The translations under genes were made by a program, and so were the position numbers. Positions 1-42,775 of a stretch of DNA of 42,775 nt are shown here, in pieces (within the stretch, counting starts at the first letter, position 1; every line of letters begins with the position of its first letter). A model generated the notes under the pieces. The model had not been told where the DNA came from. It made no database searches and saw nothing but the letters and a program-made list of their open reading frames with translations. The stretch lies in the NCBI GenBank assembly GCA_017625675.1, contig JAGAKK010000062.1, positions 1 to 42,775 on the forward strand. Direction: 5' to 3'. The DNA is from Clostridia bacterium (GTDB lineage: Bacteria; Bacillota; Clostridia; UBA1212).

Positions 1-769
1 CCTCGTTGTCAATATAAAGCTGCTCATCACCTATGTCACAACACACCAGGATAGCGCAATAAGACATGCTTCTGACACTTACATACACCTTGCCGCTGAA
101 ATGCTTCTCATTTCCCTCTCCATCGGTAATAGTATATTCTATTTTTCCGCTGCAAAACTCTTCGTTTCTCCCCTTATAGGTTTCGCTTTTCCCAAGCTTA
201 ACGTCCGTTACGGTTCCGTTTCCTTTAGAAAGAAATGCAGGGTCAAGCTCTGCGCAAAATGACGCAAAGGCTTCACCGGGTGTAAGAGCTTTATTATCGG
301 GAAATTCGCGATAATAAAAATCAGCAAAGTAGCCTGTTTCATAATTGTTTGGCAAAACGTCACCGGAAGGTCGCTGCGTCGTTTCAGTATTATCAGAGTT
401 GTCTCCTGAAGAAGGATAAAGGGACACCACCAGCCCGCTGTCAGGGTCTTGCATAAAACCAAACTCTCCTGTATCGGTTTTCACGCACCAACCCTCTTTA
501 TAATCAAATCTGAAAAAGTAACGGCTGGCGTTATACGTAACGAACCCCAAGGGTACGTCTTCGCTGATTTCCCCTTCAATCTTCTTGGTAATCGGATTTA
601 TCAGGAGCATCACGACAATTATTACTACAACCACAGCCCCTGCAATAATACTGGCCTGAATGATCTGTTTTTTCCGCTTTTTACGCGCCCTCTCCTCAGC
701 GGCGCTTTTTCTTGCCTGAGAATCGTCGTCAGACTCATTTATTCCGGCCTCAAAGTATCGGTCACTCAT
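1..769 (-). CDS. Membrane-anchored extracellular protein of unknown function (3' end beyond the window)
   Basis: An open frame starts at the ATG at 769 and stays open to the left edge, giving about 256 codons. The N-terminus is charged and cytosolic-looking (MSDRYFEAG, then Arg/Lys-rich). A single strong hydrophobic segment follows at roughly residues 38-60, and the rest is soluble and probably extracellular, with a short Ser/Thr/Asp-rich stretch near residue 125. I do not recognise a family. The start codon overlaps the stop of the upstream deacetylase gene (ATGA, 766-769), so the two are very probably translationally coupled and may act together at the cell envelope. The protein is truncated by the window, so the C-terminal domain is unknown. 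Confidence 0.75.
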   Translation of the reverse strand, partial: MSDRYFEAGINESDDDSQARKSAAEERARKKRKKQIIQASIIAGAVVVVIIVVMLLINPITKKIEGEISEDVPLGFVTYNASRYFFRFDYKEGWCVKTDTGEFGFMQDPDSGLVVSLYPSSGDNSDNTETTQRPSGDVLPNNYETGYFADFYYREFPDNKALTPGEAFASFCAELDPAFLSKGNGTVTDVKLGKSETYKGRNEEFCSGKIEYTITDGEGNEKHFSGKVYVSVRSMSYCAILVCCDIGDEQLYIDNE

Positions 770-2001
770 GCTTCATCGATCCTTTTAATTTCAAAGCCTT
801 CTCCGCGGACATAGTCAATAAGGTCATCCAATACGTTTGCGTTAGTGGTAGAAATTGCATGGAGAAGATAAACTGCGCCGGGATGAAGCTGTTTCTTCAT
901 TTTATCAAGAGATAATGCCTCGTCAGGCTGCGCTGCCGTATTATAATCTGCATGGGCAAAGCTCCAGAACGTGGTATTGTAGCCAAGATACTGAGCAATG
1001 GCAAGATCTCTTTCATTGCATGCGCCCTGCGGAGGACGATAATACGACATTGTAAAATCATCACCTAATATCTCTTTACATCTCTTATATACATAATTAA
1101 GCTCCTCTACGAACTGCTCCGGAGAAACCTTTGGCATAACGGGGTGATTTTTCGTGTGATTTCCGATAAGGTGCCCCTCGTTATACATACGCTTTAAAAG
1201 ATCGTGATTTGCGGAGTTGTCAGTAAACTCAGCAGTTACGAAAAAGATAGCCTTTACGTTCTTCGCTTTCAAGGTATCAAGAATTTTCGCAGTGTTTCCG
1301 CCGAATTCGTATCCACAGTCAAAAGTAAGTACAATATTATTTACAGACTCATCTTTTCTGTACACACCGTTATATTTTTCCAAGAGATTGAGGGTGCTGG
1401 CATACCTGTCCCACTTTTTATTTATCGTACCATCAGGAAGTCTCTCAACGCTTCCGGGATACCAGTCAAACACCTTATTTCCGTTGGCATCCTTTCCTGC
1501 GTCAGCAAAAGGCTCTGTGGAAAGACCATTAAGGAAAGAAAAGTCAATATCCTCAGGCTCAATTATCTTCGCCTCAGCAATATCTCCGTTAGGTAAAAGT
1601 CCATTCACAGGATTGACGGAAGGTCTTGTCGTAGGCTTTACGGTAGGTGTAGGAGCCACTGTAGGCGCAACTGTCTGTGCATTTGTATTTACGGGAGCAT
1701 CAGTGTTCTCAGCAGATTCTGACGTTGCAGGAGCATCCGTGCCGTCAGAAGGAGCTTTTGTATTATTATCTGTAGGCGCATTGGCTGTAGCACCATTATT
1801 ATCAGTGGCAATAAGGTTCGGGTTCTCTGTGGGAGTTGCACTGCCATTCTTCTTTCCGGAATTAATAAGTACAAAAACCTCAACGATAATAATTACCGCC
1901 AGCACTAACAACGCAAGCATCAAAATCATTGATATATTAGGTTTGCGGGCAAATTTAGAATTTCCGCCTCTGTTTTCTGATGAATTTTCGTTATATTCCA
2001 T
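766..2001 (-). CDS. PdaA-like polysaccharide deacetylase, membrane anchored
   Basis: This is a 411-residue protein with a cytosolic N-terminus, one membrane segment (about 25-47), a Thr/Pro/Ala-rich linker (about 55-135) and a NodB-type deacetylase domain (about 220-405). The catalytic motifs are visible: TFDCGYE (226-232), GNHTKNHP (280-287), RPPQG (322-326) and LLHAIS near 380. The Cys in the first motif, where classical chitin deacetylases have DD, resembles the PdaA (delta-lactam biosynthetic) group, which acts on peptidoglycan N-acetylmuramic acid in the spore cortex. That substrate is inferred, not shown. AGAAAGGAAC precedes the ATG. The stop overlaps the start of the next gene by ATGA. 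A xylan or chitin deacetylase remains possible. Confidence 0.85.
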   Translation of the reverse strand: MEYNENSSENRGGNSKFARKPNISMILMLALLVLAVIIIVEVFVLINSGKKNGSATPTENPNLIATDNNGATANAPTDNNTKAPSDGTDAPATSESAENTDAPVNTNAQTVAPTVAPTPTVKPTTRPSVNPVNGLLPNGDIAEAKIIEPEDIDFSFLNGLSTEPFADAGKDANGNKVFDWYPGSVERLPDGTINKKWDRYASTLNLLEKYNGVYRKDESVNNIVLTFDCGYEFGGNTAKILDTLKAKNVKAIFFVTAEFTDNSANHDLLKRMYNEGHLIGNHTKNHPVMPKVSPEQFVEELNYVYKRCKEILGDDFTMSYYRPPQGACNERDLAIAQYLGYNTTFWSFAHADYNTAAQPDEALSLDKMKKQLHPGAVYLLHAISTTNANVLDDLIDYVRGEGFEIKRIDEA

Positions 2002-2051
2002 AACAAGTTCCTTTCTGATTTATTATCCCGATTTTATATTTTCAGCGTAAA

Positions 2052-2570
2052 TCAATACACGTATCTGATACAATCTTTCTTTTCAACCTTGCCTTTTTCT
2101 TCCTCCGCAGAATACCCTAACGCAACGGTTCCGTATGCCACCTGATTATCAGGGATACCGATTTCACGGAAAATACTTCTCACTGCGTCAGTATCGGAAA
2201 TGTCACGAAGCTGATTTATCCACACAGAGCCAATTCCTAAGGAATGTGCCCCAAGAAACATATTCTGTAGCGCACATGCGCAATCGTCAATGGCATATTT
2301 GCACTCTCTGTCATTGGTGGCAATTATAAGGGCATCAGGCTTGTAAAAATCATAGCCCGGTCTGTCAAGCTCCTTCTCCACAGCCTTAGCAAGTCTTTCT
2401 ATGATCTCTTTATTCTGAACAACCGTAAACTCCCACATCTGAAAGTTTCTGGCGCTGGGAGCATATATAGCACACTCTGCAATAGTCTCCAGATCTTCCT
2501 TGGAAATATGTTTTTCTTTAAATGCTCTGACACTGCGCCTTGTAAAAATATTATCAATAACAGAATTCAT
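2052..2570 (-). CDS. Nitroreductase family flavoprotein
   Basis: This is a 172-residue protein of the FMN-dependent nitroreductase fold. The family signature at the N-terminus is RRSVRAFKEKHIS, which contributes to FMN phosphate binding, followed by APSARNFQMWEF. The C-terminal half has GIGSVWINQL and VAYGTVALGYS, where these enzymes contact the isoalloxazine ring. The size fits the short nitroreductases common in clostridia. The substrate cannot be deduced; these enzymes use NAD(P)H to reduce nitro compounds, quinones or flavins. I start at the ATG at 2570 because GAGGGGTGG lies 5 bases upstream; an in-frame TTG at 2585 overlaps that ribosome binding site. It has its own promoter and looks monocistronic. 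Confidence 0.88.
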   Translation of the reverse strand: MNSVIDNIFTRRSVRAFKEKHISKEDLETIAECAIYAPSARNFQMWEFTVVQNKEIIERLAKAVEKELDRPGYDFYKPDALIIATNDRECKYAIDDCACALQNMFLGAHSLGIGSVWINQLRDISDTDAVRSIFREIGIPDNQVAYGTVALGYSAEEEKGKVEKKDCIRYVY

Positions 2571-2603
2571 TCTGCCACCCCTCAATCATCTTTAATCCCT
2601 TGC

Positions 2604-2632
2604 AGTATATCATATTTCCCAAAACATTTCAA
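2604..2632 (-). promoter_or_regulatory. Promoter for the nitroreductase gene
   Basis: On the minus strand TTGAAA (2627-2632) is separated by 17 bases from TATACT (2604-2609), about 35 bp before the ATG. The -35 box abuts the T-tract of the preceding terminator. Confidence 0.6.
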
Positions 2633-2664
2633 TACAAAAAGGCGAAGCCCCGAAAGGCTCCGCC
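2631..2664 (-). terminator. Intrinsic terminator of the glycosidase-dockerin gene
   Basis: On the minus strand GGCGGAGCC and GGCTTCGCC form a 9-bp stem with one G-U pair and a 6-base loop (2641-2664). TTTTT follows at 2636-2640. It lies about 40 bp after the stop of the dockerin gene. Confidence 0.85.
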
Positions 2665-2701
2665 CTGATGTTTTAATTATTCGACTGAACGAAACTAAAT
2701 A

Positions 2702-5089
2702 TTAGTCTGTGTAGTCACCGTTAGGCAACTTAACAGAAGAAGGATTAGCCGCAAGTCTCTTAAGTTGTGCCAAGTCAATACCATTGATTACAGTATTGGA
2801 AGTACCTGCAACGTTAGCAGCAGTAATTGCATCTGCTGACAATGTGCTTGCAGCAGGGTTAGCGGTGTATTTCTTAAGCTGAGCCAAGTCGATACCGTTA
2901 ATTCCGCCGTTAAGGTTAATATCACCAAGAACGTGGAAAGTAGCAGTAACTGTTACAGCGCCCTCAGGCATTGTAAATGATACGCCGGAAACAAATCCTG
3001 TAACTGTCTTTGTTATTGTAGCATCAACTGCTATTCCGGAAGCATCTACAACCGTGATGTTAGTACATACACAAGCAAGGCCTGTAGCTGTCATCTTAGG
3101 ATTAGCTGTAAGAGTAACTGTCTCGCCAGCCTCATAGTTAGCGCTGGAGAATGCTGTAGAAGTAGCAGTATCAAGAATCTCACCAGTGCCCTTACCACCG
3201 GCTACAATAGAAACTGCATATTCAGTTACAGGTGCGGGTGTAGGCTCCGTAGCTGTTGTATTTGTGTAAGTAGCTTCAACAACAACCTTCTCCTGTCCGC
3301 CAAGCATCAAAGCGCAAATCTGGAAAGGAACGTCTGTTCCGGTTGTAGAAACAGGAACGTTGATATTGAAGTAATATGCATGTCTGAGTCCATCAACAGT
3401 CATAGGCAATGTCTGAATGTCAGCGCTAACAACTTCGCCGTTAACTTTTACATAATAACCCATAATATCAAGGTAAGTATTTCCGTACCAGCCCTGGAAG
3501 TTGATGAATGGCATATCAGGTCTGAGCGCCATAGCCTCTGTGATATCGCCGAAAGCAAACGTAGCAACACCGTCATAATTCTCGTCAAAAGACTGTGCTG
3601 TGAAGATATTTTCCTCATTGCCGGAAGTGTAGTACCTTACAAAGTCAATGTTTGCAATATCTACACCGGTACTTGCAGTAGTAGTAGCAGTTTGTCTGAT
3701 GTAGTCAAGAGAGCCCTGTGCTGTGCAAGAAGGTGTAGGATCGTATACGAGAGCCAAAGAGTTCCATACCTTTCTCTCAGTAACACCGGTATCGTTAGTA
3801 AACGCTCTGTCTACGTAAGTGCCGTTGTCATCAAGAGTAACCATAGTGGTAGATCCACCGCCGTCCAAAAGGAAGCAGGTGTTGTATCCAACTCTGTGAG
3901 CAAAGTCGATCATATCCTTGAACTGCAAACCGCATCTTACTTCGTATTGATCAGCAGTAGCCATAGACATCAATACGGTACCGTCATCCTTATAACCGAT
4001 CATGTTGGTAGGATAGTCCTCGGGGTTACCAAGAAGAGAAGAGTCAAATGTATCGCCGTCTCTGAGGATCATGATGTGACCACCGATAGCGTTTACAACG
4101 TTCTGCCATGTAGCATTGTTGTAAGACCAGGGATCGTGGAGTACTGTGCCGAGAGTAACTGTGTTACCTACAGCGAACTTATCCTGAATTTCAGTAAGTC
4201 TTGTACCGCGGGCAGTAACTACTACCTGACCCTCAGTAAGAGCAGGACGAGTCTCGGAGTTAGCAGGATAAACAGCAGATACTGTACCGGTCATTGTCTG
4301 TCCAACCATGAACTTGTTATTATCAGTAGTAATAACGATTTCGTAAGAGTCAGACTTTGCACCGTTTACATCGTTAAGACGATTGTTGTAAACGTAGATA
4401 GCGTTATTTGCAGGAGCTCTGTTCAAACCGTCGAGAATAACGGAAGTTCCTGTAGTAGCATTTGTCAAAGTGATCTGACACTTAAGCATACCAACGATAG
4501 GCTGGTTGTCAGCAGTTACACCGAAAGAATAAGGACCGTCGTATGTCTTCTCCTGAGCAGTGATTTCAGTATACCAGATCTCTCCGTCGATAATCTGAAC
4601 ACCTGTACCTACTCTGTAAGCGGCAGTTGAATGTCCCATTAATGAATCAGATGTGTTTGCCCAATGCATCCAGTCACCGTTTACAGCAGCAAGGATCGTT
4701 CTGTCGTCCTTAGCGTACTTATTAACGTTATCCATAAGGAAGCTGGAACCCTTGATCTGATCAGTAAGAGTAACTGAGCTGTAGTGGTTCATAACCTCAA
4801 ACTTAAGATTTGTGTTTGAAAGGTCAGCCTCTACAATGTTGATGAGACGGTTTGTACCGTAAAGCTCATCGCCGTCTGCATTAAAGTCGATCTGCGTAAG
4901 AGTTGCACCGGAAGCAACACCGTTAACCTTAATATCAGTTGTGGTGCTGGAGTCCTGGCCTGTAAAAGATACATCCAGAGCGCTTGCAACAAGAGCAGAA
5001 GGTACGAGAACAGAAGCAAGAACTGCCATTGCGAGAACGCATGAGAGAACTTTTTTCATGTTCTTCTTGAATGTTTTTTGTGTATTCAT
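2702..5089 (-). CDS. Secreted phosphodiester glycosidase (NAGPA domain) with dockerin-like C-terminus
   Basis: This is a 795-residue secreted protein. Residues 1-37 form a signal peptide (basic start, hydrophobic core, ASA before the mature end). The catalytic region belongs to the phosphodiester glycosidase (NAGPA) family; its hallmark DGGGSTTM lies near residue 410, preceded by AVNGDWMHW and followed by NSLALVYDP. A middle region of unknown fold follows, then a beta-type bacterial repeat (YEAGETVTLTANP, then MPEGAVTVTATF). The last 75 residues are dockerin-like, with two copies of INGIDLAQLK. The first loop (GDINLNGGINGID) keeps calcium ligands, while the second is degenerate. GGGAGGAAAG precedes the ATG. 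The family cleaves GlcNAc-phosphodiester or related wall and glycan linkages; the exact substrate is unknown. The dockerin implies docking to a cohesin on the cell surface. Confidence 0.85.
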   Translation of the reverse strand: MNTQKTFKKNMKKVLSCVLAMAVLASVLVPSALVASALDVSFTGQDSSTTTDIKVNGVASGATLTQIDFNADGDELYGTNRLINIVEADLSNTNLKFEVMNHYSSVTLTDQIKGSSFLMDNVNKYAKDDRTILAAVNGDWMHWANTSDSLMGHSTAAYRVGTGVQIIDGEIWYTEITAQEKTYDGPYSFGVTADNQPIVGMLKCQITLTNATTGTSVILDGLNRAPANNAIYVYNNRLNDVNGAKSDSYEIVITTDNNKFMVGQTMTGTVSAVYPANSETRPALTEGQVVVTARGTRLTEIQDKFAVGNTVTLGTVLHDPWSYNNATWQNVVNAIGGHIMILRDGDTFDSSLLGNPEDYPTNMIGYKDDGTVLMSMATADQYEVRCGLQFKDMIDFAHRVGYNTCFLLDGGGSTTMVTLDDNGTYVDRAFTNDTGVTERKVWNSLALVYDPTPSCTAQGSLDYIRQTATTTASTGVDIANIDFVRYYTSGNEENIFTAQSFDENYDGVATFAFGDITEAMALRPDMPFINFQGWYGNTYLDIMGYYVKVNGEVVSADIQTLPMTVDGLRHAYYFNINVPVSTTGTDVPFQICALMLGGQEKVVVEATYTNTTATEPTPAPVTEYAVSIVAGGKGTGEILDTATSTAFSSANYEAGETVTLTANPKMTATGLACVCTNITVVDASGIAVDATITKTVTGFVSGVSFTMPEGAVTVTATFHVLGDINLNGGINGIDLAQLKKYTANPAASTLSADAITAANVAGTSNTVINGIDLAQLKRLAANPSSVKLPNGDYTD

Positions 5090-5158
5090 ACACTTTCCTC
5101 CCTAATTTTTTTATATTCATACAAACAAGTTGTATAAAGTTACGATAAATTTTTCTTA

Positions 5159-5187
5159 ATTTTAACACTTATATATAGAAAAATCAA
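5159..5187 (-). promoter_or_regulatory. Promoter for the glycosidase-dockerin gene
   Basis: On the minus strand TTGATT (5182-5187), a 17-base spacer and TAAAAT (5159-5164) precede the ATG by about 70 bp in an AT-rich leader. Confidence 0.55.
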
Positions 5188-5327
5188 TGCTCTTTTTCGC
5201 AAAAAGTGAAAAAAGTACAAAAATCACATACTTTATTTCATTATAAATGATTACAAGAGGTTTTGCAAGCACTTTTATAACATATTTTTGCCATACCGGT
5301 TAATTGCTGATTTTCATAATCCAAAAA

Positions 5328-5480
5328 TGCACCTTCAGGGACCGACCGTCTGCTTCGCAGACTGACGGCTCGACGACCGCAAGGTTTCCCTTGCGGTGCC
5401 CGTCTGCGCCGCTCCCAAATATTTTTAAATATTTGTATTGATGCGACAGCATCATATTCTCCCGGGTTCGAGTCCCTGCC
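5328..5480 (-). repeat. tRNA-linked structured repeat, copy 1
   Basis: This element follows tRNA-Lys and its terminator. Its far end (5328-5342) is a 15-base exact copy of the tRNA-Lys 3' end without CCA (5543-5557). Its near end (5463-5478) is an inverted T-arm, CGGGTTCGAGTCCCTG. The interior carries two stems on either strand: ACCGCAAGG/CCTTGCGGT around a GAAA tetraloop when read on the minus strand (5376-5397), and GTCTGC/GCAGAC around GAA. The motifs CAGGGACCGACCGTCTGC, GGCTCGACGACCGC and CCCGTCTGCGCC recur in the same order at copy 2 (32295-32498), beside another tRNA. It has no coding potential that I believe. The remaining gap (5188-5327) is AT-rich and shows nothing recognisable. Confidence 0.7.
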
Positions 5481-5495
5481 ATAATATTTCGTAAT

Positions 5496-5537
5496 AAAAA
5501 AAGAAACCCATATCGATAGATATGGGTTTCTTTTTTT
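5496..5537. terminator. Bidirectional intrinsic terminator after tRNA-Lys
   Basis: GAAACCCATATC and GATATGGGTTTC pair around a short loop, flanked by an A-tract on the left and a T-tract on the right, so it works on either strand. It begins 2 bases after the tRNA CCA end. Confidence 0.88.
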
Positions 5538-5539
5538 AT

Positions 5540-5615
5540 TGGTGCACCTTCAGGGACTCGAACCCTGGACCCACTGATTAAGAGTCAGTTGCTCTACCAG
5601 CTGAGCTAAAGGTGC
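5540..5615 (-). tRNA. tRNA-Lys(CUU)
   Basis: The minus strand folds as a standard 76-base tRNA with acceptor GCACCTT/AAGGTGC, discriminator A and an encoded CCA. The D-arm is GCTCAGCTGGTAGAGC, the anticodon loop reads CTCTTAA (anticodon CTT) and the T-arm contains GGGTTCGAGTCCC. Confidence 0.97.
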
Positions 5616-5651
5616 TCATATCTTGCAAGCTTCTCGCTCACAACGTTGCTT

Positions 5652-5680
5652 ATTATACACTACACAATTTACATTGTCAA
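5652..5680 (-). promoter_or_regulatory. Consensus promoter of tRNA-Lys
   Basis: TTGACA (5675-5680), a 17-base spacer and TATAAT (5652-5657) on the minus strand are an exact match to the sigma-A consensus, 36 bp before the tRNA. Confidence 0.88.
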
Positions 5681-5729
5681 CAATTAATTTCAAAAATTTT
5701 ACAAAAATTTTTTATTGGCCGAAATGTGC

Positions 5730-5768
5730 ATTTCCCGACACTTTACAATATCCGGGAAATAATATAAT
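5730..5768 (+). promoter_or_regulatory. Promoter with overlapping inverted repeat before the prepilin peptidase gene
   Basis: TATAAT at 5763-5768 has a weak -35 (TTTACA at 5742-5747 with 15 bp spacing, or ACTTTA with 17). A perfect 8-bp inverted repeat, ATTTCCCG (5730-5737) and CGGGAAAT (5753-5760), surrounds the -35 and touches the -10, as an operator would. No cognate regulator is identifiable. Confidence 0.45.
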
Positions 5769-5794
5769 CTCATAAAAAAGGAGGCCTTTTCACT

Positions 5795-6346
5795 ATGAAA
5801 AATCACATTTACGAAAATGAAAAACGAAATGATTTTAAAGATATTCTTATAAAGCTTGCCATATTATCAGCCTTCCCCCTGCTGTTTTCTGCAGTTTTCC
5901 TGCCGGATCTTGCCTATTATGCCCTTGGCGCTGTACTTTTATGTATGTCTGTTCACGATATTATTACTTTACAAGTGCCTGATATTCTCCTTGTGGTTTT
6001 TACGGTGTGCGGATTTCCTTTTCTTGGTGAAACAGACACAAAGGGACTTATCACCAAAATATTGGTTGCCCTTTTCATTATTGGCGGCGGTTTTTTTATA
6101 AATCGTAAAAAATACAGACTCGGAGGCGCAGATATAAAAATCATGGCGATATTATGCCTTGTTGCAGGACCGCTGTTTAGTATAAAGGTTTTCATTACGG
6201 CCAACTGTCTCTTGTTATTGCCTGCAGTAATTGTTTTCGTATTTAACTTTATACAAAAAAAGACACGAAATCGCTGCCGTAACGCGGAGCTTCCTTTCGT
6301 GCCTTTTATCTTTTTGGGTTTTATTATGGTGCTTTTGACACAATAA
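5795..6346 (+). CDS. A24-type prepilin peptidase, single-domain
   Basis: This is a 183-residue integral membrane protein with about five hydrophobic segments. It has the two aspartates expected of the A24 aspartic prepilin peptidase family: D55 in SVHDIITLQVPD and D113 in LGGADIK. The family cleaves leader peptides of type IV pilin-like proteins on the cytosolic face. Only the peptidase half is present; the N-methyltransferase domain of bifunctional PilD/ComC proteins is missing, as in many short Gram-positive homologues (CpaA/TadV-like). AAGGAGG lies 10-11 bases before the ATG. No pilin, ATPase or secretion genes are nearby, so its substrates must be encoded elsewhere. It is convergent with obgE, with a 15-bp gap. 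Confidence 0.85.
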   Translation: MKNHIYENEKRNDFKDILIKLAILSAFPLLFSAVFLPDLAYYALGAVLLCMSVHDIITLQVPDILLVVFTVCGFPFLGETDTKGLITKILVALFIIGGGFFINRKKYRLGGADIKIMAILCLVAGPLFSIKVFITANCLLLLPAVIVFVFNFIQKKTRNRCRNAELPFVPFIFLGFIMVLLTQ

Positions 6347-6361
6347 TAATTACACTAAACG

Positions 6362-7693
6362 TCAGAATACGAAATCAAATTCAGTATCTGCAATTCTTAC
6401 GGTGTCCTCCTCCTGTATTCCAAGACGCTCCAGCTCGTCAATAACGCCCTTTGTGCGGAGAAGTCTCTGGAAATATTGGGAAGATTCATTGTCCGCAAGG
6501 TTTACTGAATTAAACACTTGTTCTATCCACGCGCCCTCTATTACGAAAACACCATCCTCGTCAATACTCACCGTAAACAAAGGTCCGTCCTCGTCCTCTG
6601 CCGCATCATAAAGAACGTACTCGTCAGCCTCATCAAAGGCAGGATTAAGAGGCATCTTGTGAACGATACTTCCCGTATATGCCATAAGTTGGGTAGTGCC
6701 TTCCGCAATAGCTGCGCAGATCTCAAAAATCTTCCAAGCCCCAAGCTCCACAGCATCTGCCACTTCTTCCTCGTTGGCCTCAAGCCAGGCATTTAATTTT
6801 TCTTTAAATATAACGAGATTTTCAGCAGCGCCGTTTTCATCCATTTTATTTGCCGCGATTATCTGAGGTCTTTTAGCAAGTGCCGGACTGTAAAGAGATA
6901 GTTCGTTATTAATAGTGAGAAAATCCTCAAAGGGATCTCTGCCTTCGCTGCCTGACATATCAATCACGTGAACAATAAGCCTTGTTCTTTCCACATGACG
7001 AAGGAACGTGTGTCCAAGGCCTAAACCGTCGGAAGCGCCCTCGATAAGGCCTGGAATATCAGCAAGAACGAAGCTGTTTCCTTCGTCGCAATACACAACG
7101 CCTAAATTGGGTTTCAGCGTGGTAAAATGGTAGTTGGCAATCTCAGGTCTTGCGCCGGTAGTTACTGAAAGCAACGTGGACTTTCCAACGTTCGGAAAGC
7201 CTACAAGGCCAACGTCTGCAAGAAGTTTAAGCTCCAGAACAAGCTCCATCTCAACTCCGGGTTGTCCGCCCTTAGCAAAATTAGGAACCTGACGGGTAGC
7301 TGTGGCAAAATGATAATTTCCAAGACCACCCTTACCGCCTTTTGCGATAATGCGCTGTTCACCGGGAGTAATCATATCAGCCAGCACCCGACCTGAATTT
7401 TTTTCTTTAATAATAGTACCCTGAGGCACTTTTATTATTACGTCTGCGCCGTTCTTTCCGGTCATTTTGTTTTTCTTTCCGTTTTCACCGTTTTCTGCGG
7501 AGTACTTGCGCTTATATCTGAAGTCAGCAAGCGTGGAGCTTCCCTCGTCTACCACGAAAATAACGTTACCGCCTCTGCCGCCGTCACCGCCGTCAGGACC
7601 GCCTGCTGCAACAAATTTCTCTCTGTGAAACGCCGCAATACCGTGACCGCCGTTTCCTGAGCGCACAAAAATAACTGCTCTATCTATAAACAT
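6362..7693 (-). CDS. obgE: GTPase Obg (ObgE/CgtA)
   Basis: This is an Obg-family GTPase with the complete three-part architecture. The Gly-rich Obg fold comes first (MFIDRAVIFVRSGNGGHG, then GGPDGGDGGRGGNV). The G domain has G1 GFPNVGKST, the TTLKPNLG switch region, G3 DIPGLIEGAS and the NKMD guanine-specificity motif. The C-terminal OCT domain ends in EFDFVF. Obg proteins bind GDP/GTP, associate with the 50S ribosomal subunit and link growth to stress and sporulation. I use the ATG at 7693 (443 residues), because homologues begin at MFIDRA and AAAGGGTG is 6 bases upstream; an in-frame start at 7714 would add seven unconserved residues. It is divergent from the WYL regulator gene. Confidence 0.96.
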   Translation of the reverse strand: MFIDRAVIFVRSGNGGHGIAAFHREKFVAAGGPDGGDGGRGGNVIFVVDEGSSTLADFRYKRKYSAENGENGKKNKMTGKNGADVIIKVPQGTIIKEKNSGRVLADMITPGEQRIIAKGGKGGLGNYHFATATRQVPNFAKGGQPGVEMELVLELKLLADVGLVGFPNVGKSTLLSVTTGARPEIANYHFTTLKPNLGVVYCDEGNSFVLADIPGLIEGASDGLGLGHTFLRHVERTRLIVHVIDMSGSEGRDPFEDFLTINNELSLYSPALAKRPQIIAANKMDENGAAENLVIFKEKLNAWLEANEEEVADAVELGAWKIFEICAAIAEGTTQLMAYTGSIVHKMPLNPAFDEADEYVLYDAAEDEDGPLFTVSIDEDGVFVIEGAWIEQVFNSVNLADNESSQYFQRLLRTKGVIDELERLGIQEEDTVRIADTEFDFVF

Positions 7694-7762
7694 TGTCATC
7701 ACCCTTTCAAACAATTAATTGCAAGTTGCGAAAAAATGTATTACAATTACATTAACGTTGTT

Positions 7763-7791
7763 AGTATAGCAAATTTTTTTGCAAGAATAAA
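7763..7791 (-). promoter_or_regulatory. Probable extended -10 promoter for obgE
   Basis: On the minus strand TATACT (7763-7768) is preceded by TGC, an extended -10. A weak TTTATT (7786-7791) sits at 17-bp spacing. Confidence 0.4.
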
Positions 7792-7817
7792 GTTTTTTAT
7801 TGAGGAGAAATGTAAAA

Positions 7818-8804
7818 ATGTCAAAAAAACCGGGGCAAAAAGCTAAAATAATTAAATTAATGCAATTTTTTGAACAAGAAACCGATGAAAACTGCCCTGC
7901 CACTATGCAGCAGATCACTGAAATGCTCGACTGCGAAAGAAAGAGCATCTATTCAGATATCAACGAGCTCTCTGCAGAGAACGTTCTTGAAATTGAAAAA
8001 TTAAAAAAGGACAGAACTACCTATTATTATCATAAGGACAAATTATTTGAGCCCTCAGAGCTGAAGCTTCTCATTGATGCAGTTTTGTCAAGCAAGATGA
8101 TAACAGAGGAAAAGAGCATTGAGATCATCAATAAGCTCAAAGGCCTCACAGGCCCTTCTAACAGAAAAAGGCTTAACCGCCAGCTTTATGCCACGAAGAA
8201 TAAAACTGACGTTACGAAAAACATAATGTCGACCATTGACGTCATTCAGGAGGCAATCTCCCTTGGCTATTGCATTAAGTTCAGATATTATAAATGGACC
8301 GTAAAAAAAGAATTGGTGGAAAAGCACAGCGGAAAGGTTTATACAGTCTCCCCTGCCACTCTTGCCTGGGCTGATGAAAACTACTACCTTGTAGGCTATG
8401 ATGAGGACGACAAAAAAATGAAGCATTTCCGTGTGGACAAGATCAAATATATCAGGATGGACAACGAACTGAAAAGCTCCTCACACTTCTCTACAAAAGA
8501 CGATATACCCTTGTATTTAGGAAAATTCTTCAGCATGTTCGGAAGTGACAGCGACGAGCAGATAACACTCCTTTGTAAAAAAGGCTTTATGGAAAACGTT
8601 ATTATTGACCGCTTCGGGAAAAAAGTCACGATGATGGATACAGACGATGAACATTTCACAACGTTCATAAGAGTATATCCCAGCAAATCCTTCCTTTCCT
8701 GGCTTATCAGCTTTGGCGACGATGTAAAAATCATCGACCCGCCAAACCTGAAGGAACAGATGAAAGAGCTTTCCGAAAAAATATATCAATTATATCAGAA
8801 ATAA
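7818..8804 (+). CDS. WYL-domain transcriptional regulator (HTH-WYL)
   Basis: This 328-residue protein has the DeoR/HTH_11 plus WYL layout. A helix-turn-helix at about residues 8-60 contains the recognition-helix-like stretch CERKSIYSDINEL. A linker helix follows, then the WYL domain around residues 135-215 (SLGYCIKFRYYKW, then LAWADENYYLVGYD and HFRVDKI), with a C-terminal extension. WYL domains bind ligands, often nucleic acid or nucleotides, and tune the DNA-binding part; many regulate stress, phage-defence or DNA-damage genes. The target is unknown. I start at the ATG at 7818 because GAGGAGA lies 9 bases before it; an upstream in-frame TTG overlaps that site. It is divergent from obgE with a shared control region of about 120 bp. 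Confidence 0.85.
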   Translation: MSKKPGQKAKIIKLMQFFEQETDENCPATMQQITEMLDCERKSIYSDINELSAENVLEIEKLKKDRTTYYYHKDKLFEPSELKLLIDAVLSSKMITEEKSIEIINKLKGLTGPSNRKRLNRQLYATKNKTDVTKNIMSTIDVIQEAISLGYCIKFRYYKWTVKKELVEKHSGKVYTVSPATLAWADENYYLVGYDEDDKKMKHFRVDKIKYIRMDNELKSSSHFSTKDDIPLYLGKFFSMFGSDSDEQITLLCKKGFMENVIIDRFGKKVTMMDTDDEHFTTFIRVYPSKSFLSWLISFGDDVKIIDPPNLKEQMKELSEKIYQLYQK

Positions 8805-8814
8805 AGAAAAAAAA

Positions 8815-8845
8815 CACCGCCGGTTCACATAACCGGCGGCAATTT
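8815..8845. terminator. Bidirectional terminator between the WYL and flippase genes
   Basis: CCGCCGGTT (8817-8825) pairs perfectly with AACCGGCGG (8831-8839). It is followed by AATTTTT on the plus strand and by a T-run on the minus strand, so it serves both convergent genes. Confidence 0.88.
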
Positions 8846-10483
8846 TTATGCAAGTTTAATCTTTTTCAAAAGCCTTAAAAGCTTTGGTGATATCTGTTCA
8901 AGATCATCATCCGTAAGACCGCCCAATTTGCGGAGCACAAAATAGTATACAAGCACCGCAAAAAGCACCGCAGGCACAAAGGAAATAAGGCAACCCCAAT
9001 AGCCCGAAATAATAAAGCCTATAAGCCAATGTAACAGACTGTAAAGTCCGTAGGACAACAGCACCATTACCGTGGCGGCAATAACGGGAAGCAGCAGACA
9101 TCTGGTTATTGAAAAATCAATTTTCGATACCTTCTTAATGAAAATATAATTAAGAAGCACCGGAATAAGATACGAAACGTAGGAAGAAATAATTGCGCCG
9201 TAAATATTGAGCCACGGTATCCTTATGAGAAAATAGTTCATTATAATTTTAATAACCACGCTGACGCAAAGGAAAGACGATGACACAAACATCTTGTTTA
9301 CGCCCTGCAACACCGAGCTCTGGAGATGCATCGTACAAAGGAGCAGAACGCTTAAAGAAGAAAACGTCAGAAGAAAATAGTTATCTCCGTAGCCAAGAAT
9401 AGTATAAATAGGCTTTGCGAAAAGAACCATTGCAAAGGAAATAGGCACAGCCACAAGGTAGCAAAGTTTGAAGCCGTACTCAGTATTTTTAGAAACCTCC
9501 TTTTGGTCTTTCTTCGCAAAGGCGCCTGCAATTACAGGCAACACACTGATACAAAGGGCTGTAGCAAGTGAGCCGGGAACATTAATCAGCTGCCGCATTG
9601 CCATATATGCGCCGTGAAGGGATTTTGCCCCCTGCTCCGTAAGACCTGACGCCACGAGGCCGCCTTTTATCATTTTGTTGTCAAGAAGATCCCCTGCGTA
9701 TTGAACGCCCGAACTGAAGGTAATGGGCAAACTGTAATAGAGCATCTTCTTCATTATATCTTTTTTTGAAATTATGCTAAAGGCTTCCCCTTTATGCTCC
9801 CTTACAGAACGCTCAAAGGCAATTTTTTCACTGATAACAGACTTTTCAGTATTATATTTGTACACCACTATCATCAGCGCCGCCAATGCGCCTATAGCCG
9901 TTCCCACAGATGCGCCTGCAACAGCCCATACGATTCCGTAGGACCGAAGCGCTATTACAAGGATAAATGAAACTGCTACGTGAACAAGCTGCTCTGCAAC
10001 CTGAGATATGGCGGTAGGACGCATGTTTTTCCGACCCTGAAAAAAACCTCTGTACGCCGAAAGCAAGGAACACAGGAACAATGTAGGCGCAAGACACAAT
10101 ATACCCGCCCAGCTCTCCTCATTATTCATAAAAGAGGCAATCGGCTTTGCAAAAATCATTACAACAGCCGTGAGTATTGCCCCCACCGCAATGAGGAAAC
10201 TACGAGCCAATTTAAAGGACCTTATGGCATCCTCTGTTCTGTCGGTGCCGCAAAATTCGGAAACGAGCTTTGAAACGGCAACGGGAAATCCGGCTGTAGC
10301 AATAACGTACACAAAGGCATATACGTAGTAAGCCGAGCTGTACACACTGTACCCTGCATCGCCGCCTAAAAAGTGGCGGATCAAGGGCACGAACGCCAGC
10401 GACATTATTTTAACAAGTATATTTGCAACCGATAATATCAAAAAACCGGTGGCAACGGATTGAGCTTTTTCTTTCATATCCAT
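8846..10483 (-). CDS. SpoVB-like lipid-linked polysaccharide flippase (MOP superfamily)
   Basis: This is a 545-residue polytopic membrane protein with about 14 hydrophobic segments. It resembles the SpoVB/MurJ-type polysaccharide biosynthesis exporters. The N-terminus (ATGFLILSVANILVKIMSLAFVP, abbreviated here) and the segment VYAFVYVIATAGFPVAVSKLVSE match the stage V sporulation protein B group, and FSSGVQYAGDLLDN lies mid-protein. These proteins move lipid-linked glycan precursors outward across the membrane; SpoVB acts in cortex synthesis and Amj/MurJ in wall synthesis. Which substrate applies here is unknown. Two in-frame ATGs, 6 bases apart, follow GGAAAG. It is the last gene of the HIT-aroQ-yqeG operon, 16 bp after the preceding stop. 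Confidence 0.82.
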   Translation of the reverse strand: MDMKEKAQSVATGFLILSVANILVKIMSLAFVPLIRHFLGGDAGYSVYSSAYYVYAFVYVIATAGFPVAVSKLVSEFCGTDRTEDAIRSFKLARSFLIAVGAILTAVVMIFAKPIASFMNNEESWAGILCLAPTLFLCSLLSAYRGFFQGRKNMRPTAISQVAEQLVHVAVSFILVIALRSYGIVWAVAGASVGTAIGALAALMIVVYKYNTEKSVISEKIAFERSVREHKGEAFSIISKKDIMKKMLYYSLPITFSSGVQYAGDLLDNKMIKGGLVASGLTEQGAKSLHGAYMAMRQLINVPGSLATALCISVLPVIAGAFAKKDQKEVSKNTEYGFKLCYLVAVPISFAMVLFAKPIYTILGYGDNYFLLTFSSLSVLLLCTMHLQSSVLQGVNKMFVSSSFLCVSVVIKIIMNYFLIRIPWLNIYGAIISSYVSYLIPVLLNYIFIKKVSKIDFSITRCLLLPVIAATVMVLLSYGLYSLLHWLIGFIISGYWGCLISFVPAVLFAVLVYYFVLRKLGGLTDDDLEQISPKLLRLLKKIKLA

Positions 10484-10499
10484 TCACTTTCCGTTATCG

Positions 10500-11090
10500 T
10501 CAGTATTGTTTAAGTCCGCAATAAAATACTCCTGCGTGCGCCAATGAAAACACAAGATTGTTTATCAGAGTTTCCACGTAGATGGCGTGAATAATAAATC
10601 CATACACAGACACACCGATCACACAGAAAACTGCCACCAGCGCAATCGTCCATGCCACAGCAGCTTTTCCCTTGCTAAGACAATAAAACGCAAAAGCTAC
10701 GTAGGCAAGAATCATTATAAAGAACGCAATATTCCGCAAGAAACCGAAAGTCAATATATTTCCAAAACCTGCAACAATTGCATTTACAATATTAATAACG
10801 AAGAACACACCTACTATCACGTCAATAATAATTGACGCTACAGAAACGCCCTCCTTCATCGTAGAGAGGTCTTTAATGCTCACTACGAAGAACAGTATTG
10901 CGGTAAGAAGTGTTGCTACCACAAAAAGGCCGGTGCTGAAAAAATGATTAAAGATATTTCCCGACTTATAAGAAAGACAAAGGTCTATCATACCGTTCCA
11001 GCCGTAAGAGAACAGCCAGCCTGCGCCGAGACAGCCGCAAAGCACTGCTATTATTCTGAGTAAATTACTTTTCTTTTTCCTTGATGCCAT
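10500..11090 (-). CDS. Polytopic membrane protein of unknown function
   Basis: This 196-residue protein begins with a basic N-terminus (MASRKKKSN). It has five to six hydrophobic segments, at about residues 10-28, 48-70, 82-105, 115-135, 143-165 and 170-190. No catalytic motif or known family signature is visible. It is co-oriented in the yqeG operon, 24 bp after yqeG and 16 bp before the flippase gene, so it is probably co-expressed with them. Confidence 0.75.
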   Translation of the reverse strand: MASRKKKSNLLRIIAVLCGCLGAGWLFSYGWNGMIDLCLSYKSGNIFNHFFSTGLFVVATLLTAILFFVVSIKDLSTMKEGVSVASIIIDVIVGVFFVINIVNAIVAGFGNILTFGFLRNIAFFIMILAYVAFAFYCLSKGKAAVAWTIALVAVFCVIGVSVYGFIIHAIYVETLINNLVFSLAHAGVFYCGLKQY

Positions 11091-11114
11091 GTCTTTTCCC
11101 TCCGATAACTCAAA

Positions 11115-11615
11115 TCATTTCTCAGTCTTTTTCAGTTTCCTTATAGTGCCCTTTTCAAAAATTCTCTTGAATTTTACAAAGGCAGGGTCGCTTGAAGGTT
11201 CAATAGGTGTTACAAGCACTGATATGCAGCCGAAGTTATTGCCGCCTAAAATATCCGTAAAAAGCTGATCGCCTACTATTGCAATGTCATTTTTAGAAAA
11301 GCCCAGCTCGTCACAAAGAGATCTGAACCCTTTTTTCATAGGCTTCAATGCCTTTCCGTAGAACTTCATCTCCATTACCGTAGCAAAATGCTTCACTCTA
11401 TCAGAGTTGCCGTTAGAAAGAATTGCCAGGGTAAAATCTTTGCTTCTGAGCGTTTCACAAAGAGCAAGAAGCTTTTCGGATGGATCATTTTCACTGTAGG
11501 TCGCCATAGTGTTGTCAATGTCAAACAAAATACACTTTACGCCCTTTTCTTTCAGCTTATCAAAATCTATATCATATATCGTGTCGTACCAATATTGTGG
11601 TTTTAATGAAAGCAC
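11115..11615 (-). CDS. yqeG: YqeG family HAD-IIIA phosphatase
   Basis: This is a 166-residue HAD-superfamily protein. Motif I is FDIDNTMATY (nucleophile D32, acid/base D34), motif II is AILSNGN, motif III includes the Lys in KPMKKG, and motif IV is VGDQLFTDILGG. This arrangement and the N-terminal LKPQYWYDTI match the YqeG family, PGP-like phosphatases conserved in Firmicutes, often near yqeH or aroE. The physiological substrate is not settled. It lies 23 bp after aroQ and 24 bp before the membrane protein gene. Confidence 0.9.
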   Translation of the reverse strand: MLSLKPQYWYDTIYDIDFDKLKEKGVKCILFDIDNTMATYSENDPSEKLLALCETLRSKDFTLAILSNGNSDRVKHFATVMEMKFYGKALKPMKKGFRSLCDELGFSKNDIAIVGDQLFTDILGGNNFGCISVLVTPIEPSSDPAFVKFKRIFEKGTIRKLKKTEK

Positions 11616-11638
11616 CTCTGCACCTCTTAAACGTTAAC

Positions 11639-12079
11639 TTATTTATTATAGTTTTCTCTCAGATAATTAATTGCCTCAACGTAACCGGCAATGCCTTTTC
11701 CGCAAATCTGCACACAGCATGCCGCCTTAATTACGGAATTGTGGCGGAACTCTTCCCTTGCGTGAATATCACTTATATGAACTTCCGCAGTAGGAATTCC
11801 AACCGCCTTCAATGCATCAAGAATAGCGTAGCTGTAATGGGTATATGCCCCTGCATTTAAAACAATGCCGTCGAATACACCGTAAGCCTCCTGAATTTTG
11901 TCGATAATGGCACCCTCGTGGTTTGACTGAAAAAACTCCACGGAAACGTCACCCATCTTTGAAGCCTCTTCTTTTACGTAGTCACAAAGGGCATTGTAAT
12001 CAGTTTTTCCGTATATGCCGGGCTCTCTGATACCAAGCATATTAAGATTAGGACCGTTAATAACAAGTATCTTCATCAT
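11639..12079 (-). CDS. aroQ: Type II 3-dehydroquinate dehydratase
   Basis: This 146-residue enzyme of the shikimate pathway converts 3-dehydroquinate to 3-dehydroshikimate in the cytosol. The family signatures are all visible: ILVINGPNLNMLGIREPGIYG at the start (its Tyr is the catalytic base), FFQSNHEGAIID, LNAGAYTHYSYAI, and VHISDIHAREEFRHNS (with the conserved His and Arg). The length matches the usual 145-150 residues. The start at 12079 overlaps the HIT stop as ATGA; a second ATG follows immediately at 12076. A longer reading of the frame upstream to 12160 runs inside the HIT gene and is not real. No other aro gene is in the window. Confidence 0.94.
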   Translation of the reverse strand: MMKILVINGPNLNMLGIREPGIYGKTDYNALCDYVKEEASKMGDVSVEFFQSNHEGAIIDKIQEAYGVFDGIVLNAGAYTHYSYAILDALKAVGIPTAEVHISDIHAREEFRHNSVIKAACCVQICGKGIAGYVEAINYLRENYNK

Positions 12080-12420
12080 ACCATTTTCTCCGCCATTTCC
12101 TTGCCGCCCAAAACGTGATAATGAAGGTGGAAAACAGTCTGCGCCGCATCTTTTCCGCAATTTGAGATAACTCTGAAACCGCTTTCAAGAATACCCTCTT
12201 GCTTTGCAATCTTTCCTATCGCAATCTGAATTTTTCCGACGATTTCAACGTCCTCCTCAGTAAGAGCGCCGATGTTCTCAATGTGCTTTTTAGGCACAAC
12301 CAGAACGTGAACGGGAGCCTGAGGGGCAATGTCACGGAATGCGTAGCAATAGTCATCTTCGTAAACCTTTGAAGAAGGAATATCGCCTTTTATAATTTTG
12401 CAGAATAAACAGTTATCCAT
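12076..12420 (-). CDS. HIT family (histidine triad) nucleotide-binding protein
   Basis: This 114-residue protein begins DNCLFCKIIKGDIPS, with a zinc-type Cys pair at the N-terminus. It ends with the histidine triad HLHYHVLGG, preceded by GKDAAQTVFH. It is a typical HinT/Hit-type purine nucleoside phosphoramidate hydrolase by family; its cellular role is not defined here. I use the ATG at 12420 because AGAGGTG precedes it by 6 bases; three extra residues are possible from 12429. It is the first gene of the operon running through aroQ to the flippase, and its stop overlaps the aroQ start. Confidence 0.92.
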   Translation of the reverse strand: MDNCLFCKIIKGDIPSSKVYEDDYCYAFRDIAPQAPVHVLVVPKKHIENIGALTEEDVEIVGKIQIAIGKIAKQEGILESGFRVISNCGKDAAQTVFHLHYHVLGGKEMAEKMV

Positions 12421-12440
12421 AATTAACACCTCTATTTATA

Positions 12441-12490
12441 TTTTAAAACAAACCCTGCCGCTGTCTTATTTTATTAAGAAAGAGGCAGGG
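12441..12490 (-). terminator. Intrinsic terminator of alaS
   Basis: On the minus strand CCCTGCC (12484-12490) and GGCAGGG (12453-12459) enclose a smaller CTTA/TAAG stem. TTTGTTTT follows. It separates alaS from the HIT operon. Confidence 0.75.
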
Positions 12491-12509
12491 CCTTAATGAT
12501 TCATTATAA

Positions 12510-15149
12510 TTACAGCATTTCGGGAACTTTTGTAAGCATTTCATCAATAGCCGCAACGTTCTTTCCGCCTGCCTGAGCCATATCCGGACGTCCGCCGCCG
12601 CCACCGCCGCACATTGTCGCAGCCTGCTTGATTACGTTTCCGCACTTCACACCTGCGGCAACTGCGCTCTTTGATGCCATTGCTACCAGTTGAACCTTAT
12701 CGTCTGCGCCGCTGGCAAGAAGAACCAGAGAACATTCAGCCTTATCACGAAGCTTCTCTGCCATATCACGAAGAGCCTCTCCGCCCAGCATATCAAAGCG
12801 ACCTGTAATGACGCTTACACCGTTTACTATAACGGCCTTTGAAACAAGCTCGTCAATGTTTCCGCCGGCCTGCTCGCGCTTCATTGCCTCAATTTCCTTA
12901 GCAAGCTCTTTAACCTTTTCAGTAGCAGCCAGAGCCTTTGAAACAACGTCGGCATCCTTTGCCTTCAATGCATTACAAACCTCGTCAAGCTTCTCAGCCT
13001 TTTCGCTGTAATACTTTCTCGCAGCATCGCCTGTAACGGCCTCAATTCTTCTGATGCCTGCCGCAACAGCGCTCTCGTGGAGAAGCTTGATCATTCCGAT
13101 GCTTGCAGTATTCTTTACGTGAGTACCGCCGCAGAATTCAAGGCTGTAACCGCCCATATCAACCACTCTTACAACGTCACCGTACTTTTCTCCGAACAAT
13201 GCCATTGCGCCAAGCTTTTTAGCCTCTTCAATGGGAAGTTCGCTGATATTAACGGCGTAATCCTCATAAATAGCTTCGTTTACAAGCTCTTCAACCTTAA
13301 GAAGCTCCTCTTTCGTAACAGCCTGCATGTGATTGAAGTCAAAGCGAAGTCTCTCAGGGTTTACGCTGGAGCCCGCCTGATGAATATGCTCACCGAGAAC
13401 TGTTTTAAGGGCCTTTTGGAGAAGGTGGGTAGCACTGTGGTTTCTCTCTGTAGCAAGTCTTGCCTTCTTCTCAACTGTAAGAGTACAAGCATCTCCTACT
13501 TTAATATCGCCGTTTTCAACGAAGCAAACGTGCATCCACTTTTTATCAGAGGTCTTGCTTACTGAAAGAACTTTAAGCACCGCACCGTTTGCAGTCTTGA
13601 TTTCTCCTGCGTCTGCGCACTGTCCGCCGCTTTCTGCATAGAAAGGAGTTCTGTCTGTAATAACCATTACGCCCTCACCTGCTGTGGCAGTCTGGCAGAT
13701 CTCAGTGCCTTCCTCTTCATTTTTCTTTATGATATAAAGGATTTTTCCTTCGTCAACAAGTGTATTATAGCCTGTAAATACAGTTTCAGGACACTCTGCA
13801 GGAATAACGGATTCTTTTCCGCCCCAAGAGCCTTCTCTGTCTTTAATAGCCTCTCTCGCCTTATCCTTCTGCACCTTCATTGCAGCACGGAAGCCTTCTT
13901 CGTCAACGGAAAGACCGTTCTCAGAAAGAATATCTCTGGTAAGGTCAAAGGGGAAACCGTAAGTGTCATGGAGCTTAAAAGCAGTCTCACCGGAAACAAC
14001 CTTCTCCCCTGTCTTTTCAGCCTCTGCCATAATATTGTTAAGCATAACCATACCCTGATCAATAGTTGTAAAGAATCTCTGCTCCTCTACACCGATAACC
14101 TTCATAATGTAGTCAGCCTTCTCCACCAGGTTGGGATATGCTCCGCCTGACTCCTCGATAACCACCTGAGCAAGCTTGCAAAGGAAGGTATCTTTTATTC
14201 CGAGCATCTTTCCGTGTCTTGCAGCACCACGGAGAAGTCTTCTGAGTACGTAGCCGCGTCCTTCATTAGAAGGCACAACTCCGTCACTTACCATCATTAC
14301 AGTACTTCTGATGTGGTCGGTAATTACACGGATGGAAACGTCATTCTTATACTCTTTTCCGTACTCCTGACCGGAAAGGGCACAAACGGTGTCAAGAATT
14401 CTTCTTACGGTGTCAACCTCAAAAAGGTTGTCAACGCCTTGCATTACGCAGGCAAGTCTTTCAAGACCCATACCTGTATCAATGTTAGGGAAAGCAAGCT
14501 TCTCATAAGAGCCGTCAGCCTGTCTGTCAAACTGAGTAAATACAAGGTTCCATACTTCCATATATCTGTCGCAATCGCAACCCAGCTTACAATCAGGCTT
14601 TCCGCAACCGCACTCAGGACCTCTGTCAAAGTGGATCTCAGAGCAAGGGCCGCAAGGACCTGTACCGTGCTCCCAGAAGTTCTCGGATTTTCCCATACGT
14701 ACGATTCTGTCCTCTGAAAGACCTACAACATTGTGCCAGATATCAAAAGCCTCATCGTCATCAAGATAAATAGTAACGTAGAGCTTGTCCTCCGGAATCT
14801 CCATAACCTTTGTGAGGAATTCCCAAGCCCACGGAATAACTTCTTTCTTAAAATAATCGCCAAAAGAGAAATTTCCCAACATCTCAAAGAACGTACCATG
14901 ACGGGCGGTCTTTCCTACGTTGTCAATATCGGGAGTTCTGATACACTTCTGGCAAGTGGTAACTCTCTTTCTGGGGGGCACCTCGGCTCCTGTAAAATAG
15001 GGTTTCAAGGGTGTCATCCCCGCGTTTATAAGAAGAATACTGGGGTCATTTTCAGGCACCAGCGAAAAGCTGGGCATTCTCAGATGTCCCTTAGTTTCAA
15101 AAAATGCTAAATACTTTTCACGAATCTCGTTAAGTCCTAACTTCTGCAT
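12510..15149 (-). CDS. alaS: Alanyl-tRNA synthetase
   Basis: This is a complete 879-residue class II alanyl-tRNA synthetase. In order it shows the catalytic domain (KGHLRMPSFSLVPENDPSILL; TCQKCIRTPDIDNVGKTARH; GRGYVLRRLLRGAARHGK), the editing domain with the zinc motif HSATHLL and CGGTHV, and the C-terminal DHHA1/C-Ala domain (GGGGGGRPDMAQAGGK). It charges tRNA-Ala and clears mischarged Ser and Gly. AAAGGAGC lies 9 bases before the ATG, and a strong promoter sits about 50 bp upstream. The short leader has no T-box signature, so tRNA-responsive control is not indicated. Confidence 0.98.
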   Translation of the reverse strand: MQKLGLNEIREKYLAFFETKGHLRMPSFSLVPENDPSILLINAGMTPLKPYFTGAEVPPRKRVTTCQKCIRTPDIDNVGKTARHGTFFEMLGNFSFGDYFKKEVIPWAWEFLTKVMEIPEDKLYVTIYLDDDEAFDIWHNVVGLSEDRIVRMGKSENFWEHGTGPCGPCSEIHFDRGPECGCGKPDCKLGCDCDRYMEVWNLVFTQFDRQADGSYEKLAFPNIDTGMGLERLACVMQGVDNLFEVDTVRRILDTVCALSGQEYGKEYKNDVSIRVITDHIRSTVMMVSDGVVPSNEGRGYVLRRLLRGAARHGKMLGIKDTFLCKLAQVVIEESGGAYPNLVEKADYIMKVIGVEEQRFFTTIDQGMVMLNNIMAEAEKTGEKVVSGETAFKLHDTYGFPFDLTRDILSENGLSVDEEGFRAAMKVQKDKAREAIKDREGSWGGKESVIPAECPETVFTGYNTLVDEGKILYIIKKNEEEGTEICQTATAGEGVMVITDRTPFYAESGGQCADAGEIKTANGAVLKVLSVSKTSDKKWMHVCFVENGDIKVGDACTLTVEKKARLATERNHSATHLLQKALKTVLGEHIHQAGSSVNPERLRFDFNHMQAVTKEELLKVEELVNEAIYEDYAVNISELPIEEAKKLGAMALFGEKYGDVVRVVDMGGYSLEFCGGTHVKNTASIGMIKLLHESAVAAGIRRIEAVTGDAARKYYSEKAEKLDEVCNALKAKDADVVSKALAATEKVKELAKEIEAMKREQAGGNIDELVSKAVIVNGVSVITGRFDMLGGEALRDMAEKLRDKAECSLVLLASGADDKVQLVAMASKSAVAAGVKCGNVIKQAATMCGGGGGGRPDMAQAGGKNVAAIDEMLTKVPEML

Positions 15150-15199
15150 AAAAACTATGCTCCTTTCAATGATAAAAAGCTATACGCCAATCACTGTTT

Positions 15200-15229
15200 A
15201 TTATACGAAACATTTGCCTTTACTGTCAA
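15200..15229 (-). promoter_or_regulatory. Strong promoter of alaS
   Basis: TTGACA (15224-15229), an 18-base spacer and TATAAT (15200-15205) lie on the minus strand. The predicted leader is only about 45 bases. Confidence 0.8.
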
Positions 15230-15230
15230 G

Positions 15231-15265
15231 GAAAAAAAGGGAGGAAACTCATTTTTGTTCCTCCC
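15231..15265 (-). terminator. Intrinsic terminator upstream of the alaS promoter
   Basis: On the minus strand GGGAGGAA and TTCCTCCC (between 15239 and 15265) are followed by a T-run at 15231-15238. It insulates alaS from transcription coming through the repeat and the transhydrogenase operon. Confidence 0.75.
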
Positions 15266-15318
15266 TCTGAAGATTATTTATTTTCAGTTTCACAAAAATT
15301 ATTTTACATACTTAATCT

Positions 15319-15406
15319 TGCACCAGGGGATGCACCAGGGGGACAGACAACCGGTGCAGTTTTTCACTATCAATTTTCCGCACCGGTTGTCTGTCCCCAT
15401 GGTGCA
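15319..15406. repeat. REPIN-like inverted repeat
   Basis: A 27-bp arm at 15331-15357 and its inverted copy at 15380-15406 match at 26 positions. Each arm reads TGCACCA(G/T)GGGGACAG and then ACAACCGGTGC. A partial third copy (TTGCACCAGGGGA) lies just to the left. The layout of two inverted units around an AT-rich spacer resembles REP doublets mobilised by IS200-like (RAYT) transposases; no such transposase is in the window. It sits between two terminators, where insertion would be harmless. Confidence 0.7.
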
Positions 15407-15434
15407 CGTTCCTGCTGAAGCCCCTCCAATTTCA

Positions 15435-15473
15435 TAAAAACAGCCTCCCGAAAAACATCTTTCGGGAGGCTGT
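15435..15473 (-). terminator. Intrinsic terminator of the transhydrogenase-like operon
   Basis: A perfect 14-bp stem, ACAGCCTCCCGAAA (15440-15453) with its complement (15460-15473), is followed by a T-run on the minus strand, 35 bp after the operon's last stop. Confidence 0.9.
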
Positions 15474-15508
15474 TAACCAACTATCAAATATTAAATTAAC
15501 CATTTAAA

Positions 15509-18178
15509 TCAGAGCTTCTCAAATACGTTAGGAAGCTTCACTACGGAAATGCCCAGAGTCTTCTCGTCAATATCCTCGCCGAATGCAAGAATTACAGTTG
15601 AATTCTTTGCAACATTCATATCGGATGATACCCCAGCCTTTGCAAGGCCGTCAGCAGACACACCGAAGTAGATATCAGAAACAGTATCCTTGCCGTTTTG
15701 CTTATTGGCCTCGTTAGAAAGCTCAAGGTCCTTTCCGGAGAGCTTCTTGCCGCCGCTTAAAGTAAATACAGGAACGTCGCCAAGTGCCTTCTTGCAAGCA
15801 GCCATAAGAGCCTTTGCCTCAGCCTCTGTGTGAAGTGCTGAAATTGCAACAGCAGGCTTTGAAAGATCAAGATTTACAGTTGCCTTAATATCCTCAACAA
15901 TTGCATTAACGGCAGCCTCGTAATCACTTCCGCACTCGATATATGCAAAATCATCATCGCATACGCCGAAACGTCCGTTGTGGCAAAGGTTTACAACGCC
16001 CTCTGCAGGCTCAACCTTGAGAAGTGCCGTGCCGTGCTTTACAACCTCCGTCTTACAGCCGTTGGTACAGAAACGACAAACGCTTTCCTCGCGTGTCTGC
16101 TTCAAAGGTACCGCCTTCTTCATTGCCGGCTTCTCAGTAAGAGCGCCTGTAGGACAAAGGGATACGCAAAGACCGCAAGCAGTACATTTACTCTTGTCAA
16201 GTGCAAGGCACATTTCAGGGGCTACGATAGTGTCAAAACCTCTGCCCACAAGTCCGAGAGCAGTGTTTCCGGTAACCTCTTCACAAGCTCTTACGCAAAG
16301 TCCGCAAAGCACGCATTTTGCTGTGTCACGGATAATAAACTCATTGCAATCCTCAATGCCTGCCTTGTGAATGCTTCCTGCAAGTCTGCCGGGCTGACAA
16401 TCGTAACGGTTTGCATAATTGATAAGCTTACACTCGTAGTAGTCCATACAACCGCACTCAAGACACTTGGAAGCCTCGCGGATTGCCTCATCCTCAGTAA
16501 AGCCGTGCATAAACTCATTGAAATTAGTCTTGCGCTCCTCTGCATTATCGTGGGACATAACGATTTTCTGAACGGGAGCCTTGTCGCTGTGCTTCTCACG
16601 GATCTGCTCAAAGGTAGGCTCTACGCTTGAATAAAGGTCGTACTGTGAAGTTTCAGCAAAGGTACGCTTCTTTCCGCCAAGGTACTCGTTAATAGATGCA
16701 GCTGCGTTAATAGCCTCGCCAATTGCTCTGATAGCAATGTCAGCGCCCTTGTTTGTAGCGTCACCGCAGGCAAATACGCCTTCTACAGATGTCATGTACG
16801 TTTTCTCGTCTGCAACGATAGTTCCCTTTCGGGTAAGCTCAAGCTCTTCAAAGCCCTCAGCCTTTGTTCCCTGACCGATAGCCATGATAACCGTGTCAAG
16901 CTCTACGATCTCAAATGCGCCCTCAACGGGAACGGGACTTCTTCTGCCGCTGGCATCAGGCTCGCCAAGTTCCATCTTCTGGGCCTTGATACCGCAAACA
17001 ACGCCGTCTTTTGAAAGTATTTCAACGGGGTTGCAGAGGAACTTAAAGATTACGCCCTCTTCCTCAGCCTCGTTAACCTCAACCTTGTCAGCAGGCATTT
17101 CTTCTCTCGTTCTGCGGTAGAAGGTGTAAACTTCTTCTGCTCCGGCTCTTACTGCGCTTCTGCAGGCATCCATTGCGGTGTTTCCGCCGCCTACAACAGC
17201 TACGCGCTTGCCGATGCCGCTCTCCTCTTTAAGAGCAAGCTTTCTGAGAAAATCAATACCGCCCATAACGCCCTTAGCGTCCTCTCCGGGGATACGCATC
17301 TTGCTGCTGGTCCATGCACCGATAGCAACTAAAACCGCATCATAATCAGCCTTAAGTTCATTGAACTTTTCAGCATTGATTTTTGTATTGTTCACAAGCT
17401 TTACGCCCATATTCTCTATTGCTTTTACCTCTGCATCAACAACGGTATTGGGAAGTCTGTACTCGGGAATACCGTAACGGAGCATACCGCCCATGTGAGG
17501 CATAGCGTCGAAAATCGTAACGCCGTGGCCCATTCTTCTGAGATGATATGCCGCAGAAAGACCTGCAGGACCGCCACCGATTACAGCAACCTTCTTTCCT
17601 GTGTCAGCCGCAATATCAGGTGTACAGGAAGAAGCACTTTCAAGAGCCTTATCGCCTACAAATCTCTTAAGGAAAGCGATCTGTACGGGATCGTCAATAG
17701 CCTGACGGCGGCACTTCTGCTCGCAAGGGTGAGGACAAACTCTACCGATAGAAGCAGGAAGAGGAAACTTGTCTTTTACAAGCTTGTTTGCCTCGTCAAA
17801 CTTGCCGTTGGCAATAAGTCCTACGTAGCCCTGACAATCTGTACCTGCAGGACAAGCCTTTACGCAGGGAGGACGGCAATCGCCCTTGTGGTCTGAAAGC
17901 ATAAGCTCAAGAGCCACCTTACGAGCCTGAACGACTCTGGGAGTCTCAGTCTCAATATCCATTCCCTCTGCCGCCATGGTAGCGCAGGAACGCATAAGCT
18001 TAGGCATACCCTTTGCTTCAACGACACAAACGCCGCAAGCACCGTACACTTTAACTTTTTCGCTGTAACACATATTAGGAATGTCAATGCCGTTTTCCTT
18101 TGCAACCTGCAAAATGGTCTGACCCTTTACGGCAGTAACTTCTTTTCCGTTAATTTTTAAATTTATAACATTATCCAT
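15509..18178 (-). CDS. Iron-sulfur flavoprotein subunit: 2Fe-2S, NfnB/GltD-like, 2x4Fe-4S and a truncated molybdopterin-type Fe-S domain
   Basis: This is an 889-residue modular redox subunit. A plant-type 2Fe-2S domain comes first (Cys 37, 48, 51, 65). A Cys-rich linker (101-156) is like that of GltD/NfnB. The FAD- and NAD(P)H-binding core has VIGGGPAGLSAA near 200 and VVGGGNTAMDACR near 330. Two 4Fe-4S motifs follow (CVLCGLCVRAC 622-632; CTACGLCVSLC 665-675), then a formate-dehydrogenase-type CRFCTNGC cluster motif (701-708). The remaining 150 residues hold only a stub of the molybdopterin domain. There is no hydrogenase H-cluster motif. With the NuoE- and NuoF-like genes upstream, the set resembles the Sporomusa-type Nfn (StnABC) or wider Bfu family, which couples NADH, NADPH and ferredoxin; that role is inferred. 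AGAGGTG precedes the ATG. Confidence 0.85.
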   Translation of the reverse strand: MDNVINLKINGKEVTAVKGQTILQVAKENGIDIPNMCYSEKVKVYGACGVCVVEAKGMPKLMRSCATMAAEGMDIETETPRVVQARKVALELMLSDHKGDCRPPCVKACPAGTDCQGYVGLIANGKFDEANKLVKDKFPLPASIGRVCPHPCEQKCRRQAIDDPVQIAFLKRFVGDKALESASSCTPDIAADTGKKVAVIGGGPAGLSAAYHLRRMGHGVTIFDAMPHMGGMLRYGIPEYRLPNTVVDAEVKAIENMGVKLVNNTKINAEKFNELKADYDAVLVAIGAWTSSKMRIPGEDAKGVMGGIDFLRKLALKEESGIGKRVAVVGGGNTAMDACRSAVRAGAEEVYTFYRRTREEMPADKVEVNEAEEEGVIFKFLCNPVEILSKDGVVCGIKAQKMELGEPDASGRRSPVPVEGAFEIVELDTVIMAIGQGTKAEGFEELELTRKGTIVADEKTYMTSVEGVFACGDATNKGADIAIRAIGEAINAAASINEYLGGKKRTFAETSQYDLYSSVEPTFEQIREKHSDKAPVQKIVMSHDNAEERKTNFNEFMHGFTEDEAIREASKCLECGCMDYYECKLINYANRYDCQPGRLAGSIHKAGIEDCNEFIIRDTAKCVLCGLCVRACEEVTGNTALGLVGRGFDTIVAPEMCLALDKSKCTACGLCVSLCPTGALTEKPAMKKAVPLKQTREESVCRFCTNGCKTEVVKHGTALLKVEPAEGVVNLCHNGRFGVCDDDFAYIECGSDYEAAVNAIVEDIKATVNLDLSKPAVAISALHTEAEAKALMAACKKALGDVPVFTLSGGKKLSGKDLELSNEANKQNGKDTVSDIYFGVSADGLAKAGVSSDMNVAKNSTVILAFGEDIDEKTLGISVVKLPNVFEKL

Positions 18179-18192
18179 CCTGGGTCACCTCT

Positions 18193-19944
18193 TTAGTTTA
18201 TCTCAATAGCATTAAACTTACAGTTGTCTTTACACTTGCCGCACTTTATGCACTTTTCTGCATCAATAACGTGAGGCTGCTTAACGCTTCCGGAAATCGC
18301 TTCAACGGGACAATTTCTGGCACACAAAGTACAGCCCTTACACTTGTCTGCAATGATAGTATAAGAAATAAGGCTCTTACACTGCTTCGCAGGACATTTC
18401 TTGTCGCGGATATGGGCCTCGTACTCGTGTCTGAAGTATTTAAGGGTGGTAAGAACAGGGTTAGGAGCTGTCTGACCGAGACCGCAAAGAGAGCCGTCTT
18501 TAATAGAAAGACAGAGTTCCTCAAGAAGCTCAATATCCCCTTCTTTTCCTTCGCCGTTAACGATTCTTGTGAGAATTTCAAGCATTCTCTTCGTACCAAG
18601 ACGGCAGGGCACGCACTTTCCGCAGGATTCCTTTGCGGTAAAGTCAAGGAAGAATCTGGCCATATCAACCATACAGGTGGTTTCATCCATTACAACCATA
18701 CCGCCGGAGCCCATGATAGCGCCTGTTGCGCCAAGCTTTTTATAATCAATTACTGTGTCAAGAAGGTCCTTGGGAATACAACCGCCGGAAGGTCCGCCCA
18801 TCTGTACAGCCTTAAATTCCTTGTCGTCTTTAATTCCGTTACCGATGTCGTAAATAACCTCACGGAGAGTCATACCCATAGGTATCTCCACAAGTCCGCC
18901 CTTCTTGATTTTTCCTGTGAGGGCGAAAACCTTTGTACCCTTGCTGTCCTCTGTACCCATGGAAGAGAAAGCTTCTCCGCCGTTGGCCATAATCCAGGGG
19001 ACGTTTGCAAAGGTCTCAACGTTGTTGATATTGGAAGGCTTATGCCAATAACCGCTCTGAGCAGGGAAAGGAGGCTTAAGGCGAGGCATTCCGCGCTGTC
19101 CTTCAAGAGACTCGATAAGAGCTGTTTCCTCACCGCAAACGAATGCGCCTGCGCCTGCTTTGATTCTCATCTTACAAGAGAAACCTGAGCCCATAATGTT
19201 CTCGCCAAGGTATCCCTTTGCCTCTGCCTGTTTAATAGCATTGGTAAGACGGATAATTGCCAAGGGATACTCTGCTCTTACGTAAACAACAGCCTCTTTT
19301 GCTCCGATAGCATAAGCGCCGATAAGCATACCCTCAATAAGGTTATGGGGGTCACTTTCGATTACCGCTCTGTCCATAAATGCTCCGGGGTCACCCTCGT
19401 CTGCATTACAGATAAGATATTTCTCCTCTCCGGGAGAAGATTTCGCGGCGTTCCACTTGAACCAGGTAGGGAAACCTGCGCCGCCACGTCCTGCAAGGCC
19501 GGAAACCTTGATAACGTTAATTACGTCATCCTGTGACATTCCTGAAAGCACCTTTTTAAGAGCCTCATATCCGCCTGCTGCAATATAATCCTCAATCTTC
19601 TCAGGGTTGATATTTCCGCAGTTACGGAGTGCAATTCTGGTCTGCTTGTCAAGGCGGTCAACGTCTGCCTGAGGGATAAGATATGCATTAACTTCCTCAG
19701 AACCAAGACCCTTTTCAGCAAGAAGCTCTGCAAACTTCTCGTCAGTCTTTACGAAAGTAATTCTTTCGTTGTCCGTATAAACGTCAACGATAGGCTCAAG
19801 GTAACACATACCGATACAACCTGTAACGGAAAGCTCGCAATCCTTAAGAACTCCGTCATTGATAAGACTTTCAAGTCTGTTATATACTTTTGCAGCACCT
19901 GCAGCAATTCCGCAGCTGCCCTCTCCTACAACTATTCTCAACAT
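18193..19944 (-). CDS. NuoF/HydB-like flavin subunit with extra 2Fe-2S and 2x4Fe-4S domains
   Basis: This 583-residue subunit starts with a thioredoxin-like 2Fe-2S domain. The NuoF-type FMN/NADH core follows (GRGGAGFPTWFKW, then ICNADEGDPGAFMDR), then the SLBB region, the 4Fe-4S-binding ESCGKCVPCRLGTKRML segment, and two C-terminal ferredoxin motifs (CKGCTLCARNCP and CIKCGKCKDNC). It is the NADH-oxidising or -reducing unit of the complex and the expected site of flavin bifurcation in this family. The ATG at 19944 has GGAGG 7 bases upstream and lies 2 bases after the preceding stop; an upstream in-frame GTG is too close to that site. It is the middle gene of three, 14 bp before the large subunit. 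Confidence 0.92.
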   Translation of the reverse strand: MLRIVVGEGSCGIAAGAAKVYNRLESLINDGVLKDCELSVTGCIGMCYLEPIVDVYTDNERITFVKTDEKFAELLAEKGLGSEEVNAYLIPQADVDRLDKQTRIALRNCGNINPEKIEDYIAAGGYEALKKVLSGMSQDDVINVIKVSGLAGRGGAGFPTWFKWNAAKSSPGEEKYLICNADEGDPGAFMDRAVIESDPHNLIEGMLIGAYAIGAKEAVVYVRAEYPLAIIRLTNAIKQAEAKGYLGENIMGSGFSCKMRIKAGAGAFVCGEETALIESLEGQRGMPRLKPPFPAQSGYWHKPSNINNVETFANVPWIMANGGEAFSSMGTEDSKGTKVFALTGKIKKGGLVEIPMGMTLREVIYDIGNGIKDDKEFKAVQMGGPSGGCIPKDLLDTVIDYKKLGATGAIMGSGGMVVMDETTCMVDMARFFLDFTAKESCGKCVPCRLGTKRMLEILTRIVNGEGKEGDIELLEELCLSIKDGSLCGLGQTAPNPVLTTLKYFRHEYEAHIRDKKCPAKQCKSLISYTIIADKCKGCTLCARNCPVEAISGSVKQPHVIDAEKCIKCGKCKDNCKFNAIEIN

Positions 19945-19946
19945 AC

Positions 19947-20447
19947 TCACACCTCCGCCTGATCTTTCTCACGGATTTCGCTCAGAATTTCACGTGCCTT
20001 CTTAGGTGTAAGCTGACCGTATGTATCATCGTCTATCATCATTACAGGGGAAAGACTGCAACATCCGAGGCAGGCAACGTTTTTCAAAGAAAAAAGGCCG
20101 TCATCCGTGGTATCTCCGTCACCTATGCCAAGTTCGTCGCTGATGGCTTCAAAAATACCATCAGCACCGTTTACGTGGCAAGCTGTACCGCGGCAAAGCA
20201 TAATAAGATGCTTTCCAACAGGCTTAAAACGGAACTGTGTATAAAACGTGGCAACACCGAGAACCTTAGCAGGCTTTATACCTGTTCTCTCAGCAATATG
20301 CCATAAAGCTTCATTGGGAAGATATCCGTAAATATCCTGAGCCTTCTGAAGAATAGTAATCAAACTTCCGGGAACATCTGCGTAAGTTGCAAGAACAGGT
20401 TCAAGCTGGCTTAAGTCGATGTTATTATCACATGAGCAACTGCACAT
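19947..20447 (-). CDS. NuoE/HydC-like 2Fe-2S subunit
   Basis: This 166-residue protein has a helical N-terminal part (VPGSLITILQKAQDIYGYLP) and a thioredoxin-like 2Fe-2S domain. The cluster ligands follow the NuoE pattern, CRGTAC and CLGCC (C-x4-C and C-x3-C). It should pass electrons within the NuoF-like subunit complex. The extreme N-terminus is unusually Cys-rich (MCSCSC). AGGAGG precedes the ATG. It is the first gene of the three-gene operon, and the next start lies only 2 bases downstream of its stop. Confidence 0.92.
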   Translation of the reverse strand: MCSCSCDNNIDLSQLEPVLATYADVPGSLITILQKAQDIYGYLPNEALWHIAERTGIKPAKVLGVATFYTQFRFKPVGKHLIMLCRGTACHVNGADGIFEAISDELGIGDGDTTDDGLFSLKNVACLGCCSLSPVMMIDDDTYGQLTPKKAREILSEIREKDQAEV

Positions 20448-20494
20448 TATGATTCCTCCTAACTAAAAAATAAATATCCTAAGTATATATCAAA

Positions 20495-20522
20495 CCCATT
20501 CCCGTTATTTTCACGGGAATGG
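20495..20522 (-). terminator. Hairpin between the PP2C-like and NuoE-like genes, probably a weak terminator
   Basis: On the minus strand CCATTCCCG and CGGGAATGG pair, followed by GTTTGATAT. The T-run is poor, so it could instead be an operator in the leader of the NuoE-like gene. Confidence 0.45.
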
Positions 20523-20545
20523 TCTGAAAACAAAATTATAAAAAG

Positions 20546-22420
20546 TTATCCTTCACCGTTGCCATCCGTTACTGCCGCCTCATCAGCAGGCTCTGCGGTA
20601 GGCTCTTCTGTAGGTTCAGGAGTAGGCACTTCTGTAGGCACCTCTGTCACAACCGGTGTCTCAGAAGGTGTAACGGTCGGTGTCTCAGTAGGAGCCATGG
20701 TAGGCGTCGCTGTGGGGGTCGCGGTAGGCGCAACCGTGGGCGTCGCTGTGGGCTTCACTGTAGCAGTTGGCTTCGCAGTAGGCGTTGCAGTGGGTTTTGC
20801 GGTAGGTGTCGCCGTAGGTGCTGCCGTAGCTGTAGCCTCAGGAGTAGCAGTAGGTGCTGCTGTGGCAGTAGGCGCAACCGTAGGCGTAGCATCGGTGGTG
20901 TCAATAAGCTGAGTCTGCTCAGGCGCTTTCGTAGGAGCAGGCGTTGCAGTAACCACAGGAGCTTCTGTAGCAGCTCCGCCTGTCTCAGAAGGAGCCATCG
21001 TTCCACCGTCCGTGTAAGGAGCAGTAGCCGTCACAGACTGAGGACTGCCGGGGGCTAACGTCATACCGGAATTTGCTCCTCCGGGAGTTTCTTGTCTGCC
21101 TGAGTTAAACATTGCAAAACCAAATACACAAAGCAGGATTATAAAGAGAAGACAAACCACAAAAACAACCAACGCAGGCCAGATCTGTTCTCTTTCTTCG
21201 TCAGAATCATCCCCTGCAAATCGTTTAAGAGCAGCACCGATACCTGACAATCTTTCCTTTTTGGAAGAATTTTTCACAACTTCTGCGCCGTCAAATTCAT
21301 CGTCACCGTCAAATTCTGTTTCTTCGTCCGTTCCGGACAAGGACTCTTCACCGGAATCCTCAGATGAGTCTTCAAAATCAGCTTCACCGATAATAATACC
21401 GCCCAATTCATCATTGTACTCATCATCATCATCTTCATCATATTCTTCTTCCGCTTCAAGGAAATACGAAGTTATACTACCTTCATCAATTCTCGCATCA
21501 CTCGGAGTCTCACCGGTCATCCCCGACACTGCTCCATCAGTGGGTGTCGAGTCACCAGAAAAAAAATCGTCTTTTAACTCAGGAGTTTCTTCCTTCTTCT
21601 CCTCAACGGCCTCAGGAACAGGAACAGGAGTCAATCTTTCTCCGTAAGTCTTGATAACAAGAACGGTTCTGTCTTCATTGCCGTTATCTGCGCAACGCAA
21701 AATAAGTTCCGAGGCAATATCTGCAGGAACGTCATTTTTTGTAACGACCTCTTTTATTATTTCACGGCTGATGCAATCATTAGTGCCGCTTCCGCAAATA
21801 ATAAAATACTCTTCCCCACCGCAGGTTATCTCCTTTGTAAAAGGAACTGCTACGTCCGTAGCTCCTCCGAGATACTTAGTGAGTTTCTTTCTCTGAGGAT
21901 GATTTTCAGCCTTCGCTTCTGTAAGAAGTCCCAGCTCAACCATTTTTCTCGCCTGAGTGTGTTCTTCCGAAACCAAAGAAACGTTAACACCGTCATAGCG
22001 ATATATCTTTACGTCACCTACGTTCGTAACGGTAACGGAATTCTCACCCAATAAAACAGCCGCAAAGGAAGACTTGGCCTCAGAAAGCTCAGTCTTAGCA
22101 GAAACTGCAAAAGACGCCTCTCTGCAAAACTCCTTTAAAAGTGTAACAAGATTCGATTTCGGATCTCTCAGAACCGCCGCATGATATTTTTTCAAGCAAT
22201 TAACCGTTGAAAAAGAAGCACGCTTACCGGGAGTTTTAGAATATGTACCGGAACAGATACCGAAAAACTGAACGCCTTCCTTCTCAGTCTTCTGAGCAAG
22301 CTTTATTCTGGAATTACAAAGCTCTTCACTGATAACCTTTGAGTTGAAGTAGTAATTATCACTTTGCTTTCTCTCTCCGTCTCCGGGCACGTAACATACC
22401 GCAGATTTATATTTTAGCAT
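20546..22420 (-). CDS. Membrane protein with degenerate PP2C-like domain and Thr/Pro-rich outer tail
   Basis: This is a 624-residue protein. Residues 1-260 follow the PPM/PP2C phosphatase plan ([46 protein letters not shown]). The metal-binding aspartates are replaced: the VADGMGG position reads FGICSGTYS and the CSDGL position reads ICGSGTND. A very acidic linker (325-380), one membrane segment (about 414-437) and a roughly 180-residue tail made largely of PTATPTA-type repeats follow; the tail should lie outside. The fold assignment is from motif order, and loss of catalysis is inference. I start at the ATG at 22420 (AGAGAGGTG upstream), not 22468. It may be a sensor or pseudophosphatase tied to Ser/Thr kinase signalling. 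Confidence 0.72.
20594..20905 (-). repeat. Degenerate coding tandem repeat (PTATPTA-type tail)
   Basis: About 300 bp consist of imperfect units encoding Thr-Ala-Pro/Val-Thr-Pro steps within the preceding gene. The period is about 6-12 bases and the units are diverged. Length variation between strains would be expected. Confidence 0.75.
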
Positions 22421-22466
22421 AGTACACCTCTCTTGTCTGCTGTAAAAAACAATACAGTTTTGTATC

Positions 22467-22495
22467 ATTATATCACAGCTTTCCTCATTCTACAA
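22467..22495 (-). promoter_or_regulatory. Promoter of the PP2C-like membrane protein gene
   Basis: TTGTAG (22490-22495), a 17-base spacer and TATAAT (22467-22472) lie on the minus strand about 45 bp before the ATG. Confidence 0.65.
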
Positions 22496-22509
22496 CTATG
22501 AATTTTTCT

Positions 22510-24021
22510 TTAAAAAGATGTCTTGATTTCACTGTAAATAACTGTCTCATTGCCTTGGCTGTCAGCATACACAAGATATGCTCTTGCGTACAGCTTTTCA
22601 TACACTGCCTCATTTGTAACGCAAAGCTTTCCGTTAACGGCCGCTACAGAAGAAGTGATAACACTTACACCCTGCGCATCCTTTGTAAAAGTTTTATCAT
22701 CAAGGGCAACGTTCCTGTCCGTTGTCAATAAAACACCTGATGATACGTAGGAATAACCTTCCGGACAATTTCTTTCTGCCACAAAAGAAGTATGATCCGT
22801 TTTGATTGCTTCAAGAGAAATCAAGGGCAACGCCTCAACTTCCTTCTCTGTATAAACAGCCTTTAAATTCACACTTTCGGTTACCAGAAAGCTATACGTT
22901 TTTGAGTAACTGACAACAGTCCCGTCTTCTTTTTCCCATCCCGCAAAAACCTTGCCATCAGGAATCTTGCTTTCATCAACAGAAACTACAACGCACTCAT
23001 CGAACATAAACTTTCCGGAAGTTTCACCATTATGTAACGTTCCGCCCTCTGCGCTTATGTTGTATAAAGTTTCCTTTACCTCAAACAACGGTATTGCAGT
23101 AATGTTTTCAGTAACATTTTCAAGAGAGCCACCGGACAATGCCCAGCCTATAAACTTGTAACCAAGTCTGTAAGGGGTAACCTGTACAGGAGCCTTCTGA
23201 CCTTTTTTCACAGTCTCTTTATTAAACACCCTTCCGTACTCATCACAATATGTAACGGTATACGTAGGAGCGATTTCAGGTGTCACCTCAGGCGTTTGTA
23301 AAGGCTTATTCGTTTCTGTAGGCTTTGACGTTGCGTCAGTCACAGGTACGTCAGTTGCAGGCTTGTCGTTTTCCGGTTTTTCGCTCTCCGGACTGTTTGT
23401 TTCAGGTGCTGCTGTTTCAGGAGCTACAGTCTCAGGCGCATTTGTTTCTCCGGCCTGATTATAAGAAGAACCCACCAATTTAAAAGAAGGAGCCTCCACC
23501 TTGCAATCGTATGTAATATTCGGCTGTGCGTTGCCGTCCATTACGACTACCTGACCAATCGGCAATTTATAATCAACCGCATCTTCCCCGTAATCCTTTA
23601 TAAGTTTAATGTCAAAGGAACAAATATCAGCTGTGTCGTCGGTAATGCTGCTTCCGGCTTTCATGTTTATATATACAGTTCTCACAACGTTTTCTTTTTT
23701 ATTGAATACCGTTGTGGATGCAAGAGTATCTTTAGATTCCAGATGACACATAGCAGAAACAAACTCAAAGATTTCCGTATCCAGAGATACGTCAAGCTGG
23801 AACGTTGTCATATCAATATCATAAGACTTAAAATCCTCAAAAGAAAACTTTACCGTGATGACGTCTCCTTTTTTGAAGCTTTTTCCGCTGACTGTGGACT
23901 TGATAACAGGCCCTGTCACCGCATTTGCGTCTATTCTGCCCGCAGGTAAGCATATTGACAACATCATTACCGCCATCAACAAAACAGAAACTATTTTCTT
24001 TGTATTAACGAGCCTTTTCAT
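22510..24021 (-). CDS. Secreted cohesin-like protein with InlB-type repeats
   Basis: This is a 503-residue secreted protein. The signal peptide covers about residues 1-34. Residues 36-180 look like a cohesin-type beta domain (SFKKGDVITVKFSFEDF, then TFQLDVSLDTEIFEFVSAM). A Pro/Glu/Thr-rich linker (about 195-245) is followed by repeats of the InlB/Flg_new type (YCDEYGRVFNKETVKKGQ with GYKFIGWAL; KVFAGWEKEDGTVVS). The C-terminal 110 residues are of unknown fold. There is no LPXTG or membrane anchor. GGAGG precedes the ATG at 24021. It lies 28 bp after thiI with no terminator between, so it may be co-transcribed, which is odd for a secreted protein. The cohesin assignment is moderate; it could be a general beta-sandwich adhesion domain. 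Confidence 0.65.
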   Translation of the reverse strand: MKRLVNTKKIVSVLLMAVMMLSICLPAGRIDANAVTGPVIKSTVSGKSFKKGDVITVKFSFEDFKSYDIDMTTFQLDVSLDTEIFEFVSAMCHLESKDTLASTTVFNKKENVVRTVYINMKAGSSITDDTADICSFDIKLIKDYGEDAVDYKLPIGQVVVMDGNAQPNITYDCKVEAPSFKLVGSSYNQAGETNAPETVAPETAAPETNSPESEKPENDKPATDVPVTDATSKPTETNKPLQTPEVTPEIAPTYTVTYCDEYGRVFNKETVKKGQKAPVQVTPYRLGYKFIGWALSGGSLENVTENITAIPLFEVKETLYNISAEGGTLHNGETSGKFMFDECVVVSVDESKIPDGKVFAGWEKEDGTVVSYSKTYSFLVTESVNLKAVYTEKEVEALPLISLEAIKTDHTSFVAERNCPEGYSYVSSGVLLTTDRNVALDDKTFTKDAQGVSVITSSVAAVNGKLCVTNEAVYEKLYARAYLVYADSQGNETVIYSEIKTSF

Positions 24022-24049
24022 TACAATCCTCCAAATCATCTACTGTGAA

Positions 24050-25252
24050 TCAAACCTCTGCGTTACCGACTCTGATTATCTCCGTATTTTCTATTGCCAC
24101 GGCTTCTAAAGCCTTGAAATCATATCTTGATTCCTCTGCCAGCACCTCGTCAAGGGAAGGCTTGGTCTTAGGATGCTTAGGCGTAAATACCGTACAGCAA
24201 TCCTCATAGGGCAATATACTCGTCTCAAAAGTTCCGATAGCCCTTGCCCTGTCAATAACCTCCACCTTGTCCATGCCGATAAGAGGTCTGAAGATAGGAA
24301 GATTTGCCGCATTGTCCGTGCAATACATTGCCGCCATAGTCTGACTCGCTACCTGTCCCACACTCTCTCCGGTAATAAGTGCAGAGCAACCGTTCTTTCT
24401 GGCAAGAACCTCTGCAATACGCATCATCGAGCGACGCATAATAACAGTTCCCAGCTCATCTCTGCAATTTTCGTGAATTGCAAGCTGTACGTCTGTGTAA
24501 GGCACTACCATAAGTTTAATAGAACCGCAATACCTTGTGAGAAGTTCTGCAAGCTCTACAACCTTTTCCTTTGCTCTTTCACTTGTATAAGGATAACTGT
24601 GGAAATGCACGGCACATATCTTTACACCGCGTTTTGCTATCATGTGTCCTGCCACAGGACTGTCAATTCCTCCTGAAAGCAAAAGACAGGCCTTGCCGTT
24701 ACTTCCGATAGGCATACCGCCCTGTCCGGGGATAATGTCAGTATAAACGTAGGAATTCTCTCTCACTTCTACGAAAAGTATGAAATCAGGGTTGTTTACG
24801 TCAACGGAAAGATCTGAAAAAGCCTCCAGCATCTCCCCGCCTATCTCTGCAGAAATTTCGGGAGACTTCATAGGAAATGTCTTAAGACCGCGTCTCGTCT
24901 CCACTTTAAACGTAACCTTAGTCTTTCCCCCTGCGGCAAACTCGTCCATTTTCTTCTTTACAAGACGAAGAGCATTGTCCTTTATTGCCTCAAAGTCTGA
25001 CTCCAATTCATAGGCAAGGCTCACAGACACAAGGCCGAAGATACAGGTAAGTCTTGAAACAACCTCATCATAGTTATAGTTATCGCAGTCCTCCGGTTCA
25101 ATGAAAAATCTGGATTGTGACCAAACTACCTTTGCATTGCCGTATTGCTTTATCGACTCTTTTATATTTCTCGCAAGATTCTTTTCAAAATTTCCTCTGT
25201 TAAGGCCTTTTAATGCAATCTCGCCTATTCTTCCTAAAATTACTTGTCTCAT
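24050..25252 (-). CDS. thiI: tRNA 4-thiouridine synthase ThiI (no rhodanese domain)
   Basis: This 400-residue enzyme has an N-terminal ferredoxin-like part (GRIGEIALKGLNRGNFE), a THUMP domain (about 60-165) and the PP-loop ATPase motif SGGIDSP (193-199). GESVGQVASQT and PYEDCCTVFTPKHPKTKP are typical of Gram-positive ThiI. It adenylates U8 of tRNA and inserts sulfur to make s4U. The C-terminal rhodanese domain of the E. coli enzyme is absent, as usual in Firmicutes, where a dedicated cysteine desulfurase supplies sulfur. That desulfurase is the C-terminal half of the fused gene immediately upstream, 4 bases away. Confidence 0.95.
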   Translation of the reverse strand: MRQVILGRIGEIALKGLNRGNFEKNLARNIKESIKQYGNAKVVWSQSRFFIEPEDCDNYNYDEVVSRLTCIFGLVSVSLAYELESDFEAIKDNALRLVKKKMDEFAAGGKTKVTFKVETRRGLKTFPMKSPEISAEIGGEMLEAFSDLSVDVNNPDFILFVEVRENSYVYTDIIPGQGGMPIGSNGKACLLLSGGIDSPVAGHMIAKRGVKICAVHFHSYPYTSERAKEKVVELAELLTRYCGSIKLMVVPYTDVQLAIHENCRDELGTVIMRRSMMRIAEVLARKNGCSALITGESVGQVASQTMAAMYCTDNAANLPIFRPLIGMDKVEVIDRARAIGTFETSILPYEDCCTVFTPKHPKTKPSLDEVLAEESRYDFKALEAVAIENTEIIRVGNAEV

Positions 25253-25256
25253 TATA

Positions 25257-27128
25257 TCATACCTTTCTCTTGAACCGTTCGGATTTAAGTTCCTTTACGG
25301 TCTTGCAAATTGCCTCATAAGCAATTTTTATATCATCCTCTGTGGTAAATCGTGAAAAACTGAATCTCACCGCGCCGTCAATAGTCTTCACGTCAATACC
25401 CATTGCCGTAAGAACCGGACTTCTGCTCTTTTTGTTTGACGAGCAAGCAGAGCCTACAGACACAAAAACATTCTTCGACTCAAGGCTGTGAAGCACCACT
25501 TCCGCCCTTAAAGGAGCAAAAGAAATGTTTAAAATATACGGAATCGAAGCCTCTCTGTCCGTAATTATCCGTATTTTGTCACCTAAACGGTCTTTAAGCA
25601 TTGTCGCCAATGCTTCGTTTACAATTTTAACATTTTTATAATTTTCTTCAATAGAAGTTTCTGCTATTTCGGCAGCTTTTGCCAATCCGCAAATTGCCGC
25701 TAAGTTTTCCGTACCTGATCGGAGTCCTTTTTCCTGTCCGCCTCCGTCCATAAAAGGAGCAATCCTTATACCCTTCTTTATGTACAGAAAACCGCTTCCT
25801 CTGGGACCGTGAATCTTATGACCGCTTACTGAGATCATATCAGCACCCAGTTCTTTTACGTTTATCTTAATTTTACCGAAAGCCTGAACAGCATCCGTAT
25901 GCAGAATTATGTTTTTATTGATACGATTTTTAAGAGCAGCAATCTCCTTTACAGGCATTATAGCGCCGGTCTCGCTGTTTACAAGCATTACGGATATCAT
26001 ACCTGTTTCAGGAGTAATCATCTCTTCAAGTTTTTCAAGATCTATCACACCGCTTTTATTAACGGGAGCATAGGATACCGTAAACCCTTGTGCCTCCATA
26101 GCCTTTGCCGTCTCCGCAACTGAAGGGTGTTCTACCGATGACACGATAATGTGTTTACCGGCCCTTTTATTTGCGGCAAAATACCCTTTTATGGCAGTAT
26201 TATTTGATTCCGTACCGCCCGATGTGAAAAGTATCTCATCCTCACCTGCATTAATAATTGACGCAATAGTTTTTCGTGCCTTTCTAAGCTCTTTCTCAGC
26301 CTCAAAGCCAAGGCGGTGAAGTGACGAGGGATTTCCGTAAACGTATTTAAATACCCTTACCATCTCGTCTGTTACTTCATCAAGTTGCTTCGTGGTAGCA
26401 CTGTTGTCAAGGTATATGGCTCTGTTCTGATTAAACTGACTGTCCACATACTTTTCATAAAGATCGGGTCGTTTCTTTTCAGTCCTCGCCTCTGCGGTTT
26501 TAAGTCTCCAGACCTCAATATCTGCGTGATTTCCTCCTAAAAGCACCTCAGGCACCTTCATACCGTTTATCTCTGCAGGTCTCGTGTATTGAGGATATTC
26601 AAGGAGCAACGCCGTATGTGACTCTGAAAGTGTTGCTTCTTCTGAACAAAGCACTCCGGGAACAAGTCTTGCCACCGAATCGGCAAGTGCCATGGCAGGT
26701 ATTTCTCCACCTGTGAGCACATAGTCGCCGATTGATATTTCTTCATCCACCAGATCTTCTATTACCCTTTCGTCAACGCCCTCGTAATGGCCGCATATTA
26801 TCATAAGACGAGGAAGCTCTGAAAGTCTTCTTGACACTTTCTCTGTGAGCACAGTTCCCTGAGGTGACATATACACAACGTAGGGCTTTTCAGCACAATC
26901 TTCGCAAGCTTTTTCGTAAGCGCTTTTGATTGGCTGGTACGACATTATCATCCCCGGGCCTCCACCGTAGGGACAATCGTCAACCTTTCTCTGTTTACTT
27001 TCAGTATAGTCCCTTATCTGATAATAGCTGATATCCACAAGGCCGGCCTCTGTAGCTCTGCCGATAATACTCTCCCCCATGGATGCTTTTATCATATCAG
27101 GAAACAACGTCAAAAAATCAATTCTCAT
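25257..27128 (-). CDS. Fused TrmD (tRNA m1G37 methyltransferase) and NifS-type cysteine desulfurase
   Basis: One uninterrupted 623-residue frame encodes two complete enzymes. Residues 1-225 are TrmD (RIDFLTLFPDM, YGGGPGMIM, the trefoil-knot region ICGHYEGVDERVIE and IGDYVLTGGE), which methylates G37 of tRNA using S-adenosylmethionine. Residues 237-623 are a class V cysteine desulfurase (IYLDNSATT, TSGGTESNN, SVEHPSV, the PLP lysine in SGHKIHGP near 438, the catalytic Cys in GSACSSN near 562). The junction (near 26410-26450) has no in-frame ATG with a ribosome binding site. Homologues are normally separate genes. AAGGAAAG precedes the ATG at 27128. With thiI 4 bases downstream, the unit modifies tRNA positions 37 and 8. 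Confidence 0.92.
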   Translation of the reverse strand: MRIDFLTLFPDMIKASMGESIIGRATEAGLVDISYYQIRDYTESKQRKVDDCPYGGGPGMIMSYQPIKSAYEKACEDCAEKPYVVYMSPQGTVLTEKVSRRLSELPRLMIICGHYEGVDERVIEDLVDEEISIGDYVLTGGEIPAMALADSVARLVPGVLCSEEATLSESHTALLLEYPQYTRPAEINGMKVPEVLLGGNHADIEVWRLKTAEARTEKKRPDLYEKYVDSQFNQNRAIYLDNSATTKQLDEVTDEMVRVFKYVYGNPSSLHRLGFEAEKELRKARKTIASIINAGEDEILFTSGGTESNNTAIKGYFAANKRAGKHIIVSSVEHPSVAETAKAMEAQGFTVSYAPVNKSGVIDLEKLEEMITPETGMISVMLVNSETGAIMPVKEIAALKNRINKNIILHTDAVQAFGKIKINVKELGADMISVSGHKIHGPRGSGFLYIKKGIRIAPFMDGGGQEKGLRSGTENLAAICGLAKAAEIAETSIEENYKNVKIVNEALATMLKDRLGDKIRIITDREASIPYILNISFAPLRAEVVLHSLESKNVFVSVGSACSSNKKSRSPVLTAMGIDVKTIDGAVRFSFSRFTTEDDIKIAYEAICKTVKELKSERFKRKV

Positions 27129-27178
27129 CTTATCTTTCCTTAAAAATTTTTTATCAGCGCGCATTTCCTACAGCTTTT

Positions 27179-27384
27179 AAAAGCGCTCAGAATGTGATGA
27201 TTTTTTACGAAAAGTCGGCGTCGCTGTACGTAGGTACTGCAGTCCGACCTTTTCGTAAAAGCGGGCTTGATCACCTCAATATATTGCACACCTTTACGGG
27301 GAAGAACAAACCTAAAAATTCAAACAAACCTTTACTTCATCTTTTTCACTCAAGCCGCGTAAAGAGCACATTCTGAGTGCTTTT
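27179..27384. repeat. MITE-like nested inverted repeat
   Basis: Outer 18-bp arms, AAAAGC(G/A)CTCAGAATGTG, lie at 27179-27196 and inverted at 27367-27384, matching at 17 positions. Inside is a second inverted repeat, TTTTACGAAAAG(G)TCGG, at 27203-27218 and 27244-27260, around a GC-rich loop. The roughly 206-bp element lies between pgi and the trmD fusion, and its right arm covers the pgi stop codon. It has no coding potential. It could be a non-autonomous transposon remnant or a large structured intercistronic RNA. Confidence 0.6.
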
Positions 27385-28699
27385 ACTTTACTCCGGGCTT
27401 GCCCAGGAGCTTAAACATATTCTTCTTATAAGCCTCTACACCGGGCTGATTAAAGGGGTTTACACCCAAAAGATAACCGCTTATTGCACAAGCCTTCTCA
27501 AAGAAATAAACAAGTGCTCCGAAACTCTTTTCATCAAGAGCAGGAATTGAAACAACGAAATTAGGAACTCCGCCGTCTGTGTGTGCCATCATCGTACCCA
27601 ATGCAGCCTGCTTATTAACGTAGTCCATATCCTTGCCGGCAAGATAATTAAGTCCGTCAAGGTCGCCGTCCATCATATCAAGCACAAGGTTCTTCTTAGG
27701 AGTTTCAACCTTGATAACAGTTTCAAAAAGAATTCTTCTTCCGTCCTGAATGTACTGACCCATAGAGTGGAGATCTGTACTGAAATCAACGCCTGCAGGG
27801 AAAATACCATTCTGATCCTTGCCCTCGCTCTCTCCGTAAAGCTGCTTCCACCACTCAGTGATATAATGGAGCTGTGGCTCGTAGTTTACCAGCATTTCAA
27901 TCGCTTTGCCCTTGTTGTACATTGCGTTTCTTGCTGCTGCGTACTTGTAGCAATCATTTTCCTCGTAAGAAGCGTTTTTATACTCGTCGTAAGCCTCTTT
28001 TGCGCCCTCCATAATAGCGTCAATATCGCAACCTGCAACGGCGATAGGAAGAAGACCAACCGCAGTAAGAACGGAGAATCTTCCGCCTACGTCGTCGGGA
28101 ATAACGAATGTTTCATAGCCCTCTGCGTCAGCGAGAGTCTTAAGCGCTCCACGAGCCTTATCGGTGGTAGCGTAAATTCTCTTTGCAGCGCCCTCTTTTC
28201 CGTACTTCTTCTCCATATATGCCTTAAAAAATCTGAAAGCAACGGCAGGCTCTGTAGTAGTTCCGGATTTTGAAATAACGTTAACGGAAATCTCTTTTCC
28301 CTCAACAAGCTCAAGAAGCTCTGCAAGATAAGTGGAGCTGATGCTGTTTCCTGCAAAAACAACTGCAGTTTCTTTTCCGTCCTTAAAGGACTTCATATTG
28401 TGGAATGAATTTGTAAGCATTTCGATAGCCGCTCTTGCGCCAAGGTAAGAACCGCCGATACCGATAACGATAAGGATGTCAGAATCCTTCTGAATGCGCT
28501 TTGCAGCCTCTTTAATGCGTGCAAATTCTTCTTTGTCATAATTAACAGGAAGGTCTACCCAACCTAAGAAATCGTTACCTGCGCCGCTCTTTTCGTGAAG
28601 CTGCTTGTGAGCCGCCTCCACCTGAACCTTGAAATAATCCATTTCGTGCTGAGCAAGAAAACCGTCAGCATTAGAATAATCAAATTTAACAATAGACAT
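27383..28699 (-). CDS. pgi: Glucose-6-phosphate isomerase
   Basis: This 438-residue enzyme interconverts glucose-6-phosphate and fructose-6-phosphate. The phosphate-binding motifs [15 protein letters not shown] and [15 protein letters not shown] are clear. The active-site region [25 protein letters not shown] is cited here in parts (ESEGKDQNG with [10 protein letters not shown]). The length matches Firmicute Pgi. GGAGG precedes the ATG, 16 bp after the upstream fusion gene, so the two are an operon. Its last codons overlap the inverted repeat described at 27179-27384. Confidence 0.96.
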
Positions 28700-28715
28700 A
28701 ATAAACCCTCCAATT

Positions 28716-31142
28716 TTAGATTCTTCTTTTAACCTCTGTCAAAAATTCTTCAAGACCCATTGTAGTAACGTTTTCCTTTTCCGTTATCTTCGCAAGGTCG
28801 CCTGTCATAAAGCCATCAGAAACAGCCTCCAGAACAGCCTCTTCTACTCTCTTTGCAAAAGCGGTAAGTTCAACGTTTCCGTCAAGCTCGCCTCTCTTTG
28901 CAAGAGCTCCCGTCCACGCAAACACCGTTGCAATAGGGTTAGTAGAAGTCTTTTCACCCTTAAGGTACTTGTGATAATGGCGGGGAATCGTTCCGTGAGC
29001 AGCCTCGTACTCGTAATATCCGTAAGGAGAAACAAGAACGCTGGTCATCATGGAAAGACTGCCGAAAGCGCTGGCAAGCATATCAGAGAAAACGTCGCCG
29101 TCATAGTTTTTGCAAGCCCATACGAAGCCGCCGCTGGAACGCATTACTCTGGAGATTGCATCATCAACAAGCGTGTAGAAATAAGTGATACCTGCCTTTT
29201 CAAACTTCTCCTTATATTCATTATCGTAAATTTCCTGAAAAATATCCTTGAAATGGTGGTCGTATTTTTTCGAAATAGTGTCCTTTGCAGAGAACCACAG
29301 ATCCATCTTCACGGTGAGAGCATACTCAAAGCAAGCCCTTGCAAAGCCGGCAATGGAATTGTCCTCGTTGTGCATACCCATTATTATTCCGTCGGAATTT
29401 TTAAATTCGTGGATGCAGATGCTCTCGGACTCTCCGTCAGGCTTTTTCACAGTAAGCTCTGCCACAGCACCCTGAGGCACCTTTGTTTCAACTGCTGAGT
29501 AAATGTCGCCGTATGCGTGTCTTGCAATGATAATAGGCTTATCCCAGCCTCTTACGAGAGGTCTGATACCGTCAACAAGGATAGGCGCTCTAAACACCGT
29601 TCCGTCAAGAATTGAGCGAATCGTTCCGTTGGGGCTCTTCCACATCTTCTTAAGGCCGAACTCCTCCACTCTCGCGGCATTGGGAGTGATAGTTGCGCAC
29701 TTAACTGCAACACCGTATTTCTTTGTGGCATTAGCGGCATCAACAGTTACCTGATCATCCGTTGCATCTCTGTTCTGTATGCCAAGGTCGTAATACTCAC
29801 TCTTAAGGTCGATAAAAGGCTCAATAAGTATTTCCTTTATTTTCTCCCAGACAATTCTGGTCATTTCGTCTCCGTCCATCTCAACGATAGGCGTAGTCAT
29901 ATGTATCTTGTTTTGTTTCATAAATAATTCACGGGCAAGCGCGGGGCTGTCCTCTCCTTCCTTATTTTTTACGGGAGCAAATTCCTCTTCTCTTTCAATT
30001 CTAAGAACTCCGATATCGTCAATAAGGTCAAAGGCATCAAAAAGGAACATCTCAAACTTGTATGCGTCCGGAGCCTTTGAAGTAATCATATTGCCGTCGT
30101 TGTCCATATATGTGATTTTTTTGCATGCGGTGTGATAGCAAAGGCCTTCGCCGCTTATCTTTTTAAGCACGTCAATGTCAAAAACATAATTTAATACGTT
30201 AGTATCTCCGAAAACGTACTCTCCCTTTTCGTCAACCATCTCGGCGCAATCCTTGGGCACTTCCGTGTACTCCACCACACCGGGCTTGCCGTTTTTGTAG
30301 CAAAGTATACCTGCCTTCTCGCCGGGAGTTCTTTTAAGGAAAGACTTTGCTGTAGCAGGAACCTTTGAAAGCACGGTAAAGCCTACAAACAGCGGGTCTG
30401 CCATTTTTACAAGACAATTATCAATTCCACAGATGAATACGTATTTCACGCCGCGGCTCTCCATATCCTCAATAGCTCCAGAGGTGCCAAGGGCACTGAA
30501 TATGCCACCGTTGCCGTCAGGACTTCTCAGAATCTCAGTTCTTGACGACTTCAGAAGCTTCCCTTGCATATTCATTACGGGAATCATATTCTGTCTGAAG
30601 AAGAACACGTTTTCTTTTCCATAGCCGAAATAATCATTTTTTTCAAAGAATGCAACGGTGTCCTCGTGGTTAATATAGCTGGTCATAATATACCAGGGAA
30701 TATTGCCGCCACACTCAAGGGCAATCTTTTTAAGGCCGTCACTTTGTATCTCAAAAAGTGATTTATGCGTAGGGAGACCTATATCATACGTACCTTTAGG
30801 ACCATCGTGTCCGAGTCTTGACCCCTGTCCTCCTGCAACGGTAACCGCCGCCAACTGATTTTTCGAAATAACCTCTGCGCCTGCACGATAATACTCATCG
30901 TACTTCTCAGCGGATAACGCCTTGGCAACCGTAGCCTTTAAAGGAGTAAGCTCCAGCTTCGCCGCATTTCCGAGACTGCTGTCCGCATTCTCATAAAGAC
31001 CTGCCATAAGCTCAAAATCAATTTCAGAAAGTTCCTTTTCAAAAGATTTTGCCTCTTCATCAGAGAGCTCGTCAAAACCAACGGCAAGGTGCTCCTGACC
31101 GTATTTCACAAGTTTATCCCATAATTCTTTCGATAATTTCAT
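28716..31142 (-). CDS. Fused UDP-sugar pyrophosphorylase (UAP1-like) and NADP-isocitrate dehydrogenase
   Basis: One 808-residue frame holds two full-length enzymes. Residues 1-407 are a UDPGP-type nucleotidyltransferase, with AGGQGSRLG (103-111), [28 protein letters not shown], and a C-terminus ([16 protein letters not shown]) typical of UAP1-like enzymes that make UDP-GlcNAc or UDP-hexoses. Residues 408-808 are a dimeric NADP-dependent isocitrate dehydrogenase ([46 protein letters not shown]). Met408 corresponds to a normal Icd start, but no good ribosome binding site precedes it. AAGGA precedes the first ATG. Followed by pgi, it links sugar-nucleotide, hexose-phosphate and 2-oxoglutarate metabolism. 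The uridylyltransferase sugar specificity is uncertain. Confidence 0.9.
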
Positions 31143-31186
31143 AAAGAGTCCTTCCCTTTCAAAAAATTATACAATACAACTCATTT

Positions 31187-31215
31187 ATTCTACACCATAA
31201 GCCTTTTTTTTGCAA
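31187..31215 (-). promoter_or_regulatory. Promoter of the pyrophosphorylase-Icd/pgi operon
   Basis: TTGCAA (31210-31215), a 17-base spacer and TAGAAT (31187-31192) lie on the minus strand about 45 bp before the ATG. A TATAAT closer to the gene lacks a -35. Confidence 0.5.
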
Positions 31216-31238
31216 CTTAAAAAATGTGACAAGGGATA

Positions 31239-31400
31239 CGTGACAGGGGGGCGTGACAGGGGGCAGGTACCTGTCACAGAAAATCAAGTGTGACAGGGGG
31301 CATATGCAGCCACAAATTTTGTCGCTTTTTTGCAAGTGTCCCCTGTCACGTTCAAAAAAAGGTGACAGGTGCCTGCCCCCCTGTCACGCCCTATGTCACC
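31239..31400. repeat. REP cluster (GTGACAGGGGG family)
   Basis: Six or more units of GTGACAGG(GGG) occur in both orientations. The longest pair is 31251-31277 and the inverted 31362-31389, which agree except for one base and one extra G; each arm reads GCGTGACAGGGGG and then CACCTGTCAC or ACCTGTCAC. The spacer is about 85 bp and contains another unit. The pnuC stop codon (31396-31398) lies inside the last unit. The pattern is typical of REP sequences spread by IS200-like transposases; no such gene is present. Confidence 0.7.
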
Positions 31401-32091
31401 TTCCTTGTTGCCGGGCCTTCATTTTCTGCCAGCTGATAAATCCGTAAACGTCATTGACAAGAAACGCACCGAAGCATACCACCACCGAAATATACTTTGC
31501 ATCGTACACGCTTGCCATTATCCATAAAACTATCAGAACAATATCGTTGGCGGCATAGGCCAATGCAAAAAAGGGACTTCTTCTGAACGTCAGATATACT
31601 GCAAGAAAGCTGGTTGTTACAGACAATGTGCTTGGTAATATATTGGCAGTCTCAAAAGCATCCAATATGAAATAAAACAGAACAGTCACCACCGCCGTTA
31701 TTGCCCACATAAAAACAGTTTCTGCTTTTCCGATAACGTTTACCTTAACCTCTGCCTTGTTGCCCTGATAAGGGTTTCGAAGCCATGACACAAGGGCGCA
31801 TATTGCCATTGGCATCGTCATTCCAAGGTACGTAATCATTTCCCCGTAATATGCAAAGGAAAAAGAGATAATACCGTACAGCAAGCTGAACAGCACCATT
31901 AACACCTGCCCGAAGGGATTTCCCTTGGCATAAAAAACAAGTGAAGTTACGCCAATTAACGAGGCGCAAAGGGTCAGGTAATTTTCTTTGTCAAAGATAC
32001 AAAAAGACAGCACCACCAGTATTACAGAGGAACACCACAATATAATTTCCGTCTTTGAAAAATATTTTAATAATGATTTTATTTTAGCCAC
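31396..32091 (-). CDS. pnuC: PnuC-type vitamin (nicotinamide riboside) transporter
   Basis: This 231-residue membrane protein has about seven hydrophobic segments. It carries the PnuC signatures: a WLRNPYQG segment, RRSPFFALAYAANDIVLIVLW (cited in part) and FLVNDVYGFISWQKM at the C-terminus. PnuC proteins move nicotinamide riboside by facilitated diffusion coupled to phosphorylation; close relatives carry thiamine or riboflavin, and sequence alone does not settle the substrate. I choose the GTG at 32091 because GGAGGG lies 5 bases upstream; upstream in-frame ATGs fall inside the leader hairpin. It is expressed from its own promoter through a structured leader. The stop codon is embedded in a REP cluster. 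Confidence 0.9.
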   Translation of the reverse strand: MAKIKSLLKYFSKTEIILWCSSVILVVLSFCIFDKENYLTLCASLIGVTSLVFYAKGNPFGQVLMVLFSLLYGIISFSFAYYGEMITYLGMTMPMAICALVSWLRNPYQGNKAEVKVNVIGKAETVFMWAITAVVTVLFYFILDAFETANILPSTLSVTTSFLAVYLTFRRSPFFALAYAANDIVLIVLWIMASVYDAKYISVVVCFGAFLVNDVYGFISWQKMKARQQGR

Positions 32092-32101
32092 GATACCCTC
32101 C

Positions 32102-32182
32102 AAAAAAAGCATCCGCTGCACATCTTCTAAGACCTAACGATGTGCAAACGAATGCTTCTGACATTCTACTACTCGGTAGCAG
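32102..32182 (-). promoter_or_regulatory. Structured pnuC leader with intrinsic terminator; riboswitch or attenuator candidate
   Basis: The pnuC transcript leader holds a hairpin, CTGCTAC/GTAGTAG. A long two-part hairpin follows: AGCATTCG/CGGATGCT (32149-32156 with 32108-32115) enclosing GCACATC/GATGTGC (32139-32145 with 32118-32124) around a 14-base loop, GTTAGGTCTTAGAA. T7 follows directly, just before the GGAGGG site. That is an intrinsic terminator in front of the ribosome binding site. An upstream GAATG (32162-32166) can pair with CATTC of the terminator's 5' arm, a possible antiterminator. I recognise no TPP, FMN, preQ1 or T-box signature. Confidence 0.65.
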
Positions 32183-32207
32183 TTAATTTATTATTTAATT
32201 CTGTTCC

Positions 32208-32235
32208 ATTATACAACAGGATACTGAAAATGCAA
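32208..32235 (-). promoter_or_regulatory. Promoter of pnuC
   Basis: TTGCAT (32230-32235), a 16-base spacer and TATAAT (32208-32213) on the minus strand predict a leader of about 110 bases. Confidence 0.65.
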
Positions 32236-32294
32236 GTAAAGTTTTACGAACTCCATCACAGGTTCGAGCTATATTTTTTTATACTTTGAAAAAA

Positions 32295-32498
32295 GGCCAT
32301 CAGGGACCGACCGTCTGCTGCGCCGCCCCTTTTGACTTTTACTGCGGCTTGCATACTGCCGGCTCGACGACCGCTACGCTTCGCTTGCAGTACCCGTCTG
32401 CGCCTATCCGAGTTTGAATGCATTATCAATGCATTCAGGTCGCTTCAAGCGCTTATACGACCACACTCGGCTCCCTCACGGGTTCGAGCCCCTGATGT
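32295..32498 (-). repeat. tRNA-linked structured repeat, copy 2
   Basis: This is the same design as copy 1 (5328-5480). The far end (32295-32307) is a 13-base copy of the neighbouring CAU tRNA's 3' end (32559-32571). CAGGGACCGACCGTCTGC follows, then GGCTCGACGACCGC and CCCGTCTGCGCC. The near end is an inverted T-arm, CGGGTTCGAGCCCCTG (32480-32495). Compared with copy 1 the interior is longer and has different variable stems, while the ACTGC/GCGGT hairpin with a GAA cap occupies the place of ACCGC/GCGGT, so pairing is kept by a G-U change. The flank 32236-32294 is AT-rich and shows nothing else. Confidence 0.7.
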
Positions 32499-32510
32499 AT
32501 GATCCTACTT

Positions 32511-32554
32511 AACGCAAAAACACCCGCACCTCACGGTACGGGTGTTTTTGCGTT
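32511..32554. terminator. Bidirectional terminator after the CAU tRNA
   Basis: A perfect 16-bp inverted repeat (AACGCAAAAACACCCG and its complement) surrounds a 12-base loop, giving A- and T-runs on both strands. It touches the tRNA CCA end. Confidence 0.88.
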
Positions 32555-32630
32555 GGTGGGCCATCAGGGACTCGAACCCCGGACCGACCGGTTATGAGCC
32601 GGTTGCTCTAACCAACTGAGCTAGTGGCCC
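32554..32630 (-). tRNA. tRNA with CAU anticodon, probably tRNA-Ile2 (lysidine type)
   Basis: The minus strand folds as a 77-base tRNA with acceptor GGGCCAC, discriminator A and an encoded CCA. The D-arm is GCTCAGTTGGTTAGAGC and the anticodon arm is CCGGCTCATAACCGG. The GGCTCATAACC anticodon arm resembles Firmicute tRNA-Ile2 more than elongator tRNA-Met (GACTCATAATC). The base of the acceptor stem has a C7-A66 mismatch. The Ile2 versus Met call is tentative. Confidence 0.9.
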
Positions 32631-32649
32631 TTGTCTTAGCGACCACGTC

Positions 32650-32678
32650 ATTATACACAATTTTCAAATAACTGTCAA
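32650..32678 (-). promoter_or_regulatory. Consensus promoter of the CAU tRNA
   Basis: TTGACA (32673-32678), a 17-base spacer and TATAAT (32650-32655) on the minus strand match the sigma-A consensus exactly. The -35 starts 5 bp after the preceding gene's stop, and no terminator separates them. Confidence 0.88.
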
Positions 32679-32682
32679 TGGA

Positions 32683-34239
32683 TTATTTAAAATTATTTGC
32701 CGGATTCTTTTTTACCCCTGCAAACAGTTCCTTGCCGAATTTCCATGCCTTGTCTGCACTGTCAGTTCCGCGACAGATTGCGAAAACCATTGTTTCCGCT
32801 TTCTTTTCGGCGCCGTCATCGTTCCACTTTAAGTAATCAGAAGATAGCTTTCTGAAAAACTTATTGCCACGGATCTCAATGCCGTAAATACCGGATTCCA
32901 TCACCGGCGTCTCAGCCTCTCCTCCACTCTCTCCATCAGGAAGCGGAACGTCGACAAAATACGTAGCAAGGGCATTGCCGTCTCCGTCCTTCACAACGTC
33001 CTTGATAAGATCGTCAAGTCGTAAGAAAACGTTTTCTGATGCCAATGCCTCGAAAGAATCCTTGTCAATAAGCACCACGTCCCACTTGCCGGAAGAAAGC
33101 TCCTGCACCGCGCCTGAAACGTCTTCTTTTGTCACAATAGTTTCACCAATTTCAGGATTTTCCAGCGTCTCAAAAGAACTCTCCATAAGCTCACCCAGCT
33201 TGTCCTTCAAAACAACGTCGTGAGCACCTGCAAAATTAACAGAAACGTCCACAGGCACAATTGACTCAACAAGTTCCTTTCCGTAATTCCACGCAACGTC
33301 CTGACGCTTGGAAGTTCGGCAAATTGCAAAAATCATGGACTTTGACTGGCCAGAAGGCTCATCATAAAGCCAAGTGAACATGTCCTTCGGAAGTCCTCGT
33401 ATTATCGCCGAGTCGCTGACCTCAATGCCGTAAATGCCTTCGTCAATGGTAACACCCTTGTCGGTAGTCAATCCCTTAAAATAACAGGTGTCAAGGGCTT
33501 CTGTATTGCCCCCTGCCGCCTCATACTCTGACAACAAAGTATCAAGCTTCAGAAAGGCATATTCCTCAACGTAGGCGTCATAAGATTCCTTGTCAATAAG
33601 CACCACGTCCATTGACCCTGCCATAAGCTGCGACAAGAACGATTCAGCACCCGTCTTTGCGTGATTGTCAAGAAGTGTGGTCTTTGTGGTAACAGTAAAA
33701 AAACTTACAAGCGCATCGTCAAAAGTTTCGGCGCTGTCGTTTAAATATTCGGTAATCTGGCGCTCCTGAATAGTGGTGTATGCGCCCACAAACTTAATCG
33801 TTATATCCTCTTCCGTATTGTTTTTTGATTGAAAAATAAAAAGAACTACAAGGCAAACTGTCAATATTCCCATGAACAAGAGAAGCTTGTATTGGTCCAC
33901 AAATGCGGCAAACTTTGCAAACTTTCTGCGAATTTTATAAGGAATAATTGACGTAGGATTGTCGTCACCGAAATCGTGGGTAAAACCCATAATGGTGTCG
34001 TACGCCGTGGTTATCCTTTTATAATACTCAAGGTCGTCATAAGTGGCGCCTTTCTCATCCACGTGACGCTTATATTGACGAAGAAGCGCGCCGTAGCGTT
34101 GCTTTACAGCATTGTCGTCAGCACTTTCGGGAAGTCCCAGCACCTCAAGACACTCGGCCCTTGACATCACGTGCTCTTTTACGGAAATATCACCGTCATT
34201 CTCCTGTATATTCATTTTTTCATCATCCTTTTTATTCAT
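32683..34239 (-). CDS. Membrane protein with degenerate J-like domain and duplicated outer domain
   Basis: This is a 518-residue protein. Residues 27-88 resemble a J domain (ECLEVLGLPESADDNAVKQRYGALL with a following helix), but the HPD tripeptide reads HVD (59-61). One membrane segment lies at about 118-137. The outer part is an internal duplication: repeat A (about 145-325) and repeat B (about 326-512) each run through xFxGA, DVVLIDK(E/D)S, a Leu-rich (K/R)LD(T/D)L segment, GIYGIE and M(I/V)FAICR, and end in W(N/K)(Y/F)GKEL. I know of no named family for the repeat. The start may instead be the ATG at 34215, which has AAGGA upstream. It lies 33 bp after the aminotransferase gene, so is probably co-transcribed. 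Confidence 0.75.
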   Translation of the reverse strand: MNKKDDEKMNIQENDGDISVKEHVMSRAECLEVLGLPESADDNAVKQRYGALLRQYKRHVDEKGATYDDLEYYKRITTAYDTIMGFTHDFGDDNPTSIIPYKIRRKFAKFAAFVDQYKLLLFMGILTVCLVVLFIFQSKNNTEEDITIKFVGAYTTIQERQITEYLNDSAETFDDALVSFFTVTTKTTLLDNHAKTGAESFLSQLMAGSMDVVLIDKESYDAYVEEYAFLKLDTLLSEYEAAGGNTEALDTCYFKGLTTDKGVTIDEGIYGIEVSDSAIIRGLPKDMFTWLYDEPSGQSKSMIFAICRTSKRQDVAWNYGKELVESIVPVDVSVNFAGAHDVVLKDKLGELMESSFETLENPEIGETIVTKEDVSGAVQELSSGKWDVVLIDKDSFEALASENVFLRLDDLIKDVVKDGDGNALATYFVDVPLPDGESGGEAETPVMESGIYGIEIRGNKFFRKLSSDYLKWNDDGAEKKAETMVFAICRGTDSADKAWKFGKELFAGVKKNPANNFK

Positions 34240-34272
34240 GGCGCTGATTCTCCCATATCCTTTAAATTGTCG

Positions 34273-35115
34273 TTAATCAGTTTCCCTGAGGTACTTCTCA
34301 TAATATGCAGACATAATCTTTTCTGCAAGGCTCTCCGCCTTTCCGCCGATAGCCTTTCCGTTTAACAAAACAGCCTTTTTACAAAGCTTCGTGGCGCTTG
34401 AAACAAAGACCTCGTCTGCGTCATAAAGTTCTTCCATTGTAAAAGCCCGCTCACAAACCGGAACGTCAAGCTCATTGCAAAGCCCGATAAGGTGCTTCCG
34501 CGTAATTCCCGGAAGAATAAGATTATCCGCAGGATGTGTAACAAAGACACCGTCCTTTAATATGTGAATATTGCTGTGGGCGCACTCGGTAACGTAATCG
34601 CCTTTATGAAAAACACACTCGTCACAGCCTTCCCTTTCGGCCTTCGTAGCGGCAATGCAATTAATCATCAGATTCAAGGTCTTTATATTGCAATGAAGAA
34701 ACCTTGTATCCTCAATATCGCAAAGGGTCAACCTGTGATCCGGGCCTTTCACTTTAAAGGGTTTTGAGGTTATCCAAAGATTCGCTTTAACCTCCTTAGA
34801 AGGAAAAACGTGATTTCTGGGTGCTGTACCGCGTGTTACCTGCCAATACAGCATCTGGTCGGGAGTGTCAACTTTTCTAACAATATCATAAAGCAATGCT
34901 TCCAGCTCGTCTCTTTTGCAGGGAATTTCAATTTCTACCTGAGATGCGCTGCTGTAGAGCCTGTCAAGATGCTCTTTGAGTGCAAATATCTTATAATTTC
35001 GCACCGTGGTGGCCTCATATACACCGTCTCCGAAGAAACAAGCCCTGTCATTCATGGGAATCATCATTTCATCAACAGGCGCAATCTCGCCGTTATAATA
35101 AGCAATATCTTTCAT
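34273..35115 (-). CDS. Class IV aminotransferase, D-amino acid transaminase-like
   Basis: This 280-residue PLP enzyme has the D-amino-acid aminotransferase signatures. These include DRACFFGDGVYEATTVRN near the start, the PLP lysine in CNIKTLNLMIN, VTECAHSNIHILKDG and PADNLILPGITR. Dat enzymes make D-glutamate and D-alanine for peptidoglycan; branched-chain aminotransferases and aminodeoxychorismate lyase share the fold but fit less well. AAGGAGC lies 5 bases before the ATG. It has a clear promoter and leads into the J-like membrane protein gene. Confidence 0.88.
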   Translation of the reverse strand: MKDIAYYNGEIAPVDEMMIPMNDRACFFGDGVYEATTVRNYKIFALKEHLDRLYSSASQVEIEIPCKRDELEALLYDIVRKVDTPDQMLYWQVTRGTAPRNHVFPSKEVKANLWITSKPFKVKGPDHRLTLCDIEDTRFLHCNIKTLNLMINCIAATKAEREGCDECVFHKGDYVTECAHSNIHILKDGVFVTHPADNLILPGITRKHLIGLCNELDVPVCERAFTMEELYDADEVFVSSATKLCKKAVLLNGKAIGGKAESLAEKIMSAYYEKYLRETD

Positions 35116-35145
35116 AACTGCTCCTTGTGTCCTTAATCAATGGAT

Positions 35146-35174
35146 ATTATAAACCAATTTAAAAAAATTGTAAA
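35146..35174 (-). promoter_or_regulatory. Promoter of the aminotransferase gene
   Basis: TTTACA (35169-35174), a 17-base spacer and TATAAT (35146-35151) lie on the minus strand about 30 bp before the ATG. Confidence 0.7.
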
Positions 35175-35185
35175 CGGCACAATAT

Positions 35186-35219
35186 ACAAAAAAGCCGCAC
35201 TTCTCAATAAAATGCGGCC
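35186..35219 (-). terminator. Intrinsic terminator of the small helical protein gene
   Basis: On the minus strand GCCGCA (35213-35218) and TGCGGC (35194-35199) form a stem followed by TTTTTTG. Confidence 0.8.
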
Positions 35220-35249
35220 ATACATTTGTAAATTTTCTTTTAAAAGAAA

Positions 35250-35477
35250 TTATTTCTTAAACAATCCTTTCAGCTTATCTGCAGCGCCTGAAAGCTTATC
35301 CGCAGAAAGCTTCGCCTTAACTCCGTCAACAACCTTCTCGATCGCATCATCAGGAAGGTCAACACCGATAAGCTTCTCAATAGTCTTCACAGGCTCAGAC
35401 TTAAACTCAGACATAAGCTTCGGATCGCCTTTGATCTTTCCAACAATTTCCTCAATCTTCTCTTTAATCTTGTCCAT
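35250..35477 (-). CDS. Small helical protein of unknown function (75 aa)
   Basis: This short gene is well supported despite its size. It has its own promoter, GGAGG 6 bases before the ATG, and a terminator 30 bp after the stop. The protein is Lys-rich and almost entirely amphipathic helix, with the stretch GDPKLMSEFKSEPVKTIEKL and then GVDLPDDAIEKVVDGVKAKL. The pattern of short helices around a DLPDD turn loosely resembles Nif11/NHLP-type leader peptides of natural products, but there is no modification enzyme or Gly-Gly cleavage site nearby, so I do not assign that role. It has no signal peptide or membrane segment, so is probably cytosolic. Confidence 0.8.
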   Translation of the reverse strand: MDKIKEKIEEIVGKIKGDPKLMSEFKSEPVKTIEKLIGVDLPDDAIEKVVDGVKAKLSADKLSGAADKLKGLFKK

Positions 35478-35527
35478 AATAATCCTCCGATAAATTTATT
35501 CACAGTAAAACTCTGTCTATTGATAAA

Positions 35528-35556
35528 ATTATACTACAATCAGGTATTAAAATCAA
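35528..35556 (-). promoter_or_regulatory. Promoter of the small helical protein gene
   Basis: TTGATT (35551-35556), a 17-base spacer and TATAAT (35528-35533) lie on the minus strand. The -35 is inside the 3' end of the preceding gene. Confidence 0.65.
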
Positions 35557-36001
35557 TACGGTCCAGTTGCTCGTTAATTCGTTTTGCCAATTCCTCACTA
35601 AGTAATGCGCAGGACTCAATATGAACCTTGCCATTACCTACAAACAGCGTATAAGAATCTTTGTTTTTCCTTATGCCCTTAATCTCGCTGAAACGGTAAG
35701 TGGTCTTTTTCCCAAGGAAAGTGGTATACTCAAACAAATCCCCGGACAAAATCACGATATTCTGATTCTTCCAACACAAAAGTGCGCCAATACCTAACAC
35801 AACCGCAACGATTGCCACAACTAAAGCAACCACAGAAAACTTAAAAATCGTATATATGCCTACGGCAATGCCCACAACTATCAATACCACCGCAAAGGAA
35901 AGCATCCATATCGGGAGATACATATCAGCCCTTGGCGCATCCTCCGGAATATCCCTTTTTAAAATTAATTCCCCCAATTTAACAAGCAATCTGAATTTCA
36001 T
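35540..36001 (-). CDS. Two-TM membrane protein with a C-terminal PH-like domain
   Basis: This 153-residue protein has two adjacent hydrophobic segments (about 30-52 and 56-76). A short beta-rich C-terminal part (VILSGDLFEYTTFLGKKTTYRF, in part, then IKGIRKNKDSYTLFVGNGKVHI) looks like the small bacterial PH-like domains found behind membrane hairpins. No enzymatic motif is visible. Its start overlaps the nucleotidase stop as ATGA, indicating translational coupling. Function unknown. Confidence 0.72.
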   Translation of the reverse strand: MKFRLLVKLGELILKRDIPEDAPRADMYLPIWMLSFAVVLIVVGIAVGIYTIFKFSVVALVVAIVAVVLGIGALLCWKNQNIVILSGDLFEYTTFLGKKTTYRFSEIKGIRKNKDSYTLFVGNGKVHIESCALLSEELAKRINEQLDRIDFNT

Positions 36002-37749
36002 AAAAAGTCTCCTTTATAGTTTTTCTCCTTCGTTTTATTTAAAATAGTAGCACCGAGAAGCACTGTAACTATCATAACTGCTATCATGTAATCACTATTG
36101 TCACCCGTCTCAGGAATCTCCTGTTCCGTGCTGTTCTCACCATCTGTAAATGTTATATTTGGCATCATTTCAGCATATTCTTCGCCTATTACACCGCCAA
36201 GATTTTCAACGATATATCTCTCCAGAAGCTCTGCGTCAAGCATTCCGTCGTTTTGCAAAATCTTCGCATCCTTAAACATTGAAAGGCCGCCGCCAAACTC
36301 AAAAACATAGTAGCCGATTGATGCAAAGGAATACGTTTTTTCAAGGTCAATCACTTCATAAACACCGGTCTTGCTGTTAAGCACCTTGATATCATACACA
36401 CGGTACGTCCCTGAAACGCCGGTAAACATTTCGTTTTCGTCAAGGGTAACAGAAGAAGGTATAGAAGTATTCACCGAAAAAGTTATTCCGGACAAGTGAG
36501 GAAAAGTGCCGTCCTCTGCAGGATACGATTTCACTGCAGTTTCAAGCAAATCCTTAATGACCTGTCCCGAAACCTCCGCCACCACCACTTGATTATTAAA
36601 GGGAAACACGCTGAGAACGTCATTAAAGGTCACATTCCCTGCCTTTATATCAGCACGAATACCGCCGCCGTTGGTAAAGCCAATATCAGCTCCCGTAACA
36701 ATACGAAAAGCATCTGCGCAGAGGTCGCCAAGGTTTGTCTCGGAATTTCTTACAAGACGATTTCCGTTATTATCGTGGGTAATGAGGTGCACATTGCTTA
36801 CCGCAACCTTTCTGTCACCAAGCAGTGCATATTCCTCGTTAATCTTTTTTATGTACTCGTCAACTTCGTTATCTGTTTTGTCATAGTTTTCCGTTGCAAT
36901 AAGCTCCGTAGTAATGTTATTCTCTGAAATGGTCAACTTTCCGATATGTTGAAATTTTGTTCCGGCAGACGAAAGGACAACTTCATTTCCGGCTTCATCT
37001 ACCAGCGTCATATTTTCTATAACACTGTGGGAATGTCCGTCAAGGACAATGTCAAGGCCTTCCGTATTCCCGATAAGGTCAGTAATATCCTCCCAGTCCC
37101 CTTCTTCTGCATATCCAATGTGAGAAAGCGCCACGATATAATCTGCCCCGCCGGCCTTTGCCTTGTCAATATTCTCTTGCACCACGTCGTAAAGGTTATT
37201 TACGTTAAAGGTGTAAAGATACTCTCCCTTTTCGTCCTTAAACTGCGCCGGAAAGGACGATGAAATAGTGGACGGCGTTGTAATTCCGATATACGCAATA
37301 TCAACGTCACCATAGCTTACGATACTATATGGCAGAAAGTAGGAACTCTCCTCACCAAGCTTCTGAAAATTACAACAAACAGGCTTTGTATTCATCATGC
37401 CTACAAGCTCTTCGAGCCTTGGCAGACGATAATCAAACTCATGATTTCCAAGGGTCACCGCATCATACCCCACAAGGTTCATCAGATTCACAATGTACTC
37501 ACCCTGAGAAACCACACCAAGGCTGCTTCCCTGCACGTAATCGCCTACAGAAACCACGCCAACGTTTTCGTAATCTTCCTCCAGCTCTTTTTTCATTGCC
37601 GCAAGTTTTGAATACCCTTCCACAGCGCAATGCACGTCGTTTTCATAAAGGATGACAATATCCTCTCCGTTCTTCTCCGCCATTGCCGCCAAGGGCATAA
37701 AGCTTATCAATGTTACAACGCATAACACAAGGGCAAAAAATCTTTTCAT
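35998..37749 (-). CDS. Surface-anchored 5'-nucleotidase / UDP-sugar hydrolase family protein
   Basis: This 583-residue protein has a signal peptide (about 1-25) and an N-terminal calcineurin-like metallophosphoesterase domain (ENDVHC, VSVGDYVQGS, LGNHEFDYR, SHIGYAEEG, DGHSHSV). A C-terminal 5'-nucleotidase substrate-binding domain follows (NLGDLCADAFR, TNGGGIRADI, FPFNNQVVV). The tail reads IPETGDNSD, then a membrane segment and Lys-rich end, like a sortase signal with Ile in place of Leu. It probably dephosphorylates extracellular nucleotides or UDP-sugars for uptake. AGGAG lies 8 bases before the ATG at 37749; a GTG nine bases upstream is too close to it. It is coupled to the PH-like membrane protein gene. 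Confidence 0.9.
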   Translation of the reverse strand: MKRFFALVLCVVTLISFMPLAAMAEKNGEDIVILYENDVHCAVEGYSKLAAMKKELEEDYENVGVVSVGDYVQGSSLGVVSQGEYIVNLMNLVGYDAVTLGNHEFDYRLPRLEELVGMMNTKPVCCNFQKLGEESSYFLPYSIVSYGDVDIAYIGITTPSTISSSFPAQFKDEKGEYLYTFNVNNLYDVVQENIDKAKAGGADYIVALSHIGYAEEGDWEDITDLIGNTEGLDIVLDGHSHSVIENMTLVDEAGNEVVLSSAGTKFQHIGKLTISENNITTELIATENYDKTDNEVDEYIKKINEEYALLGDRKVAVSNVHLITHDNNGNRLVRNSETNLGDLCADAFRIVTGADIGFTNGGGIRADIKAGNVTFNDVLSVFPFNNQVVVAEVSGQVIKDLLETAVKSYPAEDGTFPHLSGITFSVNTSIPSSVTLDENEMFTGVSGTYRVYDIKVLNSKTGVYEVIDLEKTYSFASIGYYVFEFGGGLSMFKDAKILQNDGMLDAELLERYIVENLGGVIGEEYAEMMPNITFTDGENSTEQEIPETGDNSDYMIAVMIVTVLLGATILNKTKEKNYKGDFL

Positions 37750-37792
37750 AGAGGTCACTCCTGATGGGTATAAGTTTTTTACATCTTTTTTG

Positions 37793-37822
37793 ATTTTAGC
37801 ATAGATAATAGTGTGTTAACAA
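37793..37822 (-). promoter_or_regulatory. Promoter of the 5'-nucleotidase gene
   Basis: TTGTTA (37817-37822), an 18-base spacer and an extended -10, TGCTAAAAT (37793-37801), lie on the minus strand. Confidence 0.55.
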
Positions 37823-37937
37823 CATAAAATTATTTTCTTATAATTGCAGCCCCTACCTCATCGAATAATTTTGCGTATTTCTACAAAATTATACTTTCTA
37901 TAGATGCAAATCACAAAATATTTTTAATTTTGGGGAT

Positions 37938-37965
37938 AACAAAAGGGGCTGTCAAAACAGCCCCT
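37938..37965 (-). terminator. Probable terminator downstream of the nuclease gene
   Basis: On the minus strand AGGGGCTGT (37957-37965) pairs with ACAGCCCCT (37944-37952), followed by TTTGTT. It lies 150 bp after the nuclease stop. Apart from this hairpin and the direct repeat at 38048, the gap 37823-38114 is AT-rich and shows nothing I can name. Confidence 0.6.
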
Positions 37966-38047
37966 CCGCCAATAACGTAAACTATTCTATATAAGGTTTT
38001 CGCGGCATAACAATCATTGCAATGATATACATCTTTAGTCCGCGATT

Positions 38048-38066
38048 TTCTTATATCTTCTTATAA
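38048..38066 (+). repeat. 19-bp direct repeat, left of the nuclease gene
   Basis: TTCTTATATCTTCTTATAA occurs here and again exactly at 39096-39114, bracketing the nuclease gene and its promoter. Confidence 0.75.
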
Positions 38067-38114
38067 ATTATCATAATTTGTTTTGAAACTGTAGTAAAAA
38101 ATGGGTTAATTCAG

Positions 38115-39017
38115 TTAACCAAAATACTTTGCTTTGAACTTTATGTAGTAATCAAACAATTCTGGCTCACAGGAAACAACCTGCAAAGTTGTTTCTAACA
38201 AATCTTCCCAATAGATATTTCTGATACAATCAGTTCCCAACGCGTCTGCATATTGTTCAATATACGCTCTTCCATCATCCAATAAATGATTCTCCCTGGG
38301 TGTAAGAAACAAAACATAATCGCCCTTATTTTTTGCGTATAGGATGTTGCGCTGGATTTGGTATTGCTCATAGAATCGATCAATCGAGCACTTGTCGTTT
38401 ACACAGTAATCTTCAGTCAGTATGTCTGCGCTGAGGCTCTGATAGTCAGCGCAATCAACATCAGGGAAATCACAGTAAGCGCAATCGCGCAGCAAAGGAA
38501 TGTAGATTTGTTCATATTTTGTAATGTACTTATCCTTTAAACCACCATTCCTTGTTATTCCACCGAACTCACTCTCGGTGAATTTAATCTCCCATGTAAT
38601 TTGTTTGCCATTAGCTAATTTAAGATAAAAATCAAAATTTGTACCTTCTTTGGCATTTGGAATGTGTTCAAAAACTGCGTCTACAAATTCACCACATCCG
38701 GCTACATCAATTCTCTGCATCAAGAGAATTTCCGCCAAAAGCAGTTCATTTTCTCTTGATTCAAAGAATTTCTTAAAATACGCTATGCACATAGTTTGAG
38801 AAGAATTTAAGTGCTCTGCATAGTGATATTTGATTTCGGTTTCAGTAAGGTTGCCCTTCAAGCACTTCTTGGTAGGGTAGGTTTCATCAATAAAATTGTC
38901 TTTCAACTCCTTGAAAATATGGGGGTAAACTCTGCCTCTAAATGTTCCACCCAGCAGTTCCTTAGGTGTTCGATTCGTCATTCGTTCTTTTACAACTGCT
39001 TCATAACTACCCTTCAT
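38115..39017 (-). CDS. Putative PD-(D/E)XK nuclease (orphan restriction-endonuclease-like)
   Basis: This 300-residue soluble protein carries a PD-(D/E)XK-like core: TNFDFYLKL (D129), then WEIKFTESEFG (E143, K145). The context of this core resembles the PGN_0703 family of putative restriction endonucleases, though I cannot confirm membership. The Cys-rich stretch CAYCDFPDVDCADYQ could bind a metal. No methyltransferase, specificity subunit or helicase lies beside it, so it is an orphan or its partner is elsewhere. AAGGAA precedes the ATG and a promoter sits 26 bp upstream. Its codon use looks more AT-rich than that of genes in the first 37 kb. Exact 19-bp direct repeats flank the unit, suggesting lateral gain. 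Confidence 0.6.
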   Translation of the reverse strand: MKGSYEAVVKERMTNRTPKELLGGTFRGRVYPHIFKELKDNFIDETYPTKKCLKGNLTETEIKYHYAEHLNSSQTMCIAYFKKFFESRENELLLAEILLMQRIDVAGCGEFVDAVFEHIPNAKEGTNFDFYLKLANGKQITWEIKFTESEFGGITRNGGLKDKYITKYEQIYIPLLRDCAYCDFPDVDCADYQSLSADILTEDYCVNDKCSIDRFYEQYQIQRNILYAKNKGDYVLFLTPRENHLLDDGRAYIEQYADALGTDCIRNIYWEDLLETTLQVVSCEPELFDYYIKFKAKYFG

Positions 39018-39043
39018 GCTAATTCTTTCCTTTCGTTTTTTTC

Positions 39044-39071
39044 ATTATAATATAGTTTCCTAAAAAAGCAA
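39044..39071 (-). promoter_or_regulatory. Promoter of the nuclease gene
   Basis: TTGCTT (39066-39071), a 16-base spacer and TATAAT (39044-39049) lie on the minus strand. Confidence 0.55.
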
Positions 39072-39095
39072 CAATGTTAAGAAGATTTTAAGAAC

Positions 39096-39114
39096 TTCTT
39101 ATATCTTCTTATAA
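39096..39114 (+). repeat. 19-bp direct repeat, right of the nuclease gene
   Basis: This is an exact copy of the repeat at 38048-38066. The remaining gap to 39246 shows no gene or hairpin that I can support. Confidence 0.75.
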
Positions 39115-39246
39115 CTTATTTTAAATCCAATTGTGGGGATTTCACGGGTGATAGTGTTATAGCCTTATTTATCCTGCCGTTTCCTGACTTTGTTAATCTA
39201 AATCGGTTTCAATGCAGAAAACAACCTGTCATAACACGGCATATCT

Positions 39247-39984
39247 TTATCCCAACTGTTTTTTCATCTGTCGCAGGAACATCAACACCGCTAATACGAG
39301 CAGAACGGCAGCATATCCAAGCACCCACCAAAGATGCGGAAAAATCCCTGAAAAATCTCCTGCAAGCACAGCCCGTTCCATATCTATGGCATGAACAAAT
39401 GGGAGTGCGTAGGAAATCTTCTTAAAAGCACCTCCCACGAGGTCAAGATCAAACCAAACACCCGACAACCACGCTGAGAGGTTGGTAAGCAAAGCACCGC
39501 AGATACCACCGACCTGCTTATCGGTAAGCATGCTTCCGCAAAGGAGTCCCAAAGCAATGTAGAGGATAGAAACAGGAATAATACAAAACACAGCATATAA
39601 AATATTAATTGTAATATCCAACCCGAGAACGATTGCAACAATATAGCAAATAACGCATTGTACAACAGAAATCGGAATAATAGGCAACGTATAACCAAGA
39701 ATGAAATCCAGAGGAGTCAATGGCGTTGTATACAAACGCTGCAATAGCGAACTACCTCTGTCTTTTGCGATAATGGTTGCCGAAAACAGCGTCATAAATG
39801 CCAGACCAAAGACCGTTATACCCGGAGTTAAATGCTGTATTTCAAACAGTTTTACGGGAATGTTTGCTTGTATTGCACTTAACAATAAAATCAAAACAAC
39901 GGGAAAGCCGAGTCCAAAGAAAAGTGTCAACGGATCTCGTAATATTTCTTTCGTATTTCTGTTTGCAAAAGTGAGCATTCTCAT
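39247..39984 (-). CDS. ABC-2 type transporter permease
   Basis: This 245-residue membrane protein has about six hydrophobic segments and the ABC-2 (DrrB-like) pattern. The N-terminal NRNTKEILRDPLTLFFGLGFPV is cited in part; FSATIIAKDRGSSLLQRLYTTPL lies between segments two and three. Such permeases pair with a DrrA-like ATPase to export drugs or lipids. Its start overlaps the ATPase stop as ATGA. It is the last gene of the TetR-ATPase-permease operon. The exported substrate is unknown. Confidence 0.88.
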   Translation of the reverse strand: MRMLTFANRNTKEILRDPLTLFFGLGFPVVLILLLSAIQANIPVKLFEIQHLTPGITVFGLAFMTLFSATIIAKDRGSSLLQRLYTTPLTPLDFILGYTLPIIPISVVQCVICYIVAIVLGLDITINILYAVFCIIPVSILYIALGLLCGSMLTDKQVGGICGALLTNLSAWLSGVWFDLDLVGGAFKKISYALPFVHAIDMERAVLAGDFSGIFPHLWWVLGYAAVLLVLAVLMFLRQMKKQLG

Positions 39985-40709
39985 TTTGCCACCCCCTTAA
40001 CAATACGAATGAATGCTTGCTCAAAATTATCTGTTCCCGCCCTTTCTTTTATCTTTTCTGCAGTGTCACAGATAAGGAGCTTGCCGTCTTTCATAATAGC
40101 GATACGGTCAGACAAAGATTCCGCTTCTTCCATATAGTGTGTTGTAAGAATTATGGTTACTTTCCCTTTAAGAGAACGAATTAAATCCCACAGATCACTT
40201 CGGGCAAGCACATCAAGACCAAGCGTTGGCTCGTCAAGAAACAATATCTCCGGTTCGCTGATAAGCGCCATGGCAATGCTCAGTCTGCGTTGCCAGCCGC
40301 CGGACAGTTTGCCTGCTTTTTTCCTGATAACAGCTTCCAGTCCGAGCAGTTCGGTTAGTTCTGTAATTTTCGCAATTTGCTTGTCCTTTGTAAAACCGTA
40401 AACACCGCACATCAATTCAAGGTTCTCCCAGACCGAAAGACCGGGCGCAACAGCAGTTTCCTGCGGAGAAACAGCTATGAGCGATTTCACAGCGGCAGTA
40501 TTTTTGCAAATGCTTTTCCCATTAATAAAGGCATCTCCGCTTGTGGGTTGTGTAAGACAGGACAGCATTTTTATGGTCGTCGTTTTTCCTGCTCCGTTTA
40601 CACCGAGCAAAGAAAACAATTCACCCTTGTGAACAGACAGAGTAAGAGTATCTACCGCAACCACATCTTTATACTTTTTTGTTAAATTTTCAATTCTAAT
40701 AGCGTCCAT
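39981..40709 (-). CDS. ABC transporter ATP-binding protein (DrrA-like)
   Basis: This 242-residue ATPase has the Walker A motif GVNGAGKTTT, a Q-loop (VSPQETAVAPGLSVWENL), the signature LSGGWQRRLSIAMAL, Walker B ILFLDEPT and the switch His in LTTHYMEEAE. It belongs to the exporter branch that powers ABC-2 permeases. The signature has a Trp where Gln or Met is more usual. It starts 6 bp after the TetR gene and overlaps the permease by ATGA, so all three are one transcript. Confidence 0.94.
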   Translation of the reverse strand: MDAIRIENLTKKYKDVVAVDTLTLSVHKGELFSLLGVNGAGKTTTIKMLSCLTQPTSGDAFINGKSICKNTAAVKSLIAVSPQETAVAPGLSVWENLELMCGVYGFTKDKQIAKITELTELLGLEAVIRKKAGKLSGGWQRRLSIAMALISEPEILFLDEPTLGLDVLARSDLWDLIRSLKGKVTIILTTHYMEEAESLSDRIAIMKDGKLLICDTAEKIKERAGTDNFEQAFIRIVKGVAK

Positions 40710-40715
40710 TCTTTA

Positions 40716-41276
40716 TCACTCCATACCATATTGTTTCCGAAGTCCCTGATATGAATCCGTGAGCATACGGCTGACAAGCTCCCAATCAAGATCTAAAAAG
40801 CCTGTTGCAAACATCGTGGCAATTCCGTGAACATACGCCCACATTTCGAGATGGAACAACTTTGCATCGGCTCCACTAAGTCCCGTATTATTATGTACAA
40901 TCGACTCCATTTTATCGGTTTGCTCTGTTGTTTCGGGAATTAATTCGCTGGAACGGTCGCGCATATATAAGAGTTTGAATAACTCTTTTTCTTCTTTTGC
41001 AAATCGAATATACGCCATACCGTTTGCCTTGTAAGTGGGAAACTCGCCGCTTTCAACTTCTCGCTGCATATACTCTTGACATAGGATATCCGCTCTTTCT
41101 ACAACAGCAAGGCGCAGTTCATCCATCGTAGCAAAATTGGAGAATACCGGCTGCGTAGAACAGTTCAAAGCAGAAGCAATAGTTCTTGCATTGATCGCCT
41201 GCGCTCCGCTATTGCGCACAATATCAACGGCGGCATTTATAATATCTTCTTTAGTCACTTTAACTTTAGGCGGCAT
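40716..41276 (-). CDS. TetR/AcrR family regulator
   Basis: This 186-residue regulator has the TetR N-terminal helix-turn-helix (ITKEDII-type start, here VTKEDIINAAVDIVRNSG, then INARTIASALNCSTQPVFSNFATMDEL in part). An all-helical ligand-binding domain follows, ending in a TetR_C-like stretch with HGIATMFATGFLDLD. GGAGG lies 6 bases before the ATG. It heads the operon with the ABC exporter and most likely represses it until the exported compound binds. The upstream DNA has TTGATA and TATAAC 15 bp apart, and a repeated ATAACGATAAC that could be the operator. Confidence 0.9.
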   Translation of the reverse strand: MPPKVKVTKEDIINAAVDIVRNSGAQAINARTIASALNCSTQPVFSNFATMDELRLAVVERADILCQEYMQREVESGEFPTYKANGMAYIRFAKEEKELFKLLYMRDRSSELIPETTEQTDKMESIVHNNTGLSGADAKLFHLEMWAYVHGIATMFATGFLDLDWELVSRMLTDSYQGLRKQYGME

Positions 41277-41409
41277 AGCGCACCTCCATAATATAGTTAT
41301 CGTTATATATCACCTGTTATTTTATCAACATGCCTACGAAAAGTCAAGAGATTTATAAAAACAAGGCTCTAACCGTTAAAGTTAAAGCCTTATAATAAAA
41401 TACTGTTTA

Positions 41410-41433
41410 TTTACGACACTACTTTGTCGTAAA
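41410..41433. repeat. Perfect inverted repeat near the integrase: candidate recombination core or operator
   Basis: TTTACGACA (41410-41418) and TGTCGTAAA (41425-41433) flank a 6-base spacer, CTACTT. Nine-bp arms around a 6-8 bp spacer match the geometry of tyrosine-recombinase core sites. There is no T-run, so it is not a terminator. Confidence 0.5.
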
Positions 41434-41461
41434 CCTAATTTTGAAACATTATTTTGAATTA

Positions 41462-41500
41462 ACAAAAAGCCGCAAACGCTAAGAAATAAGCGCTTGCGGC
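41462..41500 (-). terminator. Intrinsic terminator downstream of the integrase gene
   Basis: On the minus strand a 14-base arm beginning GCCGCAAGCGC (41487-41500) pairs with 41469-41482, with minor mismatches, followed by TTTTTG. It lies about 190 bp after the integrase stop. The gap 41501-41652 has short imperfect AACTCTTCA repeats (near 41555-41575) and no gene. Confidence 0.75.
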
Positions 41501-41652
41501 ATAGTTTTACTCTGAAATGGGCTTCATCGTGGGGACTACAACAAGATAGTCGGCACAACTCTTCATAACTCTTCAAAAGCCCTTGTATATAGCGGATTCT
41601 TGAAGCTTTGTTTTACGCAAATCTTCATAAAGGTTCATACCAGCTGTTTCAA

Positions 41653-41683
41653 TTGGCGTAAGATTTGGCGTAAATTGGCGTAA
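41653..41683. repeat. Three helically phased direct repeats beside the integrase stop
   Basis: TTGGCGTAA occurs at 41653-41661, 41665-41673 and 41675-41683, with periods of 12 and 10 bp, starting 8 bp after the integrase stop. Spacing near one helical turn suits cooperative protein binding, for example integrase arm sites or excisionase sites. Confidence 0.6.
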
Positions 41684-41690
41684 CCCGATA

Positions 41691-42775
41691 TTATCCGAAG
41701 AAGTCCCCAAGATTATCAAACTCCTTCTTTTTCAGTTCCTTTGTCACGTCAACATAGATATCCATCGTAGTCGAAATATCCTTGTGACCTAATACGTCCT
41801 GAATAACCTTAATGTTAAGTCCTGCTTCACAAAGACGGGTGGCAAAGGTATGCCTGAGTGAATGGCAACTGAAGTGCGGGAGCAACAACGGGAATTCATC
41901 ACCGTCAGCGTTATTCAGTATTTCATCGTTACAATCTCTGGTAATGCGGCGTATGGCTTTATTCAGAGTTCCTTGGTGCTGCGCTTTCCCGTAACGGTTG
42001 ATAAAGATGAAATCCGTATACCCATCAATCGTGACCGAGCAGCTGATCCCCGCATCCTCCTGATACTGTTTTTCAAGTAAGAACGCTTCCTTAACCCAAT
42101 CCATCATCGGTATAGTTCGCTCGCCGGCCGCTGTCTTTGGTGTATTGATTGCGAAACTGCAATTCTTGGCTCCTCCCTTATTATAATAGATAAGGGTATG
42201 GTTGACATGAATGAGTCCTTCCTCCAGATCAATATCGCACCAACGAAGACCGATCAATTCACCAACACGCATTCCTGTTCCGAGCATCACCGCAAATACC
42301 GGATACCAATGGTTATACATTCGGTTCCTTTTGAGAAAGTCCATCAACAGATTTTGCTCTGCAATCGTTAAGGCATTTCGCTTTTCCTGCTGGAAATTAT
42401 GCGATTGCTTTAACTCCTTGAGCATATTATCTGTTGGGTTGGTTCGCATATATCCATCCTCGATAGCCACGTTAAACACCTGATGCAGAATATTTTGTAC
42501 GGTATCGATCGTGGCTATGCTCATCACTCTCTCGTCAACCAAGCGGTTATAGAAACGACGGACATCGGATTTTTTTACATCGGTCAGACGTTGCCTCCCG
42601 AAGGTATGACGGACAAACATATTGTACATGTACACATAGTTTTGAAAGGTATTATCCTTAATACCGCGCTTGAGCGTACACCACAAATCAAACATATCGT
42701 TGACGGTTATACGCTTGACCTCCACCTTAATTCCATCCCGCTTATCACTGATGATGGCCTCTTCCTTTTCGCGAA
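41691..42775 (-). CDS. Tyrosine integrase of Tn916/phage type (5' end beyond the window)
   Basis: The frame is open to the right edge, so the N-terminal domain is missing; about 360 residues are visible. The first visible residues (REKEEAIISDKRDGIKV) fit the linker before the core-binding domain of Tn916-like integrases, so a GTG at 42725 is not the start. The SAM-like core-binding domain follows, then the catalytic domain with Arg in GTGMRVGELIGL, HSLRHTFATRL (His-x-x-Arg), LGHKD and the nucleophile Tyr in TTMDIYVDV. It catalyses site-specific integration and excision of a mobile element that should extend to the right. Its stop is followed by phased repeats and an inverted repeat that may be attachment-site parts. 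Confidence 0.93.
   Translation of the reverse strand, partial: REKEEAIISDKRDGIKVEVKRITVNDMFDLWCTLKRGIKDNTFQNYVYMYNMFVRHTFGRQRLTDVKKSDVRRFYNRLVDERVMSIATIDTVQNILHQVFNVAIEDGYMRTNPTDNMLKELKQSHNFQQEKRNALTIAEQNLLMDFLKRNRMYNHWYPVFAVMLGTGMRVGELIGLRWCDIDLEEGLIHVNHTLIYYNKGGAKNCSFAINTPKTAAGERTIPMMDWVKEAFLLEKQYQEDAGISCSVTIDGYTDFIFINRYGKAQHQGTLNKAIRRITRDCNDEILNNADGDEFPLLLPHFSCHSLRHTFATRLCEAGLNIKVIQDVLGHKDISTTMDIYVDVTKELKKKEFDNLGDFFG

Follow-up and report, generated by a model that had tools for sequence, protein, structure and literature searches.

Folded elements behind tRNA genes of gut Clostridia as possible attachment sites of a tRNA-anchored cassette system

Features of the locus

Two tRNA genes on the minus strand of the window (the whole stretch of DNA that was analysed, 42,775 nucleotides from a Clostridia bacterium) are each followed by an intrinsic terminator, by a folded element that we call X and by a copy of the 3' end of the same tRNA (Table 1). 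An earlier note on this DNA, made from the sequence alone, had described a GC-rich element after tRNA-Lys and its terminator, which is correct once the bounds of both are moved to those in Table 1, and had treated it as a single isolated interval, overlooking the second copy beside tRNA-Met. The GC content of the Lys copy is 0.60-0.67 and that of its surroundings about 0.2-0.3. Its strong hairpins, one with a GAAA loop (visible in GGGAAACC on the tRNA strand), had been read correctly: in comparison with dinucleotide shuffles the z score of the fold is -5.8 for the tRNA strand and -6.8 for the opposite strand, and none of 200 shuffles folds as well. A repeat search of the window recovers the reported repetition of the tRNA-Lys 3' end as an exact 15-base direct repeat (TGCACCTTCAGGGAC), with the tail copy matching positions 5543-5557, and the reported inverted T-arm as a pair (5460-5478 and 5551-5569) with 95% complementarity; this arm is not incidental and is the most constrained part of X. 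The Lys tail copy matches bases 59-76 over only 15 of 18 positions, its CCA having decayed to TTT.

Table 1. Positions of the tRNA genes, terminators and parts of element X in the window
Feature	Positions	Strand	Basis
tRNA-Lys tail copy (15/18 bases), abuts 3' end of X	5328-5342	minus	repeat search
Folded element X, Lys copy	5338-5476	minus	covariance model R1, 99.3 bits, E 2.8e-24; folding
Lys-copy inverted T-arm (GGGACTCGAACCC, tRNA strand), 13/13 complementary to tRNA-Lys T-arm	5464-5476	minus	
Intrinsic terminator between tRNA-Lys and X, 22-bp perfect stem and T run	5493-5540	minus	repeat search
tRNA-Lys tail, bases 59-76 with CCA (duplicated stretch)	5540-5557	minus	sequence
tRNA-Lys T-arm, bases 51-63 (GGGTTCGAGTCCC), mirrored by X	5553-5565	minus	sequence
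tRNA-Lys(CTT), host of first X	5540-5615	minus	ARAGORN and Rfam RF00005
Likely remnant of a second X start (GCTCGAACCTGTGATGG), by comparison with other array ends	32253-32269	minus	sequence; inferred
tRNA-Met tail copy (13 bases), abuts X	32295-32307	minus	sequence
Folded element X, Met copy	32303-32492	minus	covariance model R1, 191.4 bits, E 1.9e-48
Met-copy inverted T-arm, 12/13 complementary	32480-32492	minus	sequence
Intrinsic terminator between tRNA-Met and X	32512-32553	minus	sequence
tRNA-Met(CAT), host of second X	32554-32630	minus	tRNA gene prediction

Truncated copies of X that keep the first 17-31 bases often close arrays, as at loci L101, L102, L103 and L090 and, probably, behind the Met copy of the window (Table 1). 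Downstream of the Lys element and on the same strand, positions 2702-5089 encode a 795-residue protein with an apparent signal peptide and C-terminal dockerin-like repeats, which was not counted as cargo because no second X follows it. An Rfam 15 covariance search of the window gave no match over X at the gathering score and nothing credible in permissive mode, and a search of the open literature, as distinct from subscription papers, returned nothing describing X, in keeping with the earlier statement that it resembles no named family.

Distribution and position of the copies

A first search of the source genome with the Lys element gave partial matches beside other tRNAs. This genome holds five copies of X, beside tRNA-Lys, tRNA-Met, tRNA-Glu, tmRNA and tRNA-Arg, from which the covariance model R1 was built; run on the same genome, R1 returns these five and one fragment adjoining the Glu copy. 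Among relatives, 17 of 58 genomes (its own genome included) are positive, with up to 11 copies each. Across the class, R1 finds X in 49 of 391 genomes and 32 of 223 genera, and across the phylum in three of 398 genomes; besides the source genome of the window, these comprise one from its class and one from outside it. A DNA pattern scan of named genomes yielded about 45 more copies, nearly all in metagenome-assembled Clostridia and Oscillospiraceae and many from ruminant gut. X was not found in phage and plasmid records. Pattern matches in IMG/VR included no convincing R1 match and were taken as chance, and non-clostridial pattern matches, judged without R1 scoring, were set aside as probable chance.

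X is 120-200 bases in size and lies just after tRNA genes of gut Clostridia. Of the 102 distinct copies gathered for a census of position, 65 share the strand of a tRNA or tmRNA gene and follow it at a distance of 37-128 bp (median 53). These hosts represent 13 isotypes and tmRNA (Arg 14, Lys 10, Ser 7, Ala 5, Pro 5, Glu 4, Leu 4, tmRNA 3, His 3, Trp 3, and others). Another six copies follow a further copy, five are at contig edges and 26 lie elsewhere, several of the latter being the second site of an array or standing behind cargo genes. An in-frame CCA follows X in 76 of the 102 copies, in many cases with no intact tRNA upstream. The earlier note had made its reading depend on further copies beside tRNAs in this genome or its relatives and on ends that follow the adjacent tRNA; many such copies exist, and their ends are described next.

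Mirror T-arm, fold and strand

On the tRNA strand, the order of features is tRNA with CCA, intrinsic terminator, X, tRNA tail copy and frequently a second terminator. X opens with a reverse-complemented copy of bases 51-63 of the T-arm of its own tRNA, referred to below as the mirror T-arm. In the 51 copies with a recognizable host tRNA or T-arm, the mirror T-arm has a mean of 0.20 mismatches over 13 bases and is perfect in 41, compared with means of 2.2 and 5.7 when T-arms were shuffled among loci. Bases 59 and 57 are each matched in all 51 copies (39% and 66% expected, respectively), and the match at base 57 is not explained by the internal fold alone, since this base has no partner inside most copies of X. 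The match is lost gradually past bases 64-65 and has an abrupt edge at 50/51. Unusual T-arms are mirrored too, including GCG/CGC in a tRNA-Thr (L210) and GAG/CTT in a tRNA-Arg (L196).

The fold of X is supported by compensatory changes in 23 of 34 predicted pairs among 29 aligned copies, and the covarying pairs lie in the closing stem and in four hairpins, the first and three others. Of 74 copies, 72 fold better on the sense strand; where a helix contains a single mismatch, it is G-T in 50 cases and A-C in three. This strand bias, together with the excess of G-T, indicates that X works as a folded single strand of tRNA sense, as either RNA or DNA. In two arrays of genome G039, L093 (about 6195-6355) and L094 (about 5380-5550), the second X carries a related insert of ~160 bp, placed in both at the tip of the same hairpin.

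Tail copy, arrays and cargo

X ends against a copy of tRNA bases 59-76. The direct repeat in many copies consists of exactly these bases, with divergence thereafter; in others it extends into an identical terminator, up to 65 bp, so that the boundary is not uniform, a point against the model proposed below. The resemblance of the tail copy to an attachment or target duplication had been recognized correctly. Units of ~200 bp (tail, CCA, terminator and X) are repeated in tandem at L088, L150 and L218. The cassette leaders of L086 (tRNA-Ser) and L291 (tRNA-Trp) share 89% identity over 145 bp from the CCA onwards, with seven differences between their 18-base tails, and L303 (Trp tail) and L304 (Lys tail) share a leader starting two to three bases after the CCA. 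Shared leaders beside different tails place the unit boundary of these loci at or just after the CCA and assign the tail to the target. At L086, L291 and L096, the first tail copy is followed by a conserved leader, as much as about 400 bp long, that precedes unrelated sequence or cargo and may carry a promoter.

Most units are gene-less. The earlier description of a lone interval of about 215 bp without a gene is incomplete, as the family numbers more than 100 copies, some with cargo genes. L309 has the order tRNA-Leu, tail, terminator, 23S_rRNA_IVP gene, AraC/Cass2 gene, terminator, X, tail and terminator, and its AraC-type regulator bears a Cass2 domain ('integron-associated effector binding'). 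The cargo is an 82-residue putative lipoprotein at L298, two small ORFs at L203, an HTH-AAA-CYTH protein and an unknown 402-residue protein between two X sites at L086, and an apparently secreted 1151-residue protein with an InlB-like repeat domain at L291. A scan of the cargo for defence genes found nothing convincing. At L292, two copies of X flank a 15-kb island that encodes its own tyrosine recombinase and a type I restriction system. The direct repeat of this island extends from the anticodon arm and takes in X, so the island is an ordinary one that duplicated X along with half of the tRNA, X being a passenger.

Spread within and between genomes

Bodies of X were compared after alignment and removal of the tRNA-dependent ends. 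Copies in one genome share 71% identity across tRNAs; between genomes, copies at the same isotype share 60%, and the remaining pairs 57%. On a tree of the bodies, genome labels change 42 times, below all 1000 shuffles (mean 47.4), and isotype labels are weakly clustered (38 changes against a mean of 41.4, with 47 of 1000 shuffles as low). The likeness within genomes indicates that bodies spread or homogenize inside a genome while their ends follow the local tRNA. The attC sites of archaea and of bacterial chromosomes likewise resemble each other more within a genome than between genomes, which has been named as one of their hallmarks (PMC9668308). At the tRNA-Ala(CGC) locus of four congeners, the gene is identical and the downstream sequence wholly different, being either X or a different element, X' (see below); the comparison shows downstream turnover with no clean empty site. 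An empty-site comparison with a tRNA-Ser query matched no orthologous tRNA. Neither an excised circle nor an empty/filled strain pair was seen, which counts against the model proposed below.

In 20 X-bearing genomes, no integron integrase (IntI, TIGR02249) scored over the cut-off, Cas1 was found in one and reverse transcriptase in eight; G039, which is 100% complete with at least 11 copies of X, has no reverse transcriptase. In G002 (97% complete, X-bearing), the only Phage_integrase match belongs to the conserved Xer-like type. Candidates for a dedicated tyrosine recombinase were listed and compared, and none was linked to X. An integrase gene adjoins the L088 array, and X is nearby at one of 27 integrase loci checked. 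A tyrosine recombinase gene also lies at the edge of the window (41739-42371, minus strand), with no adjoining tRNA found there.

Proposed function and comparison with known systems

Our best explanation, offered tentatively and with somewhat less than even confidence, is that X is the attachment site of a tRNA-anchored, integron-like cassette system with a putative recombinase and presumed mobility. We are slightly less confident still of its fuller form, in which the T-arm of any tRNA gene may be the docking site, the folded X a replaceable address, and an enzyme may place gene cassettes behind such genes throughout gut Clostridia. A unit would run from just after the tRNA CCA, through a terminator and sometimes genes, to the folded X, and would be followed by the copy of bases 59-76. 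The mirror T-arm would pair with a copy of the same T-arm that is split between the first hairpin, which holds T-stem bases 51-53, and the 3' end of X, which holds bases 59-63. The T-arm-like duplex, formed by X as single-stranded DNA, would be offered to a recombinase acting in trans, which would cut between A58 and base 59 and join X to base 59 of a tRNA of the same kind, so moving the unit. The tRNA would stay whole because its 18-base tail is retained in front of the unit. Such a T-arm-addressed recombination site would explain why there are tail copies, arrays and cargo units, why one strand is preferred and why X matches its target. Simple crossover of a tail-carrying circle was considered as a route between tRNA types and rejected, as it would leave a chimaeric tRNA; adaptation of both ends at a new tRNA type goes beyond simple crossover and counts against the cassette model.

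The proposed system shares with integrons its short units of one or more genes followed by a folded site, its fixed orientation (found at L309, L298, L203, L086 and L291), tandem arrays, strand-specific folding and small cargo genes, including one for a Cass2-domain protein. Unlike integrons, it has neither IntI nor an attI site by an integrase, and uses many tRNA genes in place of one platform. An attC site is a single hairpin with R and L boxes, GTT/AAC cores and extrahelical bases, whereas X has a multibranched fold that includes four covarying hairpins, and it starts with 13 bases that vary with the local T-arm; the T-arm and mirror pair resembles the R and L boxes only loosely. The multibranched form, the many gene-less units and the absence of a recombinase linked to X count against the integron-like reading.

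A less probable alternative, which we consider unlikely, is that X is a structured noncoding RNA, possibly a ribozyme with an internal guide, that acts on the T-arm of its own tRNA. It would be made by read-through from the tRNA or cargo, with the mirror T-arm as guide and the tail copy as a tRNA-like 3' end. The strong covariation and sense-strand G-U preference suit such an RNA, and a conserved U-G pair (24 of 29 copies) and conserved GA/GAA internal loops are compatible with RNA too and count against a DNA site. The guide is complementary across the joined bases 58/59, as in the internal guide of group I introns, where P1/P10 pair with both sides of the junction; X differs from these introns in having no P3-P7 core found (no Rfam match) and no intron position that requires splicing. 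In 67 of 99 copies a hairpin resembling a terminator stands just upstream of X, at a median distance of 16 nt that offers scarcely any space for a promoter; among random windows, 103 of 495 (21%) have such a hairpin. Three-base loops close 112 of 163 perfect hairpins; there are 18 GNRA tetraloops and none of the UNCG type. These two features lean towards DNA and neither is decisive. The RNA reading also has no Rfam match in its favour and leaves arrays and cassettes unexplained.

The remaining alternatives treat X as a part or product of other mobile elements. That the copies are remnants of tyrosine-recombinase islands or prophages at tRNA sites, with X as a shared attP arm region, seems to us improbable. 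A whole tRNA with a 3'-end copy at the far side is exactly what islands, ICEs and prophages leave, and this direct repeat is found at X; the L292 island and the integrase gene beside the L088 array also fit. Against it, X is a passenger at L292, lies near only one of the 27 integrase loci checked and forms integrase-free units of ~200 bp, most without a gene; a single family with an inverted T-arm serves 14 kinds of tRNA or tmRNA (13 isotypes and tmRNA), with the mirror fitted to each, and a covarying single-stranded fold would not be expected of att arms. Improbable to almost the same, marginally greater degree is a small non-autonomous transposable element (MITE/REP-like or casposon-like) with a transposase in trans and an 18-bp target duplication, which the 18-base tail copies and the CCA unit boundary resemble. 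Casposons can indeed insert in tRNA genes with target duplications of 14-15 bp (PMC6614799), but 19 of 20 X-bearing genomes have no Cas1, the duplication at X is 18 bases fixed to 59-76, there are no terminal inverted repeats beyond the T-arm mirror, the 5' ends of units are variable terminators, and transposition offers no reason for ends that match the local T-arm. Spread by reverse transcription, primed by or copied from tRNA, is the reading we find hardest to credit. A reverse transcriptase that copies a tRNA primer covers 18 bases, 59-76, before it meets m1A58, and the tail copy likewise begins exactly after A58 and in many copies stops at CCA76. The primer-binding sites of LTR retroelements also consist of 18 bases with an exact match to tRNA 59-76. 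However, most hosts of X, among them G039, have no reverse transcriptase, X folds on the tRNA sense strand and has no LTRs, and the duplications often continue into a terminator that is absent from any mature tRNA.

For each of four known classes, namely integrons, casposons, tRNA-primed retroelements and ordinary tRNA islands, X lacks one or more of the defining features that were tested. With caution, since mobility is presumed and the comparison covers open papers, we rate X as a categorically new kind of element. If the tRNA-anchored cassette model is right, tRNA genes in gut Clostridia would offer numerous parallel docking points for gene cassettes, each folded site carrying a short mirror of the target as its address. 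Such a system would do the work of integrons in a second, independently evolved way, and might serve as a tool to direct insertions to tRNA genes. To our knowledge, integrons are little known in this bacterial group. Should X prove to be an RNA, it would represent a new RNA family, one whose members pair with individual tRNAs. On either reading, the covariance model makes X directly searchable and the mirror T-arm yields clear predictions.

Other structured repeats

A second structured repeat, X' (GGGGTCCCCGCAAAGTC..GGAGCCGCAGCG..GGCGACGC), lies behind tRNAs in the g3 genus at L078 (1706-1862 and 1930-2083), L313, L316 and L085. At L078 and L313 it has a mirror T-arm start and a tail end, as in X, and at L085 it is located inside X. 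Spacers of G376 contain dense short palindromes (REP-like, GCTAAATTNGC) at L304 (4680-4850) and, past the tail, at L305 and L310.
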